From an uncultured Hyphomicrobiales bacterium (GTDB lineage Bacteria; Pseudomonadota; Alphaproteobacteria; Rhizobiales; Xanthobacteraceae), in NCBI GenBank assembly GCA_903892675.1, contig CAITJJ010000242.1, positions 1-50,744 on the forward strand: a stretch of DNA of 50,744 bases, given 5' to 3'. Both the position numbers and the translations under genes were made by a program. The notes beneath the pieces were generated by a model. It did not search any database and was not told where the DNA came from. It was given only the letters and a program-made list of their open reading frames with translations. Of this stretch, positions 1-50,744 are shown piece after piece; within the stretch, counting starts at the first letter, position 1; the number at the start of each line of letters is the position of its first letter.

Positions 1-1351
1 CGTCCTTTTCCGCCCGGCGGCGTAACCGGTCCTCGGCGCGGTCGATGACGAATTCCAAAAGACGATTGGCCTGCGTCGGATTGCCCGACAGCCAATGATC
101 GAATGGATCCTTGATCGCCTGTTCGACGATTTTTTGCGCGGCGGCGGTAGCGAGGCGATCCTTGGTCTGGCCCTGGAATTCCGGCTCGCGGATATAGACC
201 GACAGCATGCAGCCCGAACCGACCATGACGTCTTCGCTGGTGATGCTGGCTGCGCGCTTGCCGAGATTGGCGCGCTCGGCGTGATCCTTCAGGCCGCGCA
301 GCAGCGCCGTTCGCAGACCGGACTCATGCGTGCCGCCATCGTGCGTCGGAATGGTGTTGCAATAGGATTGCAAAAAGCCGTCGGCGTCCGCGGTCCAGGC
401 GATCGCCCATTCGACCGCGCCGTGCTTGCCGGTCTTGCCGGACGTGCCGGTGAAGATGTCCGGGTGCACGAGGGTGGCGCCTTCCAGATTGGAGGCGAGA
501 TAATCCTTGAGGCCGTCGGCGAAATGAAAAACGGCCTTTGGCGGCACGTCGGTGCCTTCGACCATCTTTGGTTCGCAATTCCAGCGGATTTCGACGCCGC
601 CATAGAGATAGGCTTTCGAGCGCGCCATCTTGAAAACGCGCGCCGGATCGAAGGCGGCCTTGGCGCCGAAAATCTGCGCATCCGGCTTGAACCGGATCTT
701 GGTGCCGCGCCGGTTCGGCGCGCGGCCGAGCTTTTCCAGTTTGCCCTTCGGCTTGCCGCGCTCGAACACCATTTTGTAAAGCTGCTGCTCGCGTGCGACT
801 TCGACTTCCATGCGTTCGGACAAAGCATTGGCGACCGAGACGCCGACGCCGTGCAGACCGCCCGAGGTCTCGTAGACCTTGGAATCGAATTTGCCGCCGG
901 CGTGCAGCGTGCACATGATGACTTCGAGTGCCGACTTGTTCTTGAATTTCGGATGCGGGTCGACCGGAATGCCACGCCCATTATCGGTGATCGAAATAAA
1001 TCCGTTTGATTCCATGTCGACTTCGATCCAACTGGCGTGGCCGGCCAGCGCCTCGTCCATCGAGTTGTCGATGACCTCGGCGAACAGGTGATGCAGCGCT
1101 TTCTCGTCGGTGCCGCCGATATACATGCCGGGGCGGCGGCGTACCGGCTCCAGACCCTCGAGGACCTCGATATCCTTGGCGGTATAGCCGGACTCCGCGC
1201 TTGCGCCGCGCCCGGCGGATTTGCTGCGGGCTGCTTCCTTCGGCGCTTTGCGGGCGGCCGGCGCCGGTTTGCGCGCCGCGGCTTTAGCGGACACGGCGAA
1301 CAGATCCGGTTCGGACGGCTTGGATTTCTTCTTGGTCGAGGATTTTGCCAT
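1..1351 (-). CDS. parE: DNA topoisomerase IV subunit B (ParE), 3' part outside window
   Basis: The frame is open from an ATG at 1351 to the left edge, giving 450 residues of a protein that is usually about 650-690 long, so the Toprim domain is off the window. ParE is the ATPase half of topoisomerase IV, which decatenates daughter chromosomes. After a Lys/Ala-rich leader of about 55 residues comes the GHKL ATPase domain: RRRPGMYIGG near 71-80, EVIDNSMDEA near 92-101 (catalytic Glu and Mg-binding Asn), DNGRGIP near 123, then LHGVGVSVVN. The transducer domain follows, ending with EFVIDRAEDRLRRRAEKD just before the edge. Gyrase B is the main alternative; the gap-free N-terminus and GGTDEKALHH favour ParE. 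Two other leftward frames overlap it and are shadows. Confidence 0.93.
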   Translation of the reverse strand, partial: MAKSSTKKKSKPSEPDLFAVSAKAAARKPAPAARKAPKEAARSKSAGRGASAESGYTAKDIEVLEGLEPVRRRPGMYIGGTDEKALHHLFAEVIDNSMDEALAGHASWIEVDMESNGFISITDNGRGIPVDPHPKFKNKSALEVIMCTLHAGGKFDSKVYETSGGLHGVGVSVANALSERMEVEVAREQQLYKMVFERGKPKGKLEKLGRAPNRRGTKIRFKPDAQIFGAKAAFDPARVFKMARSKAYLYGGVEIRWNCEPKMVEGTDVPPKAVFHFADGLKDYLASNLEGATLVHPDIFTGTSGKTGKHGAVEWAIAWTADADGFLQSYCNTIPTHDGGTHESGLRTALLRGLKDHAERANLGKRAASITSEDVMVGSGCMLSVYIREPEFQGQTKDRLATAAAQKIVEQAIKDPFDHWLSGNPTQANRLLEFVIDRAEDRLRRRAEKD

Positions 1352-1417
1352 TGCAGCCTTCGGGGAATGCCAGCTCTTAGATAGGGACGCGGCGAATCAG
1401 TTGCCAGCACTATGCCA

Positions 1418-1463
1418 GACCGCTCCCGTGGCGGCACAGGCGGCGTGACCGCCGAGAGCGGTC
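1418..1463 (-). terminator. Nested hairpin downstream of the TRAP operon
   Basis: Outer arms GACCGCTC (1418-1425) and GAGCGGTC (1456-1463) are perfect. They enclose a second stem GGCGG (1439-1443)/CCGCC (1449-1453). The structure lies between the stop of the TRAP large permease and the start of parE, so it probably ends the TRAP transcript. There is no clear U-tract, so this is a structural call only. Confidence 0.4.
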
Positions 1464-1490
1464 CGGGTTCACCGGAATACGGAGAGGGGC

Positions 1491-2861
1491 CTACAGGTTG
1501 GGCAGGAACGTGGCAATCTGCGGGAATACCGCCACAGCGACCACAATCACCAGAAGTACGATCCAATACGGGATCGAGCCCCGGAAGATTTCCGCCAGGG
1601 TCACGCTTGGGTCAGGCACCGCGGCTTTCACGGTGAACACAAGGATGCCGAAGGGCGGGGTCAGCAGGCCGGTTTCGATAGCCAGAATACCGATAATGGC
1701 GAAGGCCAGCGGATCGAAGCCGAGATGGATGGCGATCGGTGCAAAGATCGGAACCGTCAGCAGGATGATCGAAATCGAATCAATCAAGCAACCGAGCACG
1801 AACCAGATCGCGACCATGATCACCAGGATGCCCCAGGCGCCGGCGCCGGTGGCGAGCAGGAACGATTTCGCGGCTTCGGTAAATCCGGTCATCGACAGCA
1901 CACGTGAATAAAGCTGCGCGCAGAACAGCAGCAGCAGCAGCGGCCCGGAAGTGCGGCCGACATCCAGAACCACCTGCCAGACTTCGCGCGGCTTGATGCC
2001 CTTGATCACCGCCAAAATCAGTGAGCCGATGGCGCCAATGCCGGCACCTTCGGTCGGCGTACACAGGCCGAGCCAGATCGATCCCAGCGTGCCGATGATC
2101 AAGGCGACCACGAGAAGCGTGCTGTAAAGCATCGCACGCATTGTCGCCTCATCGACGTCGGCTACCGGGTTTGGCAGCCGCCCCGCCGAGACATCGGCGC
2201 CGAGCGCGCTGGCGCCCCGCCGCGAGGCAAGGGTTTCGCCAACCAGTTCGGGATTGAGCTTCGCCGCCACAACGACATAAACAACCATGCCGCCAGCGGC
2301 CAGCAGGCCGGGGATTACGCCGGCGAGAAACAGTTTGCCGATCGACAGCTCGGTCAGCACGCACCACACGATCATCAGCACCGATGGCGGAATCAGCATG
2401 CCGAGGCAGGCACTGCCCGCGACCGAGCCGAGCGCGAAGTCGCGCCGGTAGCCGTAGCGCCGCATTTCCGGATAGGCGATGCGCGAGAATGCTGCCGCAG
2501 CGGCAATGCTGACGCCGGTGACGAAACCGAACAACGCATTGGCCAAAATGGTAGCAGCGGCTAGCCGTCCCGGCAGCCATTTGCTGGCACGGTTGGCCAG
2601 CGTGTAGAGGTCGCGGGCTGCTCCGCACTTGGCCAAAAAGTCGCCCATCAGCATGAACAGCGGAATGACGGCAAAGACATAATCGCGCAGCGCTTCATAG
2701 GCGGTGTTGGCGACAAAGGTGCGCACGACCTCGACGTCGCTGGTCATCAGATAGATGCCGAGCGCGGCGGTGATGCCCAGCGAGATGGCGATATGGACGC
2801 CGGAAAAAACCAGCAGCAGGACGACCACCACGATGGCGATCATGTCGAAATGGCCGAGCAT
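1491..2861 (-). CDS. dctM: TRAP transporter large permease (DctM family)
   Basis: A 456-residue, strongly hydrophobic protein with the DctM pattern of about 12 membrane segments. Family-typical stretches are PLFMLMGDFLAKCG near 65, the FGFVTGVSIAAAAAF loop near 110, PEMRRYGYRRDFALGSVAG near 132 and the C-terminal TPPFGILVFTVKAA near 400. DctM carries the Na+-driven translocation path of tripartite ATP-independent periplasmic transporters. The ATG at 2861 has a good AGGAAG ribosome site, 12 bases after the small permease stop. It is the last gene of a dctP-dctQ-dctM operon read leftwards. The solute is not predictable; this family mostly moves carboxylates and sulfonates. Confidence 0.93.
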   Translation of the reverse strand: MLGHFDMIAIVVVVLLLVFSGVHIAISLGITAALGIYLMTSDVEVVRTFVANTAYEALRDYVFAVIPLFMLMGDFLAKCGAARDLYTLANRASKWLPGRLAAATILANALFGFVTGVSIAAAAAFSRIAYPEMRRYGYRRDFALGSVAGSACLGMLIPPSVLMIVWCVLTELSIGKLFLAGVIPGLLAAGGMVVYVVVAAKLNPELVGETLASRRGASALGADVSAGRLPNPVADVDEATMRAMLYSTLLVVALIIGTLGSIWLGLCTPTEGAGIGAIGSLILAVIKGIKPREVWQVVLDVGRTSGPLLLLLFCAQLYSRVLSMTGFTEAAKSFLLATGAGAWGILVIMVAIWFVLGCLIDSISIILLTVPIFAPIAIHLGFDPLAFAIIGILAIETGLLTPPFGILVFTVKAAVPDPSVTLAEIFRGSIPYWIVLLVIVVAVAVFPQIATFLPNL

Positions 2862-2872
2862 GATTCTGCTTC

Positions 2873-3403
2873 CTACAGGTGCGTGGACGCGGCGGGCGCG
2901 ACGACGTCTTCGGTCCGGCCGGTGATGAGGGCATTGATCGCGCGCAGACCATGCAAAGCGTAACTGGTGACCACCAGAATTGAGCCGAGCACGACGACGG
3001 TACGCGCCGGCCAGACGGGAACTCGTAGCGCGCCTTCACCTTCGTACTCGCCACTGGCGACGGCATGCAGCATCGGTTCATAGCTGCCCCAAACGATCAG
3101 CGCGAAAAACACGATACCCAGCGTTGCCGACAGAAGCTGAGCGAAAGCGAGTCCGCGCACGCCGAAGGCCCCGGAGACAACATCGGTGTAGATCATGCCG
3201 CCGCTCTGTACCGAGTAGCCAGCAAGCAGGAAGCAGATGATGACGATCGACATCGAAACGATTTCCGGTGTGCCTTTCACCGGCGCGTTGAAGATGGCGC
3301 GTCCGAGCACATCGGCGCAGACGATGAATCCCAGCAGAAAGATTATCACCGCCGCGCAAGCAAGCAGGACGCGGGTGACCCGCGCATTTAAAATTTCAAG
3401 CAT
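2873..3403 (-). CDS. dctQ: TRAP transporter small permease (DctQ family)
   Basis: A 176-residue protein with four predicted membrane helices (about 10-30, 45-65, 85-107 and 133-155), as usual for DctQ. The diagnostic central part reads LGRAIFNAPVKGTPEIVSM at about 31-50, matching the conserved family core (F-x-x-x-G-x-x-E). DctQ packs against DctM and is required for transport. It sits between dctP and dctM, 12 bases before the latter, and must act with both. A hairpin lies between it and dctP (separate entry). Confidence 0.9.
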   Translation of the reverse strand: MLEILNARVTRVLLACAAVIIFLLGFIVCADVLGRAIFNAPVKGTPEIVSMSIVIICFLLAGYSVQSGGMIYTDVVSGAFGVRGLAFAQLLSATLGIVFFALIVWGSYEPMLHAVASGEYEGEGALRVPVWPARTVVVLGSILVVTSYALHGLRAINALITGRTEDVVAPAASTHL

Positions 3404-3442
3404 GCGATGACCTGGCCTTCAGCGAAACGTTGCCTCGACGTG

Positions 3443-3485
3443 ACAAAAGAGACGGGCAGGCGACCGCATCAGCGACCGCCTGCCC
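3443..3485 (-). terminator. Intercistronic hairpin between dctP and dctQ
   Basis: Arms GGGCAGGCG (3454-3462) and CGCCTGCCC (3477-3485) pair perfectly. Read leftwards, the stem is followed by a T-rich stretch (GTCTCTTTTGTC, about 3442-3453). It begins 9 bases after the dctP stop. A partial terminator here would give more binding protein than permease, a common arrangement in binding-protein-dependent operons. Confidence 0.55.
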
Positions 3486-3493
3486 GCAATGCG

Positions 3494-4576
3494 TTACTTG
3501 ACGTTGTAGCGCACCGGCCATTTGTGGCCGTTGTCTTCGGCCGCCTTGAGCGCGACCTCAAGAACCTGCGTTCCCGGCAGACCGGCAGCGTCGAGTTCCT
3601 TGGCCTTCTGCGCCGGCCAGCCGGCCAGCGAAGTGGCCCAGTCTGCCTTCACCTTGTCGGAGACGGCCTTGACGTTGACGCCATGCGTCTTCAAGTCGGC
3701 GATCTGCTTGGGATAGTTCTCTTTGTTCACGGTGCCGGTTTTGGCTTCGTATTCCTTGGCGACTTCCGCGATGATGTCCTGTACTTCCTTCGGCAGCTTG
3801 GCCCAGCGCGCGGAGTTGATGGTCAGACCGTGCCAGGTGATCGCGCCGAAGCCGACCTCGGTGTAGATTTTGCCGACTTCATAGAGCTTGAAGTTGACCC
3901 AGGCCGACGGGAACATGATCCAGCCGTTGTAGACGCCGGTCTGCATCGAAGTGTAGGCGTCGGGCAAAGAGGATTGTACCGGCGTCGCGCCGGCGAATTC
4001 CAGCCACTTCAGATTGAGCCCGGCACCGGCGATCTTCTGGCCCTTGAGGTCAGCCACGCTGTTCCAATCGAAATTGGTGCCGAGGTTGTAGCCATTGTCG
4101 GCAATCAGCGCGATCAGCTTCTGCTTGAACTTGTCCTCGAACACTTTCGACATGTACGGCACCTTGTCGTACACGGCGCGCGCCACTTTCAGGCTGGTGG
4201 TCGGGTCCATCGTGCCGAACGGCAGCATCACCTGGAACGCATGCAGTGGCAGGTTCGATGGCTCGAAGCAGAAGCAATAGCCGCCAATGTCGATGATGCC
4301 GGACTGAACGCCTTCCAGGGTATCTGCGACCTTCACCATCGCGCCGCCGTAGCCCTCAACGAACTCGACCTTGAATTTCGTTTTCTCGGCGACCCGCTTG
4401 GTGACTTCGGGAACGAAGAAGGTTTGCATGAGGTTGACGTAAGTGTTCACCGGCGGATGGCCGGAGGCGATGCGCAGGCGAATAACCTCCTGCGCATTGG
4501 CTTGTGCGGCAAAAAATGTTCCGGCCGTGGCGAGCGCCATGAAAACGCCGGCGCGCAGCAGACTGCGGATTGTCAT
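3494..4576 (-). CDS. dctP: TRAP transporter periplasmic solute-binding protein (DctP family)
   Basis: A 360-residue exported protein with a signal peptide (residues 1-28, cleavage after QANA). The mature part follows the DctP fold: IRLRIASGHPP at the start, then QSGIIDIGGYCF, and the segment LKGQKIAGAG-LKWLEFAGATP that forms the ligand-binding hinge region of the family. It captures the solute in the periplasm and delivers it to the DctQM membrane pair encoded just downstream. The start at 4576 follows a strong GGGAGGAAG site. It is first in its operon, and the leader contains a short hairpin and palindromes. The substrate is unknown. Confidence 0.92.
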   Translation of the reverse strand: MTIRSLLRAGVFMALATAGTFFAAQANAQEVIRLRIASGHPPVNTYVNLMQTFFVPEVTKRVAEKTKFKVEFVEGYGGAMVKVADTLEGVQSGIIDIGGYCFCFEPSNLPLHAFQVMLPFGTMDPTTSLKVARAVYDKVPYMSKVFEDKFKQKLIALIADNGYNLGTNFDWNSVADLKGQKIAGAGLNLKWLEFAGATPVQSSLPDAYTSMQTGVYNGWIMFPSAWVNFKLYEVGKIYTEVGFGAITWHGLTINSARWAKLPKEVQDIIAEVAKEYEAKTGTVNKENYPKQIADLKTHGVNVKAVSDKVKADWATSLAGWPAQKAKELDAAGLPGTQVLEVALKAAEDNGHKWPVRYNVK

Positions 4577-4784
4577 CGTGCTTCCTCCCTGAGAATTCGC
4601 CGGTGACCGGCGTTATTTTTATCGTGCGTACAGTCTGTTGGATTGACGACAGGTGTCAATGGCTCTCGGCGTCTCACTTTATCGGCGTTATGCCTAGACT
4701 TTCGCGCTGTGAAAGCATGGCGCGTAACGAGTACTCGCGTTACAGATGGTCAGCGTTTCACACTTGCCTGCGGTATAACGTCCG
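4577..4784. promoter_or_regulatory. Divergent promoter region between dctP and the dedA-family gene
   Basis: This 208-base gap holds three symmetrical elements. A hairpin CGCCGG-TGA-CCGGCG lies at 4598-4612, inside the dctP leader. A perfect palindrome CGAGTACTCG lies at 4728-4737, flanked by GTAA and GTTAC. CTTTC/GAAAG arms lie near 4699-4715. The palindromes are plausible operators for control of the TRAP operon, but no regulator gene is adjacent, so the assignment is tentative. Confidence 0.35.
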
Positions 4785-5309
4785 ATGGAAGCTTACGTCG
4801 ACCAGGTCATCGCCTTTGCCCGCGACAACGCCGCCTGGGCCCCGCCAATCGTTTTTGCGCTGGCGTTTGGCGAGTCACTCGCCTTCATCTCGCTGCTCAT
4901 TCCCGCCTGGGGCGCGCTAGTCGCGCTCGGCGCCTTGATCGGCTCGAGCGGCATCGAGTTCTGGCCAGTCTGGGTCGCCGCCTCGCTGGGCGCGGCGCTG
5001 GGCGACTGGTTATCCTATTGGATCGGGCTGAAGCTCGAATACCGTGTCCAGCACATCTGGCCGCTGTCCCGCCATCCGGACCTGATCCCACGCGGCGAAC
5101 GCTTCATGAAAACCTGGGGCGTGGCCGGCATATTCATCGGCCGGTTTTTCGGTCCGCTGCGCGCGTCGGTGCCTTTGATCGCGGGTATTTTTGAAATGCC
5201 TTTCTGGCGATTTCAGGCCGCCAATTTCTTGTCGGCCTTCGTCTGGGCGGCGGTGTTGCTGACGCTCGGCGATGGAATATCGAAAGCATTTGGATATTTC
5301 TGGCCGTGA
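4785..5309 (+). CDS. DedA family inner-membrane protein
   Basis: A 174-residue membrane protein of the DedA/SNARE-associated (PF09335) family, whose members include undecaprenyl-phosphate and phospholipid flippases and proteins needed for membrane homeostasis. Visible family marks are FGESLAFISLLIPAWGAL (about 26-43; E-x-x-x-x-x-P motif), the GDWLSYWIG segment near 70, and GRFFGPLRASVPLIAG (about 117-132), the conserved Gly-Arg-Phe re-entrant motif. It is shorter than E. coli members (about 200), mainly at the C-terminus. It stands alone and reads away from the TRAP operon. Confidence 0.85.
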   Translation: MEAYVDQVIAFARDNAAWAPPIVFALAFGESLAFISLLIPAWGALVALGALIGSSGIEFWPVWVAASLGAALGDWLSYWIGLKLEYRVQHIWPLSRHPDLIPRGERFMKTWGVAGIFIGRFFGPLRASVPLIAGIFEMPFWRFQAANFLSAFVWAAVLLTLGDGISKAFGYFWP

Positions 5310-5317
5310 CGCGCGGC

Positions 5318-5353
5318 ACAAAAAAATCCGCCGGGATTTTGTCCCGGCGGATT
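5318..5353 (-). terminator. Rho-independent terminator of the GlcG/HbpS-like gene
   Basis: A perfect 12-bp stem, AATCCGCCGGGA (5325-5336) and TCCCGGCGGATT (5342-5353), with a 5-base loop. Read leftwards it is followed by a run of seven T's (5320-5326 as A's on the + strand). It lies between convergent genes and may also stop the dedA-family transcript. Confidence 0.85.
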
Positions 5354-5370
5354 CCAAATTTTCGATATTC

Positions 5371-5907
5371 TTACTTGATCGCAGCCTGACCGGCCAGCGA
5401 GACGACGTCGTCCTGCGCGCCGGAGCCGCCGCTGACGCCGATGGCGCCGATGATCTTGCCGCCGACAATGATCGGATTGCCGCCGCGTGACATGATCACG
5501 TCGTCGAGTGTTGACAGATAGGCGAAGAACGGTCCCCTGCCGGACAACCTTTCGAACACCACCGTCGGACGGCGATACCGCGCCGACGTGCGCGCTTTGT
5601 GTTGCGAGATCGTGACCGAGGCGTTCTGGCAGTTGTCCTGCTTCTCGAAGTAAACCAGTTCGCCGGCCGGATTGACGATCGCGACACAGAAAATGCCCCA
5701 GTTGCGCTTGGTCGCTTCCGCGATTGCCGCGGCTGCGACTTTCTTGGCGTTTTCGGTGTTGATTGGCTCGCCGTAGGCCGGAGCGGTTGCTGCATCTGCG
5801 ACCGTTTCGTTCGGATTGGCCGGATCGGGCGGCACCTGGGCGAAGGCCGCGGTGCCGGTCATCAGCGCGACTAACAGGGCGCCCGTTAACAATGTGAAAC
5901 GCTTCAT
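5371..5907 (-). CDS. Exported GlcG/HbpS family heme-degrading-type protein
   Basis: A 178-residue protein with a signal peptide (1-23, ending AFA). The mature part is a GlcG/HbpS (PF03928) domain: TENAKKVAAAAIAEA, IVNPAGELVYFEKQDNCQ, then GGNPIIVGGKIIGAIGVSGGSGAQDD near the C-terminus, which is the family signature. HbpS of Streptomyces binds heme; others of this family sit in glycolate or diol utilisation operons. The ATG at 5907 is chosen because GGGAGGGAAAAC precedes it and the signal peptide starts there; upstream in-frame starts add 69 residues of non-family sequence. It is divergent from the Tat-exported hydrolase at 6129. Confidence 0.82.
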   Translation of the reverse strand: MKRFTLLTGALLVALMTGTAAFAQVPPDPANPNETVADAATAPAYGEPINTENAKKVAAAAIAEATKRNWGIFCVAIVNPAGELVYFEKQDNCQNASVTISQHKARTSARYRRPTVVFERLSGRGPFFAYLSTLDDVIMSRGGNPIIVGGKIIGAIGVSGGSGAQDDVVSLAGQAAIK

Positions 5908-6128
5908 GTTTTCCCTCCCGAGGAACGTTGACCGGTTGAACCGGCTTGCTTTGTGCGCCGCACAGGCGGGCACGTCAGCAAAGCATAGCCAATTAACGGC
6001 CTTGCGCCTATATGCCGCCGCCGAAACGGGCGCCGGAATATGACATTCATACGGGTGTTGTTGTTGGTGTGTAGCGTCGGAACTGGGGCCGATGCTGTGC
6101 AGCGAACCCATCACACAGGGAGACGGCG

Positions 6129-7100
6129 ATGACCCAATTGACGAGACGTCATTTGTTCGAAGGTGCTGCTGCTGTTACCGTTGCGGCGGCGGTTGCTCCA
6201 TTGGCGAGCCGCGTGGCATCCGCCGCCGCGCCGGCAGAACTCAAGGGCAGCGGTTTCTACAGCTACAAAATCGGCGACTACGACGTCATCGCACTGATGG
6301 ACGGCGCGCGCACCTTCCCGATGCCGGACGGCTTTGTCGTCAACGCCAGCAAGGACAAGGCGATCGCCGCCGCGGAGGCGGCCTATATGCCGGGCGGTAA
6401 GCTCACGGTGCCGTTCTGCCCGACGCTTATCAATACCGGTTCGAAGCTGGTTGCTATCGACACCGGTAACGGCCTCGGCGCCTTTGCCGCCAACAAGGGC
6501 ATTGTCGGCCAGGCGCGCGGCAACATGGATGCTGCGGGCATCGATCCCAAGGCGGTCGATATCGTACTGATTTCGCATTTCCACGTCGATCACGTCGGCG
6601 GCTTGAAGAATGCCGACGGCAGCCCGGCTTATCCGAATGCGGAAATCAAAGCGTCTGCGGCCGAAATCGCGTTCTGGGGCGACGATGCCAACCAGAGCAA
6701 GGCCAATGGCTTCAACAAAAACCTGTTTGCGGCCGTGAAGAAGGCGATGGATGGCCTGAAAGTCACGCCGTTCGAAGCCGGCAAGGAGGTGGCGCCGGGC
6801 ATAACGTCGATCGCTACGCCCGGCCACACGCCGGGGCACACATCGTTCGCGGTTGCGTCTGGTTCGGGCAAGCTGATCGTGCAGGGCGACGTCTGCAACA
6901 TCCCGTCACTGTTCATGCGCAACGCCGACTTCCAGGCCGTCTTCGACAACGAGCCGGAAGTGACGATCGCCACGCGCAAGAAGTTCTTCGATATGGTATC
7001 GGCGGAAAAAGCGCTGATCGCCGGGTATCACTTCCCATTCCCCTGCATGGGGCATGTCGAGAAGGATGGGACGAACTACCGGCTGGTGCCGGGCGCCTGA
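6129..7100 (+). CDS. Tat-exported MBL-fold metallohydrolase
   Basis: A 323-residue protein starting MTQLTRRHLFEG, a twin-arginine signal followed by an Ala/Val-rich h-region and a cleavage site near 33. The metallo-beta-lactamase metal motif H150-x-H152-x-D154-H155 is intact, followed by GHTPGHTSF and QGDVCNIP, which supply further zinc ligands. Overall layout resembles methyl-parathion-hydrolase-like or quorum-quenching-lactonase-like enzymes. It folds in the cytoplasm and works in the periplasm. A GGGAGACGGCG site precedes the ATG. It shares a 221-base promoter region with the divergent GlcG-like gene, which suggests joint use. The substrate is not evident. Confidence 0.85.
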   Translation: MTQLTRRHLFEGAAAVTVAAAVAPLASRVASAAAPAELKGSGFYSYKIGDYDVIALMDGARTFPMPDGFVVNASKDKAIAAAEAAYMPGGKLTVPFCPTLINTGSKLVAIDTGNGLGAFAANKGIVGQARGNMDAAGIDPKAVDIVLISHFHVDHVGGLKNADGSPAYPNAEIKASAAEIAFWGDDANQSKANGFNKNLFAAVKKAMDGLKVTPFEAGKEVAPGITSIATPGHTPGHTSFAVASGSGKLIVQGDVCNIPSLFMRNADFQAVFDNEPEVTIATRKKFFDMVSAEKALIAGYHFPFPCMGHVEKDGTNYRLVPGA

Positions 7101-7123
7101 TCGACCGCCAGGATTGTCTACGG

Positions 7124-7150
7124 AAAGGCCGCCCGTTTGGCGGCCTTTCT
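7124..7150 (+). terminator. Rho-independent-type terminator after the Tat hydrolase gene
   Basis: A perfect 10-bp stem, AAAGGCCGCC (7124-7133) and GGCGGCCTTT (7139-7148), with a CGTTT loop, 24 bases after the stop codon. The T-run is short, but the A/T ends of the stem make it a good terminator. Confidence 0.75.
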
Positions 7151-7425
7151 CGGTCCGAGGCATTCTTGACCCGGACGGAAGCCGGGCCTATATCGCGACT
7201 TATGACGACGCCTTGCGCATCACCTAGTCCCCGCCGCCGCCGTGCAACCATGGCACGGGCGCGCTTTGGCGTGTAGATTTCGTCCCCGTGCCGCTGGATT
7301 TTGGCAGCGGCATCTTGATCCTTCCTCCCGTTGCCCGAAGTCCAGATAGGCAAAGCCGCTCGCAAAGCGGCCTGAAGTCGTTATCGTTTATTTACATCGA
7401 GGCTTGAACTGAAGGGCATAAGGCC
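7151..7425. other. Intergenic region before argC, nothing recognised
   Basis: Counting the terminator, 325 bases separate the hydrolase gene from argC. No open frame with family resemblance, RNA gene or clear promoter was found. The leader just before argC is A/T-richer (TCGTTTATTTAC near 7383), and the promoter may lie there. Confidence 0.4.
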
Positions 7426-8484
7426 ATGGCTACCAAGGCGAAAGTCGGCGTACTCGGTGCTTCCGGCTATACCGGCTCCGAACTGGTGCGGATGCTCCTG
7501 CGCCACCCGCGCGCCGACATCGCGCTGCTGACGGCCGAGCGCAGCGCCGGCAAGCCGATGCGCGAGGTGTTTCCGCAGTTCTCGCCCTATGAGCTGCCGA
7601 CTTTGGTCGCACTCGACGGTCTCGACTGGAAGGCGCTGGCGCTGGACGTCGTGTTTTGCGCGCTGCCGCATGCGACCACGCAAAAAGTGCTGAAGGAGCT
7701 TCTGACCGCAGCGCCAGCGACCAAGGTGGTCGATCTGTCGGCCGATTTCCGGCTGGCCGACACCGCCGCCTATGCCAAGTGGTACGGCCACGAACATCAT
7801 GCGCCTGAATTGCAGAAAGAAGCAGTCTACGGCCTCGTCGAAATTCATCGGCGCGATATCAAAAAGGCGCGGCTGGTCGCCAATCCGGGCTGTTACACAA
7901 GTTGCGCGCAACTGCCGCTGACGCCGCTGATCAAGGCGAAAGCCATCGACCTCGACGAGATCGTCATCGACGCCAAGTCGGGCATGACCGGCGCGGGCCG
8001 GGCGGCCAAGGAAGCCATGCTGTTCTCGGAAGTGTCGGAGGGCTTCAACGCCTATGGCGTCGGCAAGCACCGGCACATGGCCGAACTCGACCAGGAATTC
8101 TCGGCCGCCGCCGGGCGCGACGTGACGGTGACCTTCACGCCGCATCTGGTGCCGATGAACCGGGGCATCCTTTCGACCATTTATGTTCGCGGCAAACGGG
8201 GCCGGACGCCGCAGGAGCTTCATGAGATACTTTTAAAGTTCTACGCGAAGGAGCCTTTCGTTCATGTGCTTCCCTTTGGTGAGACGCCGCACACAAGGCA
8301 TGTGCGCGGGTCCAACATGACCATGATCGGCGTCGTCGCCGACCGCATCGAGGGCCGGGCCATCATCGTCTCGGCGTTGGATAATCTGGTCAAAGGTGCG
8401 TCCGGCCAGGCAATCCAGAACATGAACCTGATCATGGGCTACCCGGAACCGATGGGTATCGATCAGGTCGCGCTGTTTCCCTAG
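7426..8484 (+). CDS. argC: N-acetyl-gamma-glutamyl-phosphate reductase
   Basis: A 352-residue type 1 ArgC. It reduces N-acetylglutamyl-5-phosphate to the semialdehyde with NADPH, the third step of arginine synthesis, in the cytoplasm. The NADP-binding motif GASGYTGSELVRML is at 11-24. The catalytic cysteine is C156 in ANPGCYTSC. The segment GMTGAGRAAKEAMLFSEV and the GKHRHMAEL stretch with the active-site His follow, and the end KGASGQAIQNMNL is typical. Length and all blocks match the family. It appears to be a single-gene transcript, ended or modulated by the hairpin at 8501-8530. Confidence 0.97.
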   Translation: MATKAKVGVLGASGYTGSELVRMLLRHPRADIALLTAERSAGKPMREVFPQFSPYELPTLVALDGLDWKALALDVVFCALPHATTQKVLKELLTAAPATKVVDLSADFRLADTAAYAKWYGHEHHAPELQKEAVYGLVEIHRRDIKKARLVANPGCYTSCAQLPLTPLIKAKAIDLDEIVIDAKSGMTGAGRAAKEAMLFSEVSEGFNAYGVGKHRHMAELDQEFSAAAGRDVTVTFTPHLVPMNRGILSTIYVRGKRGRTPQELHEILLKFYAKEPFVHVLPFGETPHTRHVRGSNMTMIGVVADRIEGRAIIVSALDNLVKGASGQAIQNMNLIMGYPEPMGIDQVALFP

Positions 8485-8500
8485 AATCGGCGCTTGGACT

Positions 8501-8530
8501 AAGGTCTCCCGGTCCTTGCCGGGAGACCTT
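8501..8530 (+). promoter_or_regulatory. 12-bp perfect hairpin touching the aidB start codon
   Basis: AAGGTCTCCCGG (8501-8512) pairs perfectly with CCGGGAGACCTT (8519-8530) over a TCCTTG loop. One base separates its end from the ATG at 8532. The only purine-rich ribosome site (GGGAGA) is inside the 3' arm, so the structure would hide it. It may also serve as the argC terminator, although no T-run follows because coding sequence begins. Confidence 0.65.
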
Positions 8531-8531
8531 C

Positions 8532-10145
8532 ATGTTCGAGGTCGTAAACCAGCCGCCGCCGCTCGAGCCCTATAATCTGTTCGCCAGTGACATCGTGCTG
8601 CGCGAGGCGGTGCGGCGCGAGCAGGCCGAATGGGCTGAAGGCGGTCTCAACGCGCTCGGCGTTACGCTTGGCAAACCCGAAACCGTCCAACTTGGCTTCG
8701 ACGCCAACAAAAACCCGCCAGTTCTGCGCACGCTCGACCGCTATGGCCACCGGCTCGACGAGGTCGAGTTTCATCCCGCCTGGCACGAATTGCTCGGGCT
8801 TGCCTTGCGCGCCGGCCTGCATTCGAGTCCGTGGGCGCATCCGCAAGCCGGCGCGCATGTCGCGCGCGCCGCCGGCACTTATATGCTCAACCAGATAGAG
8901 AGCGGCGTTTATTGTCCGGTCGCCATGACCTATGGCTCGGTGCCGACCTTACGCCAAACGCCGGAGGTCGCTGCGCATTGGCTGCCGAAGATTTATGGGC
9001 GCGATTACGACAAACGCTTCGTACCGTTGAAGGATAAAACGGCCGCGCTTGTCGGCATGGGCATGACCGAGAACCAGGGCGGCTCCGACCTGCGCACCAA
9101 TACGACGCGCGCCGAACCGGCCGGCGATGGCTCGTATCGCCTGCACGGTCACAAATGGTTCATGTCGGCGCCGATGTGCGACGCTTTTCTGGTGCTGGCG
9201 CAGTCCGCCAGGGGCCTGAGCTGTTTCCTGCTGCCGCGCTGGACGCCGGATGGAGAGCGCAATGGCATCCACATTGTCCGGCTCAAGGACAAGCTCGGCA
9301 ACAAGTCAAACGCTTCGAGTGAGGTCGAGTTCGCCGGCGCCTATGCACACTTGATCGGCGAAGAAGGCCGCGGCATCCCGACGATCATCGAGATGGGCAA
9401 TTACACGCGGCTCGATTGCTGCATTGGTTCGTCGTCGCTGATGCGGCAGGCGGTGGCGCAGGCGATCCATCACGCGCGTCATCGCACAGTGTTTCAGAAG
9501 AAGCTCATTGATCAGCCATTGATGACCAATGTTCTGGCCGATCTGGCGCTCGAATCGGAAGCGGCGGCGGTGCTGACGTTCCGGCTGGCGCGCGCCTATG
9601 ATGAGGAGGGCGAGACCGCGCAAGTATTCCGCCGCGTGCTGACGCCGGCGGCGAAGTTCTGGATCTGCAAGCGCACGCCAATGGTGACGCTGGAGGCGAT
9701 GGAGGTGCTCGGCGGCTCGGGCTACATTGAGGAAAGCATCATGCCGCGGCTGTACCGCGAAGCGCCGGTCAACTCGATTTGGGAAGGTTCAGGCAACGTC
9801 ATGTGCCTCGACGTGCTGCGCGCCATCGGCCGCACCGCAAATGCCGCCGCCGTCTTGCATCAGGAACTCGACGGTAGCGGCGAGCCGCGCCTGAAGGCGT
9901 TCGTCGGAAAGCTTGAAACCCGCCTGAACACTGCCGACCGCAACGACGAATCCCAGGCGCGGCTATTGGTCCGCGATCTGGTGCTGGGCTTGCAGGCCGC
10001 GCTCCTCATCAAGCATGCGCCGCCCGCGGTCGCAGACGCCTTTTGTGCGTCGCGGCTGACCGGCGAGAATGGCGGCGCTTTCGGCACGCTGCCGCGCGGT
10101 TGCGACCTTCGCGTCATTGCCGAGCGGGCGTCGCCGCTTCACTAA
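8532..10145 (+). CDS. aidB: AidB-type acyl-CoA dehydrogenase family protein
   Basis: A 537-residue protein with collinear similarity to E. coli AidB (541 residues), a flavoprotein of the acyl-CoA dehydrogenase superfamily linked to the alkylation (Ada) response, with DNA-binding ability and weak dehydrogenase activity. Matching blocks include the N-terminal VNQPPPLEPYNLFASD, IGMGMTE-like VGMGMTENQGGSDLRTNTTRAE (about 175-196), HGHKWFMSAP, LKDKLGNKSNASSEVEF, EAMEVLGGSGYIEES and NSIWEGSGNVMCLDVLR. The C-terminal DNA-binding part is present. No ada gene is nearby. Translation may be held back by the hairpin over its ribosome site. Confidence 0.92.
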   Translation: MFEVVNQPPPLEPYNLFASDIVLREAVRREQAEWAEGGLNALGVTLGKPETVQLGFDANKNPPVLRTLDRYGHRLDEVEFHPAWHELLGLALRAGLHSSPWAHPQAGAHVARAAGTYMLNQIESGVYCPVAMTYGSVPTLRQTPEVAAHWLPKIYGRDYDKRFVPLKDKTAALVGMGMTENQGGSDLRTNTTRAEPAGDGSYRLHGHKWFMSAPMCDAFLVLAQSARGLSCFLLPRWTPDGERNGIHIVRLKDKLGNKSNASSEVEFAGAYAHLIGEEGRGIPTIIEMGNYTRLDCCIGSSSLMRQAVAQAIHHARHRTVFQKKLIDQPLMTNVLADLALESEAAAVLTFRLARAYDEEGETAQVFRRVLTPAAKFWICKRTPMVTLEAMEVLGGSGYIEESIMPRLYREAPVNSIWEGSGNVMCLDVLRAIGRTANAAAVLHQELDGSGEPRLKAFVGKLETRLNTADRNDESQARLLVRDLVLGLQAALLIKHAPPAVADAFCASRLTGENGGAFGTLPRGCDLRVIAERASPLH

Positions 10146-10151
10146 GTTGCG

Positions 10152-10550
10152 TCAGAGTTTCCCGAACACCGCCAGCGCCAGCACTGCCTGCGCCAGAAAG
10201 CCGACCGTGAAGGCCAATGTGCGCAGCACCGGAATGCCCAGCACATAGACGATGACATGGGCCAATCGAGCCCAGAAATAGACCGCGCAGGCGATCGTCG
10301 TGCTCATGGTCGAATGGCCCTGCGTGTCCAGGATCAGCACCAGGGTTGCGAACACCACCAGGTTCTCGACCGCGTTTGAGTGCGCGAAATAAAGCCGCTG
10401 CGCCCAGGGGCTTTGCGGCTTGTCGTTGCGCGACGGATTGGCCATGGCGCCGATCACGCCGCGTACCATGATGCGGTCCAGTATATAGGGAATCCACAAG
10501 ATCCCGGTCAGGATCACCGTCAGCGTCAGCCATAAAACTTCGCGCGTCAT
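10152..10550 (-). CDS. MAPEG family membrane protein
   Basis: A 132-residue protein with four predicted membrane helices, of the MAPEG family (eicosanoid and glutathione metabolism; PF01124). The family marks are the polar loop R-x-x-x-AHSNAVENLVVF near 62-74, where E and N are the usual glutathione-site residues, and FWARLAHVIVYVLGIPVLRTLAF near 98-120. Bacterial members are of uncertain function. The ATG at 10550 is preferred because GGGAGACGACG stands before it; a start 7 codons upstream is possible. It converges on aidB with a 6-base gap. Confidence 0.8.
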   Translation of the reverse strand: MTREVLWLTLTVILTGILWIPYILDRIMVRGVIGAMANPSRNDKPQSPWAQRLYFAHSNAVENLVVFATLVLILDTQGHSTMSTTIACAVYFWARLAHVIVYVLGIPVLRTLAFTVGFLAQAVLALAVFGKL

Positions 10551-10726
10551 CGTCGTCTCCCTGAAACCCATTGCTTATCGGTGACGTTTGTCACCTGAGA
10601 CTAACCGATCCCGGCGCGCAGGGCTATTGGCGGCGGCGGTCAAAGGGCCGGCAAGCCGGTTGTGCCGGTTTGGCCGGGGCCGTAAAAGGGGCAATCAACG
10701 CCCTCGTAACAAGTGGATTCGAACCG

Positions 10727-11284
10727 ATGAGCGCGACCGAGGCAAAGGCGCCGAACACTTCGCCGCCGATCGACCCCGCATTATTCCGGCGGGTCATGGG
10801 TTCCTTTACGACCGGCGTTACCGTCATTACTGCCGAAGCAGACGACGACGTGCGTGGCATGACCGCCAATGCCTTCATGTCCGGCTCGCTGGCGCCGCCG
10901 CTCTGTATCATTTCAGTGGCCAAAAAAGCCCGCATGCATGAGCTTTTGGAAAAGGCCGGCCATTTCGGCGTCAGCATGCTGGCGCGCGGTCAGGAGGGGG
11001 TTAGCCAGCATTTCGCCCGGCAGGGCGCCACCGAACCGGACGTGAGCTTCGAACATATCGAGGGCATTCCGGTGCTGGCGGGCGTGAGCGCTTCGCTCGC
11101 CGCCGAAATCGACACGCGGCACGACTGCGGCGATCACAGTTTGTTCATCGGCCGCGTCGTCGGGCTGCGTGAATTCGGCCTGGCGCCTTTGGTCTACCAC
11201 GCCGGCAAATACGCGACGCTGCATTACAAGAAGGAAGTTCCGGCCGACCCGGCGATCGACTTCTGGGAGCTAGAACACGACTGA
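10727..11284 (+). CDS. Flavin reductase family protein (FMN-binding split barrel)
   Basis: A 185-residue protein of the HpaC/flavin reductase-like domain family (PF01613). It would use NAD(P)H to reduce free FMN or FAD for a partner monooxygenase. The domain starts at PALFRRVMGSFTTGVTVIT (about 18-36). It continues with GMTANAFMSGSLAPPLCIISV, the flavin-binding core, and ends with GDHSLFIGRVVGL and PLVYHAGKYATL. No partner oxygenase is adjacent. ATG 10727 begins a family-length protein; an upstream extension to 10571 has no family similarity. Its stop overlaps the convergent exporter gene by 15 bases. Confidence 0.88.
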   Translation: MSATEAKAPNTSPPIDPALFRRVMGSFTTGVTVITAEADDDVRGMTANAFMSGSLAPPLCIISVAKKARMHELLEKAGHFGVSMLARGQEGVSQHFARQGATEPDVSFEHIEGIPVLAGVSASLAAEIDTRHDCGDHSLFIGRVVGLREFGLAPLVYHAGKYATLHYKKEVPADPAIDFWELEHD

Positions 11285-12055
11285 GCGGATGACGACATAA
11301 AGTCCGACCGCGATGACGATGCCGGAAAACGTGCGCGCCAGCGCATTCTTGTGGCCGGAAAGGTGCCGCGCCAGCCTTGTGCCGAACAGCCCGCCGAACG
11401 CGCCGCCGATCACGAACAATCCGGCAAGTGGCCAGTCGATCAGACCAGACCAGGCATAGCTTGCCGCGGTGGTCAGACCGAACGCGGTGACCGAGACCAG
11501 CGACGAGCCGATTGCGTTGATAAGCGGCATGGCGGTGGCGCCGATCAGCCCTGGCACGATCAGAAAACCGCCGCCGATGCCGAAAAAGCCGGACAGCGCG
11601 CCGACCAAAAGGCCCGTGCCAACCAGCAGCGGCAACAAGGTCGGCATGCTGGCGCGGGTCAGCGCGACATCGGGATTGCCGCCGGACTTGCGCGGCCGCA
11701 GCATGACTAAGCCAATGACGATCATGAGGACGCCGAACAAGGTCAACAGGCGGGCGCCATCGACCATCTTGCCGAGTTGCGCGCCACCGGCCGCGCCGGC
11801 GATGCCGGATAGTGCGAACACCACCGCGCACGGCCATTTGACTGTTTGAGCGCGCGCATGGCCGGCGAGGTTGGTGAGAGCGCTGGCAGCAACTGCGATG
11901 GCGCTGGTGCCGATGGCGACATGCGGCGACGATACGCCGACGACATAGACCAGCAACGGCACCGCCAGGATCGAGCCGCCGCCGCCCACAAGGCCGAGCG
12001 TGAAACCGACCAGGCTTCCCGATCCGATCGACAGCAGGGCTTGCAACATGCTCAT
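11270..12055 (-). CDS. TauE/SafE family sulfite/anion exporter
   Basis: A 261-residue membrane protein (about 8 helices) of the TauE/SafE (PF01925) family, which exports sulfite, sulfoacetate or other small anions. The two repeats each start with a glycine-rich loop: GFTLGLVGGGGSILAVPLLVYV near 16-37 and GALSGFFGIGGGFLIVPGLIG near 145-165. Its ATG overlaps the rhodanese stop by 4 bases (ATGA), so the two are translationally coupled in a leftward ArsR-rhodanese-SafE operon. In sulfide-detoxification operons this exporter is thought to remove sulfite made by persulfide dioxygenase. Confidence 0.9.
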   Translation of the reverse strand: MSMLQALLSIGSGSLVGFTLGLVGGGGSILAVPLLVYVVGVSSPHVAIGTSAIAVAASALTNLAGHARAQTVKWPCAVVFALSGIAGAAGGAQLGKMVDGARLLTLFGVLMIVIGLVMLRPRKSGGNPDVALTRASMPTLLPLLVGTGLLVGALSGFFGIGGGFLIVPGLIGATAMPLINAIGSSLVSVTAFGLTTAASYAWSGLIDWPLAGLFVIGGAFGGLFGTRLARHLSGHKNALARTFSGIVIAVGLYVVIRSVVF

Positions 12056-12609
12056 TTGGCGGCGGCTGGCGTCGCGACGGTTTGTGCGCGCGTGTTCCAC
12101 GGCATCACGCCGAGGACGCGCGCCATGCCGCAGAAGCCGGTGACGCCGGCAATCAGCAAACCTGCGCCGACGACGCCTGACAAAGCGTAGAAGCCGGGCA
12201 AGACGAGGGCGCCCAGCACGACGCCAATCAGCACCAGGCTGCCAGCGCCGATCTGCACCTGCCGCATGATGTCGATGGGTTGGCTCGCATCGAGCGAGAC
12301 CGGCAGGCCGGCTTTCTTCCAGGCATCGAGGCCGCCTTCGAGAATGAAGGTTTCGCAGGTTTGCGGCGCGGCGCTCGCCAGCCGCGCGGCGTTGCCTTTG
12401 GTGCGCGCGCCGGAGCGGCAATGGAAAATCAGTACGTCGTCGCCGGGGCGCGCCGGGTTGCCGGCATCGATGCGGCTGAGCGCATGATGACGCGCTCCGG
12501 GGATGCGCTCGCGGGCGTGTTCGTCGGTTTCGCGAATGTCGATCAGCACGGCGCCGTCGCGGACCAGTTCGGCAGCGCGTGGCGGAGACACGGTTTTCAA
12601 GTTGGACAT
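12052..12609 (-). CDS. Rhodanese domain protein with DUF2892 membrane tail
   Basis: A 185-residue fusion. Residues 5-115 are a rhodanese domain: LIDIRETDEHARERIPGARH, then the active-site loop with Cys64 in IFHCRSGART, which would carry sulfane sulfur as a persulfide. Residues about 120-175 are two membrane helices of the DUF2892 type (VLIGVVLGALVLPGFYALSG and FCGMARVLGVMPWN). The enzyme would transfer sulfur at the inner membrane, feeding or draining persulfide for the divergent persulfide dioxygenase. AGAGGAAAG precedes the ATG at 12609. It lies 28 bases after the ArsR gene. Confidence 0.9.
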   Translation of the reverse strand: MSNLKTVSPPRAAELVRDGAVLIDIRETDEHARERIPGARHHALSRIDAGNPARPGDDVLIFHCRSGARTKGNAARLASAAPQTCETFILEGGLDAWKKAGLPVSLDASQPIDIMRQVQIGAGSLVLIGVVLGALVLPGFYALSGVVGAGLLIAGVTGFCGMARVLGVMPWNTRAQTVATPAAAK

Positions 12610-12637
12610 GGGTGTCGTCTTTCCTCTTGGTTTTGGT

Positions 12638-12976
12638 TCAGGGGCAGTAAATGTCTTTGAGCAGCGCGAGCAGGCGCGCCGCGTTCTTGTCGGCGATACG
12701 GTAGTAAATGGTCTGCGCATCGCGCCGCGTCGCGAGCAGGCCGTCATCGCGCATCTTGCCGAGGTGCTGCGACAGTGCAGACTGGCTCAACTCGCCGGCG
12801 TCCACCAAGGCGGTCACTGACATTTCGCCGGCCATCGCCAGCCGGCACAGGATCAGCAACCGGTTCTCGTTGGCGAGCAGCTTCAAAAGTGCTGCGGCTT
12901 CGCCAGCCTTGCGCTCAAGCTCGGCCATTCCCTTACCGGCGACGACGGCTTCGCGCCGGGCGGTTTTCGCGGTCAT
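12638..12976 (-). CDS. ArsR/SmtB family repressor, BigR/SqrR-like
   Basis: A 112-residue winged helix-turn-helix regulator. The recognition region SQSALSQHLGKMRDDGLLATRRDAQTIYYRI is at about 64-93. Two cysteines occur, C44 in LLILCRLA and C111 in DIYCP. These are the positions used by BigR and SqrR, which form a disulfide or tetrasulfide with persulfides and then release DNA (known for those proteins, inferred here). The operon downstream and the divergent persulfide dioxygenase fit sulfide/persulfide control. The start at 12976 is preferred to an upstream TTG because family members start there. Spacing of the cysteines is 67, against 66 in the second ArsR protein at 25993. Confidence 0.88.
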   Translation of the reverse strand: MTAKTARREAVVAGKGMAELERKAGEAAALLKLLANENRLLILCRLAMAGEMSVTALVDAGELSQSALSQHLGKMRDDGLLATRRDAQTIYYRIADKNAARLLALLKDIYCP

Positions 12977-12990
12977 CGGAAATCTCCGTG

Positions 12991-13025
12991 AATAAGATAT
13001 TGCTAAATTAGTGATTGCTAATATG
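12991..13025. promoter_or_regulatory. Candidate ArsR operator between the repressor and the persulfide dioxygenase gene
   Basis: The 90-base divergent gap is A/T-rich. It holds a direct repeat ATTGCTAA at 12999-13006 and 13014-13021 (15-base period) and, overlapping the first copy, a palindrome CTAAATTAG at 13003-13011. The position covers both likely promoters. No ATTC-N8-GAAT repeat is present here, unlike the sox promoters. Confidence 0.5.
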
Positions 13026-13066
13026 TAAGTCAAGTCCAAATGGTGAAGGCTATACGGAGAAAGATC

Positions 13067-13948
13067 ATGACCAGCCCCTCAAAGTCGCAAATGCGGGCAT
13101 TTTTCGACGACCCGACCAATACCGTCAGCTACCTGGTGTGGGATTTGGCGACCATGGAAGGCGCGGTGATCGACCCCGTACTCGACTACGACTTCCGCAG
13201 CGGCAAGGCATCGATGACGTCGGCGGATGCCATTCTCTCGTATGCCGGCAAGCTTGGCGTCAAGATTACACAGGTGCTGGAAACCCATGCGCATGCCGAT
13301 CATCTGTCGGGCGCGCCCTATATCAAGCTGAAGACTGGCGCTAGGGTTTCGATCGGCGAACATATCCGCGACGTGCAGCGCATCTTCCGGCCGGTGTTCA
13401 ATGCGGTCGACGTGTCGGGCGACGGTTCCGAGTTCGATCATTTGTTCAAGGACGGCGAACGCTTCAAGATCGGCACGCTCGACGGCGAGGTCATTCATAC
13501 GCCCGGCCATACGCCGGCCTGCGTGTCGTACAGAATCGGCGACGCCGTCTTTGTCGGCGACACGATGTTCATGCCGGACTACGGCACGGCGCGCGCCGAC
13601 TTTCCCGGCGGAGATGCTCGCGCGCTGTACCGGTCGATCCAGCGCATTCTGTCGCTGCCGGCGGAGACGCGGCTGTTCATGTGTCACGACTACAAGGCGC
13701 CGGGCCGTGACGCCTATGCCTGGGAAACAACGGTCGGCGAGGAGCGGGCGCGCAACGTGCATGTGCATCAAGGTGTCAGCGAGGACGAGTTCGTCGCCAT
13801 GCGCACCAAGCGTGATGCGAATCTTGCTGCGCCGCTGCTATTGCTGCCGTCGATCCAGGTCAACATTCGTGCCGGCAAGTTTCCGCCGGCGGAAGTCGAT
13901 GGGGTGCACTATCTGAAGGTACCGATCAGAATAGCGGAGCGGATTTGA
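13067..13948 (+). CDS. Persulfide dioxygenase-like MBL-fold protein (ETHE1/Blh family)
   Basis: A 293-residue metallo-beta-lactamase-fold protein. The iron-binding motif is H74-A-H76-A-D78-H79, followed by the third His in HTPGHTPACVSY and the bridging Asp in FVGDTMFMPDYGTARADFPGGD, a stretch characteristic of persulfide dioxygenases. These oxidise glutathione persulfide to sulfite. CMCHDYKAPGR-like MCHDYKAPGRD supplies the last His. It is divergent from ArsR, rhodanese and SafE genes, the standard bigR-type arrangement; sulfite made here would leave through SafE. ATG 13067 follows ACGGAGAAAG; an upstream ATG at 13040 has no ribosome site. Confidence 0.9.
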   Translation: MTSPSKSQMRAFFDDPTNTVSYLVWDLATMEGAVIDPVLDYDFRSGKASMTSADAILSYAGKLGVKITQVLETHAHADHLSGAPYIKLKTGARVSIGEHIRDVQRIFRPVFNAVDVSGDGSEFDHLFKDGERFKIGTLDGEVIHTPGHTPACVSYRIGDAVFVGDTMFMPDYGTARADFPGGDARALYRSIQRILSLPAETRLFMCHDYKAPGRDAYAWETTVGEERARNVHVHQGVSEDEFVAMRTKRDANLAAPLLLLPSIQVNIRAGKFPPAEVDGVHYLKVPIRIAERI

Positions 13949-14113
13949 CGTTCGCGACCCGGTTGCCGCGATCATCCTATGCGAGCGCCAAATCCAATGC
14001 GCCACTAGCATCAACAACTTGCTAGTAGTCCTTTGATTCCAACATTTGCAAAATTGGCTCCGCAGATGGGATGCGATGTTAGAATCGGACCGCAAGCGTC
14101 GTGACGTGAAAGA

Positions 14114-14146
14114 GGCCGGAGCGATCCGGCCATTTTCATTTCATTT
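14114..14146 (+). terminator. Rho-independent terminator with GCGA tetraloop
   Basis: GGCCGGA (14114-14120) and TCCGGCC (14125-14131) close a GCGA loop of the stable GNRA type, followed by ATTTTCATTTCATTTT. It is 165 bases past the persulfide dioxygenase stop. A second inverted repeat ACTAGCA/TGCTAGT (14004-14010, 14020-14026) lies between. The rest of the 282-base gap to the next gene shows no gene. Confidence 0.7.
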
Positions 14147-14230
14147 TCCTTTGTCATGCGGCTTGCTATTTATGAGAGCAATCCGAGATAATGCCACCTT
14201 TGTGCATTTCGACGTTTGGGGGGGGCGGAT

Positions 14231-15532
14231 ATGCCGAATACGCTGGTGTTGATTCATGGCTATTCCGATGAGGGAAACTCATTTGCGAAATGGCACGAGC
14301 GCCTGAAAGACCGCTACGAAAAGACCGAAGAAATTTGCATTTGCGATTACGTTTCCCTCACCAACGAAGTGACGATCAAGGATCTCGCCGAGGGATTCGA
14401 CCTCGCCTTGAAGGCAAGGGCGGGCCTGAAGAGGAATGAACCCTTTGACGCCATCGTGCATTCGACGGGTATGCTGGTCATTCGCTCCTGGTTGACGACC
14501 TATCCGAAACGCAGAGATCGCCTTAAGCACCTCATCGGCATCGCGCCGGCGACATTCGGCTCGCCGTTGGCGAAAAAGGGCCGAAGCTGGATTGGCGCTG
14601 TCTTCAAGGGCAATAAGGATCTTGGTCCGGATTTTCTGGAATCGGGTGATCTCATTCTCGACGCGCTTGAACTGGCGAGCCCGTTCACCTGGGACCTTGC
14701 TGAAAAAGACATGCTCGGCGAGGTCGAGTATTATGGCGAGACCTCCGGCACGCCGTTTGTCCATATTTTCTGCGGTACCGAGGAGTATGGCGGTTTGCGG
14801 AGGGCCGTCAGCACGCCGGGCACGGATGGGACGGTGCGCCAAGCGGGCGCCGGATTCAACGTTCGAAAAATTGTCCTCGATTTGACAAAAAATCAGTCCG
14901 TTCTCGATCCGGATAAGAAGAAGGGCGTCAAGCGTTGGCGCTTGGACGACTGGAGACACAACGACAAACCCGTTCATCTAGTGGACGGGATGAACCACGG
15001 CACTATTCTCACAGAGCCGACCGAAGAATTGGTTGGGCTGGTTCGCGACGCCCTCGATGTCGGTAGCGCGTCGTCGTTCAAAGCGTGGCTCGCAAAGGCG
15101 AATGCCGGCAAGCGGATCAATAAATGCGAAGAGCTATGGCAGCAATTCATTGTGCGTGCCTACGACGAGCGTAACGATCCGATCACCGATTATAATCTGC
15201 AGCTTTTCACCGAGCAGACCGATGCGGCAGGCAAGCGTGTGAAGGCATTCGATAAAAACGTTGATGTCTACAGCAAGGACCAGAGTTGCCGCGCCTTCCT
15301 TGTCGATCTCAAGAAGGTTCCCCTGGGCAGCTCGCTTTGGCTCAGCGTCATGGCGTCATCCGGATCAACGTATGTCTATTATGAGGGTCATATTGCCGAC
15401 GACGACGCCACGGTCGGCCAGGTGACGTCGCGCCGCACGACAGATGCATGGCTGGATCTGTCCGGCTTTTCAAAAAGCGGGCGACGGCTTCCTGTCGCCT
15501 TACACCACCACACTTGTGGAATTGTATCTTGA
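14231..15532 (+). CDS. Alpha/beta hydrolase, lipase-like, C-terminus frameshifted
   Basis: As read, 433 residues. The N-terminal VLIHGYSDEGNSF (about 6-18) is the oxyanion-hole motif of alpha/beta hydrolases. S78 in VHSTGMLV would be the nucleophile, D199 in GTDGTVRQAGA the acid and H256 in DGMNHGTI the base; this triad is my reading of motifs. No signal peptide is seen. The last 17 or so residues (GRRLPVALHHHTCGIVS) look out of frame: a one-base shift near 15472-15481 restores a natural C-terminus ending at 15569 (separate entry). Start: ATG 14231 follows a run of eight G's; a TTG at 14216 is also in frame. It is flanked by terminators, so it is a lone gene. The substrate is unknown. Confidence 0.75.
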   Translation: MPNTLVLIHGYSDEGNSFAKWHERLKDRYEKTEEICICDYVSLTNEVTIKDLAEGFDLALKARAGLKRNEPFDAIVHSTGMLVIRSWLTTYPKRRDRLKHLIGIAPATFGSPLAKKGRSWIGAVFKGNKDLGPDFLESGDLILDALELASPFTWDLAEKDMLGEVEYYGETSGTPFVHIFCGTEEYGGLRRAVSTPGTDGTVRQAGAGFNVRKIVLDLTKNQSVLDPDKKKGVKRWRLDDWRHNDKPVHLVDGMNHGTILTEPTEELVGLVRDALDVGSASSFKAWLAKANAGKRINKCEELWQQFIVRAYDERNDPITDYNLQLFTEQTDAAGKRVKAFDKNVDVYSKDQSCRAFLVDLKKVPLGSSLWLSVMASSGSTYVYYEGHIADDDATVGQVTSRRTTDAWLDLSGFSKSGRRLPVALHHHTCGIVS

Positions 15533-15569
15533 CCGCGAACCGACCGATAAACTGGTGCGCTTGCGATAG
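15479..15569 (+). other. Displaced C-terminal coding segment of the alpha/beta hydrolase
   Basis: In the +1 frame relative to the gene, this stretch reads GDGFLSPYTTTLVELYLDR and then EPTDKLVRLR, ending in TAG at 15567-15569. That is 13 bases before the convergent phaC stop. It has protein-like composition, unlike the His-rich tail of the main frame. One surplus base in the A5 run (15472-15476) or in GGG (15479-15481) would explain it, giving a 445-residue product. Confidence 0.6.
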
Positions 15570-15581
15570 CGGAGCGAGCGA

Positions 15582-17459
15582 TTAATCTTTCGCCTTCACG
15601 AACGAGCCCGGCGCGTCTTCGATGGGCGTCAATTTGCCGCCGCCTATTGTGCGCGCCGGTACCGTCTTGGCGTTCAGGCTCTTGATCCAGTCGAGCCAGT
15701 CCGGCCACCAGGAACCGGGGTGTTCGGTCGCGGTCTTTCTCCACGCTTCGACGTCGGAGCCGGTTGGCGCGTCGCCGGTCCAGTATTGATATTTCGGTTT
15801 CACCGGCGGATTGACTACGCCGGCGATATGACCGGAACCCGCCAGCACATACTTCACCGGCCCGCCGAAAAACTGCGAACCGTGCAGCACCGATTTCGCC
15901 GGCGCGATATGGTCTTCGCGGGTGGCGAGATTGTAGATCGGCACTTTCACTTTTTTCAGGTTGAGCTTGATACCGCCGATCTCCATTTCGCCTTTGGTCA
16001 GGCGGTTGTTGAGATAGCAGTTGCGCAGATAAAATGAATGATTGGCTGCCGGCATGCGGGTCGCGTCCGAATTCCAGTAAAGAATGTCGAACGGGTAGGG
16101 TTTCTTGCCGCGCAGATAATTGTTGACCACGTAGGGCCAGATCAGATCGTTCGAGCGCAGCATGTTGAAGGTGTTGGCCATGCGCGAGGCCTCCAGATAG
16201 CCCTGTTCCTTCATATGTGCTTCGAGCTGCTGGATGCGTTCTTCGTCGACGAATACTTTCAGGTCGCCCGAATATGTAAAGTCGACCTGCGCCGCGAACA
16301 TGGTGGCGGAGATCGCGCGATTTTTTCTTTTGGCGGCGAGATAGGCGAGTGTGATCGATAGAAGCGTGCCGCCGACGCAATAGCCGATGGTGTGAATCTT
16401 TTTCTCGCCCGTAACGGTCTCGATGGCGTCCATCGCCGCGATCGGGCCTTCCGTCATATATTGTTCAAAGCTTTTCGAAGCGAGGTGAAAGTCAGGATTG
16501 ACCCATGAAATCACGAACACCGTCATGCCCTGGTCGACACACCATTTGATGAACGACTTCTCCGGCGTCAGGTCGAGAATGTAGAATTTGTTGATCCACG
16601 GCGGCACAATAAGGAGTGGTACTTTGAGAACGTCCTTGGTAGCCGCCTCGTATTGGATCAACTGCATCAGGTCGTTCTGGAAGATGACCTTGCCCGGCGT
16701 CAGAGCCAGGTTGCGGCCGACGGCGAAGTTGCCGGGGTCGGACTGGCGGATCTTGAGATTGCCGTGGCCGGCTTCGATATCCTCGCCCAACATGTGCATG
16801 CCGCGCACGAGGTTCTCCGCGTTCGACGATAATGTCTCGCGCAGCAGCTCCGGATTGGTCAAAACGAAATTCGACGGCGAAATCGCATTGGTGATCTGGC
16901 GGACGTAAAACTCGGCCTTCTGGCGGGTGTGCTCGTCAACGCCTTCGGCGTCCTTGACCAGCTTTTCGCCCCAATGGGTCGTCAGCAGATAGGCTTGCTT
17001 GAGAAAGTCGAAAAACTGGTTCTGCGACCATTCCGGGTCGGCGAAACGCTTGTCGCGTGGATCGGATTGCACAGCCGGTTCAGCCGGTTCGCCGGCCATG
17101 CGCTTGACCGTCGAGGCCCATAAATCGAGATAGGCGCGGCCCAGGCTTGATTGCAGTTCGAACGAGCGCTTTGGATCGGACAGCCAATACTCGGCGACCT
17201 GGCCGACGGTCTTGACTACTTCAGTAACGTCCTCGGACATCTCGTCTTTGAGTTTGCCCTGCTCGCGCGGCTTCATGTAGGCCGCGACCGCCTTGCCGCC
17301 TTCCTCGATCACGCGGGCCAGATTGCGAGCGAACAGCTCAACATCGACGGTGCGGGCTTTGGCGGGTTCGGCGGCCGGCGCAGGCGGAGCGCCGGACCCC
17401 GTCGCAACCGTGAGCGGGGCCGTTGAATCGGCCTTCAATTCGGTCTTGGTTTTTTCCAT
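15582..17459 (-). CDS. phaC: Class I poly(3-hydroxyalkanoate) synthase
   Basis: A 625-residue PhaC, which polymerises (R)-3-hydroxyacyl-CoA into storage polyester on the granule surface. An Ala/Pro-rich leader (about 1-38) precedes the N-terminal domain. The alpha/beta-hydrolase core has the lipase-like box G-Y-C361-V-G-G with the catalytic cysteine. [11 protein letters not shown] carries the Asp, and [13 protein letters not shown] the His. [15 protein letters not shown] and ISWVNPD are class I marks. The single subunit and length indicate class I rather than the PhaEC or PhaRC types. No phaR or phasin gene adjoins. It is divergent from the small lipoprotein gene and converges on the hydrolase. 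Confidence 0.97.
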
Positions 17460-17588
17460 ACGTCGACGCCGACCCCCGGCTCAGAAGTGACCCGGACCGG
17501 TCCGGATCGCAAGGCGCGTTTTATCGCAAGGCTGCCCAAATAACCGCCGGTCCTTGCTGCCGCCATAATAGCCGGTTACCTGATTTAT

Positions 17589-17596
17589 GCTATAAT
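17589..17596 (+). promoter_or_regulatory. Possible -10 element upstream of the lipoprotein gene
   Basis: TGCTATAAT-type sequence with a consensus TATAAT at 17591-17596, about 50 bases before the ATG at 17646. No good -35 box is seen at the usual distance, so this is weak. Confidence 0.3.
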
Positions 17597-17645
17597 TCAT
17601 TGAGTCTGCATTGATTTTCCTTCATTCGCGGGATTGCTTGAGAGC

Positions 17646-18029
17646 ATGGCGCGCACGGCACTTATTCCGGTTTTCGTAGGATACCGTCTCGCCCTTGGCC
17701 TAAGCTTGGGCTTGGCTGCCGGGCTCGGCGGCTGTGCCACCGGCGCCATGCTCGAGCAGCTGCCAGCGTCGATTGGAGGCGAGCCGACAGACCTGCCGGC
17801 AAAACCCGCGGTCGCGTACCAATATCCGGCCGTCCACGATATGCCGCCGACCCGTGCGGATGCGCCGATGAGCGATAACGAGCAGGTCAGGATGGAAAAG
17901 GAGCTGCGGGCCGCCCGCGACCGCCAAGAGGGGCTATATGGACAGGCCCCGAAGCCGGCCTCGAGGGCAAAAAGTCGGCCTGCGGCCGCCGATAGCGACC
18001 AATCCTCTGGTGCAACGACCAACCCGTGA
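17646..18029 (+). CDS. Small predicted lipoprotein
   Basis: A 127-residue protein with a long hydrophobic segment (about 8-26) ending in a lipobox-like LGGC, with Cys near residue 30, so it is probably lipid-anchored. The rest is Ala/Pro-rich and hydrophilic, with a short charged helix NEQVRMEKELRAARDRQ near 82-98 and a low-complexity tail. I recognise no functional domain. ATG 17646 is preferred; a TTG 12 bases upstream is in frame. It is divergent from phaC and is followed by a hairpin and then alaC. Confidence 0.65.
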   Translation: MARTALIPVFVGYRLALGLSLGLAAGLGGCATGAMLEQLPASIGGEPTDLPAKPAVAYQYPAVHDMPPTRADAPMSDNEQVRMEKELRAARDRQEGLYGQAPKPASRAKSRPAAADSDQSSGATTNP

Positions 18030-18035
18030 TAAAAG

Positions 18036-18062
18036 CCAGCCGGGGTAACGCCTGCCGGCTGG
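18036..18062 (+). terminator. Hairpin after the lipoprotein gene
   Basis: CCAGCCGG (18036-18043) pairs with CCGGCTGG (18055-18062) over an 11-base loop, 6 bases past the stop. A second inverted repeat GCGCTA/TAGCGC (18075-18080, 18090-18095) follows in the alaC leader. There is no strong T-run. Confidence 0.5.
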
Positions 18063-18129
18063 AAAGGGCAGCCAGCGCTACACGCTAGATAGCGCCAGGC
18101 AGCAGAAAAGCGACTTAAAGGTCTGACCG

Positions 18130-19347
18130 ATGGAAGAATTTTACCGCATCCGCCGCCTTCCGCCTTACGTGTTCGAGGAAGTGAACAAAGCCAAGGCCAA
18201 AGCCCGCGCCGCGGGTGCAGACATCGTCGATCTCGGTATGGGCAACCCCGATTTGCCGGCGCCGCAACACGTTCTCGACAAGCTCAAGGAGACCTTGGGC
18301 AAGCCGCGCACCGACCGTTATTCCGCCTCGCGCGGCATTCCGGGGTTGCGCCGTGCCCAGGCCGCCTATTACGAGCGCCGCTTCGGCGTGAAGCTCAATC
18401 CCGACACGCAAGTGGTTGCGACTCTGGGCTCGAAGGAAGGCTTCGCCAATATGGCGCAAGCCATCACCGCGCCGGGCGATGTCGTCATCGTGCCGGATCC
18501 GAGCTATCCGATTCACGCCTTCGGCTTCCTGATGGCCGGCGGCGTCATCCGCTCGGTATCGTCGGAGCCGACGCCGGACTTTTTCGTTCAGGTCGAACGG
18601 GCCATCCGCCACTCGATCCCGAAGCCGATCGCGATCGTCGTCTGTTATCCGTCGAACCCGACCGCATACGTTGCCGGTCTCGATTTCTACAAAGACCTCG
18701 TCGCTTTTGCGAAAAAGCACGAGATCTTCATTCTGTCTGACCTGGCTTATGCCGAAGTCTATTTCGACGGCGTGCCGCCGCCGTCGGTGCTGCAGGTGCC
18801 CGGCGCGAACGATGTCGCCGTTGAGTTCACCTCGATGTCGAAAACGTTCTCGATGGCCGGCTGGCGCATGGGCTTTGCCGTCGGCAATGAACGGCTGATC
18901 GCCGCGCTCGGCCGCGTGAAGTCGTATCTCGATTACGGCGCTTTCACGCCGGTGCAGGTCGCGGCGGCCGCCGCGCTCAACGGTCCGGACGATTGTGTGC
19001 GCGAGATGCGCAGCATCTATACGAAGCGCCGCGACGTCATGGTCGAAAGCTTTTCGCGCGCCGGCTGGGACGTGCCGCCGCCGTCGGCGTCGATGTTCGC
19101 GTGGTCGCCGATTCCGGCGCCGTTCCAGGAGATGGGTTCGGTCGAGTTCGCCAAGCTCCTGGTCGAGAAAGCCGAAGTGGCGGTTTCGCCTGGCACCGGC
19201 TTCGGCGAACGGGGCGAGGGCTTTGTACGTATCGCGCTGGTGGAGAACGAACAGCGCATCCGCCAAGCCGCACGCAATATCAAAAAGTTTCTGGAAACGG
19301 CGCCGCAGCAATTGCACAACGTCGTTCCGCTTGCGACCCGACGATAG
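18130..19347 (+). CDS. alaC: PLP-dependent aminotransferase, AlaC type
   Basis: A 405-residue class I aminotransferase with collinear similarity to E. coli AlaC (glutamate-pyruvate transaminase). Marks are RRLPPYVFEEVNKAK at the start, MGNPDLP (37-43), the substrate-phosphate loop YSASRGIPGLR, VPDPSYPIH, the PLP-ring region YPSNPTA (173-179), and K238 in SMSKTFSMAGWRMGF, the Schiff-base lysine. It acts in the cytoplasm to make alanine or a related amino acid. It sits 17 bases before hom, and the pair probably forms an operon. LL-diaminopimelate aminotransferase is a less likely alternative. Confidence 0.92.
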   Translation: MEEFYRIRRLPPYVFEEVNKAKAKARAAGADIVDLGMGNPDLPAPQHVLDKLKETLGKPRTDRYSASRGIPGLRRAQAAYYERRFGVKLNPDTQVVATLGSKEGFANMAQAITAPGDVVIVPDPSYPIHAFGFLMAGGVIRSVSSEPTPDFFVQVERAIRHSIPKPIAIVVCYPSNPTAYVAGLDFYKDLVAFAKKHEIFILSDLAYAEVYFDGVPPPSVLQVPGANDVAVEFTSMSKTFSMAGWRMGFAVGNERLIAALGRVKSYLDYGAFTPVQVAAAAALNGPDDCVREMRSIYTKRRDVMVESFSRAGWDVPPPSASMFAWSPIPAPFQEMGSVEFAKLLVEKAEVAVSPGTGFGERGEGFVRIALVENEQRIRQAARNIKKFLETAPQQLHNVVPLATRR

Positions 19348-19364
19348 ATCAGGCGACAAATCAA

Positions 19365-20678
19365 ATGACGAAGCCCCTCCGAGTCGGTGTCGCCGGCCTA
19401 GGCACTGTCGGCGCCGCATTGATCGCGCAGGTCGCGGCGCAGCGTGCGCAATTGACGGCGCGCTGCGGCCGCGGCATCGACATCGTCGCAGTCTGCGCCC
19501 GTTCCAAGGCCAAGAACCGAGGCGTCGACCTCAAGAAGATGAAATGGTTTTCCGATCCCGTCGAACTGGCGGGCGACCCGGGCATAGACGTGTTCGTGGA
19601 GTTGATGGGCGGATCGGGCGACCCGGCGAAAACAGCCGTTGAATTCGCACTCGCCTCCGGCAAATCGGCGGTCACCGCCAACAAGGCGTTGCTGGCCAAG
19701 CACGGCGTCAAACTGGCACAACTGGCCGAGAAGAGTGGCGTTGCTCTCAATTACGAGGCGGCGGTGGGCGCGGCGATCCCGATCGTCAAGACCCTGCGCG
19801 AAGGGCTCACCGGCAATTCGATCGACCGCATCTATGGCATCCTTAACGGCACCTGCAATTACATTCTGACAAGGATGGAGCAGGAGAAGCTGTCCTTCGC
19901 CGAATGCCTGAAGCAGGCGCAGCAGCTTGGTTACGCCGAGGCCAATCCGGCCTTCGACATCGAAGGCCATGACACCGCGCAGAAGTTATCGCTGCTCGCC
20001 AGTCTGGCTTTCGGCACCAAGGTCGACCAGAGCGCGATCTATGTCGAAGGCATATCGTCGATCGCCGCTGCCGATCTCGCCGCTGCCGATGAACTCGGAT
20101 ATCGCGTGAAATTACTCGGCGTCGCGGTCAAGACGCCGCAGGGCATTGAGCAGCGCGTGCATCCGACAATGGTGCGCAAGGAGTCATCGATCGCCCAGGT
20201 CATGGGCGTGACCAATGCGGTAACGATTGACGCCAAAGGCATCAATCCGATCACCTTGATCGGGCCGGGCGCCGGCGGCGCGGCCACCGCTTCGGCGGTA
20301 TTGTCGGATATCGCCGATGTCGCGCGCGGCCAGAAGACGTCGCCATTCGGCCGACCGACGGCAAGTCTGACCAGCGTGCGCAAGGCGCCGATGCAGCGTC
20401 ACGAAGGCGGCTATTACATCCGGCTGATGGCGCGCGACAAGCCCGGCACCGCGGCGAGCATTGCGACAAGGCTGGCCGAACAGGAAATCTCGCTGGAGTC
20501 GATTGTCCAGCGTCACCCCAAGGATGGTCCCAGCGCCGATACCGCCAAAGGTTCGGTGCCGGTCATACTGATTACCTATGCAACCAGCGAAGATGGCGTG
20601 CGCAAAGCCCTTGCCGCTGTGGGCCGCGACAAGGTCATCTCTGGCCGTCCGCAGGTGATCCGGATAGAGAAGAACTAG
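19365..20678 (+). CDS. hom: Homoserine dehydrogenase
   Basis: A 437-residue monofunctional homoserine dehydrogenase, which reduces aspartate semialdehyde to homoserine on the way to threonine and methionine. The NAD(P)-binding motif VAGLGTVGAAL is at 8-18. TANKALLAKHG and the active-site region GILNGTCNYILTRME, then AEANPAFDIEGHDTAQKLSLLASLAFG with the catalytic Asp and Lys, are intact. A C-terminal ACT domain begins at YYIRLMARDKPG (about 346), a likely threonine feedback site. The ATG at 19365 is preceded by AGGCGAC. Earlier in-frame starts would run into alaC and are rejected. Confidence 0.96.
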   Translation: MTKPLRVGVAGLGTVGAALIAQVAAQRAQLTARCGRGIDIVAVCARSKAKNRGVDLKKMKWFSDPVELAGDPGIDVFVELMGGSGDPAKTAVEFALASGKSAVTANKALLAKHGVKLAQLAEKSGVALNYEAAVGAAIPIVKTLREGLTGNSIDRIYGILNGTCNYILTRMEQEKLSFAECLKQAQQLGYAEANPAFDIEGHDTAQKLSLLASLAFGTKVDQSAIYVEGISSIAAADLAAADELGYRVKLLGVAVKTPQGIEQRVHPTMVRKESSIAQVMGVTNAVTIDAKGINPITLIGPGAGGAATASAVLSDIADVARGQKTSPFGRPTASLTSVRKAPMQRHEGGYYIRLMARDKPGTAASIATRLAEQEISLESIVQRHPKDGPSADTAKGSVPVILITYATSEDGVRKALAAVGRDKVISGRPQVIRIEKN

Positions 20679-20735
20679 GCAAGCGGCTTTAGCCGCCGAA
20701 TTGTCAGCGATAGTATTTGTAAGAGGAACGCCACG

Positions 20736-21728
20736 ATGGCTTCGATCACTGTCCAGCCCGAACTGCTGCTGGAGCGCATTCTCACTCTCGAAATCGTGCG
20801 CGTTACCGAGCGCGCCGCGGTTTCGGCTGCGCGCTTACGCGGACGCGGCCTGGACAAGGCCTCCGATCAGGCCGCGGTCGACGCCATGCGCCGCGAACTC
20901 AACAAGCTGCCGATCGACGGCACTGTGGTGATAGGCGAGGGCGAGATCGACGAAGCGCCGATGCTGTTCATCGGTGAAAAGGTAGGCAACCGAAACGGTC
21001 CGAAGGTCGACATTGCCGTCGATCCGCTCGAAGGCACTGTCCTCTGCGCCAAGAACATGCCGGGCGCGATTGCCACCATCGCCATGGCCGACGGCGGCAC
21101 GCTGCTGCATGCGCCGGACTGCTACATGGACAAGATCGCTATCGGCCCGGGCTATCCGAAGGGCACGGTCGATCTCGACGCTTCGGCCGAGGACAACATC
21201 ATCAGTCTGGCCAAGGCCAAGGGCGTCAAACCGTCGGAAATCACCGCCATTCTGCTCGATCGTCCGCGCCATGCCGACAAGATCGCCGCCATCCGCAAAT
21301 TGGGCGCCGCGGTCAGTCTGATCAGCGACGGCGACGTCGCCGGCGTCATTCATTGCGCCGAGCCGAAGACCGGCATCGACATCTATCTGGGCAGCGGCGG
21401 CGCGCCGGAAGGCGTTCTGTCGGCGGCGGCTTTGCGCTGCATCGGCGGTCAGATGCAGACGCGCCTGATCATCGACACCGAGGCGTTGCAGGAGCGCATC
21501 CGCAAGATGGGCATCAAGGACGCGCGGAAAAAATACGAGATCGAGGACATGGTGAAAGGCGATTGCCTGTTCGCCGCCACCGGCGTCACCACCGGCGCGA
21601 TGCTGCGCGGCGTCGTCTTCGGCAAGGACATGATCGAGACCGAAACCGTGGTGATGCGCTCGGCGACCGGCACCGTGCGGCGCGTGATCGGCGAACACCG
21701 GCAACTGGCGAAGTTTCATCTGGATTAG
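20736..21728 (+). CDS. glpX: Class II fructose-1,6-bisphosphatase
   Basis: A 330-residue GlpX, which dephosphorylates fructose-1,6-bisphosphate in gluconeogenesis, using Mg2+ or Mn2+. Metal-ligand blocks are visible: VVIGEGEIDEAPML (about 67-80), DIAVDPLEGT (with D and E) near 91-100, YMDKIAIGP near 127, SDGDVAGVIHCAEP (about 196-209), and GSGGAPEGVLSAAALRCIGG near 216-235. Length matches the family. GAGGAACGCC precedes the ATG, 57 bases after hom. The order alaC-hom-glpX-recJ suggests a housekeeping transcription unit. Confidence 0.97.
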   Translation: MASITVQPELLLERILTLEIVRVTERAAVSAARLRGRGLDKASDQAAVDAMRRELNKLPIDGTVVIGEGEIDEAPMLFIGEKVGNRNGPKVDIAVDPLEGTVLCAKNMPGAIATIAMADGGTLLHAPDCYMDKIAIGPGYPKGTVDLDASAEDNIISLAKAKGVKPSEITAILLDRPRHADKIAAIRKLGAAVSLISDGDVAGVIHCAEPKTGIDIYLGSGGAPEGVLSAAALRCIGGQMQTRLIIDTEALQERIRKMGIKDARKKYEIEDMVKGDCLFAATGVTTGAMLRGVVFGKDMIETETVVMRSATGTVRRVIGEHRQLAKFHLD

Positions 21729-21789
21729 TCGCGGCTGCAGCGGTTTCGGACAACGTGCACCGGCCGCATAAACTCCCTATATTGGCCGC

Positions 21790-23610
21790 ATGGCGAACAT
21801 CACGGCCCTGCCGGCAGACCTGTCGAGTGAACGTTTCTTTCTCGGTGTCGAGAAGTCGGCGACCGGCCGCGCCTGGCGCGACCGGCTGGACGCACGCGGC
21901 GTGGCGCGCGCCACCACCATCGCGCAACGTCTCGGCACGCCAGAACTGCTGGCGCGCGTGCTGGCCGGCCGCGGTGTGGAAGCCGACGAGGCGGAATCCT
22001 ATCTCGATCCAACCATCAAAAATTTGATGCCCGACCCGTCGCTGCTCACCGACATGGCGGCCGCCAGCGCGCGCCTTGCCGACGCAGTCGTGCGCGGCGA
22101 AAAGGTCGCCATCTTCGGCGACTACGATGTCGACGGCGCCACCTCGGCGGCGTTGCTCACACGCTATCTTCGGCAATGCGGTCTCGACCCGGTCGTGCAT
22201 ATTCCCGACCGGATTTTTGAAGGCTACGGGCCGAATGTCGGCGCAATCAAAAGCTTTGCCGAAAAGGACGTGACGCTGCTGGTGACGGTCGATTGCGGCA
22301 CGACAAGCAATGTCACGCTGCGGGAAGCGGGCCCGCTCGGCATGGATGTGGTGATCCTCGATCATCATCAGGCCGACGTCGAATTGCCAACGGCGGTCGC
22401 GATCGTCAATCCGAACCGCGCCGACGATCTGTCGGGCTTAGGTTATCTCTGTGCCGCCGGGATTGTGTTCATGACGTTGGTGGCTCTGACCCGCGAATTG
22501 CGTGGCCGCGATTTTTTCACCGCCACGCGGCCGGCGCCCGATCTGCTGTCGATGCTCGATCTGGTCGCACTCGGCACCGTCGCCGACGTCGTGCCGCTGA
22601 AGGGGCTCAATCGTGCTTTCGTCGCCAAGGGATTGATCGCGCTGCGCCGGCGCGAGCAGGTCGGCCTGACCGCACTGATGGATGCGGCGCGTCTCAACGG
22701 TCCGCCGGAGGCGTTTCATCTCGGATTTCTGCTGGGCCCGCGCATCAATGCCGGCGGTCGCATTGGCCGCGCCGATCTCGGTGTGCGGCTGATGCTGGAA
22801 GACGATTCAATCGAGGCCGGGCGTATCGCCGCCGAGCTGGATCGGCTGAATGCCGAGCGCCGTCTGATCGAAGTCGCGGCGGTGGCGCAGGCCGAGGCCG
22901 AAGCCATGGCCGCGCTCGGCATCGAGGAGACCGGCGCTATTGTCGTCACCGCGCAGGAAGGCTGGCATCCTGGCGTGGTCGGGCTGGTGGCGGCGCGGCT
23001 GAAGGAACGTTTCGGCCGGCCGGCATTTGCGATTGCGCTGGAGCCCGGCGGTACCGGCACGGGTTCGGGGCGTTCGATTGCCGGCGTCGATCTCGGCCGC
23101 GCTGTGCGCCAGGCGGTGCAGGACGGTTTGCTGATCAAAGGCGGCGGGCACGCGATGGCAGCGGGCATCACTTTGCGCAAAGGTTCGCTCGGCGCCTTCC
23201 GCGCGTTTATGGAACAGACATTGTCGGCGTCGGTCGAGGTATCGCGCCGCGACAGTGCGTTGAAGATCGATGGCGCGGTCAGCGCCGGCGCGGTGACCCC
23301 GGCCTTGTGCGAATTGCTGTCGAAGGCCGGGCCTTATGGCGCCGGCAATCCGGAGCCGGTGCTGGCATTGCCGGGGCATACGCTGGCTTACGTCGATCCG
23401 GTCGGCGAGAACCACATCCGCGCGCGCTTCAAATCCGGCGATGGCAAATTCGTCAATGCGATTGCGTTTCGTGTTGCTGGGACGCCGCTCGGCAAGGCCT
23501 TGATCGACAATCGCGGCCGGCAGATGCACGCAGCCGGTTATCTTTCGGTCGATCGCTGGCAAGGTGAAGAGCGCGTGCAAATGCGGCTCAGCGATGTCGC
23601 GGTGAGCTGA
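21790..23610 (+). CDS. recJ: Single-stranded-DNA-specific exonuclease RecJ
   Basis: A 606-residue RecJ of the DHH phosphoesterase superfamily, a 5'-3' ssDNA exonuclease in recombination and mismatch repair. Motif I is GDYDVDGATSAALL (about 111-124). VDCGTTS (about 168) and the DHH motif LDHHQAD (about 188-194) follow. GLGYLCAAGIVF lies near 217 and GPRINAGGRIG near 316. The DHHA1 region has GWHPGVVGLVAARLKERFGRPAFAI and the GGGHAMAAGI motif near 452. An OB-fold tail ends the protein. No clear ribosome site is seen, but the length is normal. Confidence 0.97.
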   Translation: MANITALPADLSSERFFLGVEKSATGRAWRDRLDARGVARATTIAQRLGTPELLARVLAGRGVEADEAESYLDPTIKNLMPDPSLLTDMAAASARLADAVVRGEKVAIFGDYDVDGATSAALLTRYLRQCGLDPVVHIPDRIFEGYGPNVGAIKSFAEKDVTLLVTVDCGTTSNVTLREAGPLGMDVVILDHHQADVELPTAVAIVNPNRADDLSGLGYLCAAGIVFMTLVALTRELRGRDFFTATRPAPDLLSMLDLVALGTVADVVPLKGLNRAFVAKGLIALRRREQVGLTALMDAARLNGPPEAFHLGFLLGPRINAGGRIGRADLGVRLMLEDDSIEAGRIAAELDRLNAERRLIEVAAVAQAEAEAMAALGIEETGAIVVTAQEGWHPGVVGLVAARLKERFGRPAFAIALEPGGTGTGSGRSIAGVDLGRAVRQAVQDGLLIKGGGHAMAAGITLRKGSLGAFRAFMEQTLSASVEVSRRDSALKIDGAVSAGAVTPALCELLSKAGPYGAGNPEPVLALPGHTLAYVDPVGENHIRARFKSGDGKFVNAIAFRVAGTPLGKALIDNRGRQMHAAGYLSVDRWQGEERVQMRLSDVAVS

Positions 23611-23737
23611 ACCGGTATCCCGAAGCCGCAAATTTTCTGTGATTGACGGCAAAAAAGGTCAATTTTGCTCAGACGCCGAATTCCGGCCGCGAGATTATTA
23701 AGTGCCTAGACCCTGACCTAGGTGTTCTCGTGTGCGT

Positions 23738-23770
23738 CCCCGCCCGATGCTCCCCCAGCAAAGGGCGGGG
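23738..23770. terminator. GC-rich hairpin between recJ and a convergent hypothetical gene
   Basis: CCCCGCCC (23738-23745) and GGGCGGGG (23763-23770) form an 8-bp stem with a 17-base loop that can itself pair differently (CTCCCCC with GGGGGAG). A weaker CCTAG/CTAGG repeat is at 23705-23722. The 200-base gap is convergent, so bidirectional termination is the likely role. Otherwise I see nothing in it. Confidence 0.4.
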
Positions 23771-23810
23771 GAGTACGCGCGTTGCGGTTTGGCCTTTAGC
23801 CGAAGGGCGG

Positions 23811-24143
23811 TCAGCCGATCGCCGAACGGGTCGGGCGGTTAGCCGCCGGAATGATGCGCCGGGAAATCTTGCGCTCGACCACGATGGAGCGCGGCGCCGA
23901 CGCCGAACCGGTAAACACCACGGATTTGACGGCGTCGCGGCGCGGCGGGGCGAGCTTGGCCAGTTCGGCGCGAACCTGATCGCGCGGCAGTCCCATGAGC
24001 GCGGCAGCGATATCGGCTTGCTCGTCGAGGTCGTCGGTGAGCCCCTGGGCGGCGGTGATGGCCTCGGCCAAAGTCGGCATTTCCTCGCGGACGCGGCGGG
24101 CGCCGTATTTGGTATTCCAGGAATTGTTATTGTTTTTGCTCAT
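23811..24143 (-). CDS. Small conserved-looking hypothetical protein
   Basis: A 110-residue basic, soluble protein without signal or membrane segment. A short acidic helix region (TLAEAITAAQGLTDDLDEQ, about 24-42) is followed by LPRDQVRAELAKLAPPRRDAVKSVVF and an Arg-rich tail. I recognise no family. Start ATG at 24143 follows a purine-rich GAGCGAAAAG. It lies 140 bases from the HerA-like gene start side and converges with recJ. Confidence 0.6.
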   Translation of the reverse strand: MSKNNNNSWNTKYGARRVREEMPTLAEAITAAQGLTDDLDEQADIAAALMGLPRDQVRAELAKLAPPRRDAVKSVVFTGSASAPRSIVVERKISRRIIPAANRPTRSAIG

Positions 24144-24283
24144 CTTTTCGCTCTCGGCAGACTCAATGTGGGGACCACTATGCCGTATATGGTGCGGTGC
24201 AGCAATAAAAATAGAGCGTTGCGGTAAATGTTCCCCAGCCGACTGGCGAAGCGTTGGACCGTGACCCGAATGCGCGCGTAGCG

Positions 24284-25900
24284 TCAGCGCCGCATCATGC
24301 CGCCCAGCGTCCCGCGCACGATGGCGCGGCCGATGGTGCCGCCGGTCTTGCCGCCGACTGACCGCCCAAGATCGGCGGCAATCTGACCGGCGATACGGTT
24401 GGCGATCGACCGGGTGACTTCGCGGGCGACCAGTTGTCCGGTCGACAGGCGCGTCCCGCGCGGCGTCGCGGTGCCGAAAATTCCGCCGATGAATCCGCCG
24501 ATGCCGCCGAGGAGGCCACCGCCAGCGGGCGCGCTCTCTCCGGGGGCCTGGGCAGGCGACTGGCCGGGGGCTTGTCCGGGCACCGGCGCGGTAACCGTGG
24601 TGCTGCCATCCTTCAGCCTTTGCTGCAGGACTTCGTAGGCGGATTCGGAATCGATCTGCTGTTCGTATTTGCCCTTTACCGGGCTCGCCTGAATGATCGC
24701 CTTGCGTTCTTCCGGCGTGATGACGCCGAGGCGGGCTGAGGGCGGAGCGATCATCGCCCGTTCGACCAGCGAGGGAATGCCATTGCCTTCAAGGAACGAG
24801 ACGAGTGCTTCGCCCTTGCCAAGCTCCATGATGATCTTGGCGGTGTCGAGCTTGGGATTGGCGCGGAAGGTTTCGGCCGCCGCCTTGACGGCCTTTTGGT
24901 CGCGCGGCGTGAAGGCGCGCAGCGCGTGCTGCACGCGGTTGCCCATTTGCGCCAGGACCGTGTCCGGCACGTCGAGCGGATTCTGCGTGACGAAATAGAC
25001 GCCGACGCCTTTTGAACGGATCAGGCGCACGACCTGCTCGATCTTGTCGAGCAGCGGCTTGGGCGCGTCGTTGAACAATAGATGCGCCTCGTCGAAGAAG
25101 AACACCAGTTTCGGCTTTTCCGGATCGCCCAGTTCCGGCATCTGCTCGAACAGCTCGGACAGCAGCCAAAGCAGGAACGTGCCGTAGAGCCTTGGATTTT
25201 CGATCAGTTTGTCGGCGGCGAGGATGTTGATATAGCCGCGGCCGTCGCGGTCGGTGCGCATAAAATCCGATAGCGCCAGCGCCGGCTCGCTGAAGAATTT
25301 GGTGCCGCCCTGATTTTCCAGCACCAGCAACTGACGCTGAATAGTGCCGACGCTGGCCTTCGACACATTGCCATATTGCGTGGTCAATTCGTCGGCGTGA
25401 TCGGCGATCAGCGACAGCACCGCGCGCAAATCCTTTAGGTCGAGCAGGATCAGGCCCTGTTCATCGGCGATGCGGAACGCGATATTCAGCACGCCTTCCT
25501 GCACGTCGTTGAGATCGAGCAGACGAGACAGCAGCAGCGGGCCCATTTCCGAAATGGTGGCGCGGATCGGATGGCCCTGGACGCCGAACAGGTCCCACAG
25601 CATGGCGGGAAAGCGGTCGGGCTCGTAGTCGAAGCCCATGTCCTTGGCGCGCTTGACCAGAAAATCCTTGGGCTCGCCGGTGGCGGAAATGCCGGACAGG
25701 TCGCCTTTCACGTCAGCGGCAAAGACCGGCACGCCGGCCCGCGAAAACCCTTCCGCCAGAACCTGGAGGGTGACGGTCTTGCCGGTACCCGTGGCCCCGG
25801 AAATGAGACCGTGACGGTTGGCTAGCTTCAGCGTCAGGTACTCGGCCTTGTTGCCGCTTTTCCCGACAAATATCTTGCCGTCCTGTTCGACCGTGCTCAT
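24284..25900 (-). CDS. HerA-like ATPase (DUF853 / YjgR family)
   Basis: A 538-residue P-loop ATPase. Walker A is GATGTGKTV (about 35-43), Walker B with the DEAH-like motif is [14 protein letters not shown] (about 265-278), and an arginine-rich segment [32 protein letters not shown] follows, all typical of the HerA/FtsK-superfamily protein YjgR. From about 425 a Pro/Gly/Ala-rich linker leads to a glycine-rich hydrophobic patch ([16 protein letters not shown]) and a basic tail. The cellular role of this family is unclear; no NurA-like nuclease gene is adjacent, which argues against HerA-NurA end resection. Confidence 0.85.
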
Positions 25901-25992
25901 CGCATCACCTCGCCATCTGATACATCAATTGTGGCCAGCAACATGCAACATTCGCCGGGCTACGGCAAACCGTGGACCATTGAGGAAGGGGG

Positions 25993-26337
25993 TTAGCGCT
26001 TGCGCTGCTTGCGGCAAAACACGTCATAGACGGCGCCGATGATGACGCGGGCTTCGTCACTGGCGAGATTATAATAGATGGCCTTGCCGTCGCGCCGCGT
26101 CGACACCAGCCCATCGGCGCGCAGCCGCGCCAGTTGCTGCGAGACTGTCGGCTGGCGCAGCGAAAGAATTTCTTCCAATTCGCTCACCGACTTCTCGCCC
26201 TCGGCGAGAATGCAAAGGATCATCAGCCGGCTTTCGTGCGCCAGGGCTTTTAGAAAATCGCTCGCGCGCCTGGCGTTGCCAACCATGCGTTCAAGTTCTT
26301 GCGGACGTCCGCCACTGTCGATCTGCTGCAAGTTCAT
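25993..26337 (-). CDS. soxR: SoxR-type ArsR repressor of the sox cluster
   Basis: A 114-residue ArsR/SmtB winged-helix regulator. The helix-turn-helix region is LRQPTVSQQLARLRADGLVSTRRDGKAIYYNL split over about 60-91. C42 (MILCILAEGEK) and C108 (DVFCRKQ) match exactly the two persulfide-sensing positions of BigR/SqrR. In other alphaproteobacteria the ArsR-family SoxR represses sox genes until thiosulfate or derived polysulfide is present; the same is inferred here. It is the second gene of a leftward soxS-soxR pair, divergent from soxV. Candidate operators are listed at 30448 and 34603. Confidence 0.88.
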   Translation of the reverse strand: MNLQQIDSGGRPQELERMVGNARRASDFLKALAHESRLMILCILAEGEKSVSELEEILSLRQPTVSQQLARLRADGLVSTRRDGKAIYYNLASDEARVIIGAVYDVFCRKQRKR

Positions 26338-26374
26338 CGGTCACCAACGGACGAATTGTTGTCGTTTGCGAAAT

Positions 26375-26812
26375 TCACGAACGGCCTTCGATTCCTGGCG
26401 GCGCGTCAACCTTCCTGATCAATGCGCCGAGCAATCCCCAGAAATGCTCTTCACCCGGATAGCCGCGGATACGGCCGACTTCGCGCCCCTTGTCGATTAG
26501 GACGAACAACGGCGTCAACCGCTCGTTCGCAATGAAGGCCAGATCGGGCGGCAGAGCCCGGTCTGTGTCGACGCGCCGTAACGGCGCGCGTTTGCCTTCG
26601 TCGGTTTTATCATAAACCGGTGCGATTTCCCGGTCGAAGGCGGCGCACCAGACGCAACCGGCCTGTTGGAACATTACCAGCTCGGCGGCGCGCGCCGAAA
26701 CATCGGTCAGCGCGATATACATCGCGCCTACGACGGCAATGCCAGCAAAATATTTCACCAAACATGAAACTGTCGGCAAATTTATTCTCTTGCTAATTCG
26801 GTGGATAAACAA
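26375..26812 (-). CDS. soxS: SoxS-like exported thioredoxin
   Basis: Up to 145 residues, with one N-terminal membrane or signal segment (YFAGIAVVGAMYIALTDVSA) and a thioredoxin-type motif C-V-W-C in QQAGCVWCAAFDREIAP. It then has a cis-Pro-like TPLFVLI and a GYPGEEHFW C-terminus, as in SoxS/SoxW-group thiol-disulfide proteins. SoxS of Paracoccus reactivates the Sox carrier SoxY; that role is inferred here. The annotated start is a TTG at 26812. In-frame TTG or GTG codons about 18 codons later would give a more compact signal peptide, so the start is uncertain. It is 37 bases upstream of soxR. Confidence 0.8.
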   Translation of the reverse strand: MFIHRISKRINLPTVSCLVKYFAGIAVVGAMYIALTDVSARAAELVMFQQAGCVWCAAFDREIAPVYDKTDEGKRAPLRRVDTDRALPPDLAFIANERLTPLFVLIDKGREVGRIRGYPGEEHFWGLLGALIRKVDAPPGIEGRS

Positions 26813-26877
26813 AGTCCGCTTGCTTCGCGATATTATATATCATTAATTTCGAATGTGTCGACGAAAGGTTGGCGGCG
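26813..26877. promoter_or_regulatory. Divergent soxS/soxV promoter region with weak operator half-site
   Basis: This A/T-rich gap contains a palindrome GATAT-TAT-ATATC (26829-26841) and a half-site GAATGT (26851-26856). The half-site is preceded, eight bases before, by ATATCA (26837-26842). The half-site matches the right arm of the repeat upstream of soxC, but the left arm is degenerate. It may be a weaker SoxR site. Confidence 0.35.
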
Positions 26878-27612
26878 ATGAGTCTCGATGTCTCGGTCAG
26901 CGGCGCCTTTGTCGCTGGATTATTGTCGTTCGCGTCGCCCTGCGTCCTGCCTTTGGTGCCGCCCTATCTGGCCTATATGGGCGGCGTCTCGATCGCGGAA
27001 CTGCGGGCTGGACAGCGCGCGTCCGCGCGATGGCGTGTGCTCGCGGTGGCGGTGGCTTTTGTCGCCGGCTTTTCGAGCGTGTTCGTGGCGCTCGGTGCGA
27101 CCGCGTCTTTGATCGGGCAGGCGGTTGGCGCCTATCTCGGGCTTCTTGGCTATGCGGCGGGCATTCTGCTCGTCATCATGGGCCTGCATTTTCTCGGGGT
27201 CTTCCGAATCGCGTTGCTCGATCGCACCGCGCGCATTGGCATTGCGCGCGAGCCGGCCGGTCTTGCCGGGGCCTATGCGATCGGCCTGGCATTCGGTTTC
27301 GGCTGGTCACCTTGCGTCGGGCCGGTTCTTACCGCGATCCTGCTGATGGCCGGTGCGTCGGACAGCGCGACCGAGGGCGCCTGGTTGCTACTCGTCTATT
27401 CGCTCGGCATTGGCGTGCCCTTTTTGATCGCCGCCGGTTTTGCCGGCGCTTTCATGCGCTGGAGCGCCCGGTTTCGCGCGCAACTCGGCAGAATCGAAAA
27501 GGCGATGGGCGTTTTTCTGATTGTTGCCGGCGTGCTGATTTTCACCGGGCAAATGCCGGCCATCGCCTTTTGGCTGATCGAGACCTTTCCGACGCTGGGA
27601 AAACTAGGCTGA
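26878..27612 (+). CDS. soxV: SoxV, CcdA-family membrane thiol transporter
   Basis: A 244-residue membrane protein with six predicted helices of the CcdA/DsbD-beta family. The two redox cysteines are in FASPCVLPLVPPYLAYMGG (helix 1) and FGWSPCVGPVL (helix 4). SoxV passes electrons from cytoplasmic thioredoxin to periplasmic SoxW or SoxS, keeping Sox thiols reduced. The ATG at 26878 has GAAAGG upstream; a TTG three codons earlier is possible. Its usual partner soxW is not next to it: two leftward genes intervene. A GC-rich hairpin follows its stop. Confidence 0.9.
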   Translation: MSLDVSVSGAFVAGLLSFASPCVLPLVPPYLAYMGGVSIAELRAGQRASARWRVLAVAVAFVAGFSSVFVALGATASLIGQAVGAYLGLLGYAAGILLVIMGLHFLGVFRIALLDRTARIGIAREPAGLAGAYAIGLAFGFGWSPCVGPVLTAILLMAGASDSATEGAWLLLVYSLGIGVPFLIAAGFAGAFMRWSARFRAQLGRIEKAMGVFLIVAGVLIFTGQMPAIAFWLIETFPTLGKLG

Positions 27613-27622
27613 CCAACGACAA

Positions 27623-27652
27623 CGGCCCCGAAGCCAGAAGGCATCGGGGCCG
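27623..27652. terminator. Hairpin between convergent soxV and the orphan binding-protein gene
   Basis: CGGCCCCGA (27623-27631) and TCGGGGCCG (27644-27652), a perfect 9-bp stem with a 12-base loop, in a 67-base convergent gap. It has no T-run but probably ends both transcripts. Confidence 0.6.
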
Positions 27653-27679
27653 CTGGGCCGTCGCTGGCGAACGTCGCGA

Positions 27680-28768
27680 TCAGTTGCGGCTGCGCATGCG
27701 AATCTGGAAGCTGTCGAAGCCGAGTTCGGCCACTTGCAGCCACGCATAGGCGTCGTTGCGGTAGGGCACCAGGCTTTCGTACAGCTTCTTGAAGTGCGGA
27801 TTGGTCGCCGCAAGACCGTCATAGATTTCGGTCGCTGCTTTGTAGCATGCTTCCAGAACCGGTTGCGGGAACCCGCGCAACAAAGCGCCATTCGCGACCA
27901 GCCGCTTGAGCGCCGGTGGATTGACGTAGTCGTATTTCGACAAGGTCCAGACCCATGCATCGTTCGATGCGGTGATGATGGCCGCCTGATAGTGTTTGGG
28001 CAGTTCGTTCCACTTCGCCATGTTCATGATGTTGTGGGCCTGGCCGCAGCCTTCCCACCAGCCCGGATAGTAGTAGTATTTAGCGACCTTGACGAAGCCG
28101 AGCTTTTCGTCGTCGTAAGGACCAACCCATTCGGCGGCGTCGATGGTGCCCTTTTCGAGCGCGGGATAGATATCCGGCGCGGCGAGTTGTTGCGGCACGG
28201 TGCCGAGCTTGGCCAAAATCGTGCCGGCGAAACCGCCGACGCGGAATTTCAATCCCTTGAGATCGTCGACGGTGTTGATTTCCTTGCGGAACCAGCCGCC
28301 CATCTGCGCGCCGGTATTGGCCGCAGCAAAGCCGATGCAGTTGTATTCCTTGAGCAGGCCGTTGAGCAATTCCTCACCGCCGCCATGGCGTATCCAGGAT
28401 ATCATTTGGCGGGTGTTGAGCCCGAACGGCAATGCGGTCCCGAAGGTGAAGGCCGGGTTCTTGCCGAAGTAATAGTACAGCGCCGTGTTGCCCATCTCGA
28501 CGGTGCCGCTCTGCACGGCGTCGAGTACCTGCAGACCGGGGACAATTTCGCCGGCGGCAAAAGTCTGAATCTGAAACTTGTTGTCGGTGATCTCGGCGAC
28601 GCGCTTGGCGAAATACTCGCAGCCGCCATACAAGGTATCGAGCGACTTCGGCCAACTGGCTGTCAGCCGCCATTTAATATCCGGGTTCGATTGCGCAATC
28701 GCAGGCGCTGCGACGGTCGACGCCGCGAGCCCCACGCCCGCGGCTTGCAAAAATTGACGACGCTTCAT
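27680..28768 (-). CDS. Orphan TRAP-type solute-binding protein inside the sox cluster
   Basis: A 362-residue DctP-family protein with a twin-arginine-like leader (MKRRQFLQAAG, cleavage near IAQ at 26). It has the subclass marks ASWPKSLDTLYGG, FAAGEIVPGLQVLDAVQSGTVEMG, the ligand-helix segment GLKFRVGGFAGTILAKLG, and EWVGPYDDEKLGFVKVAKYYYYPGWWEG, as in TakP-like 2-oxo-acid or lactate binders. No DctQ or DctM gene is nearby, and it differs clearly from the dctP at 3494. Its location between soxV and soxW suggests a role tied to sulfur or carbon supply during lithotrophy, but that is inference. It may share the permease encoded at 1491-3403. Confidence 0.87.
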   Translation of the reverse strand: MKRRQFLQAAGVGLAASTVAAPAIAQSNPDIKWRLTASWPKSLDTLYGGCEYFAKRVAEITDNKFQIQTFAAGEIVPGLQVLDAVQSGTVEMGNTALYYYFGKNPAFTFGTALPFGLNTRQMISWIRHGGGEELLNGLLKEYNCIGFAAANTGAQMGGWFRKEINTVDDLKGLKFRVGGFAGTILAKLGTVPQQLAAPDIYPALEKGTIDAAEWVGPYDDEKLGFVKVAKYYYYPGWWEGCGQAHNIMNMAKWNELPKHYQAAIITASNDAWVWTLSKYDYVNPPALKRLVANGALLRGFPQPVLEACYKAATEIYDGLAATNPHFKKLYESLVPYRNDAYAWLQVAELGFDSFQIRMRSRN

Positions 28769-28848
28769 GGCATTTCCCCTCTGTTGGTCGGTGCGCCGAC
28801 CGGAGGAGGTTCCACTTTTCTTATCGCCTTTTTATTCCGCTTTATCTC

Positions 28849-28910
28849 TTATTCGCGCTTCCGCTGTCGGCGCCCCACATGAGAAAGTTTACGCCAATGC
28901 GCGCGAATAA
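28849..28910. repeat. Long-range inverted repeat upstream of the orphan binding-protein gene
   Basis: TTATTCGCGC (28849-28858) is repeated inverted as GCGCGAATAA (28901-28910), with 42 bases between. It lies in the 222-base gap that holds the promoter of the leftward binding-protein gene and the end of the secreted-protein gene. It could be a looped operator or a transcript end structure. Nothing else was recognised in this gap. Confidence 0.4.
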
Positions 28911-28990
28911 ATAGCCCCCGATTTTGGAAGCTGTGCCAGCGCGGTCGATGTATTGTTGCGGCGCAACCAAAACCCAAGCCAAGGTTGGCG

Positions 28991-29737
28991 CTAACCGAAG
29001 CGGAATGCCAGCAGATTATCGAACGAGCGCAACTCGATCAGGATGCGATGCAACAGGTTGGTGTCGCGCGTTGTGATTGCGCCGGGGATAAGTTCGAGCC
29101 CGGCCTTGGCGCCATCGACCAGGCGGCGGAATTCCGGGCTGTTGTGCACGGTCGCACTGGCGATACTGTCGCAGCGGTCGAGGATATAGCCGTAGATCGA
29201 GGCCTTGTTGGCAATGGCGAAGCGCACCTGCGGCTTGCTCCAGTCGAGGGCATTGTCGTTGTATAGCATCAGCGCATCGGCAGCCGCGTTGGCGTCGCGC
29301 ACGCAGTCGGCCAGCACGACGATACCGCTTGTCTTGCGCAGGTCGTAAAGATCGCCGCGAATGGCGCTAAGCGACTGGCTGGCGGCATCGGCACGGCCGG
29401 ACCTGAGCATCATGTCGGCGGCGACGAGGCGCGCACCGATATTGACGAGGGTGGTGCCGTAAAGGGCAATGCCGGCGAAGGCATCCGGTGCCTTGCCGGA
29501 AAAACGCGCGTTGAGTTTCGCCCAGGCGTCGCGCAGCCGGTCGAGTTCGAGCGAGGCGAGGTCGGTATTGCCGGTGCGCAGATAGCCGATTGCCACCCGA
29601 TTGTGTCCGGCGGCTTTTTCCACTGCCGCGTTGAAGTCGGCGAGATCGCCGGCGAAAGTGGGGCTGGGACTTGCCAGCAAGCCTGGACCCAGAATGGCAA
29701 GGCCGAGGACTGCGATACGCGCAAAGCTGACCGGCAT
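28991..29737 (-). CDS. Secreted hypothetical protein next to soxW
   Basis: A 248-residue protein with a signal peptide (about 1-29, ending TFAG-D). The mature part is predicted mostly helical: VEKAAGHNRVAIGYLRTGNTDLASLELDRLRDAW looks like a helical-hairpin, TPR-like repeat. It has two conserved-looking cysteines (VLADCVRDANAA and YILDRCDSIA). I do not recognise the family. It is divergent from soxW across a 100-base promoter region and reads in the same direction as the orphan binding protein, which it may be co-transcribed with (222-base gap). A periplasmic accessory role in sulfur oxidation is only suggested by position. Confidence 0.7.
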   Translation of the reverse strand: MPVSFARIAVLGLAILGPGLLASPSPTFAGDLADFNAAVEKAAGHNRVAIGYLRTGNTDLASLELDRLRDAWAKLNARFSGKAPDAFAGIALYGTTLVNIGARLVAADMMLRSGRADAASQSLSAIRGDLYDLRKTSGIVVLADCVRDANAAADALMLYNDNALDWSKPQVRFAIANKASIYGYILDRCDSIASATVHNSPEFRRLVDGAKAGLELIPGAITTRDTNLLHRILIELRSFDNLLAFRFG

Positions 29738-29764
29738 GTCTGTTCACCGCACTGTGAGACGAAG

Positions 29765-29784
29765 ATATGAGCTATTATGAATAT
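29765..29784. promoter_or_regulatory. Weak candidate SoxR site upstream of soxW
   Basis: Right arm GAATAT (29779-29784) is identical to that of the soxY repeat. The left arm ATATGA (29765-29770) keeps only ATAT. The 8-base spacing is the same as in the two perfect repeats. Confidence 0.3.
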
Positions 29785-29837
29785 AAGAGGCGCTGCGGCG
29801 AGTCCGTTCTCGCCGGTATGGATTACGGCGGACGATT

Positions 29838-30413
29838 ATGAACTTATCACGGCGGCATCTCTTGCTCGGGGCTATGGCGACCGGCGTTCTGGGCGCGCCC
29901 GCTGCGCGAGCCGACGATCCGGTACTGACCGATGACGGGCTCTACAAGCAATCCTGGTTTCTGGAAAGCTTCCTCGATCTGCCGGATGACCTCGAGGACG
30001 CCCGCAACGCCGGGAAACGCTTCGCCGTCATGTGGGAGCTTAAAGGCTGCCCCTATTGCAAGGAAACCCATTTCGTCAATTTCGCCCGGCCGGAAATTGC
30101 CGACTACATCAAGGCCAATTTTGAGGTGCTTCAACTCAACATCATCGGTTCGCGCATCGTGACCGATTTCGATGGAGCAAAGCTGTCGGAAAAAGAAATG
30201 GCGGCGAAATACGGGGTGCGATTCACGCCAACTTTCCAGTTCTTCGCTGAGCGCGCCGCTCCATTGAAAAACGAGCCGCCGCAGAAGCGGGAAGTGGCGC
30301 GCGCGCCGGGCTATTTGCGGCCCGATGATTTCCTCGCAATGTTCCGCTACGTTCGGGAAAAGGCTTATCGGGACAAGAGCTTCCGTGATTATGTCAAAGC
30401 CCTGCCGAGCTGA
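29838..30413 (+). CDS. soxW: SoxW, exported thioredoxin
   Basis: A 191-residue protein with a twin-arginine-like leader (MNLSRRHLLLG, cleavage near ARA at 25) and a thioredoxin fold. The redox motif is C71-P-Y-C74 in ELKGCPYCKETH. The cis-proline region is YGVRFTPTFQFF near 135. PGYLRPDDFLAMFRYVREKAY near 155 is typical of SoxW. It receives electrons from SoxV and reduces disulfides in the periplasm. It is monocistronic or leads the sox operon; a candidate SoxR site lies before soxY rather than strongly before this gene. Confidence 0.88.
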   Translation: MNLSRRHLLLGAMATGVLGAPAARADDPVLTDDGLYKQSWFLESFLDLPDDLEDARNAGKRFAVMWELKGCPYCKETHFVNFARPEIADYIKANFEVLQLNIIGSRIVTDFDGAKLSEKEMAAKYGVRFTPTFQFFAERAAPLKNEPPQKREVARAPGYLRPDDFLAMFRYVREKAYRDKSFRDYVKALPS

Positions 30414-30447
30414 TCCGAAGGCGCGCAGCGGCCGCCGCGTTAACGTC

Positions 30448-30499
30448 CATATTCTTTTTTGTGAATATGATTTGACCTCTTCGCAGCCGTCGTTATGGT
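30448..30499 (+). promoter_or_regulatory. soxY promoter with perfect ATTC-N8-GAAT inverted repeat
   Basis: CATATTC (30448-30454) and GAATATG (30463-30469) are perfect 7-bp arms around 8 bases. Two bases downstream stands a -35-like TTGACC (30472-30477) and, 16 bases on, a -10-like TATGGT (30494-30499). A repressor bound to the repeat would overlap RNA polymerase. As I recall it, ATTC-N8-GAAT is the motif reported for SqrR-type regulators, which fits SoxR here. Confidence 0.6.
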
Positions 30500-30554
30500 C
30501 ATCGGCGAAGGGGCTTCGTGTCGGCCCTGTAACGATCTTTGGGAGGTTCTTTCC

Positions 30555-31010
30555 ATGCGGCATCTGTCTCGTCGCGCCGCCCTGGCGCTCGGCGCCGGAA
30601 GCGCTGCCATCACACTGGTCGGCTGGAACGGCGGCGCGTTCGCCACGCCGCAGGCCGCCGGCGATGACATTGCCAAATTCACCGGTGGAGCGACGCCTGA
30701 AAAGGGCAAGATCTCTATCGAACTGCCGGAGATCGCCGAGAACGGCAATACCGTGCCGCTGTCGTTTTCGGTCGATGCGCCGATGACCGACGCCGATTAT
30801 GTCAGCGATGTACTGGTCGTTGCCGAAGGCAATCCGAATCCGGGCGTGGCGACGTTTCACTTCACGCCGCTTTCGGGCAAGGCAGAAGCCGCGACCCGTA
30901 TCCGTCTGGCCACAACACAAAACATCGTTGTCGTCGCGAAAACCAGCGGTGGCAAATTTTATACGTCGCAGAAACTGGTCAAGGTCACCATCGGCGGTTG
31001 TGGCGGCTGA
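30555..31010 (+). CDS. soxY: SoxY, sulfur-carrier subunit of SoxYZ
   Basis: A 151-residue protein with a twin-arginine leader (MRHLSRRAALALG, cleavage near AFA at 30). The carrier tail IGGCGG at the very C-terminus has C149, to which sulfur intermediates are covalently bound. The central part, IELPEIAENGNTVPLSFSVD, is the typical SoxY core. SoxY exports folded with SoxZ through Tat. GGGAGGTTC precedes the ATG at 30555. soxZ follows 59 bases later. Its promoter carries the candidate SoxR operator. Confidence 0.97.
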   Translation: MRHLSRRAALALGAGSAAITLVGWNGGAFATPQAAGDDIAKFTGGATPEKGKISIELPEIAENGNTVPLSFSVDAPMTDADYVSDVLVVAEGNPNPGVATFHFTPLSGKAEAATRIRLATTQNIVVVAKTSGGKFYTSQKLVKVTIGGCGG

Positions 31011-31069
31011 TCGCGCCGACTGCCGCGTTGCTTTGACCCATAGCCGAATTTGAATTCCAGGAGACGACC

Positions 31070-31393
31070 ATGGCCGAAACGCCGAAGATCAGAGTTCCCA
31101 AGACCGCCAAGAAGGGCGAAATCGTCGAAATCAAGACGCTGTTGCCGCACATCATGGAAAGCGGCCAGCGCAAGGATAAAGACGGCAAGACCATTCCGCG
31201 CAAGATCATCAATAAATTCGCGGCCGAGTTCAACGGCAAGCCGGTGTTTTCGACCAATATCGAGCCGGCGATCGCGGCCAACCCCTATATGCAGTTCTTC
31301 GCCAAGGTCGAGGAGAGCGGCACTTTCAAGTTCACCTGGACCGACGACGATGGTTCGGTGACGACGGCGGAAGAAAAAATTGCCGTGGCCTGA
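31070..31393 (+). CDS. soxZ: SoxZ, partner of SoxY
   Basis: A 107-residue protein without a signal peptide, exported as a passenger of SoxY's Tat leader. Typical features are RVPKTAKKGEIVEIKTLLPHIMESGQRKD split over about 8-36, IINKFAAEFNGKPVF (about 46-60) and PYMQFFAKVEESGTFKFTWTDDDG. It forms the heterodimer that presents the SoxY carrier arm to SoxXA, SoxB and SoxCD. CAGGAGACGACC precedes the ATG. A stable stem lies between it and soxXA. Confidence 0.97.
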   Translation: MAETPKIRVPKTAKKGEIVEIKTLLPHIMESGQRKDKDGKTIPRKIINKFAAEFNGKPVFSTNIEPAIAANPYMQFFAKVEESGTFKFTWTDDDGSVTTAEEKIAVA

Positions 31394-31404
31394 CCGGTCG
31401 AATG

Positions 31405-31424
31405 CCGCGCGCAATGTCGCGCGG
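31405..31424 (+). terminator. GC hairpin between soxZ and soxXA
   Basis: CCGCGCG (31405-31411) and CGCGCGG (31418-31424) around CAATGT, 12 bases after the soxZ stop and followed by TCTAAGCTATAAAAAG. It has no T-run, so it may act as an attenuator or as a 3' stabiliser giving more SoxYZ than SoxXA. Confidence 0.45.
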
Positions 31425-31468
31425 TCTAAGCTATAAAAAGACGGCATCAGGTTTAGGAGGATTCGGTC

Positions 31469-32728
31469 ATGCGTTCGGACATTCTAGCGACTGGCGTGGC
31501 GGCAATTATCGCCGGTGCATTCGTCGTTGCCGGCGCTTTGGGCGTCTACGCACAAGCCAAGAAGCCGGCGCCGCTTGAACTCGGGCAGGATGCCGCCGCG
31601 CGGCCGTGGAAGCGCTATCCGGGCTGGCCGGCCGCCGACTATTCGAAATACAACACGCTCGGCCAACTGGCGTCCGCGCCGGCGCCGAAAGGGCCGCGCA
31701 AGATCGTCGGCCCCGTGACCGGCGATGCCGCCAACGGCGCCAAGCTGGTGGCCGATCGCACGCGCGGCGGGTCATGCCTGGCTTGTCATGTGATGGGGCC
31801 GGCCGGCAACGCGGACTTGCCGGGTAATGTCGCACCCGATCTATCGGAAATCGGCAATGCCGGCCGCGAGGACGAGTGGCTCTACAATTACGTGTTCGAT
31901 GCGCGCGTCTACAATCCGGACACCGTGATGCCGCCCTGGGGCAGCCACGGCTTTTTCTCGGAAGCCGAAATCAATGACGTCGTCGCCTTCCTCAAGACAT
32001 TGAAGTCGCCGGCGGTGTTCAGGACCGCGCTCGACAATCCCGAGAAGCGTCCGCAGCCGGTCGAAAAACGCGACAATCTCGATCCGCTCGAAAATCCCGG
32101 CATGTGGGCGGTCGATAAAGGGCAAGAGCTCTGGAAGGAAAAGAGCGCCTCGGGCTTCTCCTGCAACACCTGCCACAGCGATCCGGCCGCGTCTTTCAAG
32201 ACCTGGGCGGCGTCGATGCCGAAATGGGAGCCGCGCCTCAACAAGGTGCTGGGCGTCGAGGAGTTCGTCACGCGTCATGCCAAGGCGACGATCGGCGTCG
32301 ACTGGTTGATGGAAACCGACAACAATCGCGCCATGTCGGTCTATCTGCATTTCCTTGCCAACGGCACGCCGATCAAGGTCGATACGGCGAGCGCCGAAGC
32401 CAAGGCAGCGATCGCGCGCGGCATGGAACTGACCAAACGCAAGGTCGGTGCGCTCAACATGGCCTGCACCGATTGCCACGGCATCGCGGTCAACAAGTGG
32501 ATTCGCGGACAGTGGATGGGCGAGCCGAAGGGCCAGTACGATCACTTCCCGACCTGGCGTACCAGCCTGCTGGCGATCTGGGATATCCGGCAACGCTTCC
32601 AGTGGTGCTCGGTCAATATTCGTGGTGACGAATTGCCGCCGGATTCGAAGGAATATGGCGATCTGGAATTGTATCTCGCCTCGCAGAACGAGGGCCTGAA
32701 GATGAGCGTGCCGGGCATTCGCCATTGA
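31469..32728 (+). CDS. soxXA: SoxX-SoxA fusion, triheme cytochrome c
   Basis: A 419-residue single polypeptide. Residues 1-30 are one signal peptide. Residues about 85-180 are SoxX: heme site C103-x-x-C106-H107, GNVAPDLSEIGNAGREDEW and the Met-ligand region DTVMPPWG (M154). A linker of about 45 residues follows. Residues about 215-419 are SoxA: heme sites C232-x-x-C235-H236 and C333-x-x-C336-H337, and the R-x-Q-x-C motif RFQWC with C380, the cysteine that carries persulfide in SoxA. Separate SoxX and SoxA are the usual state. The fused protein would couple thiosulfate oxidatively to SoxY. AGGAGGATTC precedes the ATG. No separate soxX or soxA exists in the window. Confidence 0.92.
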   Translation: MRSDILATGVAAIIAGAFVVAGALGVYAQAKKPAPLELGQDAAARPWKRYPGWPAADYSKYNTLGQLASAPAPKGPRKIVGPVTGDAANGAKLVADRTRGGSCLACHVMGPAGNADLPGNVAPDLSEIGNAGREDEWLYNYVFDARVYNPDTVMPPWGSHGFFSEAEINDVVAFLKTLKSPAVFRTALDNPEKRPQPVEKRDNLDPLENPGMWAVDKGQELWKEKSASGFSCNTCHSDPAASFKTWAASMPKWEPRLNKVLGVEEFVTRHAKATIGVDWLMETDNNRAMSVYLHFLANGTPIKVDTASAEAKAAIARGMELTKRKVGALNMACTDCHGIAVNKWIRGQWMGEPKGQYDHFPTWRTSLLAIWDIRQRFQWCSVNIRGDELPPDSKEYGDLELYLASQNEGLKMSVPGIRH

Positions 32729-32736
32729 GATAGATC

Positions 32737-32759
32737 ATGGCCGGGCGATGCCCGGCCAT
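32737..32759 (+). terminator. 10-bp hairpin after soxXA
   Basis: ATGGCCGGGC (32737-32746) and GCCCGGCCAT (32750-32759) pair perfectly around GAT, 8 bases past the soxXA stop. The 133-base gap before soxB also has AATTC/GAATT arms at 32789-32793 and 32807-32811 (13-base spacing). Partial termination is likely. Confidence 0.6.
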
Positions 32760-32861
32760 TCACGCTAGAGCTGCGACGAAGTCAGGCAAATTCGGGGTCA
32801 CATCCGGAATTGTCGCGGATGAAACGCGAGTCGTATTCGCAATGGGATCGAGAGTCTTTTC

Positions 32862-34550
32862 ATGATCACACGCCGTGAAATGCTTCAGGTCAGCGCCGCG
32901 ACTGCGGCGCTTTCGGTAGGTGCGGGCGATTTCTCGCGCGCATTCGCACAGCAAAGACTGACGCAGGACGATCTCACCCGCTTCGACGCGGTCGGCAATG
33001 TCACGTTGCTGCACGTCACCGATATCCACGGCCAGCTGATGCCGGTCTATTACCGCGAGCCGAGCGTCAATCTCGGCGTCGGCGCCGCCAAGGGATTGCC
33101 GCCGCATCTGACCGGCGCCGATTTCCTCACCAAATTCGGCATCGCTCCGAAGTCGGCCGCGGCCTATGCGATGACCGATCGGGATTTCACTGCGGTTGCC
33201 AAAACCTACGGCAAGATCGGCGGCCTCGACCGGCTGGCGACGGTGGTCAAGCAAGTACGTGCCGAACGCGACGGCAAGGTGCTGTTGCTCGATGGCGGCG
33301 ACACCTGGCAGGGCTCGTTTGGCGCCAATGCGAGCCGCGGCCAGGACATGGTCGATTGCATGGCGCTCTTGAAGCCCGACGCCATGACCGGCCATTGGGA
33401 ATTCACCTATGGCGAAGCCCGGGTTCAGGAGATCATCAAGAGCCTGGAGTTTCCGTTTCTGGCGCTGAACATCCGCGACACGGAATGGAACGAGCCGGTG
33501 TTCGACGCGGTCAAGATGTTCGAGAAGGGCGGCGTCAAGATCGCCGTTCTCGGCCAGGCCTTTCCCTATACGCCGGTCGCCAATCCGCGCTGGATGATGT
33601 CGAAATGGTCGTTCGGCATTCGCGAGGAAGAAGTGCGCGTCCAGGTCGACAAGGCGCGCGGAGCCGGCGCGCAGCTCGTCGTTCTGTTGTCGCATAACGG
33701 CTTCGACGTTGATCGCAAGCTCGCCTCGCGCGTTCAGGGCATTGACGTCATTCTGACCGGCCACACCCATGACGCGCTGCCGGAAGCCGTGACGGTCGGC
33801 AAGACGCTGCTGATTGCCTCGGGCAGCCATGGCAAATTCGTCTCGCGCCTCGATCTCGACGTGCAGGGCGGGGCAGTCAAAGCGTATCGCTACAAGCTGA
33901 TCCCGCTGTTTGCCGACGTCATCAAGCCGGATGCCGCGATGACGGCCGCCGTCACCAAGGCGCGGGCGCCTTACGCCAAGGAATTGTCGCGGGTCGTCGG
34001 TCACGCCGATTCGCTGTTGTACCGGCGCGGCAATTTCAACGGCACCTTCGACGATTTGATCTGCGCGGCGCTGTTGAAAGAACGCGATGCTGAGATTGCT
34101 TTGTCGCCGGGCTTCCGTTGGGGCACCAGCGTATTGCCCGGTGCGCCGATTACGGTCGAGGACATTCACAACGCCACCGCGATCACCTATCCGCAGGTCT
34201 ACCGGCTGCCGATGACCGGTGAGCGTCTCAAGGAAGTGCTGGAGGACGTCGCCGACAATCTGTTCAATCCCGATCCGTATTATCAGCAGGGCGGCGACAT
34301 GGTGCGCTGCGGCGGGCTTGGCTATTCGATCAATGTCGCAAGGCCGATCGGTCAGCGCATTTCCGCCATGACACATCTGAAAACCGGCAAACCGATCGAG
34401 GCGAAGCGCGAATACACGGTCGCCGGCTGGGCCAGCGTCAACGAGGGCACGCAAGGCCCCAATATCTGGGATCTGGTGGAGCGCCAGATCGCGTCGGAAA
34501 AGACCGTGCGGGTAGCGCCGAATTCGTCGGTGAAAATATCCGGGATTTAG
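32862..34550 (+). CDS. soxB: SoxB, thiosulfohydrolase
   Basis: A 562-residue protein of the 5'-nucleotidase-like metallophosphatase family, with a twin-arginine leader (MITRREMLQVSAA, cleavage near AFA). Metal-binding blocks: HVTDIHGQLMP (about 51-61), LLDGGDTWQGS (about 143-153), TGHWEFTYG (about 176-184), LSHNGFDVD, and TGHTHDALPEA. The GHWEF block, in place of GNHEF of nucleotidases, is the SoxB hallmark. It hydrolyses SoxY-S-thiosulfonate to release sulfate, with two Mn ions, in the periplasm. Length matches the family. Confidence 0.97.
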   Translation: MITRREMLQVSAATAALSVGAGDFSRAFAQQRLTQDDLTRFDAVGNVTLLHVTDIHGQLMPVYYREPSVNLGVGAAKGLPPHLTGADFLTKFGIAPKSAAAYAMTDRDFTAVAKTYGKIGGLDRLATVVKQVRAERDGKVLLLDGGDTWQGSFGANASRGQDMVDCMALLKPDAMTGHWEFTYGEARVQEIIKSLEFPFLALNIRDTEWNEPVFDAVKMFEKGGVKIAVLGQAFPYTPVANPRWMMSKWSFGIREEEVRVQVDKARGAGAQLVVLLSHNGFDVDRKLASRVQGIDVILTGHTHDALPEAVTVGKTLLIASGSHGKFVSRLDLDVQGGAVKAYRYKLIPLFADVIKPDAAMTAAVTKARAPYAKELSRVVGHADSLLYRRGNFNGTFDDLICAALLKERDAEIALSPGFRWGTSVLPGAPITVEDIHNATAITYPQVYRLPMTGERLKEVLEDVADNLFNPDPYYQQGGDMVRCGGLGYSINVARPIGQRISAMTHLKTGKPIEAKREYTVAGWASVNEGTQGPNIWDLVERQIASEKTVRVAPNSSVKISGI

Positions 34551-34602
34551 CGGCCGCTCCTGTCCGCCATGGGGCAAAATGATCGTGTGCACGGCGACGA
34601 TT

Positions 34603-34632
34603 TTATTACATTCAATAAATAGAATGTGATAA
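34603..34632 (+). promoter_or_regulatory. Perfect ATTC-N8-GAAT inverted repeat upstream of soxC
   Basis: TTATTACATTC (34603-34613) and GAATGTGATAA (34622-34632) are 11-base arms with one mismatch, separated by 8 bases. The core is the same motif as at soxY. A -10-like TAGAAT (34620-34625) lies inside it, so a bound repressor would block a soxC promoter. The repeat ends 36 bases before the soxC ATG. Confidence 0.6.
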
Positions 34633-34668
34633 AAGACTGGCGGGAGAGAGCGCTGCCGGGAGTTGCCG

Positions 34669-35934
34669 ATGACGGATTCGAACGACGACACGCGGACCTC
34701 GCGTCGCCGGTTTTTGACCGGTGCCGCCGGCCTTGCCGCTGCGGGTGCAGCAGGCGCGGCGCGTGCTGAAAATCCAAAAAATCTGCCGCCGAATGTCGCC
34801 GACTGGAGCAAGCATCTGGGCGATGGCGTCGCCGTGCGGCCTTACGGCCATCCGTCGAAATTCGAGAAGGACGTCATTCGCCGCGACGTACAATGGCTCA
34901 CCGCCAGCCGCGAATCTTCGGTCAGTTTCACGCCGTTGCACGAACTCGACGGCATCATCACGCCGAACGGATTGTGCTTCGAGCGCCATCATTCCGGCAT
35001 CGCCGAGATCGATCCGGACGACTACCGTTTGATCCTTCACGGTCTGGTCGACAGGCCGCTGATTTTCACGCTTGAAAACCTGAAGCGGCTGCCGCGCGTC
35101 AACCGCATTTACTTTCTCGAATGTGCCGCCAATAGCGGCATGGAATGGCGCGGCGCGCAGCTCAACGGCTGCCAGTACACGCACGGTATGATCCACACGG
35201 TGCAATATACCGGCGTGCCTTTGAAGCTGTTGCTCGAGCAGGCCGGCGTGAAAGCCACTGGAAAATGGCTCCTTGTCGAAGGCGGCGATGCTTCCGGGCT
35301 CGATCGCTCGTTGCCGTTGTCAAAGGCGCTCGACGACTGCCTGGTTGCCTACCGGCAGAATGGCGAGATGCTGCGGCCGGAGCAGGGCTATCCGGTGCGT
35401 TTGGTCGTGCCGGGCTGGCAAGGCAATATCTGGATCAAGTGGCTGCGCCGCATCGAAGTCGGCGACCAGCCCTGGTACACGCGCGAGGAGACGGCGAAAT
35501 ACACCGATCTGATGGAGAACGGCAAGGCGCGCAAGTTCACCTTCGTGATGGATGCGAAGTCGGTGATTACTTCGCCTTCGCCGCAAGCGCCGATCAGGCG
35601 CAAAGGCTTCCAGGTTATTTCCGGGCTGGCATGGTCGGGCCGCGGCAAGATCAAGCGCGTCGATGTTTCGCTCGACGGCGGCCGCAACTGGCGCACCGCG
35701 CGTATCGATGGACCTGTGCTCGATAAATGTTGCGTACGTTTCTACGCTGAGGCCGAGTGGAACGGTGAGCCGTGGCTGCTGCAATCGCGTGCCATGGACG
35801 AGACCGGCTATACGCAGCCGAGCAAGGACGCGCTTCGCAAAATTCGCGGGGTCAATTCGATCTATCACAACAACGGCATCCAGACCTGGGCGCTCAAGGC
35901 CAATGGGGAGGTCGAGAATGTCGAGGTCGGTTAG
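34669..35934 (+). CDS. soxC: SoxC, sulfane dehydrogenase molybdenum subunit
   Basis: A 421-residue protein of the sulfite-oxidase molybdopterin family. It has a Tat leader with TSRRRFLTGAAGLAA (about 10-24, cleavage near ARA). The Mo-ligand Cys is C152 in FLECAANSGMEW. HGMIHTVQYTGVPLKLLLEQAGV and LVVPGWQGNIWIKWLRRIEVG are domain marks, and the dimerisation domain has the WSGRGKIKRVDVSLDGGRNW segment. SoxCD removes six electrons from the sulfane sulfur on SoxY. ATG 34669 is preferred over TTG 34663. The soxD start lies inside its 3' end by 17 bases. Confidence 0.95.
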   Translation: MTDSNDDTRTSRRRFLTGAAGLAAAGAAGAARAENPKNLPPNVADWSKHLGDGVAVRPYGHPSKFEKDVIRRDVQWLTASRESSVSFTPLHELDGIITPNGLCFERHHSGIAEIDPDDYRLILHGLVDRPLIFTLENLKRLPRVNRIYFLECAANSGMEWRGAQLNGCQYTHGMIHTVQYTGVPLKLLLEQAGVKATGKWLLVEGGDASGLDRSLPLSKALDDCLVAYRQNGEMLRPEQGYPVRLVVPGWQGNIWIKWLRRIEVGDQPWYTREETAKYTDLMENGKARKFTFVMDAKSVITSPSPQAPIRRKGFQVISGLAWSGRGKIKRVDVSLDGGRNWRTARIDGPVLDKCCVRFYAEAEWNGEPWLLQSRAMDETGYTQPSKDALRKIRGVNSIYHNNGIQTWALKANGEVENVEVG

Positions 35935-36601
35935 TTTGATCGCCGCCGCGCTGCTGCTGGCGTCGCCAGCCTTGGCGCAGGACAAGGTGGCGGTCAGGAA
36001 AAGCCCGCCGCGCAATTACGGCGTCGGACAAGCCGCGACACCGGCGCAAATCGCCGGTTGGGATATAGATGTTCGTCCCGATGGCCAGGGCGCGCCGCCC
36101 GGCAAGGGATCGGTGAAGGACGGTGAGAAGGTCTATCTCGAAAAGTGTGCCGCCTGTCATGGCGAGTTCGGCGAGAGCGCCGGCCGATGGCCGCAACTGG
36201 CGCAGGGTAAAGGGACACTGGCGTCACACGATCCGGTCAAGACGGTCGGTTCGTATTTTCCCTATCTGTCTAGCGTGTTCGACTACATCCGCCGCGCCAT
36301 GCCGTTCGGCGATGCGCAGTCCTTGAGTAACGACGAACTTTATGCGGTCGTCGCCTTCGTGCTTAATCTCAACGACATTGTCGACGACAAATTCGTTCTG
36401 TCGAAAGAGACCTGGTCGCGGGTGAAGATGCCGAACGAGAACGGCTTCTACGACGACGACCGCGAGAAGAGCGAAAAGGCGTTCTGGAACAGCAGGCCCT
36501 GCATGACGGATTGCCGGCCGCCGGTTAAGATCACAGGGCACGCCGCCGTCATCGATGTGACGCCGGAAGACAAAACACCGCGCAAAGGCGGGGTCGAATA
36601 G
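35918..36601 (+). CDS. soxD: SoxD, short single-heme cytochrome c
   Basis: A 227-residue protein with a signal peptide (MSRSVSLIAAALLLASPALA) and one heme site, C77-A-A-C80-H81, then HGEFGESAGRWPQLAQG and a Met-ligand candidate in RRAMPFGDAQ, typical of SoxD. Paracoccus SoxD is about 380 residues with two hemes; here the second cytochrome domain is missing. A C-terminal C-M-T-D-C pair remains but is not a heme motif. It is the electron-accepting partner of SoxC. Its ATG overlaps the soxC end, with GGGGAGG inside soxC as ribosome site, so translation is coupled. Confidence 0.88.
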   Translation: MSRSVSLIAAALLLASPALAQDKVAVRKSPPRNYGVGQAATPAQIAGWDIDVRPDGQGAPPGKGSVKDGEKVYLEKCAACHGEFGESAGRWPQLAQGKGTLASHDPVKTVGSYFPYLSSVFDYIRRAMPFGDAQSLSNDELYAVVAFVLNLNDIVDDKFVLSKETWSRVKMPNENGFYDDDREKSEKAFWNSRPCMTDCRPPVKITGHAAVIDVTPEDKTPRKGGVE

Positions 36602-36705
36602 AATTTCTTTCGCTGCGACAATTTGTCGACGGCGGCGCAATGAATAATAAATTGGGCGGCATGGCGGACCATGCAACGCTCGACGCGACATGGGAGGTTC
36701 GGGCG

Positions 36706-37044
36706 ATGCGTCGGGCGATGCCTGCACGAAAATCGGCAACGCGACTTTTGGCGTTAGGCGGCGGAATGGCTTTGGGCCTGTTGGCGCCCGTGGCACAGAG
36801 CGCCGACGTTGAATACGGCCGCTATTTGTCTTCCGAATGCACGACCTGCCACGGCGCATCCAAAGCCGACAGCACAATTCCGAACATCCACGGTCTGGGT
36901 GAATCGCATATCGCGGAGGTCATCAAGGCCTACCGCACCAAGGCATTGCCTAATCCGGTGATGCAGACCATCGCCGCGCGGCTGGGCGATGATGAGATCG
37001 CTGCGCTTGCTGCCTATTTTGCGACGGCCAAAAGGCCGAAATAA
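36706..37044 (+). CDS. Small c-type cytochrome, likely partner of SoxF
   Basis: A 112-residue cytochrome with a signal peptide (about 1-33) and one heme site, C45-T-T-C48-H49. A Met-ligand candidate lies in NPVMQTIA. It is similar in layout to the monoheme FccA subunit of flavocytochrome c sulfide dehydrogenase; SoxE is a position-based name also used. The ATG at 36706 is preferred because GGGAGGTTC stands before it; earlier in-frame starts add 22 residues. It ends 15 bases before soxF, so the pair is co-translated and probably forms a complex. Confidence 0.85.
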   Translation: MRRAMPARKSATRLLALGGGMALGLLAPVAQSADVEYGRYLSSECTTCHGASKADSTIPNIHGLGESHIAEVIKAYRTKALPNPVMQTIAARLGDDEIAALAAYFATAKRPK

Positions 37045-37059
37045 CCACAAGGGGGCACT

Positions 37060-38340
37060 ATGACTAACATTACACGCCGTCACTTCGGTATCATGGCCGG
37101 AGCGTCGTTATCGACGCTCGGTCTGCCGATTCTTTCCGCGCCAGCTCTGGCGCAAGGCAAGCCGCGCGTCGTTATTATCGGCGGCGGACCGGGCGGGGCA
37201 ACCGCCGCCCGTTACATCGCCAAGGAATCGAACGGCGCGATCGACGTGACCTTGATCGAGCCGCTCAAGACCTTTACCACCTGCTTCTTCTCCAACCTCT
37301 ATGTCGGCGGCTTCCGCGATTACAAATCGCTGACCCACAATTACGACAAGGTCCGGAAGGGTGACGTCAAAGTCGTGCATTCGATGGCCGCGTCGATCGA
37401 CCGCGACAAGAAGCAGGTCGTTCTCGCCGGCGGCGGCAAGGTCCCTTATGACCGCTTGCTGGTCGCCCCCGGCATCGACATCAGGTTCGATTCGGTGCCC
37501 GGCTATTCGGAGAAAGCCGCGGAGGTCATGCCGCATGCCTGGAAGCCCGGCGCGCAGACGCAGCTTCTGGTCAGGAAGCTCAACGCGCTGAAAGACGGCG
37601 ACCAGATCGTCATGATCGCGCCGCCCAATCCCTATCGTTGCCCGCCGGGACCTTATGAGCGCGTGTCGATGTTCGCGCATGTGCTCAAGAAGAAGGGATT
37701 CAAGAAGTCGCGTATCGTCATCCTCGATCCCAAACCCACTTTCTCCAAGCAGGCGGTATTCAGCGAAGGCTGGGAGAAGCATTATCCCGGCATTATCGAG
37801 TGGCAGGATCCCAAGATCCACGGCGGCATCAAGGGCGTCGACGCCAAGACCGGCGAGGTGAAAACGGATTTCACCAATTACAAGCCGGCATTGGTCAATG
37901 TGATCCCGGCACAGCACGCTGGCAAGATCGCGCGCGACGCCGGCCTGACCAACCAGACCGGATATTGCCCGATCGATGCGGCGTCGATGAAGTCGACGGT
38001 CGATCCGAACATCTTCATCGTCGGCGATGCCTCGATCGCCGGCGAGATGCCGAAGTCGGCTTTCTCGGCCAACAGCCAGGCCAAAGTGGCGGCTATGGTC
38101 ATTCGCGCCGAATTGACAAAGTCGCGGGCCTTCCCAGCGCGCTATTCCAATACGTGTTGGAGCCTGATCGCGCCCGACGACGACGTCAAAGTCGGCGCCA
38201 GCTATGAGCCGGTTGACGGCGCCATCAAGGCGTCCAGCACCTTTGTCAGCCAGCGCAACGAAAGCGCCGACCTGCGCAAGCAGAACTACAAGGAATCGGT
38301 CGACTGGTACAAAGGCATCACAGCCGATATTTTCGGATAA
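37060..38340 (+). CDS. soxF: SoxF, flavocytochrome c sulfide dehydrogenase flavoprotein
   Basis: A 426-residue FAD protein of the disulfide-reductase superfamily, with a Tat leader (MTNITRRHFGIMAG, cleavage near ALA at 31). The dinucleotide motif is VVIIGGGPGGATAARY (38-52). C75 in TTCFFSNLYVGG is placed like the cysteine that binds FAD covalently in FccB. C194 (NPYRCPPGPYER) and C303 (TGYCPIDA) are placed like the redox disulfide pair. FIVGDASIAGEMPKSAFSANSQAK is the second FAD-contact block. It would oxidise sulfide with the preceding cytochrome as electron acceptor. A strong terminator follows. Confidence 0.93.
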   Translation: MTNITRRHFGIMAGASLSTLGLPILSAPALAQGKPRVVIIGGGPGGATAARYIAKESNGAIDVTLIEPLKTFTTCFFSNLYVGGFRDYKSLTHNYDKVRKGDVKVVHSMAASIDRDKKQVVLAGGGKVPYDRLLVAPGIDIRFDSVPGYSEKAAEVMPHAWKPGAQTQLLVRKLNALKDGDQIVMIAPPNPYRCPPGPYERVSMFAHVLKKKGFKKSRIVILDPKPTFSKQAVFSEGWEKHYPGIIEWQDPKIHGGIKGVDAKTGEVKTDFTNYKPALVNVIPAQHAGKIARDAGLTNQTGYCPIDAASMKSTVDPNIFIVGDASIAGEMPKSAFSANSQAKVAAMVIRAELTKSRAFPARYSNTCWSLIAPDDDVKVGASYEPVDGAIKASSTFVSQRNESADLRKQNYKESVDWYKGITADIFG

Positions 38341-38364
38341 TTGGCGGAATTCCGCGCAGCGCTG

Positions 38365-38392
38365 AACGGCGGCCCATCGGGCCGCCGTTTTG
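38365..38392 (+). terminator. Terminator of the sox operon
   Basis: AACGGCGGCCC (38365-38375) and GGGCCGCCGTT (38379-38389) form a perfect 11-bp stem with an ATC loop, followed by TTTGCG. It is 25 bases past the soxF stop. Confidence 0.85.
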
Positions 38393-38462
38393 CGTTCGCG
38401 CGCCGTTTCGCCTATGAAAGCGGCGGCAACTGACGTTTCACCCCTTCGAGTCCGGGACTTCC

Positions 38463-39449
38463 ATGACCAAGCTTAATCTCTCCGTCGCTGTCGGCCCCTA
38501 TGACCGCACGCGCGCGCTCATCGATGGCTCCGTGCAGATCGACGGCGTCAATCCGTCCTGCATGACCCTGTCGCCCGAAGAGATTTTCTTCCGCGCCTTT
38601 CGCCATGCCGAATTCGATATTTGCGAATTGTCGCTGTCGAGCTTCACGGTCAAGACCGCGCAGGGCGGCGGCCCCTATGTCGGTGTGCCGGCATTCGTGT
38701 CGCGCGCCTTCCGCCACACCTCGATCTATGTGCGCACCGACCGCATCAAAAAACCGGAAGACCTCAAGGGCAAGCGCGTCGGCGTGCCGGAATATCAGCT
38801 CACTGCCAATGTCTGGGCGCGCGCGATTCTTCAGGACGATTACGGCGTCAAGCCGTCCGACATCCAGTGGGTGCGCGGCGGCATCGAGGACGCTGATCGT
38901 CCCGAGAAGATAAGCATCAAGCTTCCCAACGACGTGAAACTCGAAGACGCGCCGGCCGGCAAGTCGATTTCGGCGATGCTGGCGGAAGGCACCATCGACG
39001 CCTTTATCGCGCCGCGGCCGCCGTCGCTGCCGAAGAACACGCCCAATATCGGCTGGCTGTTTCCCGATCCGGTGGCCGCCGCAAAGGATTATTACAAGCG
39101 CACCGGCGTATTCCCGATCATGCACATTGTAGGCGTTCGCCGGACACTGGCCGAGCAGCATCCGTGGCTGCCGGGGGCGGTTTTCAAGGCGTTCGACCAG
39201 GCGAAAGCGAGGGCGCTTGAACTCCTGAGCGACACCTCGGCGACAAAGGTGACGCTGCCCTTCATCGAGGAAAGGCTGGCCGAGGCAAAATCGCTGATGG
39301 GCGAGGATTTCTGGTCCTACGGCATCGAGCCGGCGCGCAAGACACTGGAAAGCTTCTTCAGGCATCACCACAGCCAGGGCCTGTCGTCGCGGCTGGTGAC
39401 GCCGGAAGAGATGTTCCATCCGGGCACGCACGAAGCCTTCAAGATCTAG
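38463..39449 (+). CDS. Leaderless binding-protein-fold protein, 4,5-dihydroxyphthalate decarboxylase-like
   Basis: A 328-residue protein without signal peptide. The layout is that of proteins labelled 4,5-dihydroxyphthalate decarboxylase (Pht5) or ABC substrate-binding: LSVAVGPYDRTRALIDGSVQIDGV at the start, EFDICELSLSSFTVKTAQGG near 55, IYVRTDRIKKPEDLKGKRVGVPEYQLTANVWARA spread over about 88-122, then PRPPSLPKNTPNIGWLFPDPVAAAKDYYKRTG. This fold is shared by periplasmic binding proteins and a few cofactor-free enzymes; the absence of a leader favours an enzyme. It is followed 17 bases later by a second binding-fold gene. Confidence 0.72.
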   Translation: MTKLNLSVAVGPYDRTRALIDGSVQIDGVNPSCMTLSPEEIFFRAFRHAEFDICELSLSSFTVKTAQGGGPYVGVPAFVSRAFRHTSIYVRTDRIKKPEDLKGKRVGVPEYQLTANVWARAILQDDYGVKPSDIQWVRGGIEDADRPEKISIKLPNDVKLEDAPAGKSISAMLAEGTIDAFIAPRPPSLPKNTPNIGWLFPDPVAAAKDYYKRTGVFPIMHIVGVRRTLAEQHPWLPGAVFKAFDQAKARALELLSDTSATKVTLPFIEERLAEAKSLMGEDFWSYGIEPARKTLESFFRHHHSQGLSSRLVTPEEMFHPGTHEAFKI

Positions 39450-39465
39450 CCGGGGAGCAAGGGCG

Positions 39466-40164
39466 ATGGCGGCTATCAAGGTGTTCAGCGGCGGGGCGCC
39501 GAAGGAAGTTTTCCTGCGCTTGGCTCCGGCCTTCGAGCGGCAGAGCGGGCACAAACTTGATTTCGTCTTCGCCGTCATGTCGGCGCTGCGCGACAGACTG
39601 GCGGCGGGCGAGAAGACCGACGTGCTGGTGATGCCGACGAATATTCTCGACGATTATGAAAAGAGCGGGCTCGCGCTTCACGCGCATCGCGCCGTGCTCG
39701 GCCTGGTCAGAATCAATGCCGTTGTGCGCACCGGCGCGCCGCGGCCCGATCTGTCGTCGCCGGACACGGTCAAACAGGCCATGTTGAATAGCCACGCGAT
39801 CGCGCATGCGACGCCGGGCGCGACGCCGAGCGGCACCCATATGGGCAAGCTTCTCGATCAACTCGGCATTGCCGATGCGATGAAAGGTAAGGTCATTCAT
39901 CGGCCGGCGCTGGAAGGCGGCGTGCAACTGGTGGCGAGCGGCGAGGCCGAGATCGGCTTTTATCCGAAGAGCGAAGTCATCAACATCGAGGGGCTGACAC
40001 TGGCCGGGCCATTGCCGGCCGCGATCCAGCTCACCACCATCTACGGCGCTGCCGTAGCGTCGGCGAGCGCCGCACCGGACGCGGCGGGGGCTTTCATTGG
40101 CTTTGTCAACGATCAGAAGAATCTTGGCGTCTGGGCCGAGGCCGGCTTCGACCAGCCGGGCTGA
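39466..40164 (+). CDS. Leaderless ModA-like substrate-binding domain protein
   Basis: A 232-residue protein with the type II periplasmic-binding fold seen in ModA: IKVFSGGAPKEVFLRLAPAFERQSGHK, TDVLVMPTN, AIAHATPGATPSGTHMGKLLDQLGI, and ASGEAEIGFYPKSEV. No signal peptide is present, so it stays cytoplasmic unless the true start is elsewhere; none is visible upstream. The gene follows the dihydroxyphthalate-decarboxylase-like gene by 17 bases and both were probably transcribed together. Function unknown; a molybdate or aromatic-acid sensor is possible but not shown. Confidence 0.7.
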   Translation: MAAIKVFSGGAPKEVFLRLAPAFERQSGHKLDFVFAVMSALRDRLAAGEKTDVLVMPTNILDDYEKSGLALHAHRAVLGLVRINAVVRTGAPRPDLSSPDTVKQAMLNSHAIAHATPGATPSGTHMGKLLDQLGIADAMKGKVIHRPALEGGVQLVASGEAEIGFYPKSEVINIEGLTLAGPLPAAIQLTTIYGAAVASASAAPDAAGAFIGFVNDQKNLGVWAEAGFDQPG

Positions 40165-40179
40165 CTGTGCCAACAAGAG

Positions 40180-40308
40180 TGTCGTCCCCGCGAAGGCGGG
40201 GACCCATACTCCCAATCATCCGAATGCTTAAGAATGCTAGTTAGCTATCCAAAGACAGCTAACTAGCAAGACTTGTGGTTATGGGTCCCCACTTTCGTGG
40301 GGACGACA
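40180..40308. repeat. REP/BIME-like nested palindromic element
   Basis: Two 29-base arms (40180-40208 and 40280-40308) are inverted copies with 26 of 29 identical positions. Each can itself fold (GTCCCCGC...GCGGGGAC and GTCCCCAC...GTGGGGAC). The centre holds a perfect 12-bp inverted repeat, TGCTAGTTAGCT (40235-40246) and AGCTAACTAGCA (40257-40268). Such GTCCCCGCGAA elements are scattered through Bradyrhizobium-group genomes (from memory). It sits between convergent genes and could also end both transcripts. No transposase gene is in the window. Confidence 0.8.
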
Positions 40309-40313
40309 GTGGC

Positions 40314-41270
40314 TTACTTGCGCGGTGGGATCTGGATTAGTTCGGTCAGTTGCGCCTTGGTCAGCGGCTGCGGAATGAACTTCAAAGTGACCGCTTCTTC
40401 CATCAGAGAATCGACGCCGACGATTTTGTCCGGGTCGACCAGGCCTTTCGGGAAGAACTCGTCGCGCACGCGCTTGGCCATCGGCTCGCCGACCTTGACG
40501 AATTCCGCGTAGTCTTTGATGACTTGCGGGTTCGCCGAATACATATAGTCGATGGTCTCGCGATAGGCCTGCATGAAGCGTTCGACGATCGCCTTGTTCT
40601 TTTCCAGATAGGCGGCGTTGGCGACCACGGTGCGGATCGTCTGGCCGCGCACCAATGTCGCGTCGGTTGCCTTGGCGACGATGTGGATCTTACCTTCTTC
40701 GAGTTCCTTCAGGCCGAACGGCGGCGACGCCCAGCCGACATCGACCTGATCAGTCATAACCGTCGTCAATGTCGTTGCCGGATTGCCGGTGGCTTGCGGC
40801 TTGGCGGTCAGCTTAAATTCGTTAATGAAGGCGCGCACGACGCTCTGGGTCGACGAGCCATTGCTGGAGAAGGCGATGGTCTTGTCGGCGGTGTCCTTCA
40901 GCGTCTTGATTGCCGGGTTCTTGGCATACCAGTAGTCCGCCGCGCCGGTCGCCTGGGCGCCGATGATGCGCACCGGCGCGCCCTTTGAGTAGGCTGCCAT
41001 GGCGCCCAGCGTGCCGACCGCGAGGCCGAGATCGACGCTACCGGAGATGACGGGCTGCAGGGTTTCACCGCTGCCGGACGTGTAGATCATCTCGAGCGTC
41101 AAGCCATGCTTCTTGAAGATACCGGCCTTGCTGCCGAGTTCGGTGATCGCGGTGTCCCAGTTGCCGCGCTGGCCGATGGTCATCTTGATGAGGTCGTCGG
41201 CCTTGGCCGGAACGGAAAGCGCAACGGCAGCCATCGCCGCCAGACCCGCGATATGTCGGATATGCTTCAT
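40314..41270 (-). CDS. NitT/TauT-type ABC transporter substrate-binding protein
   Basis: A 318-residue exported protein (signal peptide about 1-24, ending KADD). The SsuA/TauA-like pattern is clear: MTIGQRGNWDTAITELGSKAGIFKKHGLTLEM, SGSGETLQPVISGSVDLGLAVGTLGAMAAY, APVRIIGAQATG, and TVMTDQVDVGWASPPFGL. Ligands of this family are nitrate, sulfonates, aromatic acids or pyrimidines, so the solute is open. It is last of a five-gene leftward operon whose first gene is a ThDP enzyme, and ends 5 bases from the palindromic repeat. Confidence 0.9.
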   Translation of the reverse strand: MKHIRHIAGLAAMAAVALSVPAKADDLIKMTIGQRGNWDTAITELGSKAGIFKKHGLTLEMIYTSGSGETLQPVISGSVDLGLAVGTLGAMAAYSKGAPVRIIGAQATGAADYWYAKNPAIKTLKDTADKTIAFSSNGSSTQSVVRAFINEFKLTAKPQATGNPATTLTTVMTDQVDVGWASPPFGLKELEEGKIHIVAKATDATLVRGQTIRTVVANAAYLEKNKAIVERFMQAYRETIDYMYSANPQVIKDYAEFVKVGEPMAKRVRDEFFPKGLVDPDKIVGVDSLMEEAVTLKFIPQPLTKAQLTELIQIPPRK

Positions 41271-41295
41271 TTCATAGCCTCCCTGAGTGATGTTT

Positions 41296-42090
41296 CTAGC
41301 TTCGCTTGATGCTGTCGAGACCGCCGAGGCGGCCGACGACGGAATTGGCGCCGATCGACAAAACGAACAGAACGATCAGCATGGCGTACATGCGCGGCAT
41401 GTCGAAAATGCTGTAGGCCTGGATGATGAGAAAGCCGATCCCCTTGTTGGACAGCTTGGTTTCGGCGAGCAGGGTGCCGATCAACGCGACGCCTAAACCC
41501 AGCCGCACGCCGTTGATGATCGGATGCCGCATCGCCGGCAGATAAATCTTGAACACCATCTGCGCTGTCGAAGCGCGGAAGCTGTTGCCGACGCGGATCA
41601 GCACCTTGTCGATCTGGCGCATGCCGGCGGCCGCCGACAATGCCACCGGGAAGAAGCAAGACAATGTGCCGAGCGCGATCTTGGAGCCGGGGCCGACGCC
41701 GAACCACATGATCATAATCGGAAAGAAAATGATCTTGGGCGTGGGTCCGAGATAGTACAGATAGGACTCGAAAGCCTTCGACAGGAACCGGTTAGCGCCA
41801 AGCACGATGCCGACCACGAGCCCAAGGCTGCCGCCGATGGCCAAAGCGGCGCCGACTTCGCCGGCGGTGACTGCGAGGTTGAAGTAATACTCACCATGCG
41901 CGAGCAGGTCGAACATGGCGCGGCCGATCGCCAGCAGCGACGGCACGACATCGCGATACAGCCAGCCGGAATGCGACAGGAATTCCCAGACCGCGAGAAC
42001 GGTCAGGATGATCACAAGCCGCAGCAAAGTTACCGGGCTTAACACCGGCACCGAAGCGGGCAACGGTGTTACTCGGCTCGTGTCAGCCAT
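41296..42090 (-). CDS. ABC transporter permease (SsuC/TauC type)
   Basis: A 264-residue membrane protein with six predicted helices of the BPD_transp_1 family. The cytoplasmic coupling loop reads RTSTAQMVFKIYLPAMRHPIINGVRLGLGVALIG in part (FRASTAQMVFKIYLPA then the G-x-x-x-x-x-x-x-x-LG pattern). Its start overlaps the end of the second permease by 22 bases, showing tight coupling. It would pair with that permease in one transporter. The start could be a few codons later. Confidence 0.9.
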   Translation of the reverse strand: MADTSRVTPLPASVPVLSPVTLLRLVIILTVLAVWEFLSHSGWLYRDVVPSLLAIGRAMFDLLAHGEYYFNLAVTAGEVGAALAIGGSLGLVVGIVLGANRFLSKAFESYLYYLGPTPKIIFFPIMIMWFGVGPGSKIALGTLSCFFPVALSAAAGMRQIDKVLIRVGNSFRASTAQMVFKIYLPAMRHPIINGVRLGLGVALIGTLLAETKLSNKGIGFLIIQAYSIFDMPRMYAMLIVLFVLSIGANSVVGRLGGLDSIKRS

Positions 42091-42857
42091 CGCTCAGCCT
42101 TTTCCAAAATCATGAAGAACATCACGCTGACCAGAACCACAAAGCAGATCGCGGCATAGGTCCCGGCCAGGTCGTAGCGTTCGGCCAATTCATTGATCAA
42201 CTGGCCGAGACCGCCGAAATTGATCAGAAATTCGACGCCGACGACATTGATGAGGGCGAAAATCAAACCGAGGCGTATGCCGACGAAGATGGTCGGCAGC
42301 GCCGCCGGAAACAGGATTTTCCAGAACTGCTGCGTCGGCGTCAGATTGAAACTGCGCCCGACATTGACCAGCACCTTGCGGGTGCCGGAAATGCCCTCAA
42401 GAGTCTTCAAGATCACCGGCGGCAGCGCCGAGACGAAGCCCATCATAATGATGGTCCAGGCGTTCCGGCCGAAGATCACCAGGAACAGCGGATAGCACAG
42501 CACCACCGGAGCCGAGGCGAGCGCCGCGATCCAGGTTTCGCAAGCCTGCTGCAGCAGCTTGAAACGATGCATCAGCACACCACCGGAAACACCGAACACG
42601 GTGAGCATGACGCCGGCGGTCAGGCATTCGGTCAACGTCAGAACGAACCGGTGCAATACCTGCTCTTCGACGATGATGCGAGGGAAGCTGGCGATGATCT
42701 CGGAAGGCGGTGGCACGATGAAGCGATTCAGGCCGCCGCTACGGATAAACACTTCCATGAGTACAAAGAACGCGACCAACGTGCCGATCCCGGTAAGCGC
42801 GGGCAGCGCGCCACTAAGCCTGAAGCGCTGCGTTGGAGTCGTGGCTGTCATTGTCAT
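42069..42857 (-). CDS. ABC transporter permease, second subunit
   Basis: A 262-residue membrane protein, six predicted helices, BPD_transp_1 family. The coupling loop is GRSFNLTPTQQFWKILFPAALPTIFVGIRLGLIFALI in pieces (LTPTQQFWKILFPAALP). It differs clearly from the other permease, so the transporter is a heterodimer in the membrane. Its ATG overlaps the ATPase stop by 4 bases (translational coupling). Confidence 0.9.
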   Translation of the reverse strand: MTMTATTPTQRFRLSGALPALTGIGTLVAFFVLMEVFIRSGGLNRFIVPPPSEIIASFPRIIVEEQVLHRFVLTLTECLTAGVMLTVFGVSGGVLMHRFKLLQQACETWIAALASAPVVLCYPLFLVIFGRNAWTIIMMGFVSALPPVILKTLEGISGTRKVLVNVGRSFNLTPTQQFWKILFPAALPTIFVGIRLGLIFALINVVGVEFLINFGGLGQLINELAERYDLAGTYAAICFVVLVSVMFFMILEKAERWLTRAE

Positions 42858-43696
42858 GTTGTTGAAACGTGGTGCAGCGCGTGTTCTTCCTCATCGCGCA
42901 TGCCGCGGCTGGCTTCTTCGCGCAGATCGGCCCAGATTTGCGCGACGTAGCGGCCAAAAGCCTCGCTGCCGACGATTTCCGAGGTGCGCGGGCGCGGCAG
43001 GTCGATATCGACGATGCGCTTCACCTTGCCGGGCCGATACGTCATCACCAGGATGCGATCGGACATCTGGACGGCTTCGGTAATGTTGTGCGTGATGAGA
43101 AGCGTGGTCTGCTTCAATTGCTGTTGAATTTGCAGCACTTTGTCGCCGAGCAGCAACCGGGTCTGCTCGTCGAGCGCGGCGAAGGGCTCGTCCATCAGCA
43201 GGATTTTCGGCTCAGAAGCGAGGGTGCGGGCCAGCGAGACGCGCTGGCGCATGCCACCCGACAGTTCGTTCGGATAGCGGTTCTCGAAGCCGTCCAGACC
43301 GACCAGCGAGATGAAGTGACGGGCGCGCTCGATACGCTGCGCCTTTGGCATGCCAATGAGTTCGAGCGGGAACGCGACATTGTCGGTGACGCTGCGCCAG
43401 GGGAAGGTCGACTCTTCCCGGAACACCATGCCGATCGATTGATGCGGGCTGTTGATCGTTTCGCCGCCGACGCTGACGACACCCGAGGTGTGGCCGATCA
43501 GTCCGCCGATGACGTTGAACAGTGTCGACTTGCCGCAGCCGGACGGGCCGATCACCGACAGGAACTCGCCCTGCCGCACGCCGAAGGAAACGTGATCGAC
43601 GGCGATTACAGGGCCTTCCTGGGTTTCGAAGCGAACGACCACGTCGTCGACCACCAGGATGTCGGTATTGGCTGGATTGTGAGGAGTGGATGTCAT
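42854..43696 (-). CDS. ABC transporter ATP-binding protein (SsuB/TauB type)
   Basis: A 280-residue ATPase. Walker A GPSGCGKST is near 51-59, the Q-loop region SIGMVFREESTFPWRSV near 86, the signature LSGGMRQRVSLARTL near 143, Walker B ILLMDEPFAALDEQTR near 163, and the H-loop LLITHNITEAVQMSDR near 196. The long C-terminal tail (about 50 residues) is normal for NitT/TauT ATPases. The Q-loop has E rather than the usual Q in FREE, a variation seen in part of this group. It is second gene of the operon, 15 bases after the ThDP enzyme. Confidence 0.95.
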   Translation of the reverse strand: MTSTPHNPANTDILVVDDVVVRFETQEGPVIAVDHVSFGVRQGEFLSVIGPSGCGKSTLFNVIGGLIGHTSGVVSVGGETINSPHQSIGMVFREESTFPWRSVTDNVAFPLELIGMPKAQRIERARHFISLVGLDGFENRYPNELSGGMRQRVSLARTLASEPKILLMDEPFAALDEQTRLLLGDKVLQIQQQLKQTTLLITHNITEAVQMSDRILVMTYRPGKVKRIVDIDLPRPRTSEIVGSEAFGRYVAQIWADLREEASRGMRDEEEHALHHVSTT

Positions 43697-43711
43697 GACT
43701 CTTTATCGCTT

Positions 43712-45499
43712 CTATTCACTTTTGCCAGTGGCGCCTTGCGCCGTCGTACCGGCATAGCCGGGCTCGACCCTTACGTCGACAACGGCGACGGCGCCTGCCT
43801 CGACGGCGGCGATGGCCTTTTCAAACACGGCGGCGAGGTCGTCAATCGATTCGACCGGGCCGAAGCCTTGCGCGCCCTGGGCGCGGGCAATGCCGGCCAG
43901 ATCGATATTGGGCTCGGAGATACGTTGGCCGATCCAGCGGTTTTCCACCGGCCGGCTGCGCATGCGGGCGACCCGCTCCTGATGCAGCTCGTCATTGAAG
44001 AATGAACGGTTGTTGGCGACCACGATCAGCAGCGGGATGTGATAGTGAACCGCCGTCCAAAGCGAAGTCACACCCATGAGGAAGTCACCGTCGCCGCAGA
44101 CCGCGACCACGAGGCGTCCGGAGCCCTTGAGCGCCAGCGCCGCGCCGACTGAAATGCCGGGGCCGCCGCCGACGCCGCCGCCGCCGTCGGAACCGAGATA
44201 ATCGAGCGGATGCCGCAGCGGCCAGCTCGCGCCGTTCCACGACAGCGAGACATGCGTGAGGGTGGTGGGCCGATCGCCAGTCGCGCGGTGCAGCGCGTCG
44301 GCCATATGATCGACCGTGACTTTGCTGCCGGAGAGTTTGGGAAACTCACGCTGGGTTGCAGGCAAAGCCTTGGCATTGGCTGGCCCGAGCGCCTCCAGCA
44401 AAGCGGGCACGGCGACATCGGGCTCGCAATCGATCATCACGTCGACCGGCGGCAAGCCCTGATAGTCCATGCTCCAGCCATTATGCAGACGATGATCGAC
44501 CGACACCTGCACGACCTTGGCGGCAATGGTGCTGCCAATGTTTTTAAATGTGCCGGCAATATCGAGCCAGTCCAGGCTGAGAATGACGTCGGCCTTGCGG
44601 ATCGTATCGGCAGCCTCCGGCGACAACGAGATGACTCCAGGCGCGCCGGCATGCAGCGGGTGATCGGTCGGGAACGCCGCGGCGACTTTCAGGTCGGTAA
44701 CGACGCGCGCGCCAAGACGTTCGGCCAGCACGATACGGGTCTTCCATGCGTTGACGTCGCGCGAGACCCGGCCGGCGAGGATGACCGGATTCTTCGCCGC
44801 CCGCAGGAGCGCCGCGGCAACCTTGATGGCATCGGCATCGGCCGCGCTTTTGACCGTGGGCATGTAGCGCTTGGTGTCGATTGCGGCGACTGGCTCAGTG
44901 AGCTTGGCTTCCTGCAACTCGACGTCGAGATTGACGTAGGTCGGCCCGCACGGCGCGGTATTGGCGATCCAGGCGGCACGCAACACCGATTCACGCGCCG
45001 CGACGGGCGAACCCGGCTGGTCGTCCCATTTGGTGTAGCCGCGCACCAGCGCGCCCTGGTCTCGAGCCGTATGTATCCATTCGATCCACGGCCGGCGCTT
45101 TGCGGCATCGTTCGGGCCGGTGGCGCCAATGATAAGCATGGGCATGCGGTCGCACCAGGCGTTGAAGATCGACATGGTGGCGTGCATCAAGCCGACATTG
45201 GAGTGCACCGCCGCCGCCATCGCCTTGCCGGTGACCTTGGCGTAGCCGTGCGCGATCGCGACCGCGCTTTCCTCGTGCAGGCACAGCAGCATCTGCGGTT
45301 GTTCGTTGCCGAGGTAATTCACCAAGCTGTCGTGCAGGCCGCGATAGCTCGCGCCGGGATTGAGCGCGATATAGGGAATGTCGAGGGCGCGGATCGCGTC
45401 GGCGATCACGTCGCTGCCGAACGCGGCGGCATTGACGCCGGCGGGGACGGGGCGATCGACGGAGGCCGTGTCGGCAATGGCAGGATTGGAATTCGGCAT
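43712..45499 (-). CDS. Thiamine-diphosphate-dependent enzyme, acetolactate-synthase/benzoylformate-decarboxylase-like
   Basis: A 595-residue three-domain ThDP enzyme. The N-terminal Pyr domain has the catalytic Glu in LCLHEESAVAIAHGYAKVTG. The central Rossmann domain contains NPVILAGRVSRDV and LDWLDIAG. The PP domain has the ThDP motif GDGDFLMGVTSLWTAV to IPLLIVVANNRSFFND (GDG to NN). Reactions in this family are decarboxylation, carboligation or C-C cleavage of 2-oxo acids. Sulfoacetaldehyde acetyltransferase was considered because of the TauABC-like neighbours, but the N-terminus does not resemble it. ATG 45499 is preferred; upstream in-frame codons add an unlikely 25 residues. Confidence 0.85.
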   Translation of the reverse strand: MPNSNPAIADTASVDRPVPAGVNAAAFGSDVIADAIRALDIPYIALNPGASYRGLHDSLVNYLGNEQPQMLLCLHEESAVAIAHGYAKVTGKAMAAAVHSNVGLMHATMSIFNAWCDRMPMLIIGATGPNDAAKRRPWIEWIHTARDQGALVRGYTKWDDQPGSPVAARESVLRAAWIANTAPCGPTYVNLDVELQEAKLTEPVAAIDTKRYMPTVKSAADADAIKVAAALLRAAKNPVILAGRVSRDVNAWKTRIVLAERLGARVVTDLKVAAAFPTDHPLHAGAPGVISLSPEAADTIRKADVILSLDWLDIAGTFKNIGSTIAAKVVQVSVDHRLHNGWSMDYQGLPPVDVMIDCEPDVAVPALLEALGPANAKALPATQREFPKLSGSKVTVDHMADALHRATGDRPTTLTHVSLSWNGASWPLRHPLDYLGSDGGGGVGGGPGISVGAALALKGSGRLVVAVCGDGDFLMGVTSLWTAVHYHIPLLIVVANNRSFFNDELHQERVARMRSRPVENRWIGQRISEPNIDLAGIARAQGAQGFGPVESIDDLAAVFEKAIAAVEAGAVAVVDVRVEPGYAGTTAQGATGKSE

Positions 45500-45625
45500 G
45501 CAGTTTGGGTCAGCCCGCGATTCCCTGTGCGCCTTTCGGCCACAGGGGCCGTTCAGGCCGCCGTTTCTCCCCATGATTGGCGCCTGTTGGTCCGGCGCGG
45601 CTGATGTTGTCGCACAGTATAGGCT

Positions 45626-45655
45626 TTGACATTAGTGCTTAATAGCCGCTAAATT
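45626..45655 (+). promoter_or_regulatory. Candidate promoter of the LysR gene
   Basis: A consensus -35 TTGACA (45626-45631) and a -10-like TAAATT (45650-45655) with an 18-base spacer, 42 bases before the LysR start. The same region carries the divergent ThDP-enzyme promoter on the other strand, where a LysR protein would be expected to bind. Confidence 0.5.
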
Positions 45656-45697
45656 CTCACGTCATTGGTGCAGATTCCACAACAATAGTGAAGCCGC

Positions 45698-46624
45698 TTG
45701 GACCGCTTCCGAACCATGGAAAGTTTCGTGCGGGTGGTGCGGGCCGGCAGCTTCACCATCGGCGCCAGCCAGCTCGGCCTGTCGCGCGCTTTGGTGTCGC
45801 GGCACATCAGCGATCTGGAAACGCATCTCGGCGTGCGCCTGTTGAACCGCTCGACGCGATCGCTGGCGCTCACCGAAGAGGGCACCGCCTATCTCGAATT
45901 CTGCGAGAAGGTGTTTCGTGAAATCGAGACCAACGAGCGCGCCATCCTGCGCACCCACACGGAGCCTGCCGGTACGCTCAAGGTGCTGGCGCCGAAATCG
46001 TTCGGCGCCGCTCATCTGTCGGACGCCGTTATAGGGTTCGCCAAGGCGCAGCCGCGGTTGCGCGTGTCGTTGATGCTGGAGAATACACCGTATCGCGGCA
46101 CGTATGATTTCGCCGAACGCGATCTCGACGTCGTTTTGTGCTTCTCCACCATGCGCGGCGCGTCGGTGGTTGAGGAAAAAATCGCGACGCTTGATTGGGT
46201 CCTGTGCGCGTCGCCCGAATATCTCGCGCGCGCCGGCGAACCGAATGAACCCGCTGCGCTTGGCATGCACGCATGCCTCGTGCATGTTCATGTATCGCCG
46301 AATGATGCGGTATGGCGATTGACCGGGCCCGATGGACAAATTCCGGTCAAGGTGCGCGCGGCGTTTTCATCCGACGGCGCCTTCACCTTACGCAAAGCCG
46401 CGGTCGCGGGCCTCGGCATCACGATGATTCCGCGTTACGCGGTGGCCGAGGATTTGGCCAGTGGCGTATTGGTGATTGTATTGCCGCGCTACCGGATTGC
46501 GTCGCGACCGCTGTTGGCGGTTTATCCGAAGGCGCTGGTCACGCCGGCCAAGGTGCAGGCTTTCGTCGCCTATCTGAAGGACTGGATGGTCGAGCGGAAT
46601 TTCGACGGCACTCAACCTGGCTGA
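45698..46624 (+). CDS. LysR family transcriptional regulator
   Basis: A 308-residue LTTR. The N-terminal helix-turn-helix is MESFVRVVRAGSFTIGASQ then LSRALVSRHISDLETHLGVRLLNRSTRSLALTEEG. A LysR-substrate domain follows, from about 90: GTLKVLAPKSFG, DLDVVLCFSTM, and AAVAGLGITMIPRYAVAEDL. The TTG start at 45698 gives the usual MDRFRTMESF form; ATG at 45716 is a possible alternative. It is divergent from the ThDP-enzyme/ABC operon and most likely controls it in response to its substrate. Its stop overlaps the convergent transglycosylase gene by 13 bases. Confidence 0.9.
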   Translation: MDRFRTMESFVRVVRAGSFTIGASQLGLSRALVSRHISDLETHLGVRLLNRSTRSLALTEEGTAYLEFCEKVFREIETNERAILRTHTEPAGTLKVLAPKSFGAAHLSDAVIGFAKAQPRLRVSLMLENTPYRGTYDFAERDLDVVLCFSTMRGASVVEEKIATLDWVLCASPEYLARAGEPNEPAALGMHACLVHVHVSPNDAVWRLTGPDGQIPVKVRAAFSSDGAFTLRKAAVAGLGITMIPRYAVAEDLASGVLVIVLPRYRIASRPLLAVYPKALVTPAKVQAFVAYLKDWMVERNFDGTQPG

Positions 46625-47874
46625 CGCAAGCGCGCCAGAACCTTAAGTCCGGCATAGCCATCGACCGGCTCCATGCCGGCGCTTTTCTGGAACGCGCCGA
46701 CGGCTTTGACCGTATCGCTGCCGGTGCGGCCGTCGATGCCGTCGGTCTTGAAGCCGCGTTCATTCAGACGGCGCTGGATTTCCTTGACCTCATCGATGGT
46801 CAGCACGCGTTCGCCGCCAGGAAATTGCTGGCGGAAGCCACCGTCGCCGCGCACCAGGTCGCCAAGATGCACAAGGGCGAGGATGTAGCTGATCGACGGA
46901 TTGTAGGAATAGACCGCGCGGAAGTTCTGTCCAACCAGAAAGGCCGGGCCACCGCCGACCGGCAGCCACAGCTTCACGGAATCGTCGGGCCGCGCGAAAG
47001 CCGCGCCGTCGGCGCGCCGCACGCCAAGCGCATGCCATTTCGCGTAAGTGCGAATGCTGCGGTTGTCGGCCAGATGCCTGTTGAAGCCGGGCGGCCATTT
47101 CACCTCGCAGCCCCAGGCTTCGCCGCGGCGCCATTTGCCGCGCTCGACCAGATAACGCGCCGTGCCGGCGAGTGCATCGTCCGGTTTGCCGAACGGGTTG
47201 GCGCGGCCGTCGCGGTCATAGTCGACGCCGAGGTGAAGCCAGACCTCCGGCATCCATTGGGTATGACCCATGGCGCCGGCCCACGAGCCGATCATCGCTG
47301 CGGGTTGAGCCCAGCCGCGATCGACAATAGTCAGCGCATTGATCAATTCGGCTTCCCAATATTTGCGGCGTCGCGGTTCGCCGTAAGCCAGCGCGGCGAG
47401 AGCGGGAATGACCGGCCGCATATATTTCGGATTGTCGATGACGTCGCCGAACGACGACTCCATGCCCCACAGCCCGAGAAGCACATGGCGGTCGACGCCG
47501 TAATCGGCCTCGATGCCCGCCAGCAGCGGGGCGAATTCCCTTGCGCGCTGCTTGCCGACGGTCACCCGCCAGTCTGAACAGCGGCGGTTGATATACTGCC
47601 ACATCTGCTCAGTGAATTCAGGCTGCTTGCGCTGCGATTCATAGACGCTGGTGTCCGGCGTCACCGCGTTCATCACGCGATCATAGGTTTTTTCCGAGAC
47701 GCCGCGGCGCAGAGCTTGAGCGCGGAAGCCCGCCACCCAGCGCGCGAAACCCGGCGGTTGCGCAGCCAAAGCGGCGCTGCCGAAGGCCACGCTTACGGCC
47801 AGGCCGAGCGCGCTGCCAAGCAGCGCGCGGCGGTTGAGTTGCGGAACAAGTGAAGCGCTTTCGATTCGGTTCAT
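46612..47874 (-). CDS. MltB-type lytic murein transglycosylase
   Basis: A 420-residue exported protein; the signal peptide is about 1-38, with RRALLGSALGLAVS hydrophobic core. The catalytic domain has the glutamate E139 in LLGLWGMESSFGD, followed by YMRPVIPALAALAY, GSWAGAMGHTQWMPEVW, and YDRDGRANPF, the family pattern. A C-terminal peptidoglycan-binding domain 1 is at about 355-418 (IQRRLNERGFKTDGIDGRTGSDTVKAVGAFQ in parts). It cleaves the MurNAc-GlcNAc bond to 1,6-anhydro-MurNAc. ATG 47874 is preferred for the signal peptide; an upstream extension to 47991 is not family-like. Confidence 0.9.
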   Translation of the reverse strand: MNRIESASLVPQLNRRALLGSALGLAVSVAFGSAALAAQPPGFARWVAGFRAQALRRGVSEKTYDRVMNAVTPDTSVYESQRKQPEFTEQMWQYINRRCSDWRVTVGKQRAREFAPLLAGIEADYGVDRHVLLGLWGMESSFGDVIDNPKYMRPVIPALAALAYGEPRRRKYWEAELINALTIVDRGWAQPAAMIGSWAGAMGHTQWMPEVWLHLGVDYDRDGRANPFGKPDDALAGTARYLVERGKWRRGEAWGCEVKWPPGFNRHLADNRSIRTYAKWHALGVRRADGAAFARPDDSVKLWLPVGGGPAFLVGQNFRAVYSYNPSISYILALVHLGDLVRGDGGFRQQFPGGERVLTIDEVKEIQRRLNERGFKTDGIDGRTGSDTVKAVGAFQKSAGMEPVDGYAGLKVLARLRQPG

Positions 47875-47952
47875 GCACGGCAGTCTAGCGGCTGACGACC
47901 GGCAAACAATCGGCGCGCCGAACTTGCGCGCGACCATCGCGCCAAATCGAAC

Positions 47953-47981
47953 GGCCTCCGCGACAGTCTGCCGCGGAGGCC
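47953..47981 (-). terminator. Terminator of the small exported-protein gene
   Basis: GGCCTCCGCG (47953-47962) and CGCGGAGGCC (47972-47981), a perfect 10-bp stem with a 9-base loop, just downstream (leftwards) of the gene ending at 48007. Moderately T-rich sequence flanks it. Confidence 0.65.
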
Positions 47982-48006
47982 GGTTCAGCATTTTTCGCGC
48001 GCCGGT

Positions 48007-48309
48007 CTACCTGACCGAGCCGTTGACCGCCGCGCCGGCGCTGCCGCTGCCGGTCGTGGTCCGGTTCTTTTTCTTGACGGCGGTATTGCCGGAAGCGTCG
48101 GCGCCAACCTTGGCGCGGGTGCCGCCAACGTTCGCGTTAACGCCCGCGTTCGAGTTTGATTTGGTGGCGCCGCTGGTTCCGCTATTGCCAACGCCGACTG
48201 CCGCTCCGCCAGACGTCCCGGCGCCGACATTGGCGCCGACCTGGGCGAAGGACACGGTGGTGGCGAGAGCAAATGCACTGGCGAGCAGCGCAGTTTTCAA
48301 AGCCTTCAT
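48007..48309 (-). CDS. Small low-complexity exported protein
   Basis: A 100-residue protein with a signal peptide (MKALKTALLASAFALATTVSFA) and a mature part made almost wholly of Gly, Ala, Ser, Asn, Thr and Val, with a short basic patch VKKKNRTTT near 77. GAGGAGGAATTC precedes the ATG. It has no Cys and no recognisable domain. It may be a cell-surface or periplasmic glycine-rich protein; function unknown. Confidence 0.6.
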   Translation of the reverse strand: MKALKTALLASAFALATTVSFAQVGANVGAGTSGGAAVGVGNSGTSGATKSNSNAGVNANVGGTRAKVGADASGNTAVKKKNRTTTGSGSAGAAVNGSVR

Positions 48310-48401
48310 AAGAATTCCTCCTCGGCATGATGGGCTGAATGAGGTTCCCGGCGCGACGAACGGCGCGGTTCACATGCCAGTCAACGGATGGCAGCGGGAT
48401 A

Positions 48402-48415
48402 GGTTCCCGGGAACC
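48402..48415. other. 14-bp perfect palindrome
   Basis: GGTTCCCGGGAACC at 48402-48415, just downstream of the M23-protein gene and upstream of the small exported-protein gene on the minus strand. A half copy GGTTCCCGG occurs about 67 bases before it (near 48334). It may be an operator for the small gene. The rest of the 127-base gap shows nothing. Confidence 0.4.
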
Positions 48416-48436
48416 CGTGATTGCGCGTCGGTCTAT

Positions 48437-50056
48437 TTAGTTCCCGCGACGCCAAAAACGGCGCGGCTTGCCCGTTGCCGGGGCCAAGGCTTTCGCCTCT
48501 TCCGGCGACAAGACGACAGGCGGCTTGTCGGGAATTTCGGGGGCCGGATCGCCGGGCATGATCTCGGTGCCGCGGCCGCCGATCAGGTTCTCATAGGACA
48601 GGACCAGCGACATGTAAGGATTGACCCAGACCCAGCCAAGTTTGGTCACCACCTGCATATTGAAATGCAGATGGTACGATGTGCCATTTTCAAAATCGCC
48701 CCAGGTAGCGACCTTGCCGATGATTTCGCCCTGGCTCACTTGGCGTCCGCTCACCAGGCCTTCGTCATCCATGAATTTCGGGTTCATGTGCAGGTAACGA
48801 AAGCGTACGAATTCGTTCGGCGTGTTGATGACGATATAGGCGCCGAGATTGCCGGGCATGCGCCAGATCAAGCCGTCGCGTACCGCGGCGATCGTGTGTT
48901 GATAGGGCAGGCAGCGATCGGCGGCTTCGTTTTTCAGCACGCAATTGCTCGGCCGCATGTCCTGGCCTTGATGGCCATAGCCGCCGGGACACTGGCCGAC
49001 TTGGAAGTCGCGCAGTTCGCAGAAATTGTCGCGCCACGGATAGGTGAAATTGATCGCAGTCGCTTCGTTGAACAGCAGCGGTATGCCGTTCACTTTGCAA
49101 GTATAGGGCCCGTTCTTGCGGCCAAGCCGGCCGGTGTGGCCGCTGCGATAGCAGTCTCCCCACGGCATGAAGGATTGCGACTTCACATAGGCCGGCGCGT
49201 TGGCAAACGGAAAGCGCATCGCCGCATAGACATTATAGTCGGCGCGGCCGGGCATCTTGCGCCAGCCGGTATTCGGAATGAGATCGCCGGGGCCGTAATA
49301 GGTGAAGTCGGATTTGGCGGTGGGCCGCGTCAAATCGAGATGCGGCGCATGGATTGTCTGCGGCGTGCCGCCGGCGGTGCGCAGCAGCTGCAGGAATTTC
49401 ACCGCGACCGGATCGGCTTCGCGGCATGACGGATACCGGGACGACAGCCGGCGGTCGTAACACTGGATCGAAACGATATAGGGCACGCCGAAACGTTCGA
49501 ATACGTAACGGACATGGGCTTCGTGCAGGATTCGCCGGATGCCGGGAAAAGCTTCCTGCAGATCCTTGGCCGGGAATGTTTGGTGATGATCCGGGCCGTC
49601 GAGATCGTAAGTGAAGCCGGCGCCGGTGATTTCGACCTCGACCGGTTTTTTTCTATATTGAAACCGGAAGCCGCCATCGCCCTGATTGAGCGTGAATGTG
49701 CCGGTATACCCAGCAGGTCCCGGCAGGAAATATTTGGTCGGATGAAACGGGCCGAAATATTTGTCGGCGCTTTGCGCGTCCTGTTTGCCGGCGGCAAGAT
49801 CGGCGCGGAACGTATCCATGTCGATCGGCAGCAGCACCGGCACGCTGCTTTTGGCTATACCGGGAAATCGCTTTTCGATTTGCGCATTGATGCGGGCGAA
49901 GGCTGCCGCCGGCGGCGCATCGCCTTGGTCGGGGAGAGATGCCGCCGCCGCCGCCCAATCGATTTGGGTAATCGTGACGCGGGGCGCTTCGATTTCAGTT
50001 GCAGCGGCGCTGCCGGCAATCAGCAGAGCCGCGGTCACGACGACCGGAAATCTCAA
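48437..50056 (-). CDS. Exported M23-family-like peptidase
   Basis: A 539-residue protein with a signal peptide from a TTG start (MRFPVVVTAALLIAGSAAA) preceded by GAGGGAC; a TTG 11 codons earlier is an alternative. The N-terminal 300 residues are of unknown fold. The C-terminal part holds an M23 (LytM-type) zinc peptidase pattern: the H-x-x-x-D motif in GGYGHQGQDMR, and HLHFNMQ with the H-x-H motif, plus GKVATWGDFENG. Cysteines are frequent around the domain (CELRDFQVGQC, SNCVLKNEAADRC), suggesting disulfides. It would act on peptidoglycan peptides or as a regulator of lytic enzymes. It is near the lytic transglycosylase but not in its operon. Confidence 0.82.
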   Translation of the reverse strand: MRFPVVVTAALLIAGSAAATEIEAPRVTITQIDWAAAAASLPDQGDAPPAAAFARINAQIEKRFPGIAKSSVPVLLPIDMDTFRADLAAGKQDAQSADKYFGPFHPTKYFLPGPAGYTGTFTLNQGDGGFRFQYRKKPVEVEITGAGFTYDLDGPDHHQTFPAKDLQEAFPGIRRILHEAHVRYVFERFGVPYIVSIQCYDRRLSSRYPSCREADPVAVKFLQLLRTAGGTPQTIHAPHLDLTRPTAKSDFTYYGPGDLIPNTGWRKMPGRADYNVYAAMRFPFANAPAYVKSQSFMPWGDCYRSGHTGRLGRKNGPYTCKVNGIPLLFNEATAINFTYPWRDNFCELRDFQVGQCPGGYGHQGQDMRPSNCVLKNEAADRCLPYQHTIAAVRDGLIWRMPGNLGAYIVINTPNEFVRFRYLHMNPKFMDDEGLVSGRQVSQGEIIGKVATWGDFENGTSYHLHFNMQVVTKLGWVWVNPYMSLVLSYENLIGGRGTEIMPGDPAPEIPDKPPVVLSPEEAKALAPATGKPRRFWRRGN

Positions 50057-50203
50057 TATACGTCCCTCGACTGCGGCAACGCCGAACAAGGTTTAAGACT
50101 AGGGGGTTCCGCCACCGGCGAACAAGGGCGGGACCGGCGCGGTAAATTGAAGCAAGGCGCCCGGCCGTTCCCTGTGATGGGGACGGTCGAGCGCAGATGA
50201 GGC

Positions 50204-50744
50204 TCAATCCTTGGCGCGTTCGACGTAGGAGCCATCCTCGGTCATAATGACGACGCGGGTGCCGACGGTGATGTGGGTCGGAACCATGGTGCGCACGCCG
50301 TTCGACAGGATCGCCGGCTTGAACGAACCTGACGCGGTCTGGCCCTTCATCGCCGGCTCGGTGTCGGTGATTTCCAGCGTCATCTTCTGCGGGATCTCGA
50401 TGGCGATGGCGGTGCCTTCATGCATCGACAACTGGACCTTCATGCCTTCCTGCATGTAGGGCGCGGCGTCGCCGACGACATCGGCCTGGATTTGGACCTG
50501 GTCGTAGGTGGCGTCGTTCATGAAGTGGAAGCCATCGGCGTCCTGGTAGAGGTAGGAATATTCGACCTCTTCGACATGGGCGCGCTCGACCGGGTCGGTC
50601 GTTTTGTAGCGCATCTGGGTCTTCACGCCGTCGGAAATCCGGCGCATATCGATCTGCGTGGTCGGCGTGCCCTTGCCGGGATGGAAACTTTCCGCATGCA
50701 GGACGACACAGAGCTTGCCGTCGAGATCGACGATATTGCCCTTA
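50204..50744 (-). CDS. efp: Elongation factor P, N-terminus outside window
   Basis: 179 residues are visible of a protein of about 188, so only the first codons are missing. EF-P binds between the P and E sites and helps peptide-bond formation at proline stretches. The N-terminal domain has the loop [10 protein letters not shown], with the lysine usually modified. The OB domains follow: [54 protein letters not shown] and the end YVERAKD. The sequence conforms to the family. The modification enzyme genes are not in the window. Confidence 0.96.

Follow-up and report, generated by a model that had tools for sequence, protein, structure and literature searches.

The soxXA gene at 31469-32728 (+) of the 50,744-nucleotide stretch analysed here (the window) very probably encodes a working single-chain SoxAX, in which heme 1 of the SoxA half is predicted from sequence to have bis-histidine ligation. 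In agreement with the original prediction, the gene is a single open frame of 419 residues, with an ATG start and its sole stop at the end. A residue scan finds three heme c sites (CxxCH at 103-107, 232-236 and 333-337), Met154 and Cys380 exactly at the positions first reported; the protein contains seven Cys in total, six in the CxxCH motifs and Cys380. The one frame has one leader: a single signal peptide is read at residues ~1-29 (31469-31555, +; limits judged by eye), and the top five 15-residue hydropathy windows all lie inside residues 5-26. No second leader is seen, as windows starting at residues 170-210 peak at 1.0 versus 2.5 at the N-terminus. The mass computed from residue 31 onward (cleavage site judged by eye) with three hemes is ~44.8 kDa, rather than the original estimate of about 43 kDa. 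Between the leader and the SoxX half, in a region of low model confidence, lies an N-terminal motif (31604-31627) with P46, W47, R49, Y50 and W53 invariant in 24 aligned fused proteins.

The SoxX half (residues ~85-180; 31721-32008, +) contains the motif CLACH at 103-107 and Met154, the presumed distal ligand, which is invariant among the 24 aligned fused proteins. The SoxX equivalog TIGR04485 covers residues 100-178 with 79.6 bits, above its curated cut-off of 61 (NCBIfam). The SoxA half (residues ~205-418; 32081-32722, +) contains CNTCH at 232-236, CTDCH at 333-337, Arg364 and Arg376, and the SoxA equivalog TIGR04484 covers residues 210-418 with 156.3 bits, above its cut-off of 110 (NCBIfam). 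Solved structures agree with both assignments: in sequence searches, residues 204-419 align with the SoxA chains 2c1d_A (E 2.5e-21) and 1h31_A (E 2.2e-19), and residues 83-158 with the SoxX chains 1h31_B (E 5.6e-7) and 3oa8_B (E 3.9e-5). When a structure model of the fused protein was submitted to Foldseek, 1h31_A ranked first (E 1.1e-11) and 1h31_B was also matched (E 0.04, from a weak model). The mean pLDDT of that model is 62.9, which gives no information on contact between the SoxX and SoxA halves; the model carries no hemes, and its pLDDT falls below 50 at residues 194-207 in the linker and at the heme-2 region, 324-352.

The best matches in both sequence and fold are thus the SoxAX of Rhodovulum sulfidophilum (1h31) and the SoxXA of Paracoccus pantotrophus (2c1d); in the fold search, the SoxA sequences are 26-27% identical. 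Like the fusion, they combine a CxxCH SoxX with a diheme SoxA and share the catalytic Cys and Arg columns; unlike the fusion, they consist of two polypeptides and have Cys where the window's single chain has His270. The diheme SoxAX 3oa8, presumably from Starkeya, has the catalytic half of SoxA in common with the fusion, but its chains are separate and its SoxA has one heme.

The window organism groups with Pseudolabrys in the taxonomy. A survey for the same fused domain order finds a full-length frame without stops in 26/43 genus genomes, the window's own included; in an additional one (G950), the fused gene is interrupted by a contig end. No fused gene is seen in the remaining 16 of the 43, several of which are incomplete. 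Hence the fused form is not universal in the genus, but it is an old form kept by most of the sampled genus genomes. Of the 26 genomes with the full-length frame, 17 have no other SoxA or SoxX match (E <= 0.001), and a completeness of at least 90% is given for 11 of the 17. This recurrence bears on the possibility that soxX and soxA were joined by an assembly or sequencing artefact, with a stop and start hidden between the halves. The window genome is admittedly fragmented (404 contigs, 85.54% complete), but the same frame is open in other genus assemblies, including ones of one and four contigs, and also on a plasmid of Indioceanicola, whose record marks it as complete and whose copy is 56% identical to the window protein; the linker, moreover, is conserved. 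Given this recurrence, assembly error is excluded and we assign the artefact a negligible probability.

In the window, the operon runs thioredoxin-soxY-soxZ-soxXA-soxB-soxC-soxD; genes for a small cytochrome and then an FccB-like flavoprotein come after it, and all lie on the + strand. A thioredoxin-like protein occupies the SoxW position (29838-30413), and soxY, of the GGCGG type (30495-31010), and soxZ (31070-31393) precede the fused gene, while soxB (32862-34550) and soxC (34663-35934) follow it; soxY, soxZ, soxB and soxC are all assigned by NCBIfam. The soxD position (35918-36601) holds a cytochrome c, and a small cytochrome c gene (36640-37044) stands ahead of the gene for a flavocytochrome c sulfide dehydrogenase flavoprotein, FccB/SoxF-like (37060-38340). 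At 227 residues and with one CxxCH, the protein encoded there is shorter than its Paracoccus counterpart (L119 8757-9905), which has 383 residues and an extra cytochrome domain at 269-383, so that the SoxD subunit looks shortened in an operon where another pair is fused. Also inside the sox region is a gene for a DctP-type solute-binding protein (27680-28768, -), which was matched in 4 of 27 neighbourhood loci, two of these from one genome. On another contig of the same genome (C126; L045 2282-4768) there is another sox set, soxX-Y-Z-A with soxX and soxA split; the tail of its SoxY reads by eye as AACIE-like, and the set stands behind (2Fe-2S) and molybdopterin-type genes. A similar second sox set is described for Starkeya novella in the available text of PMC3797975.

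The neighbourhood is well kept. In the 27 longer loci checked, which represent 26 distinct genomes (L025 and L113 come from one genome), soxY and soxZ adjoin the fused gene in 26/26 genomes. The soxB gene was found in 23/26; in L029, L036 and L041, the DNA stops 56-263 bases past the fused gene. In L039, soxB is present and soxCD are unmatched within the locus. Annotated plasmids of Paracoccus ferrooxidans and Rhodobacter sp. CZR27 have the order thioredoxin-soxX-soxY-soxZ-soxA-soxB-soxC. Compared with this order, the window lacks a soxX before soxY and has it instead as part of the fusion, where soxA would stand. Indioceanicola (L001) and G324 (L111) carry the fusion ahead of soxY, in the soxX slot.

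Two genomes of the same genus, G070 and G110, have soxX and soxA as separate genes between soxZ and soxB, in operons otherwise similar to that of the window: identity to the window proteins is 76% for SoxY, 84% for SoxZ, 84-85% for SoxB, 88-89% for SoxC and 85-86% for SoxD. The separate SoxA of both genomes has one CxxCH only, and this replacement pair resembles the 3oa8 kind. Most of the split alphaproteobacterial SoxX proteins compared have a loop of ~13 residues after the Met; it is missing from the fused SoxX half and likewise from the separate SoxX of G070 and G110. The exchange suggests that the fused and separate forms are interchangeable, and it gives the strongest indication that the job of SoxAX is done by the fused protein. 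A further genome, G191 (L247 8223-10654), has the same operon backbone with the soxXA slot empty; a distant soxA and soxX lie on the opposite strand, upstream of soxY.

The residues expected of a SoxA active site are in place. The Cys380 column (codon 32606-32608, +), presumed to hold the catalytic residue that ligates the active-site heme, is Cys in 36/36 unique fused proteins and in 100/100 unique split SoxA. Arg376 is found in 36/36 of the fused and 98/100 of the split proteins, and Arg364 in 36/36 and 94/100. By our own alignment, Arg364, Arg376 and Cys380 would correspond to the SoxA residues discussed in the available part of PMC4423706. In the view given there, thiosulfate is conjugated by SoxAX to the Cys that ligates the active-site heme and is then passed on to SoxYZ; direct evidence is said to have been lacking for SoxAX itself, and a copper-based alternative to have been proposed (PMC4423706). 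By analogy, one polypeptide would be exported and three hemes attached to it. Cys380, which would ligate the active-site heme at 333-337, would then take up thiosulfate by oxidative conjugation, with the assistance of Arg364 and Arg376, and the thiosulfonate would be handed to the cysteine of SoxY, which is encoded with SoxZ next to the fusion, while two electrons would exit via the His/Met heme of the covalently joined SoxX half. We infer that the fusion is expressed, folds as one chain, is loaded with its hemes, ligates them as predicted, moves electrons along this path and is active.

The protein might instead be a Sox-like cytochrome with another substrate, parked in the operon and engaged, for example, in TsdA-like tetrathionate formation. 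The fused SoxA halves stand on a long stem (1.72 changes per column), and with such a branch the function could have shifted. Furthermore, TsdBA of Marichromatium purpuratum (5lo9) is also a natural fusion of an electron-accepting cytochrome with an enzyme of the SoxA superfamily, as far as the available text of PMC6879331 and PMC5146829 describes it, and Pfam PF21342 is common to SoxA and TsdA. TsdBA is, however, a thiosulfate dehydrogenase with a di-heme partner, and its fold match to the window protein is weak (E 4.1e-3), far behind the SoxA chains that Foldseek puts first. The SoxA equivalog is matched and the TsdA model of NCBIfam is not, soxYZ adjoin the fused gene in all 26 genomes checked, and 17 genus genomes have no other SoxA or SoxX match. 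A different substrate is therefore very improbable, and we retain the SoxAX assignment.

A second way to question the single chain is to suppose that the gene is fused but that its product is cleaved in the periplasm, which would leave an ordinary SoxA/SoxX dimer as the working enzyme. The linker (residues ~181-204; 32009-32080, +) has the low confidence at 194-207 that a protease-open stretch would have. Nevertheless, seven of its residues (D189, P191, K193, R194, P197, E199 and R201) are invariant among the 24 aligned fused proteins, which is beyond the needs of a cleavage site, and a second leader is not seen. Cleavage into two subunits is in our judgement unlikely, and a protein that works as one chain remains the preferred reading.

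A further departure of the fused protein from known SoxAX enzymes concerns heme 1, at 232-236. When solved SoxA chains are aligned, His270 (codon 32276-32278, +) pairs with a Cys in both, within 'INAC' for 1h31_A and 'VNAC' for 2c1d_A; from the crystal structures, we take this Cys of split SoxA to be the distal ligand of heme 1. When 136 unique of 211 proteins were tallied (identical ones counted once, frames with fewer than 185 aligned residues dropped), all but one of 36 unique fused proteins (35/36) had His in the column, G1076 being the exception with Cys, as against none of 100 unique split SoxA, which have 94 Cys, 4 Ser and 2 Glu. A smaller tally (89 unique of 120, identical ones counted once and two short frames dropped) gives His in 33/33 fused versus 0/56 split proteins. 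The Cys ligand of the triheme SoxAX type is thus not found in the window protein, where His270 occupies the column and no Cys is to spare. Two His lie between residues 242 and 330, and of these His270 alone is kept throughout the 24 fused proteins aligned. With no spare Cys and His270 as the sole invariant His, heme 1 is predicted to be ligated by His236 and His270, i.e. to be a bis-histidine rather than a His/Cys heme, with His270 as its presumed axial ligand.

To our knowledge, the function of heme 1 in triheme SoxAX is unclear. An intact CxxCH at the heme-1 site is missing from 42 of the 100 unique split SoxA, and many SoxA proteins, judged by this motif, appear to manage without heme 1. 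In the related fold of Campylobacter TsdA, the C138H variant has a His that ligates the active-site heme in place of the Cys, and it is inactive according to the available text of PMC6879331; this replacement concerns another heme position than heme 1 of the fused SoxA.

Outside the genus, the fused form is rare. The surveys at family, class and phylum level drew on samples, and their matches were listed best first, so that weaker full-length matches are possible; among the matches listed, the fused form occurs in at least 10/198 genomes of the family sample (the window's own included, 6 of its own genus), at least 2/385 of the class sample (its own and G324) and at least 1/398 of the phylum sample (its own). 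In the named genomes, 20 of 21 loci hold both halves and one ends at a contig edge. In the class of G706, which we infer to be Gammaproteobacteria, SoxX is matched in 129 of 274 genomes, and a frame that joins SoxX with SoxA occurs in at least 3/274; this is a lower bound, as the scan for fusions covered 30 loci and 10 long-frame places. The three proteins are 53% (G1088), 33% (G977) and 30% (G1076) identical to the window protein, and all exceed both curated cut-offs. Around G698 (48 genomes), no fusion was found in the loci scanned; there are 8 places over the cut-off, with frames of 148-274 residues. In G1088, G977 and G1076, window-like sox genes were not found within ~8-9 kb when searched with the window proteins (tblastn to E 1e-4), and hence the operon support is limited to Alphaproteobacteria. 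The fused frame of G1088 (L238 9429-10562) has no evident signal peptide or PWKRY motif, either of its own or in the upstream frames examined.

Phylogenetic trees place most of the fused proteins together. The first SoxA tree groups all 33 unique fused halves in a single clade (100, starred), and in a tree of 44 hand-chosen rows that includes G1088 and G977, both fall within the main fused clade, which has 9 rows with them (support 100/99). The first SoxX tree likewise unites the 33 fused halves in one clade (96, starred) together with one 'split' row, which is a contig-end fragment of a fused gene. A larger SoxX tree, built with a reduced set of 14 fused rows and without the truncated rows L044 and L102, does not unite the 13 main fused rows and requires two changes for them; it has few columns and long branches, and the long branch of G977 meets other long branches. 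In the same tree, the SoxX half of G1076 (L217) groups with 64 split SoxX proteins in a starred set, and G1076 keeps both the post-Met loop and the ligand-column Cys of the split forms. The G1076 fusion is probably independent of the main family, and two origins of the fusion appear likely from these features. Still, the 44-row tree does not reject one common clade for every fused SoxA half (p 0.356), nor do quick trees of SoxA (p 0.787) or SoxX (p 0.511) reject a single clade.

An entry from Beggiatoa leptomitoformis named 'soxAX' (AUI69545.1), with one accession and one primer pair in the available text of PMC11507549, was compared by description only and hints that a one-gene SoxAX is already in print. 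Aside from this hint, no description of a fused SoxXA was found in the titles and opening lines of abstracts of the literature searched, and none in the available portions of the papers cited in this text or of PMC2147049, PMC11582611, PMC13019369 and PMC8833165; PMC2958825 mentions gene fusions, and no tie to sox was found in its available portion. The SoxYZ fusions described in the accessible part of PMC11237559 likewise join two Sox subunits in one chain, but these are the carrier subunits rather than the cytochrome and are often encoded beside carbon-metabolism genes (PMC11237559).

Taken together, our results describe a natural one-chain form of SoxAX with fixed stoichiometry and a different predicted ligand at heme 1. 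The SoxAX dimer is called 'highly recalcitrant' to mechanistic analysis in the available text of PMC4423706, and the one-chain enzyme may be easier to make than the dimer. As fused operons have relatives that carry a SoxA without heme 1, the role of this heme becomes testable. A more far-reaching version, which we offer tentatively and regard as possible but short of probable, is that the fusions represent a distinct and ancient type of single-chain SoxAX, in which heme 1 would be bis-histidine and redox-active as part of a three-heme wire in cis, and which would have moved between classes of Pseudomonadota and, within operons that are otherwise alike, alternated with split one-heme SoxA in the same slot. 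If this were true, nature would already have run the experiment on the purpose of heme 1.
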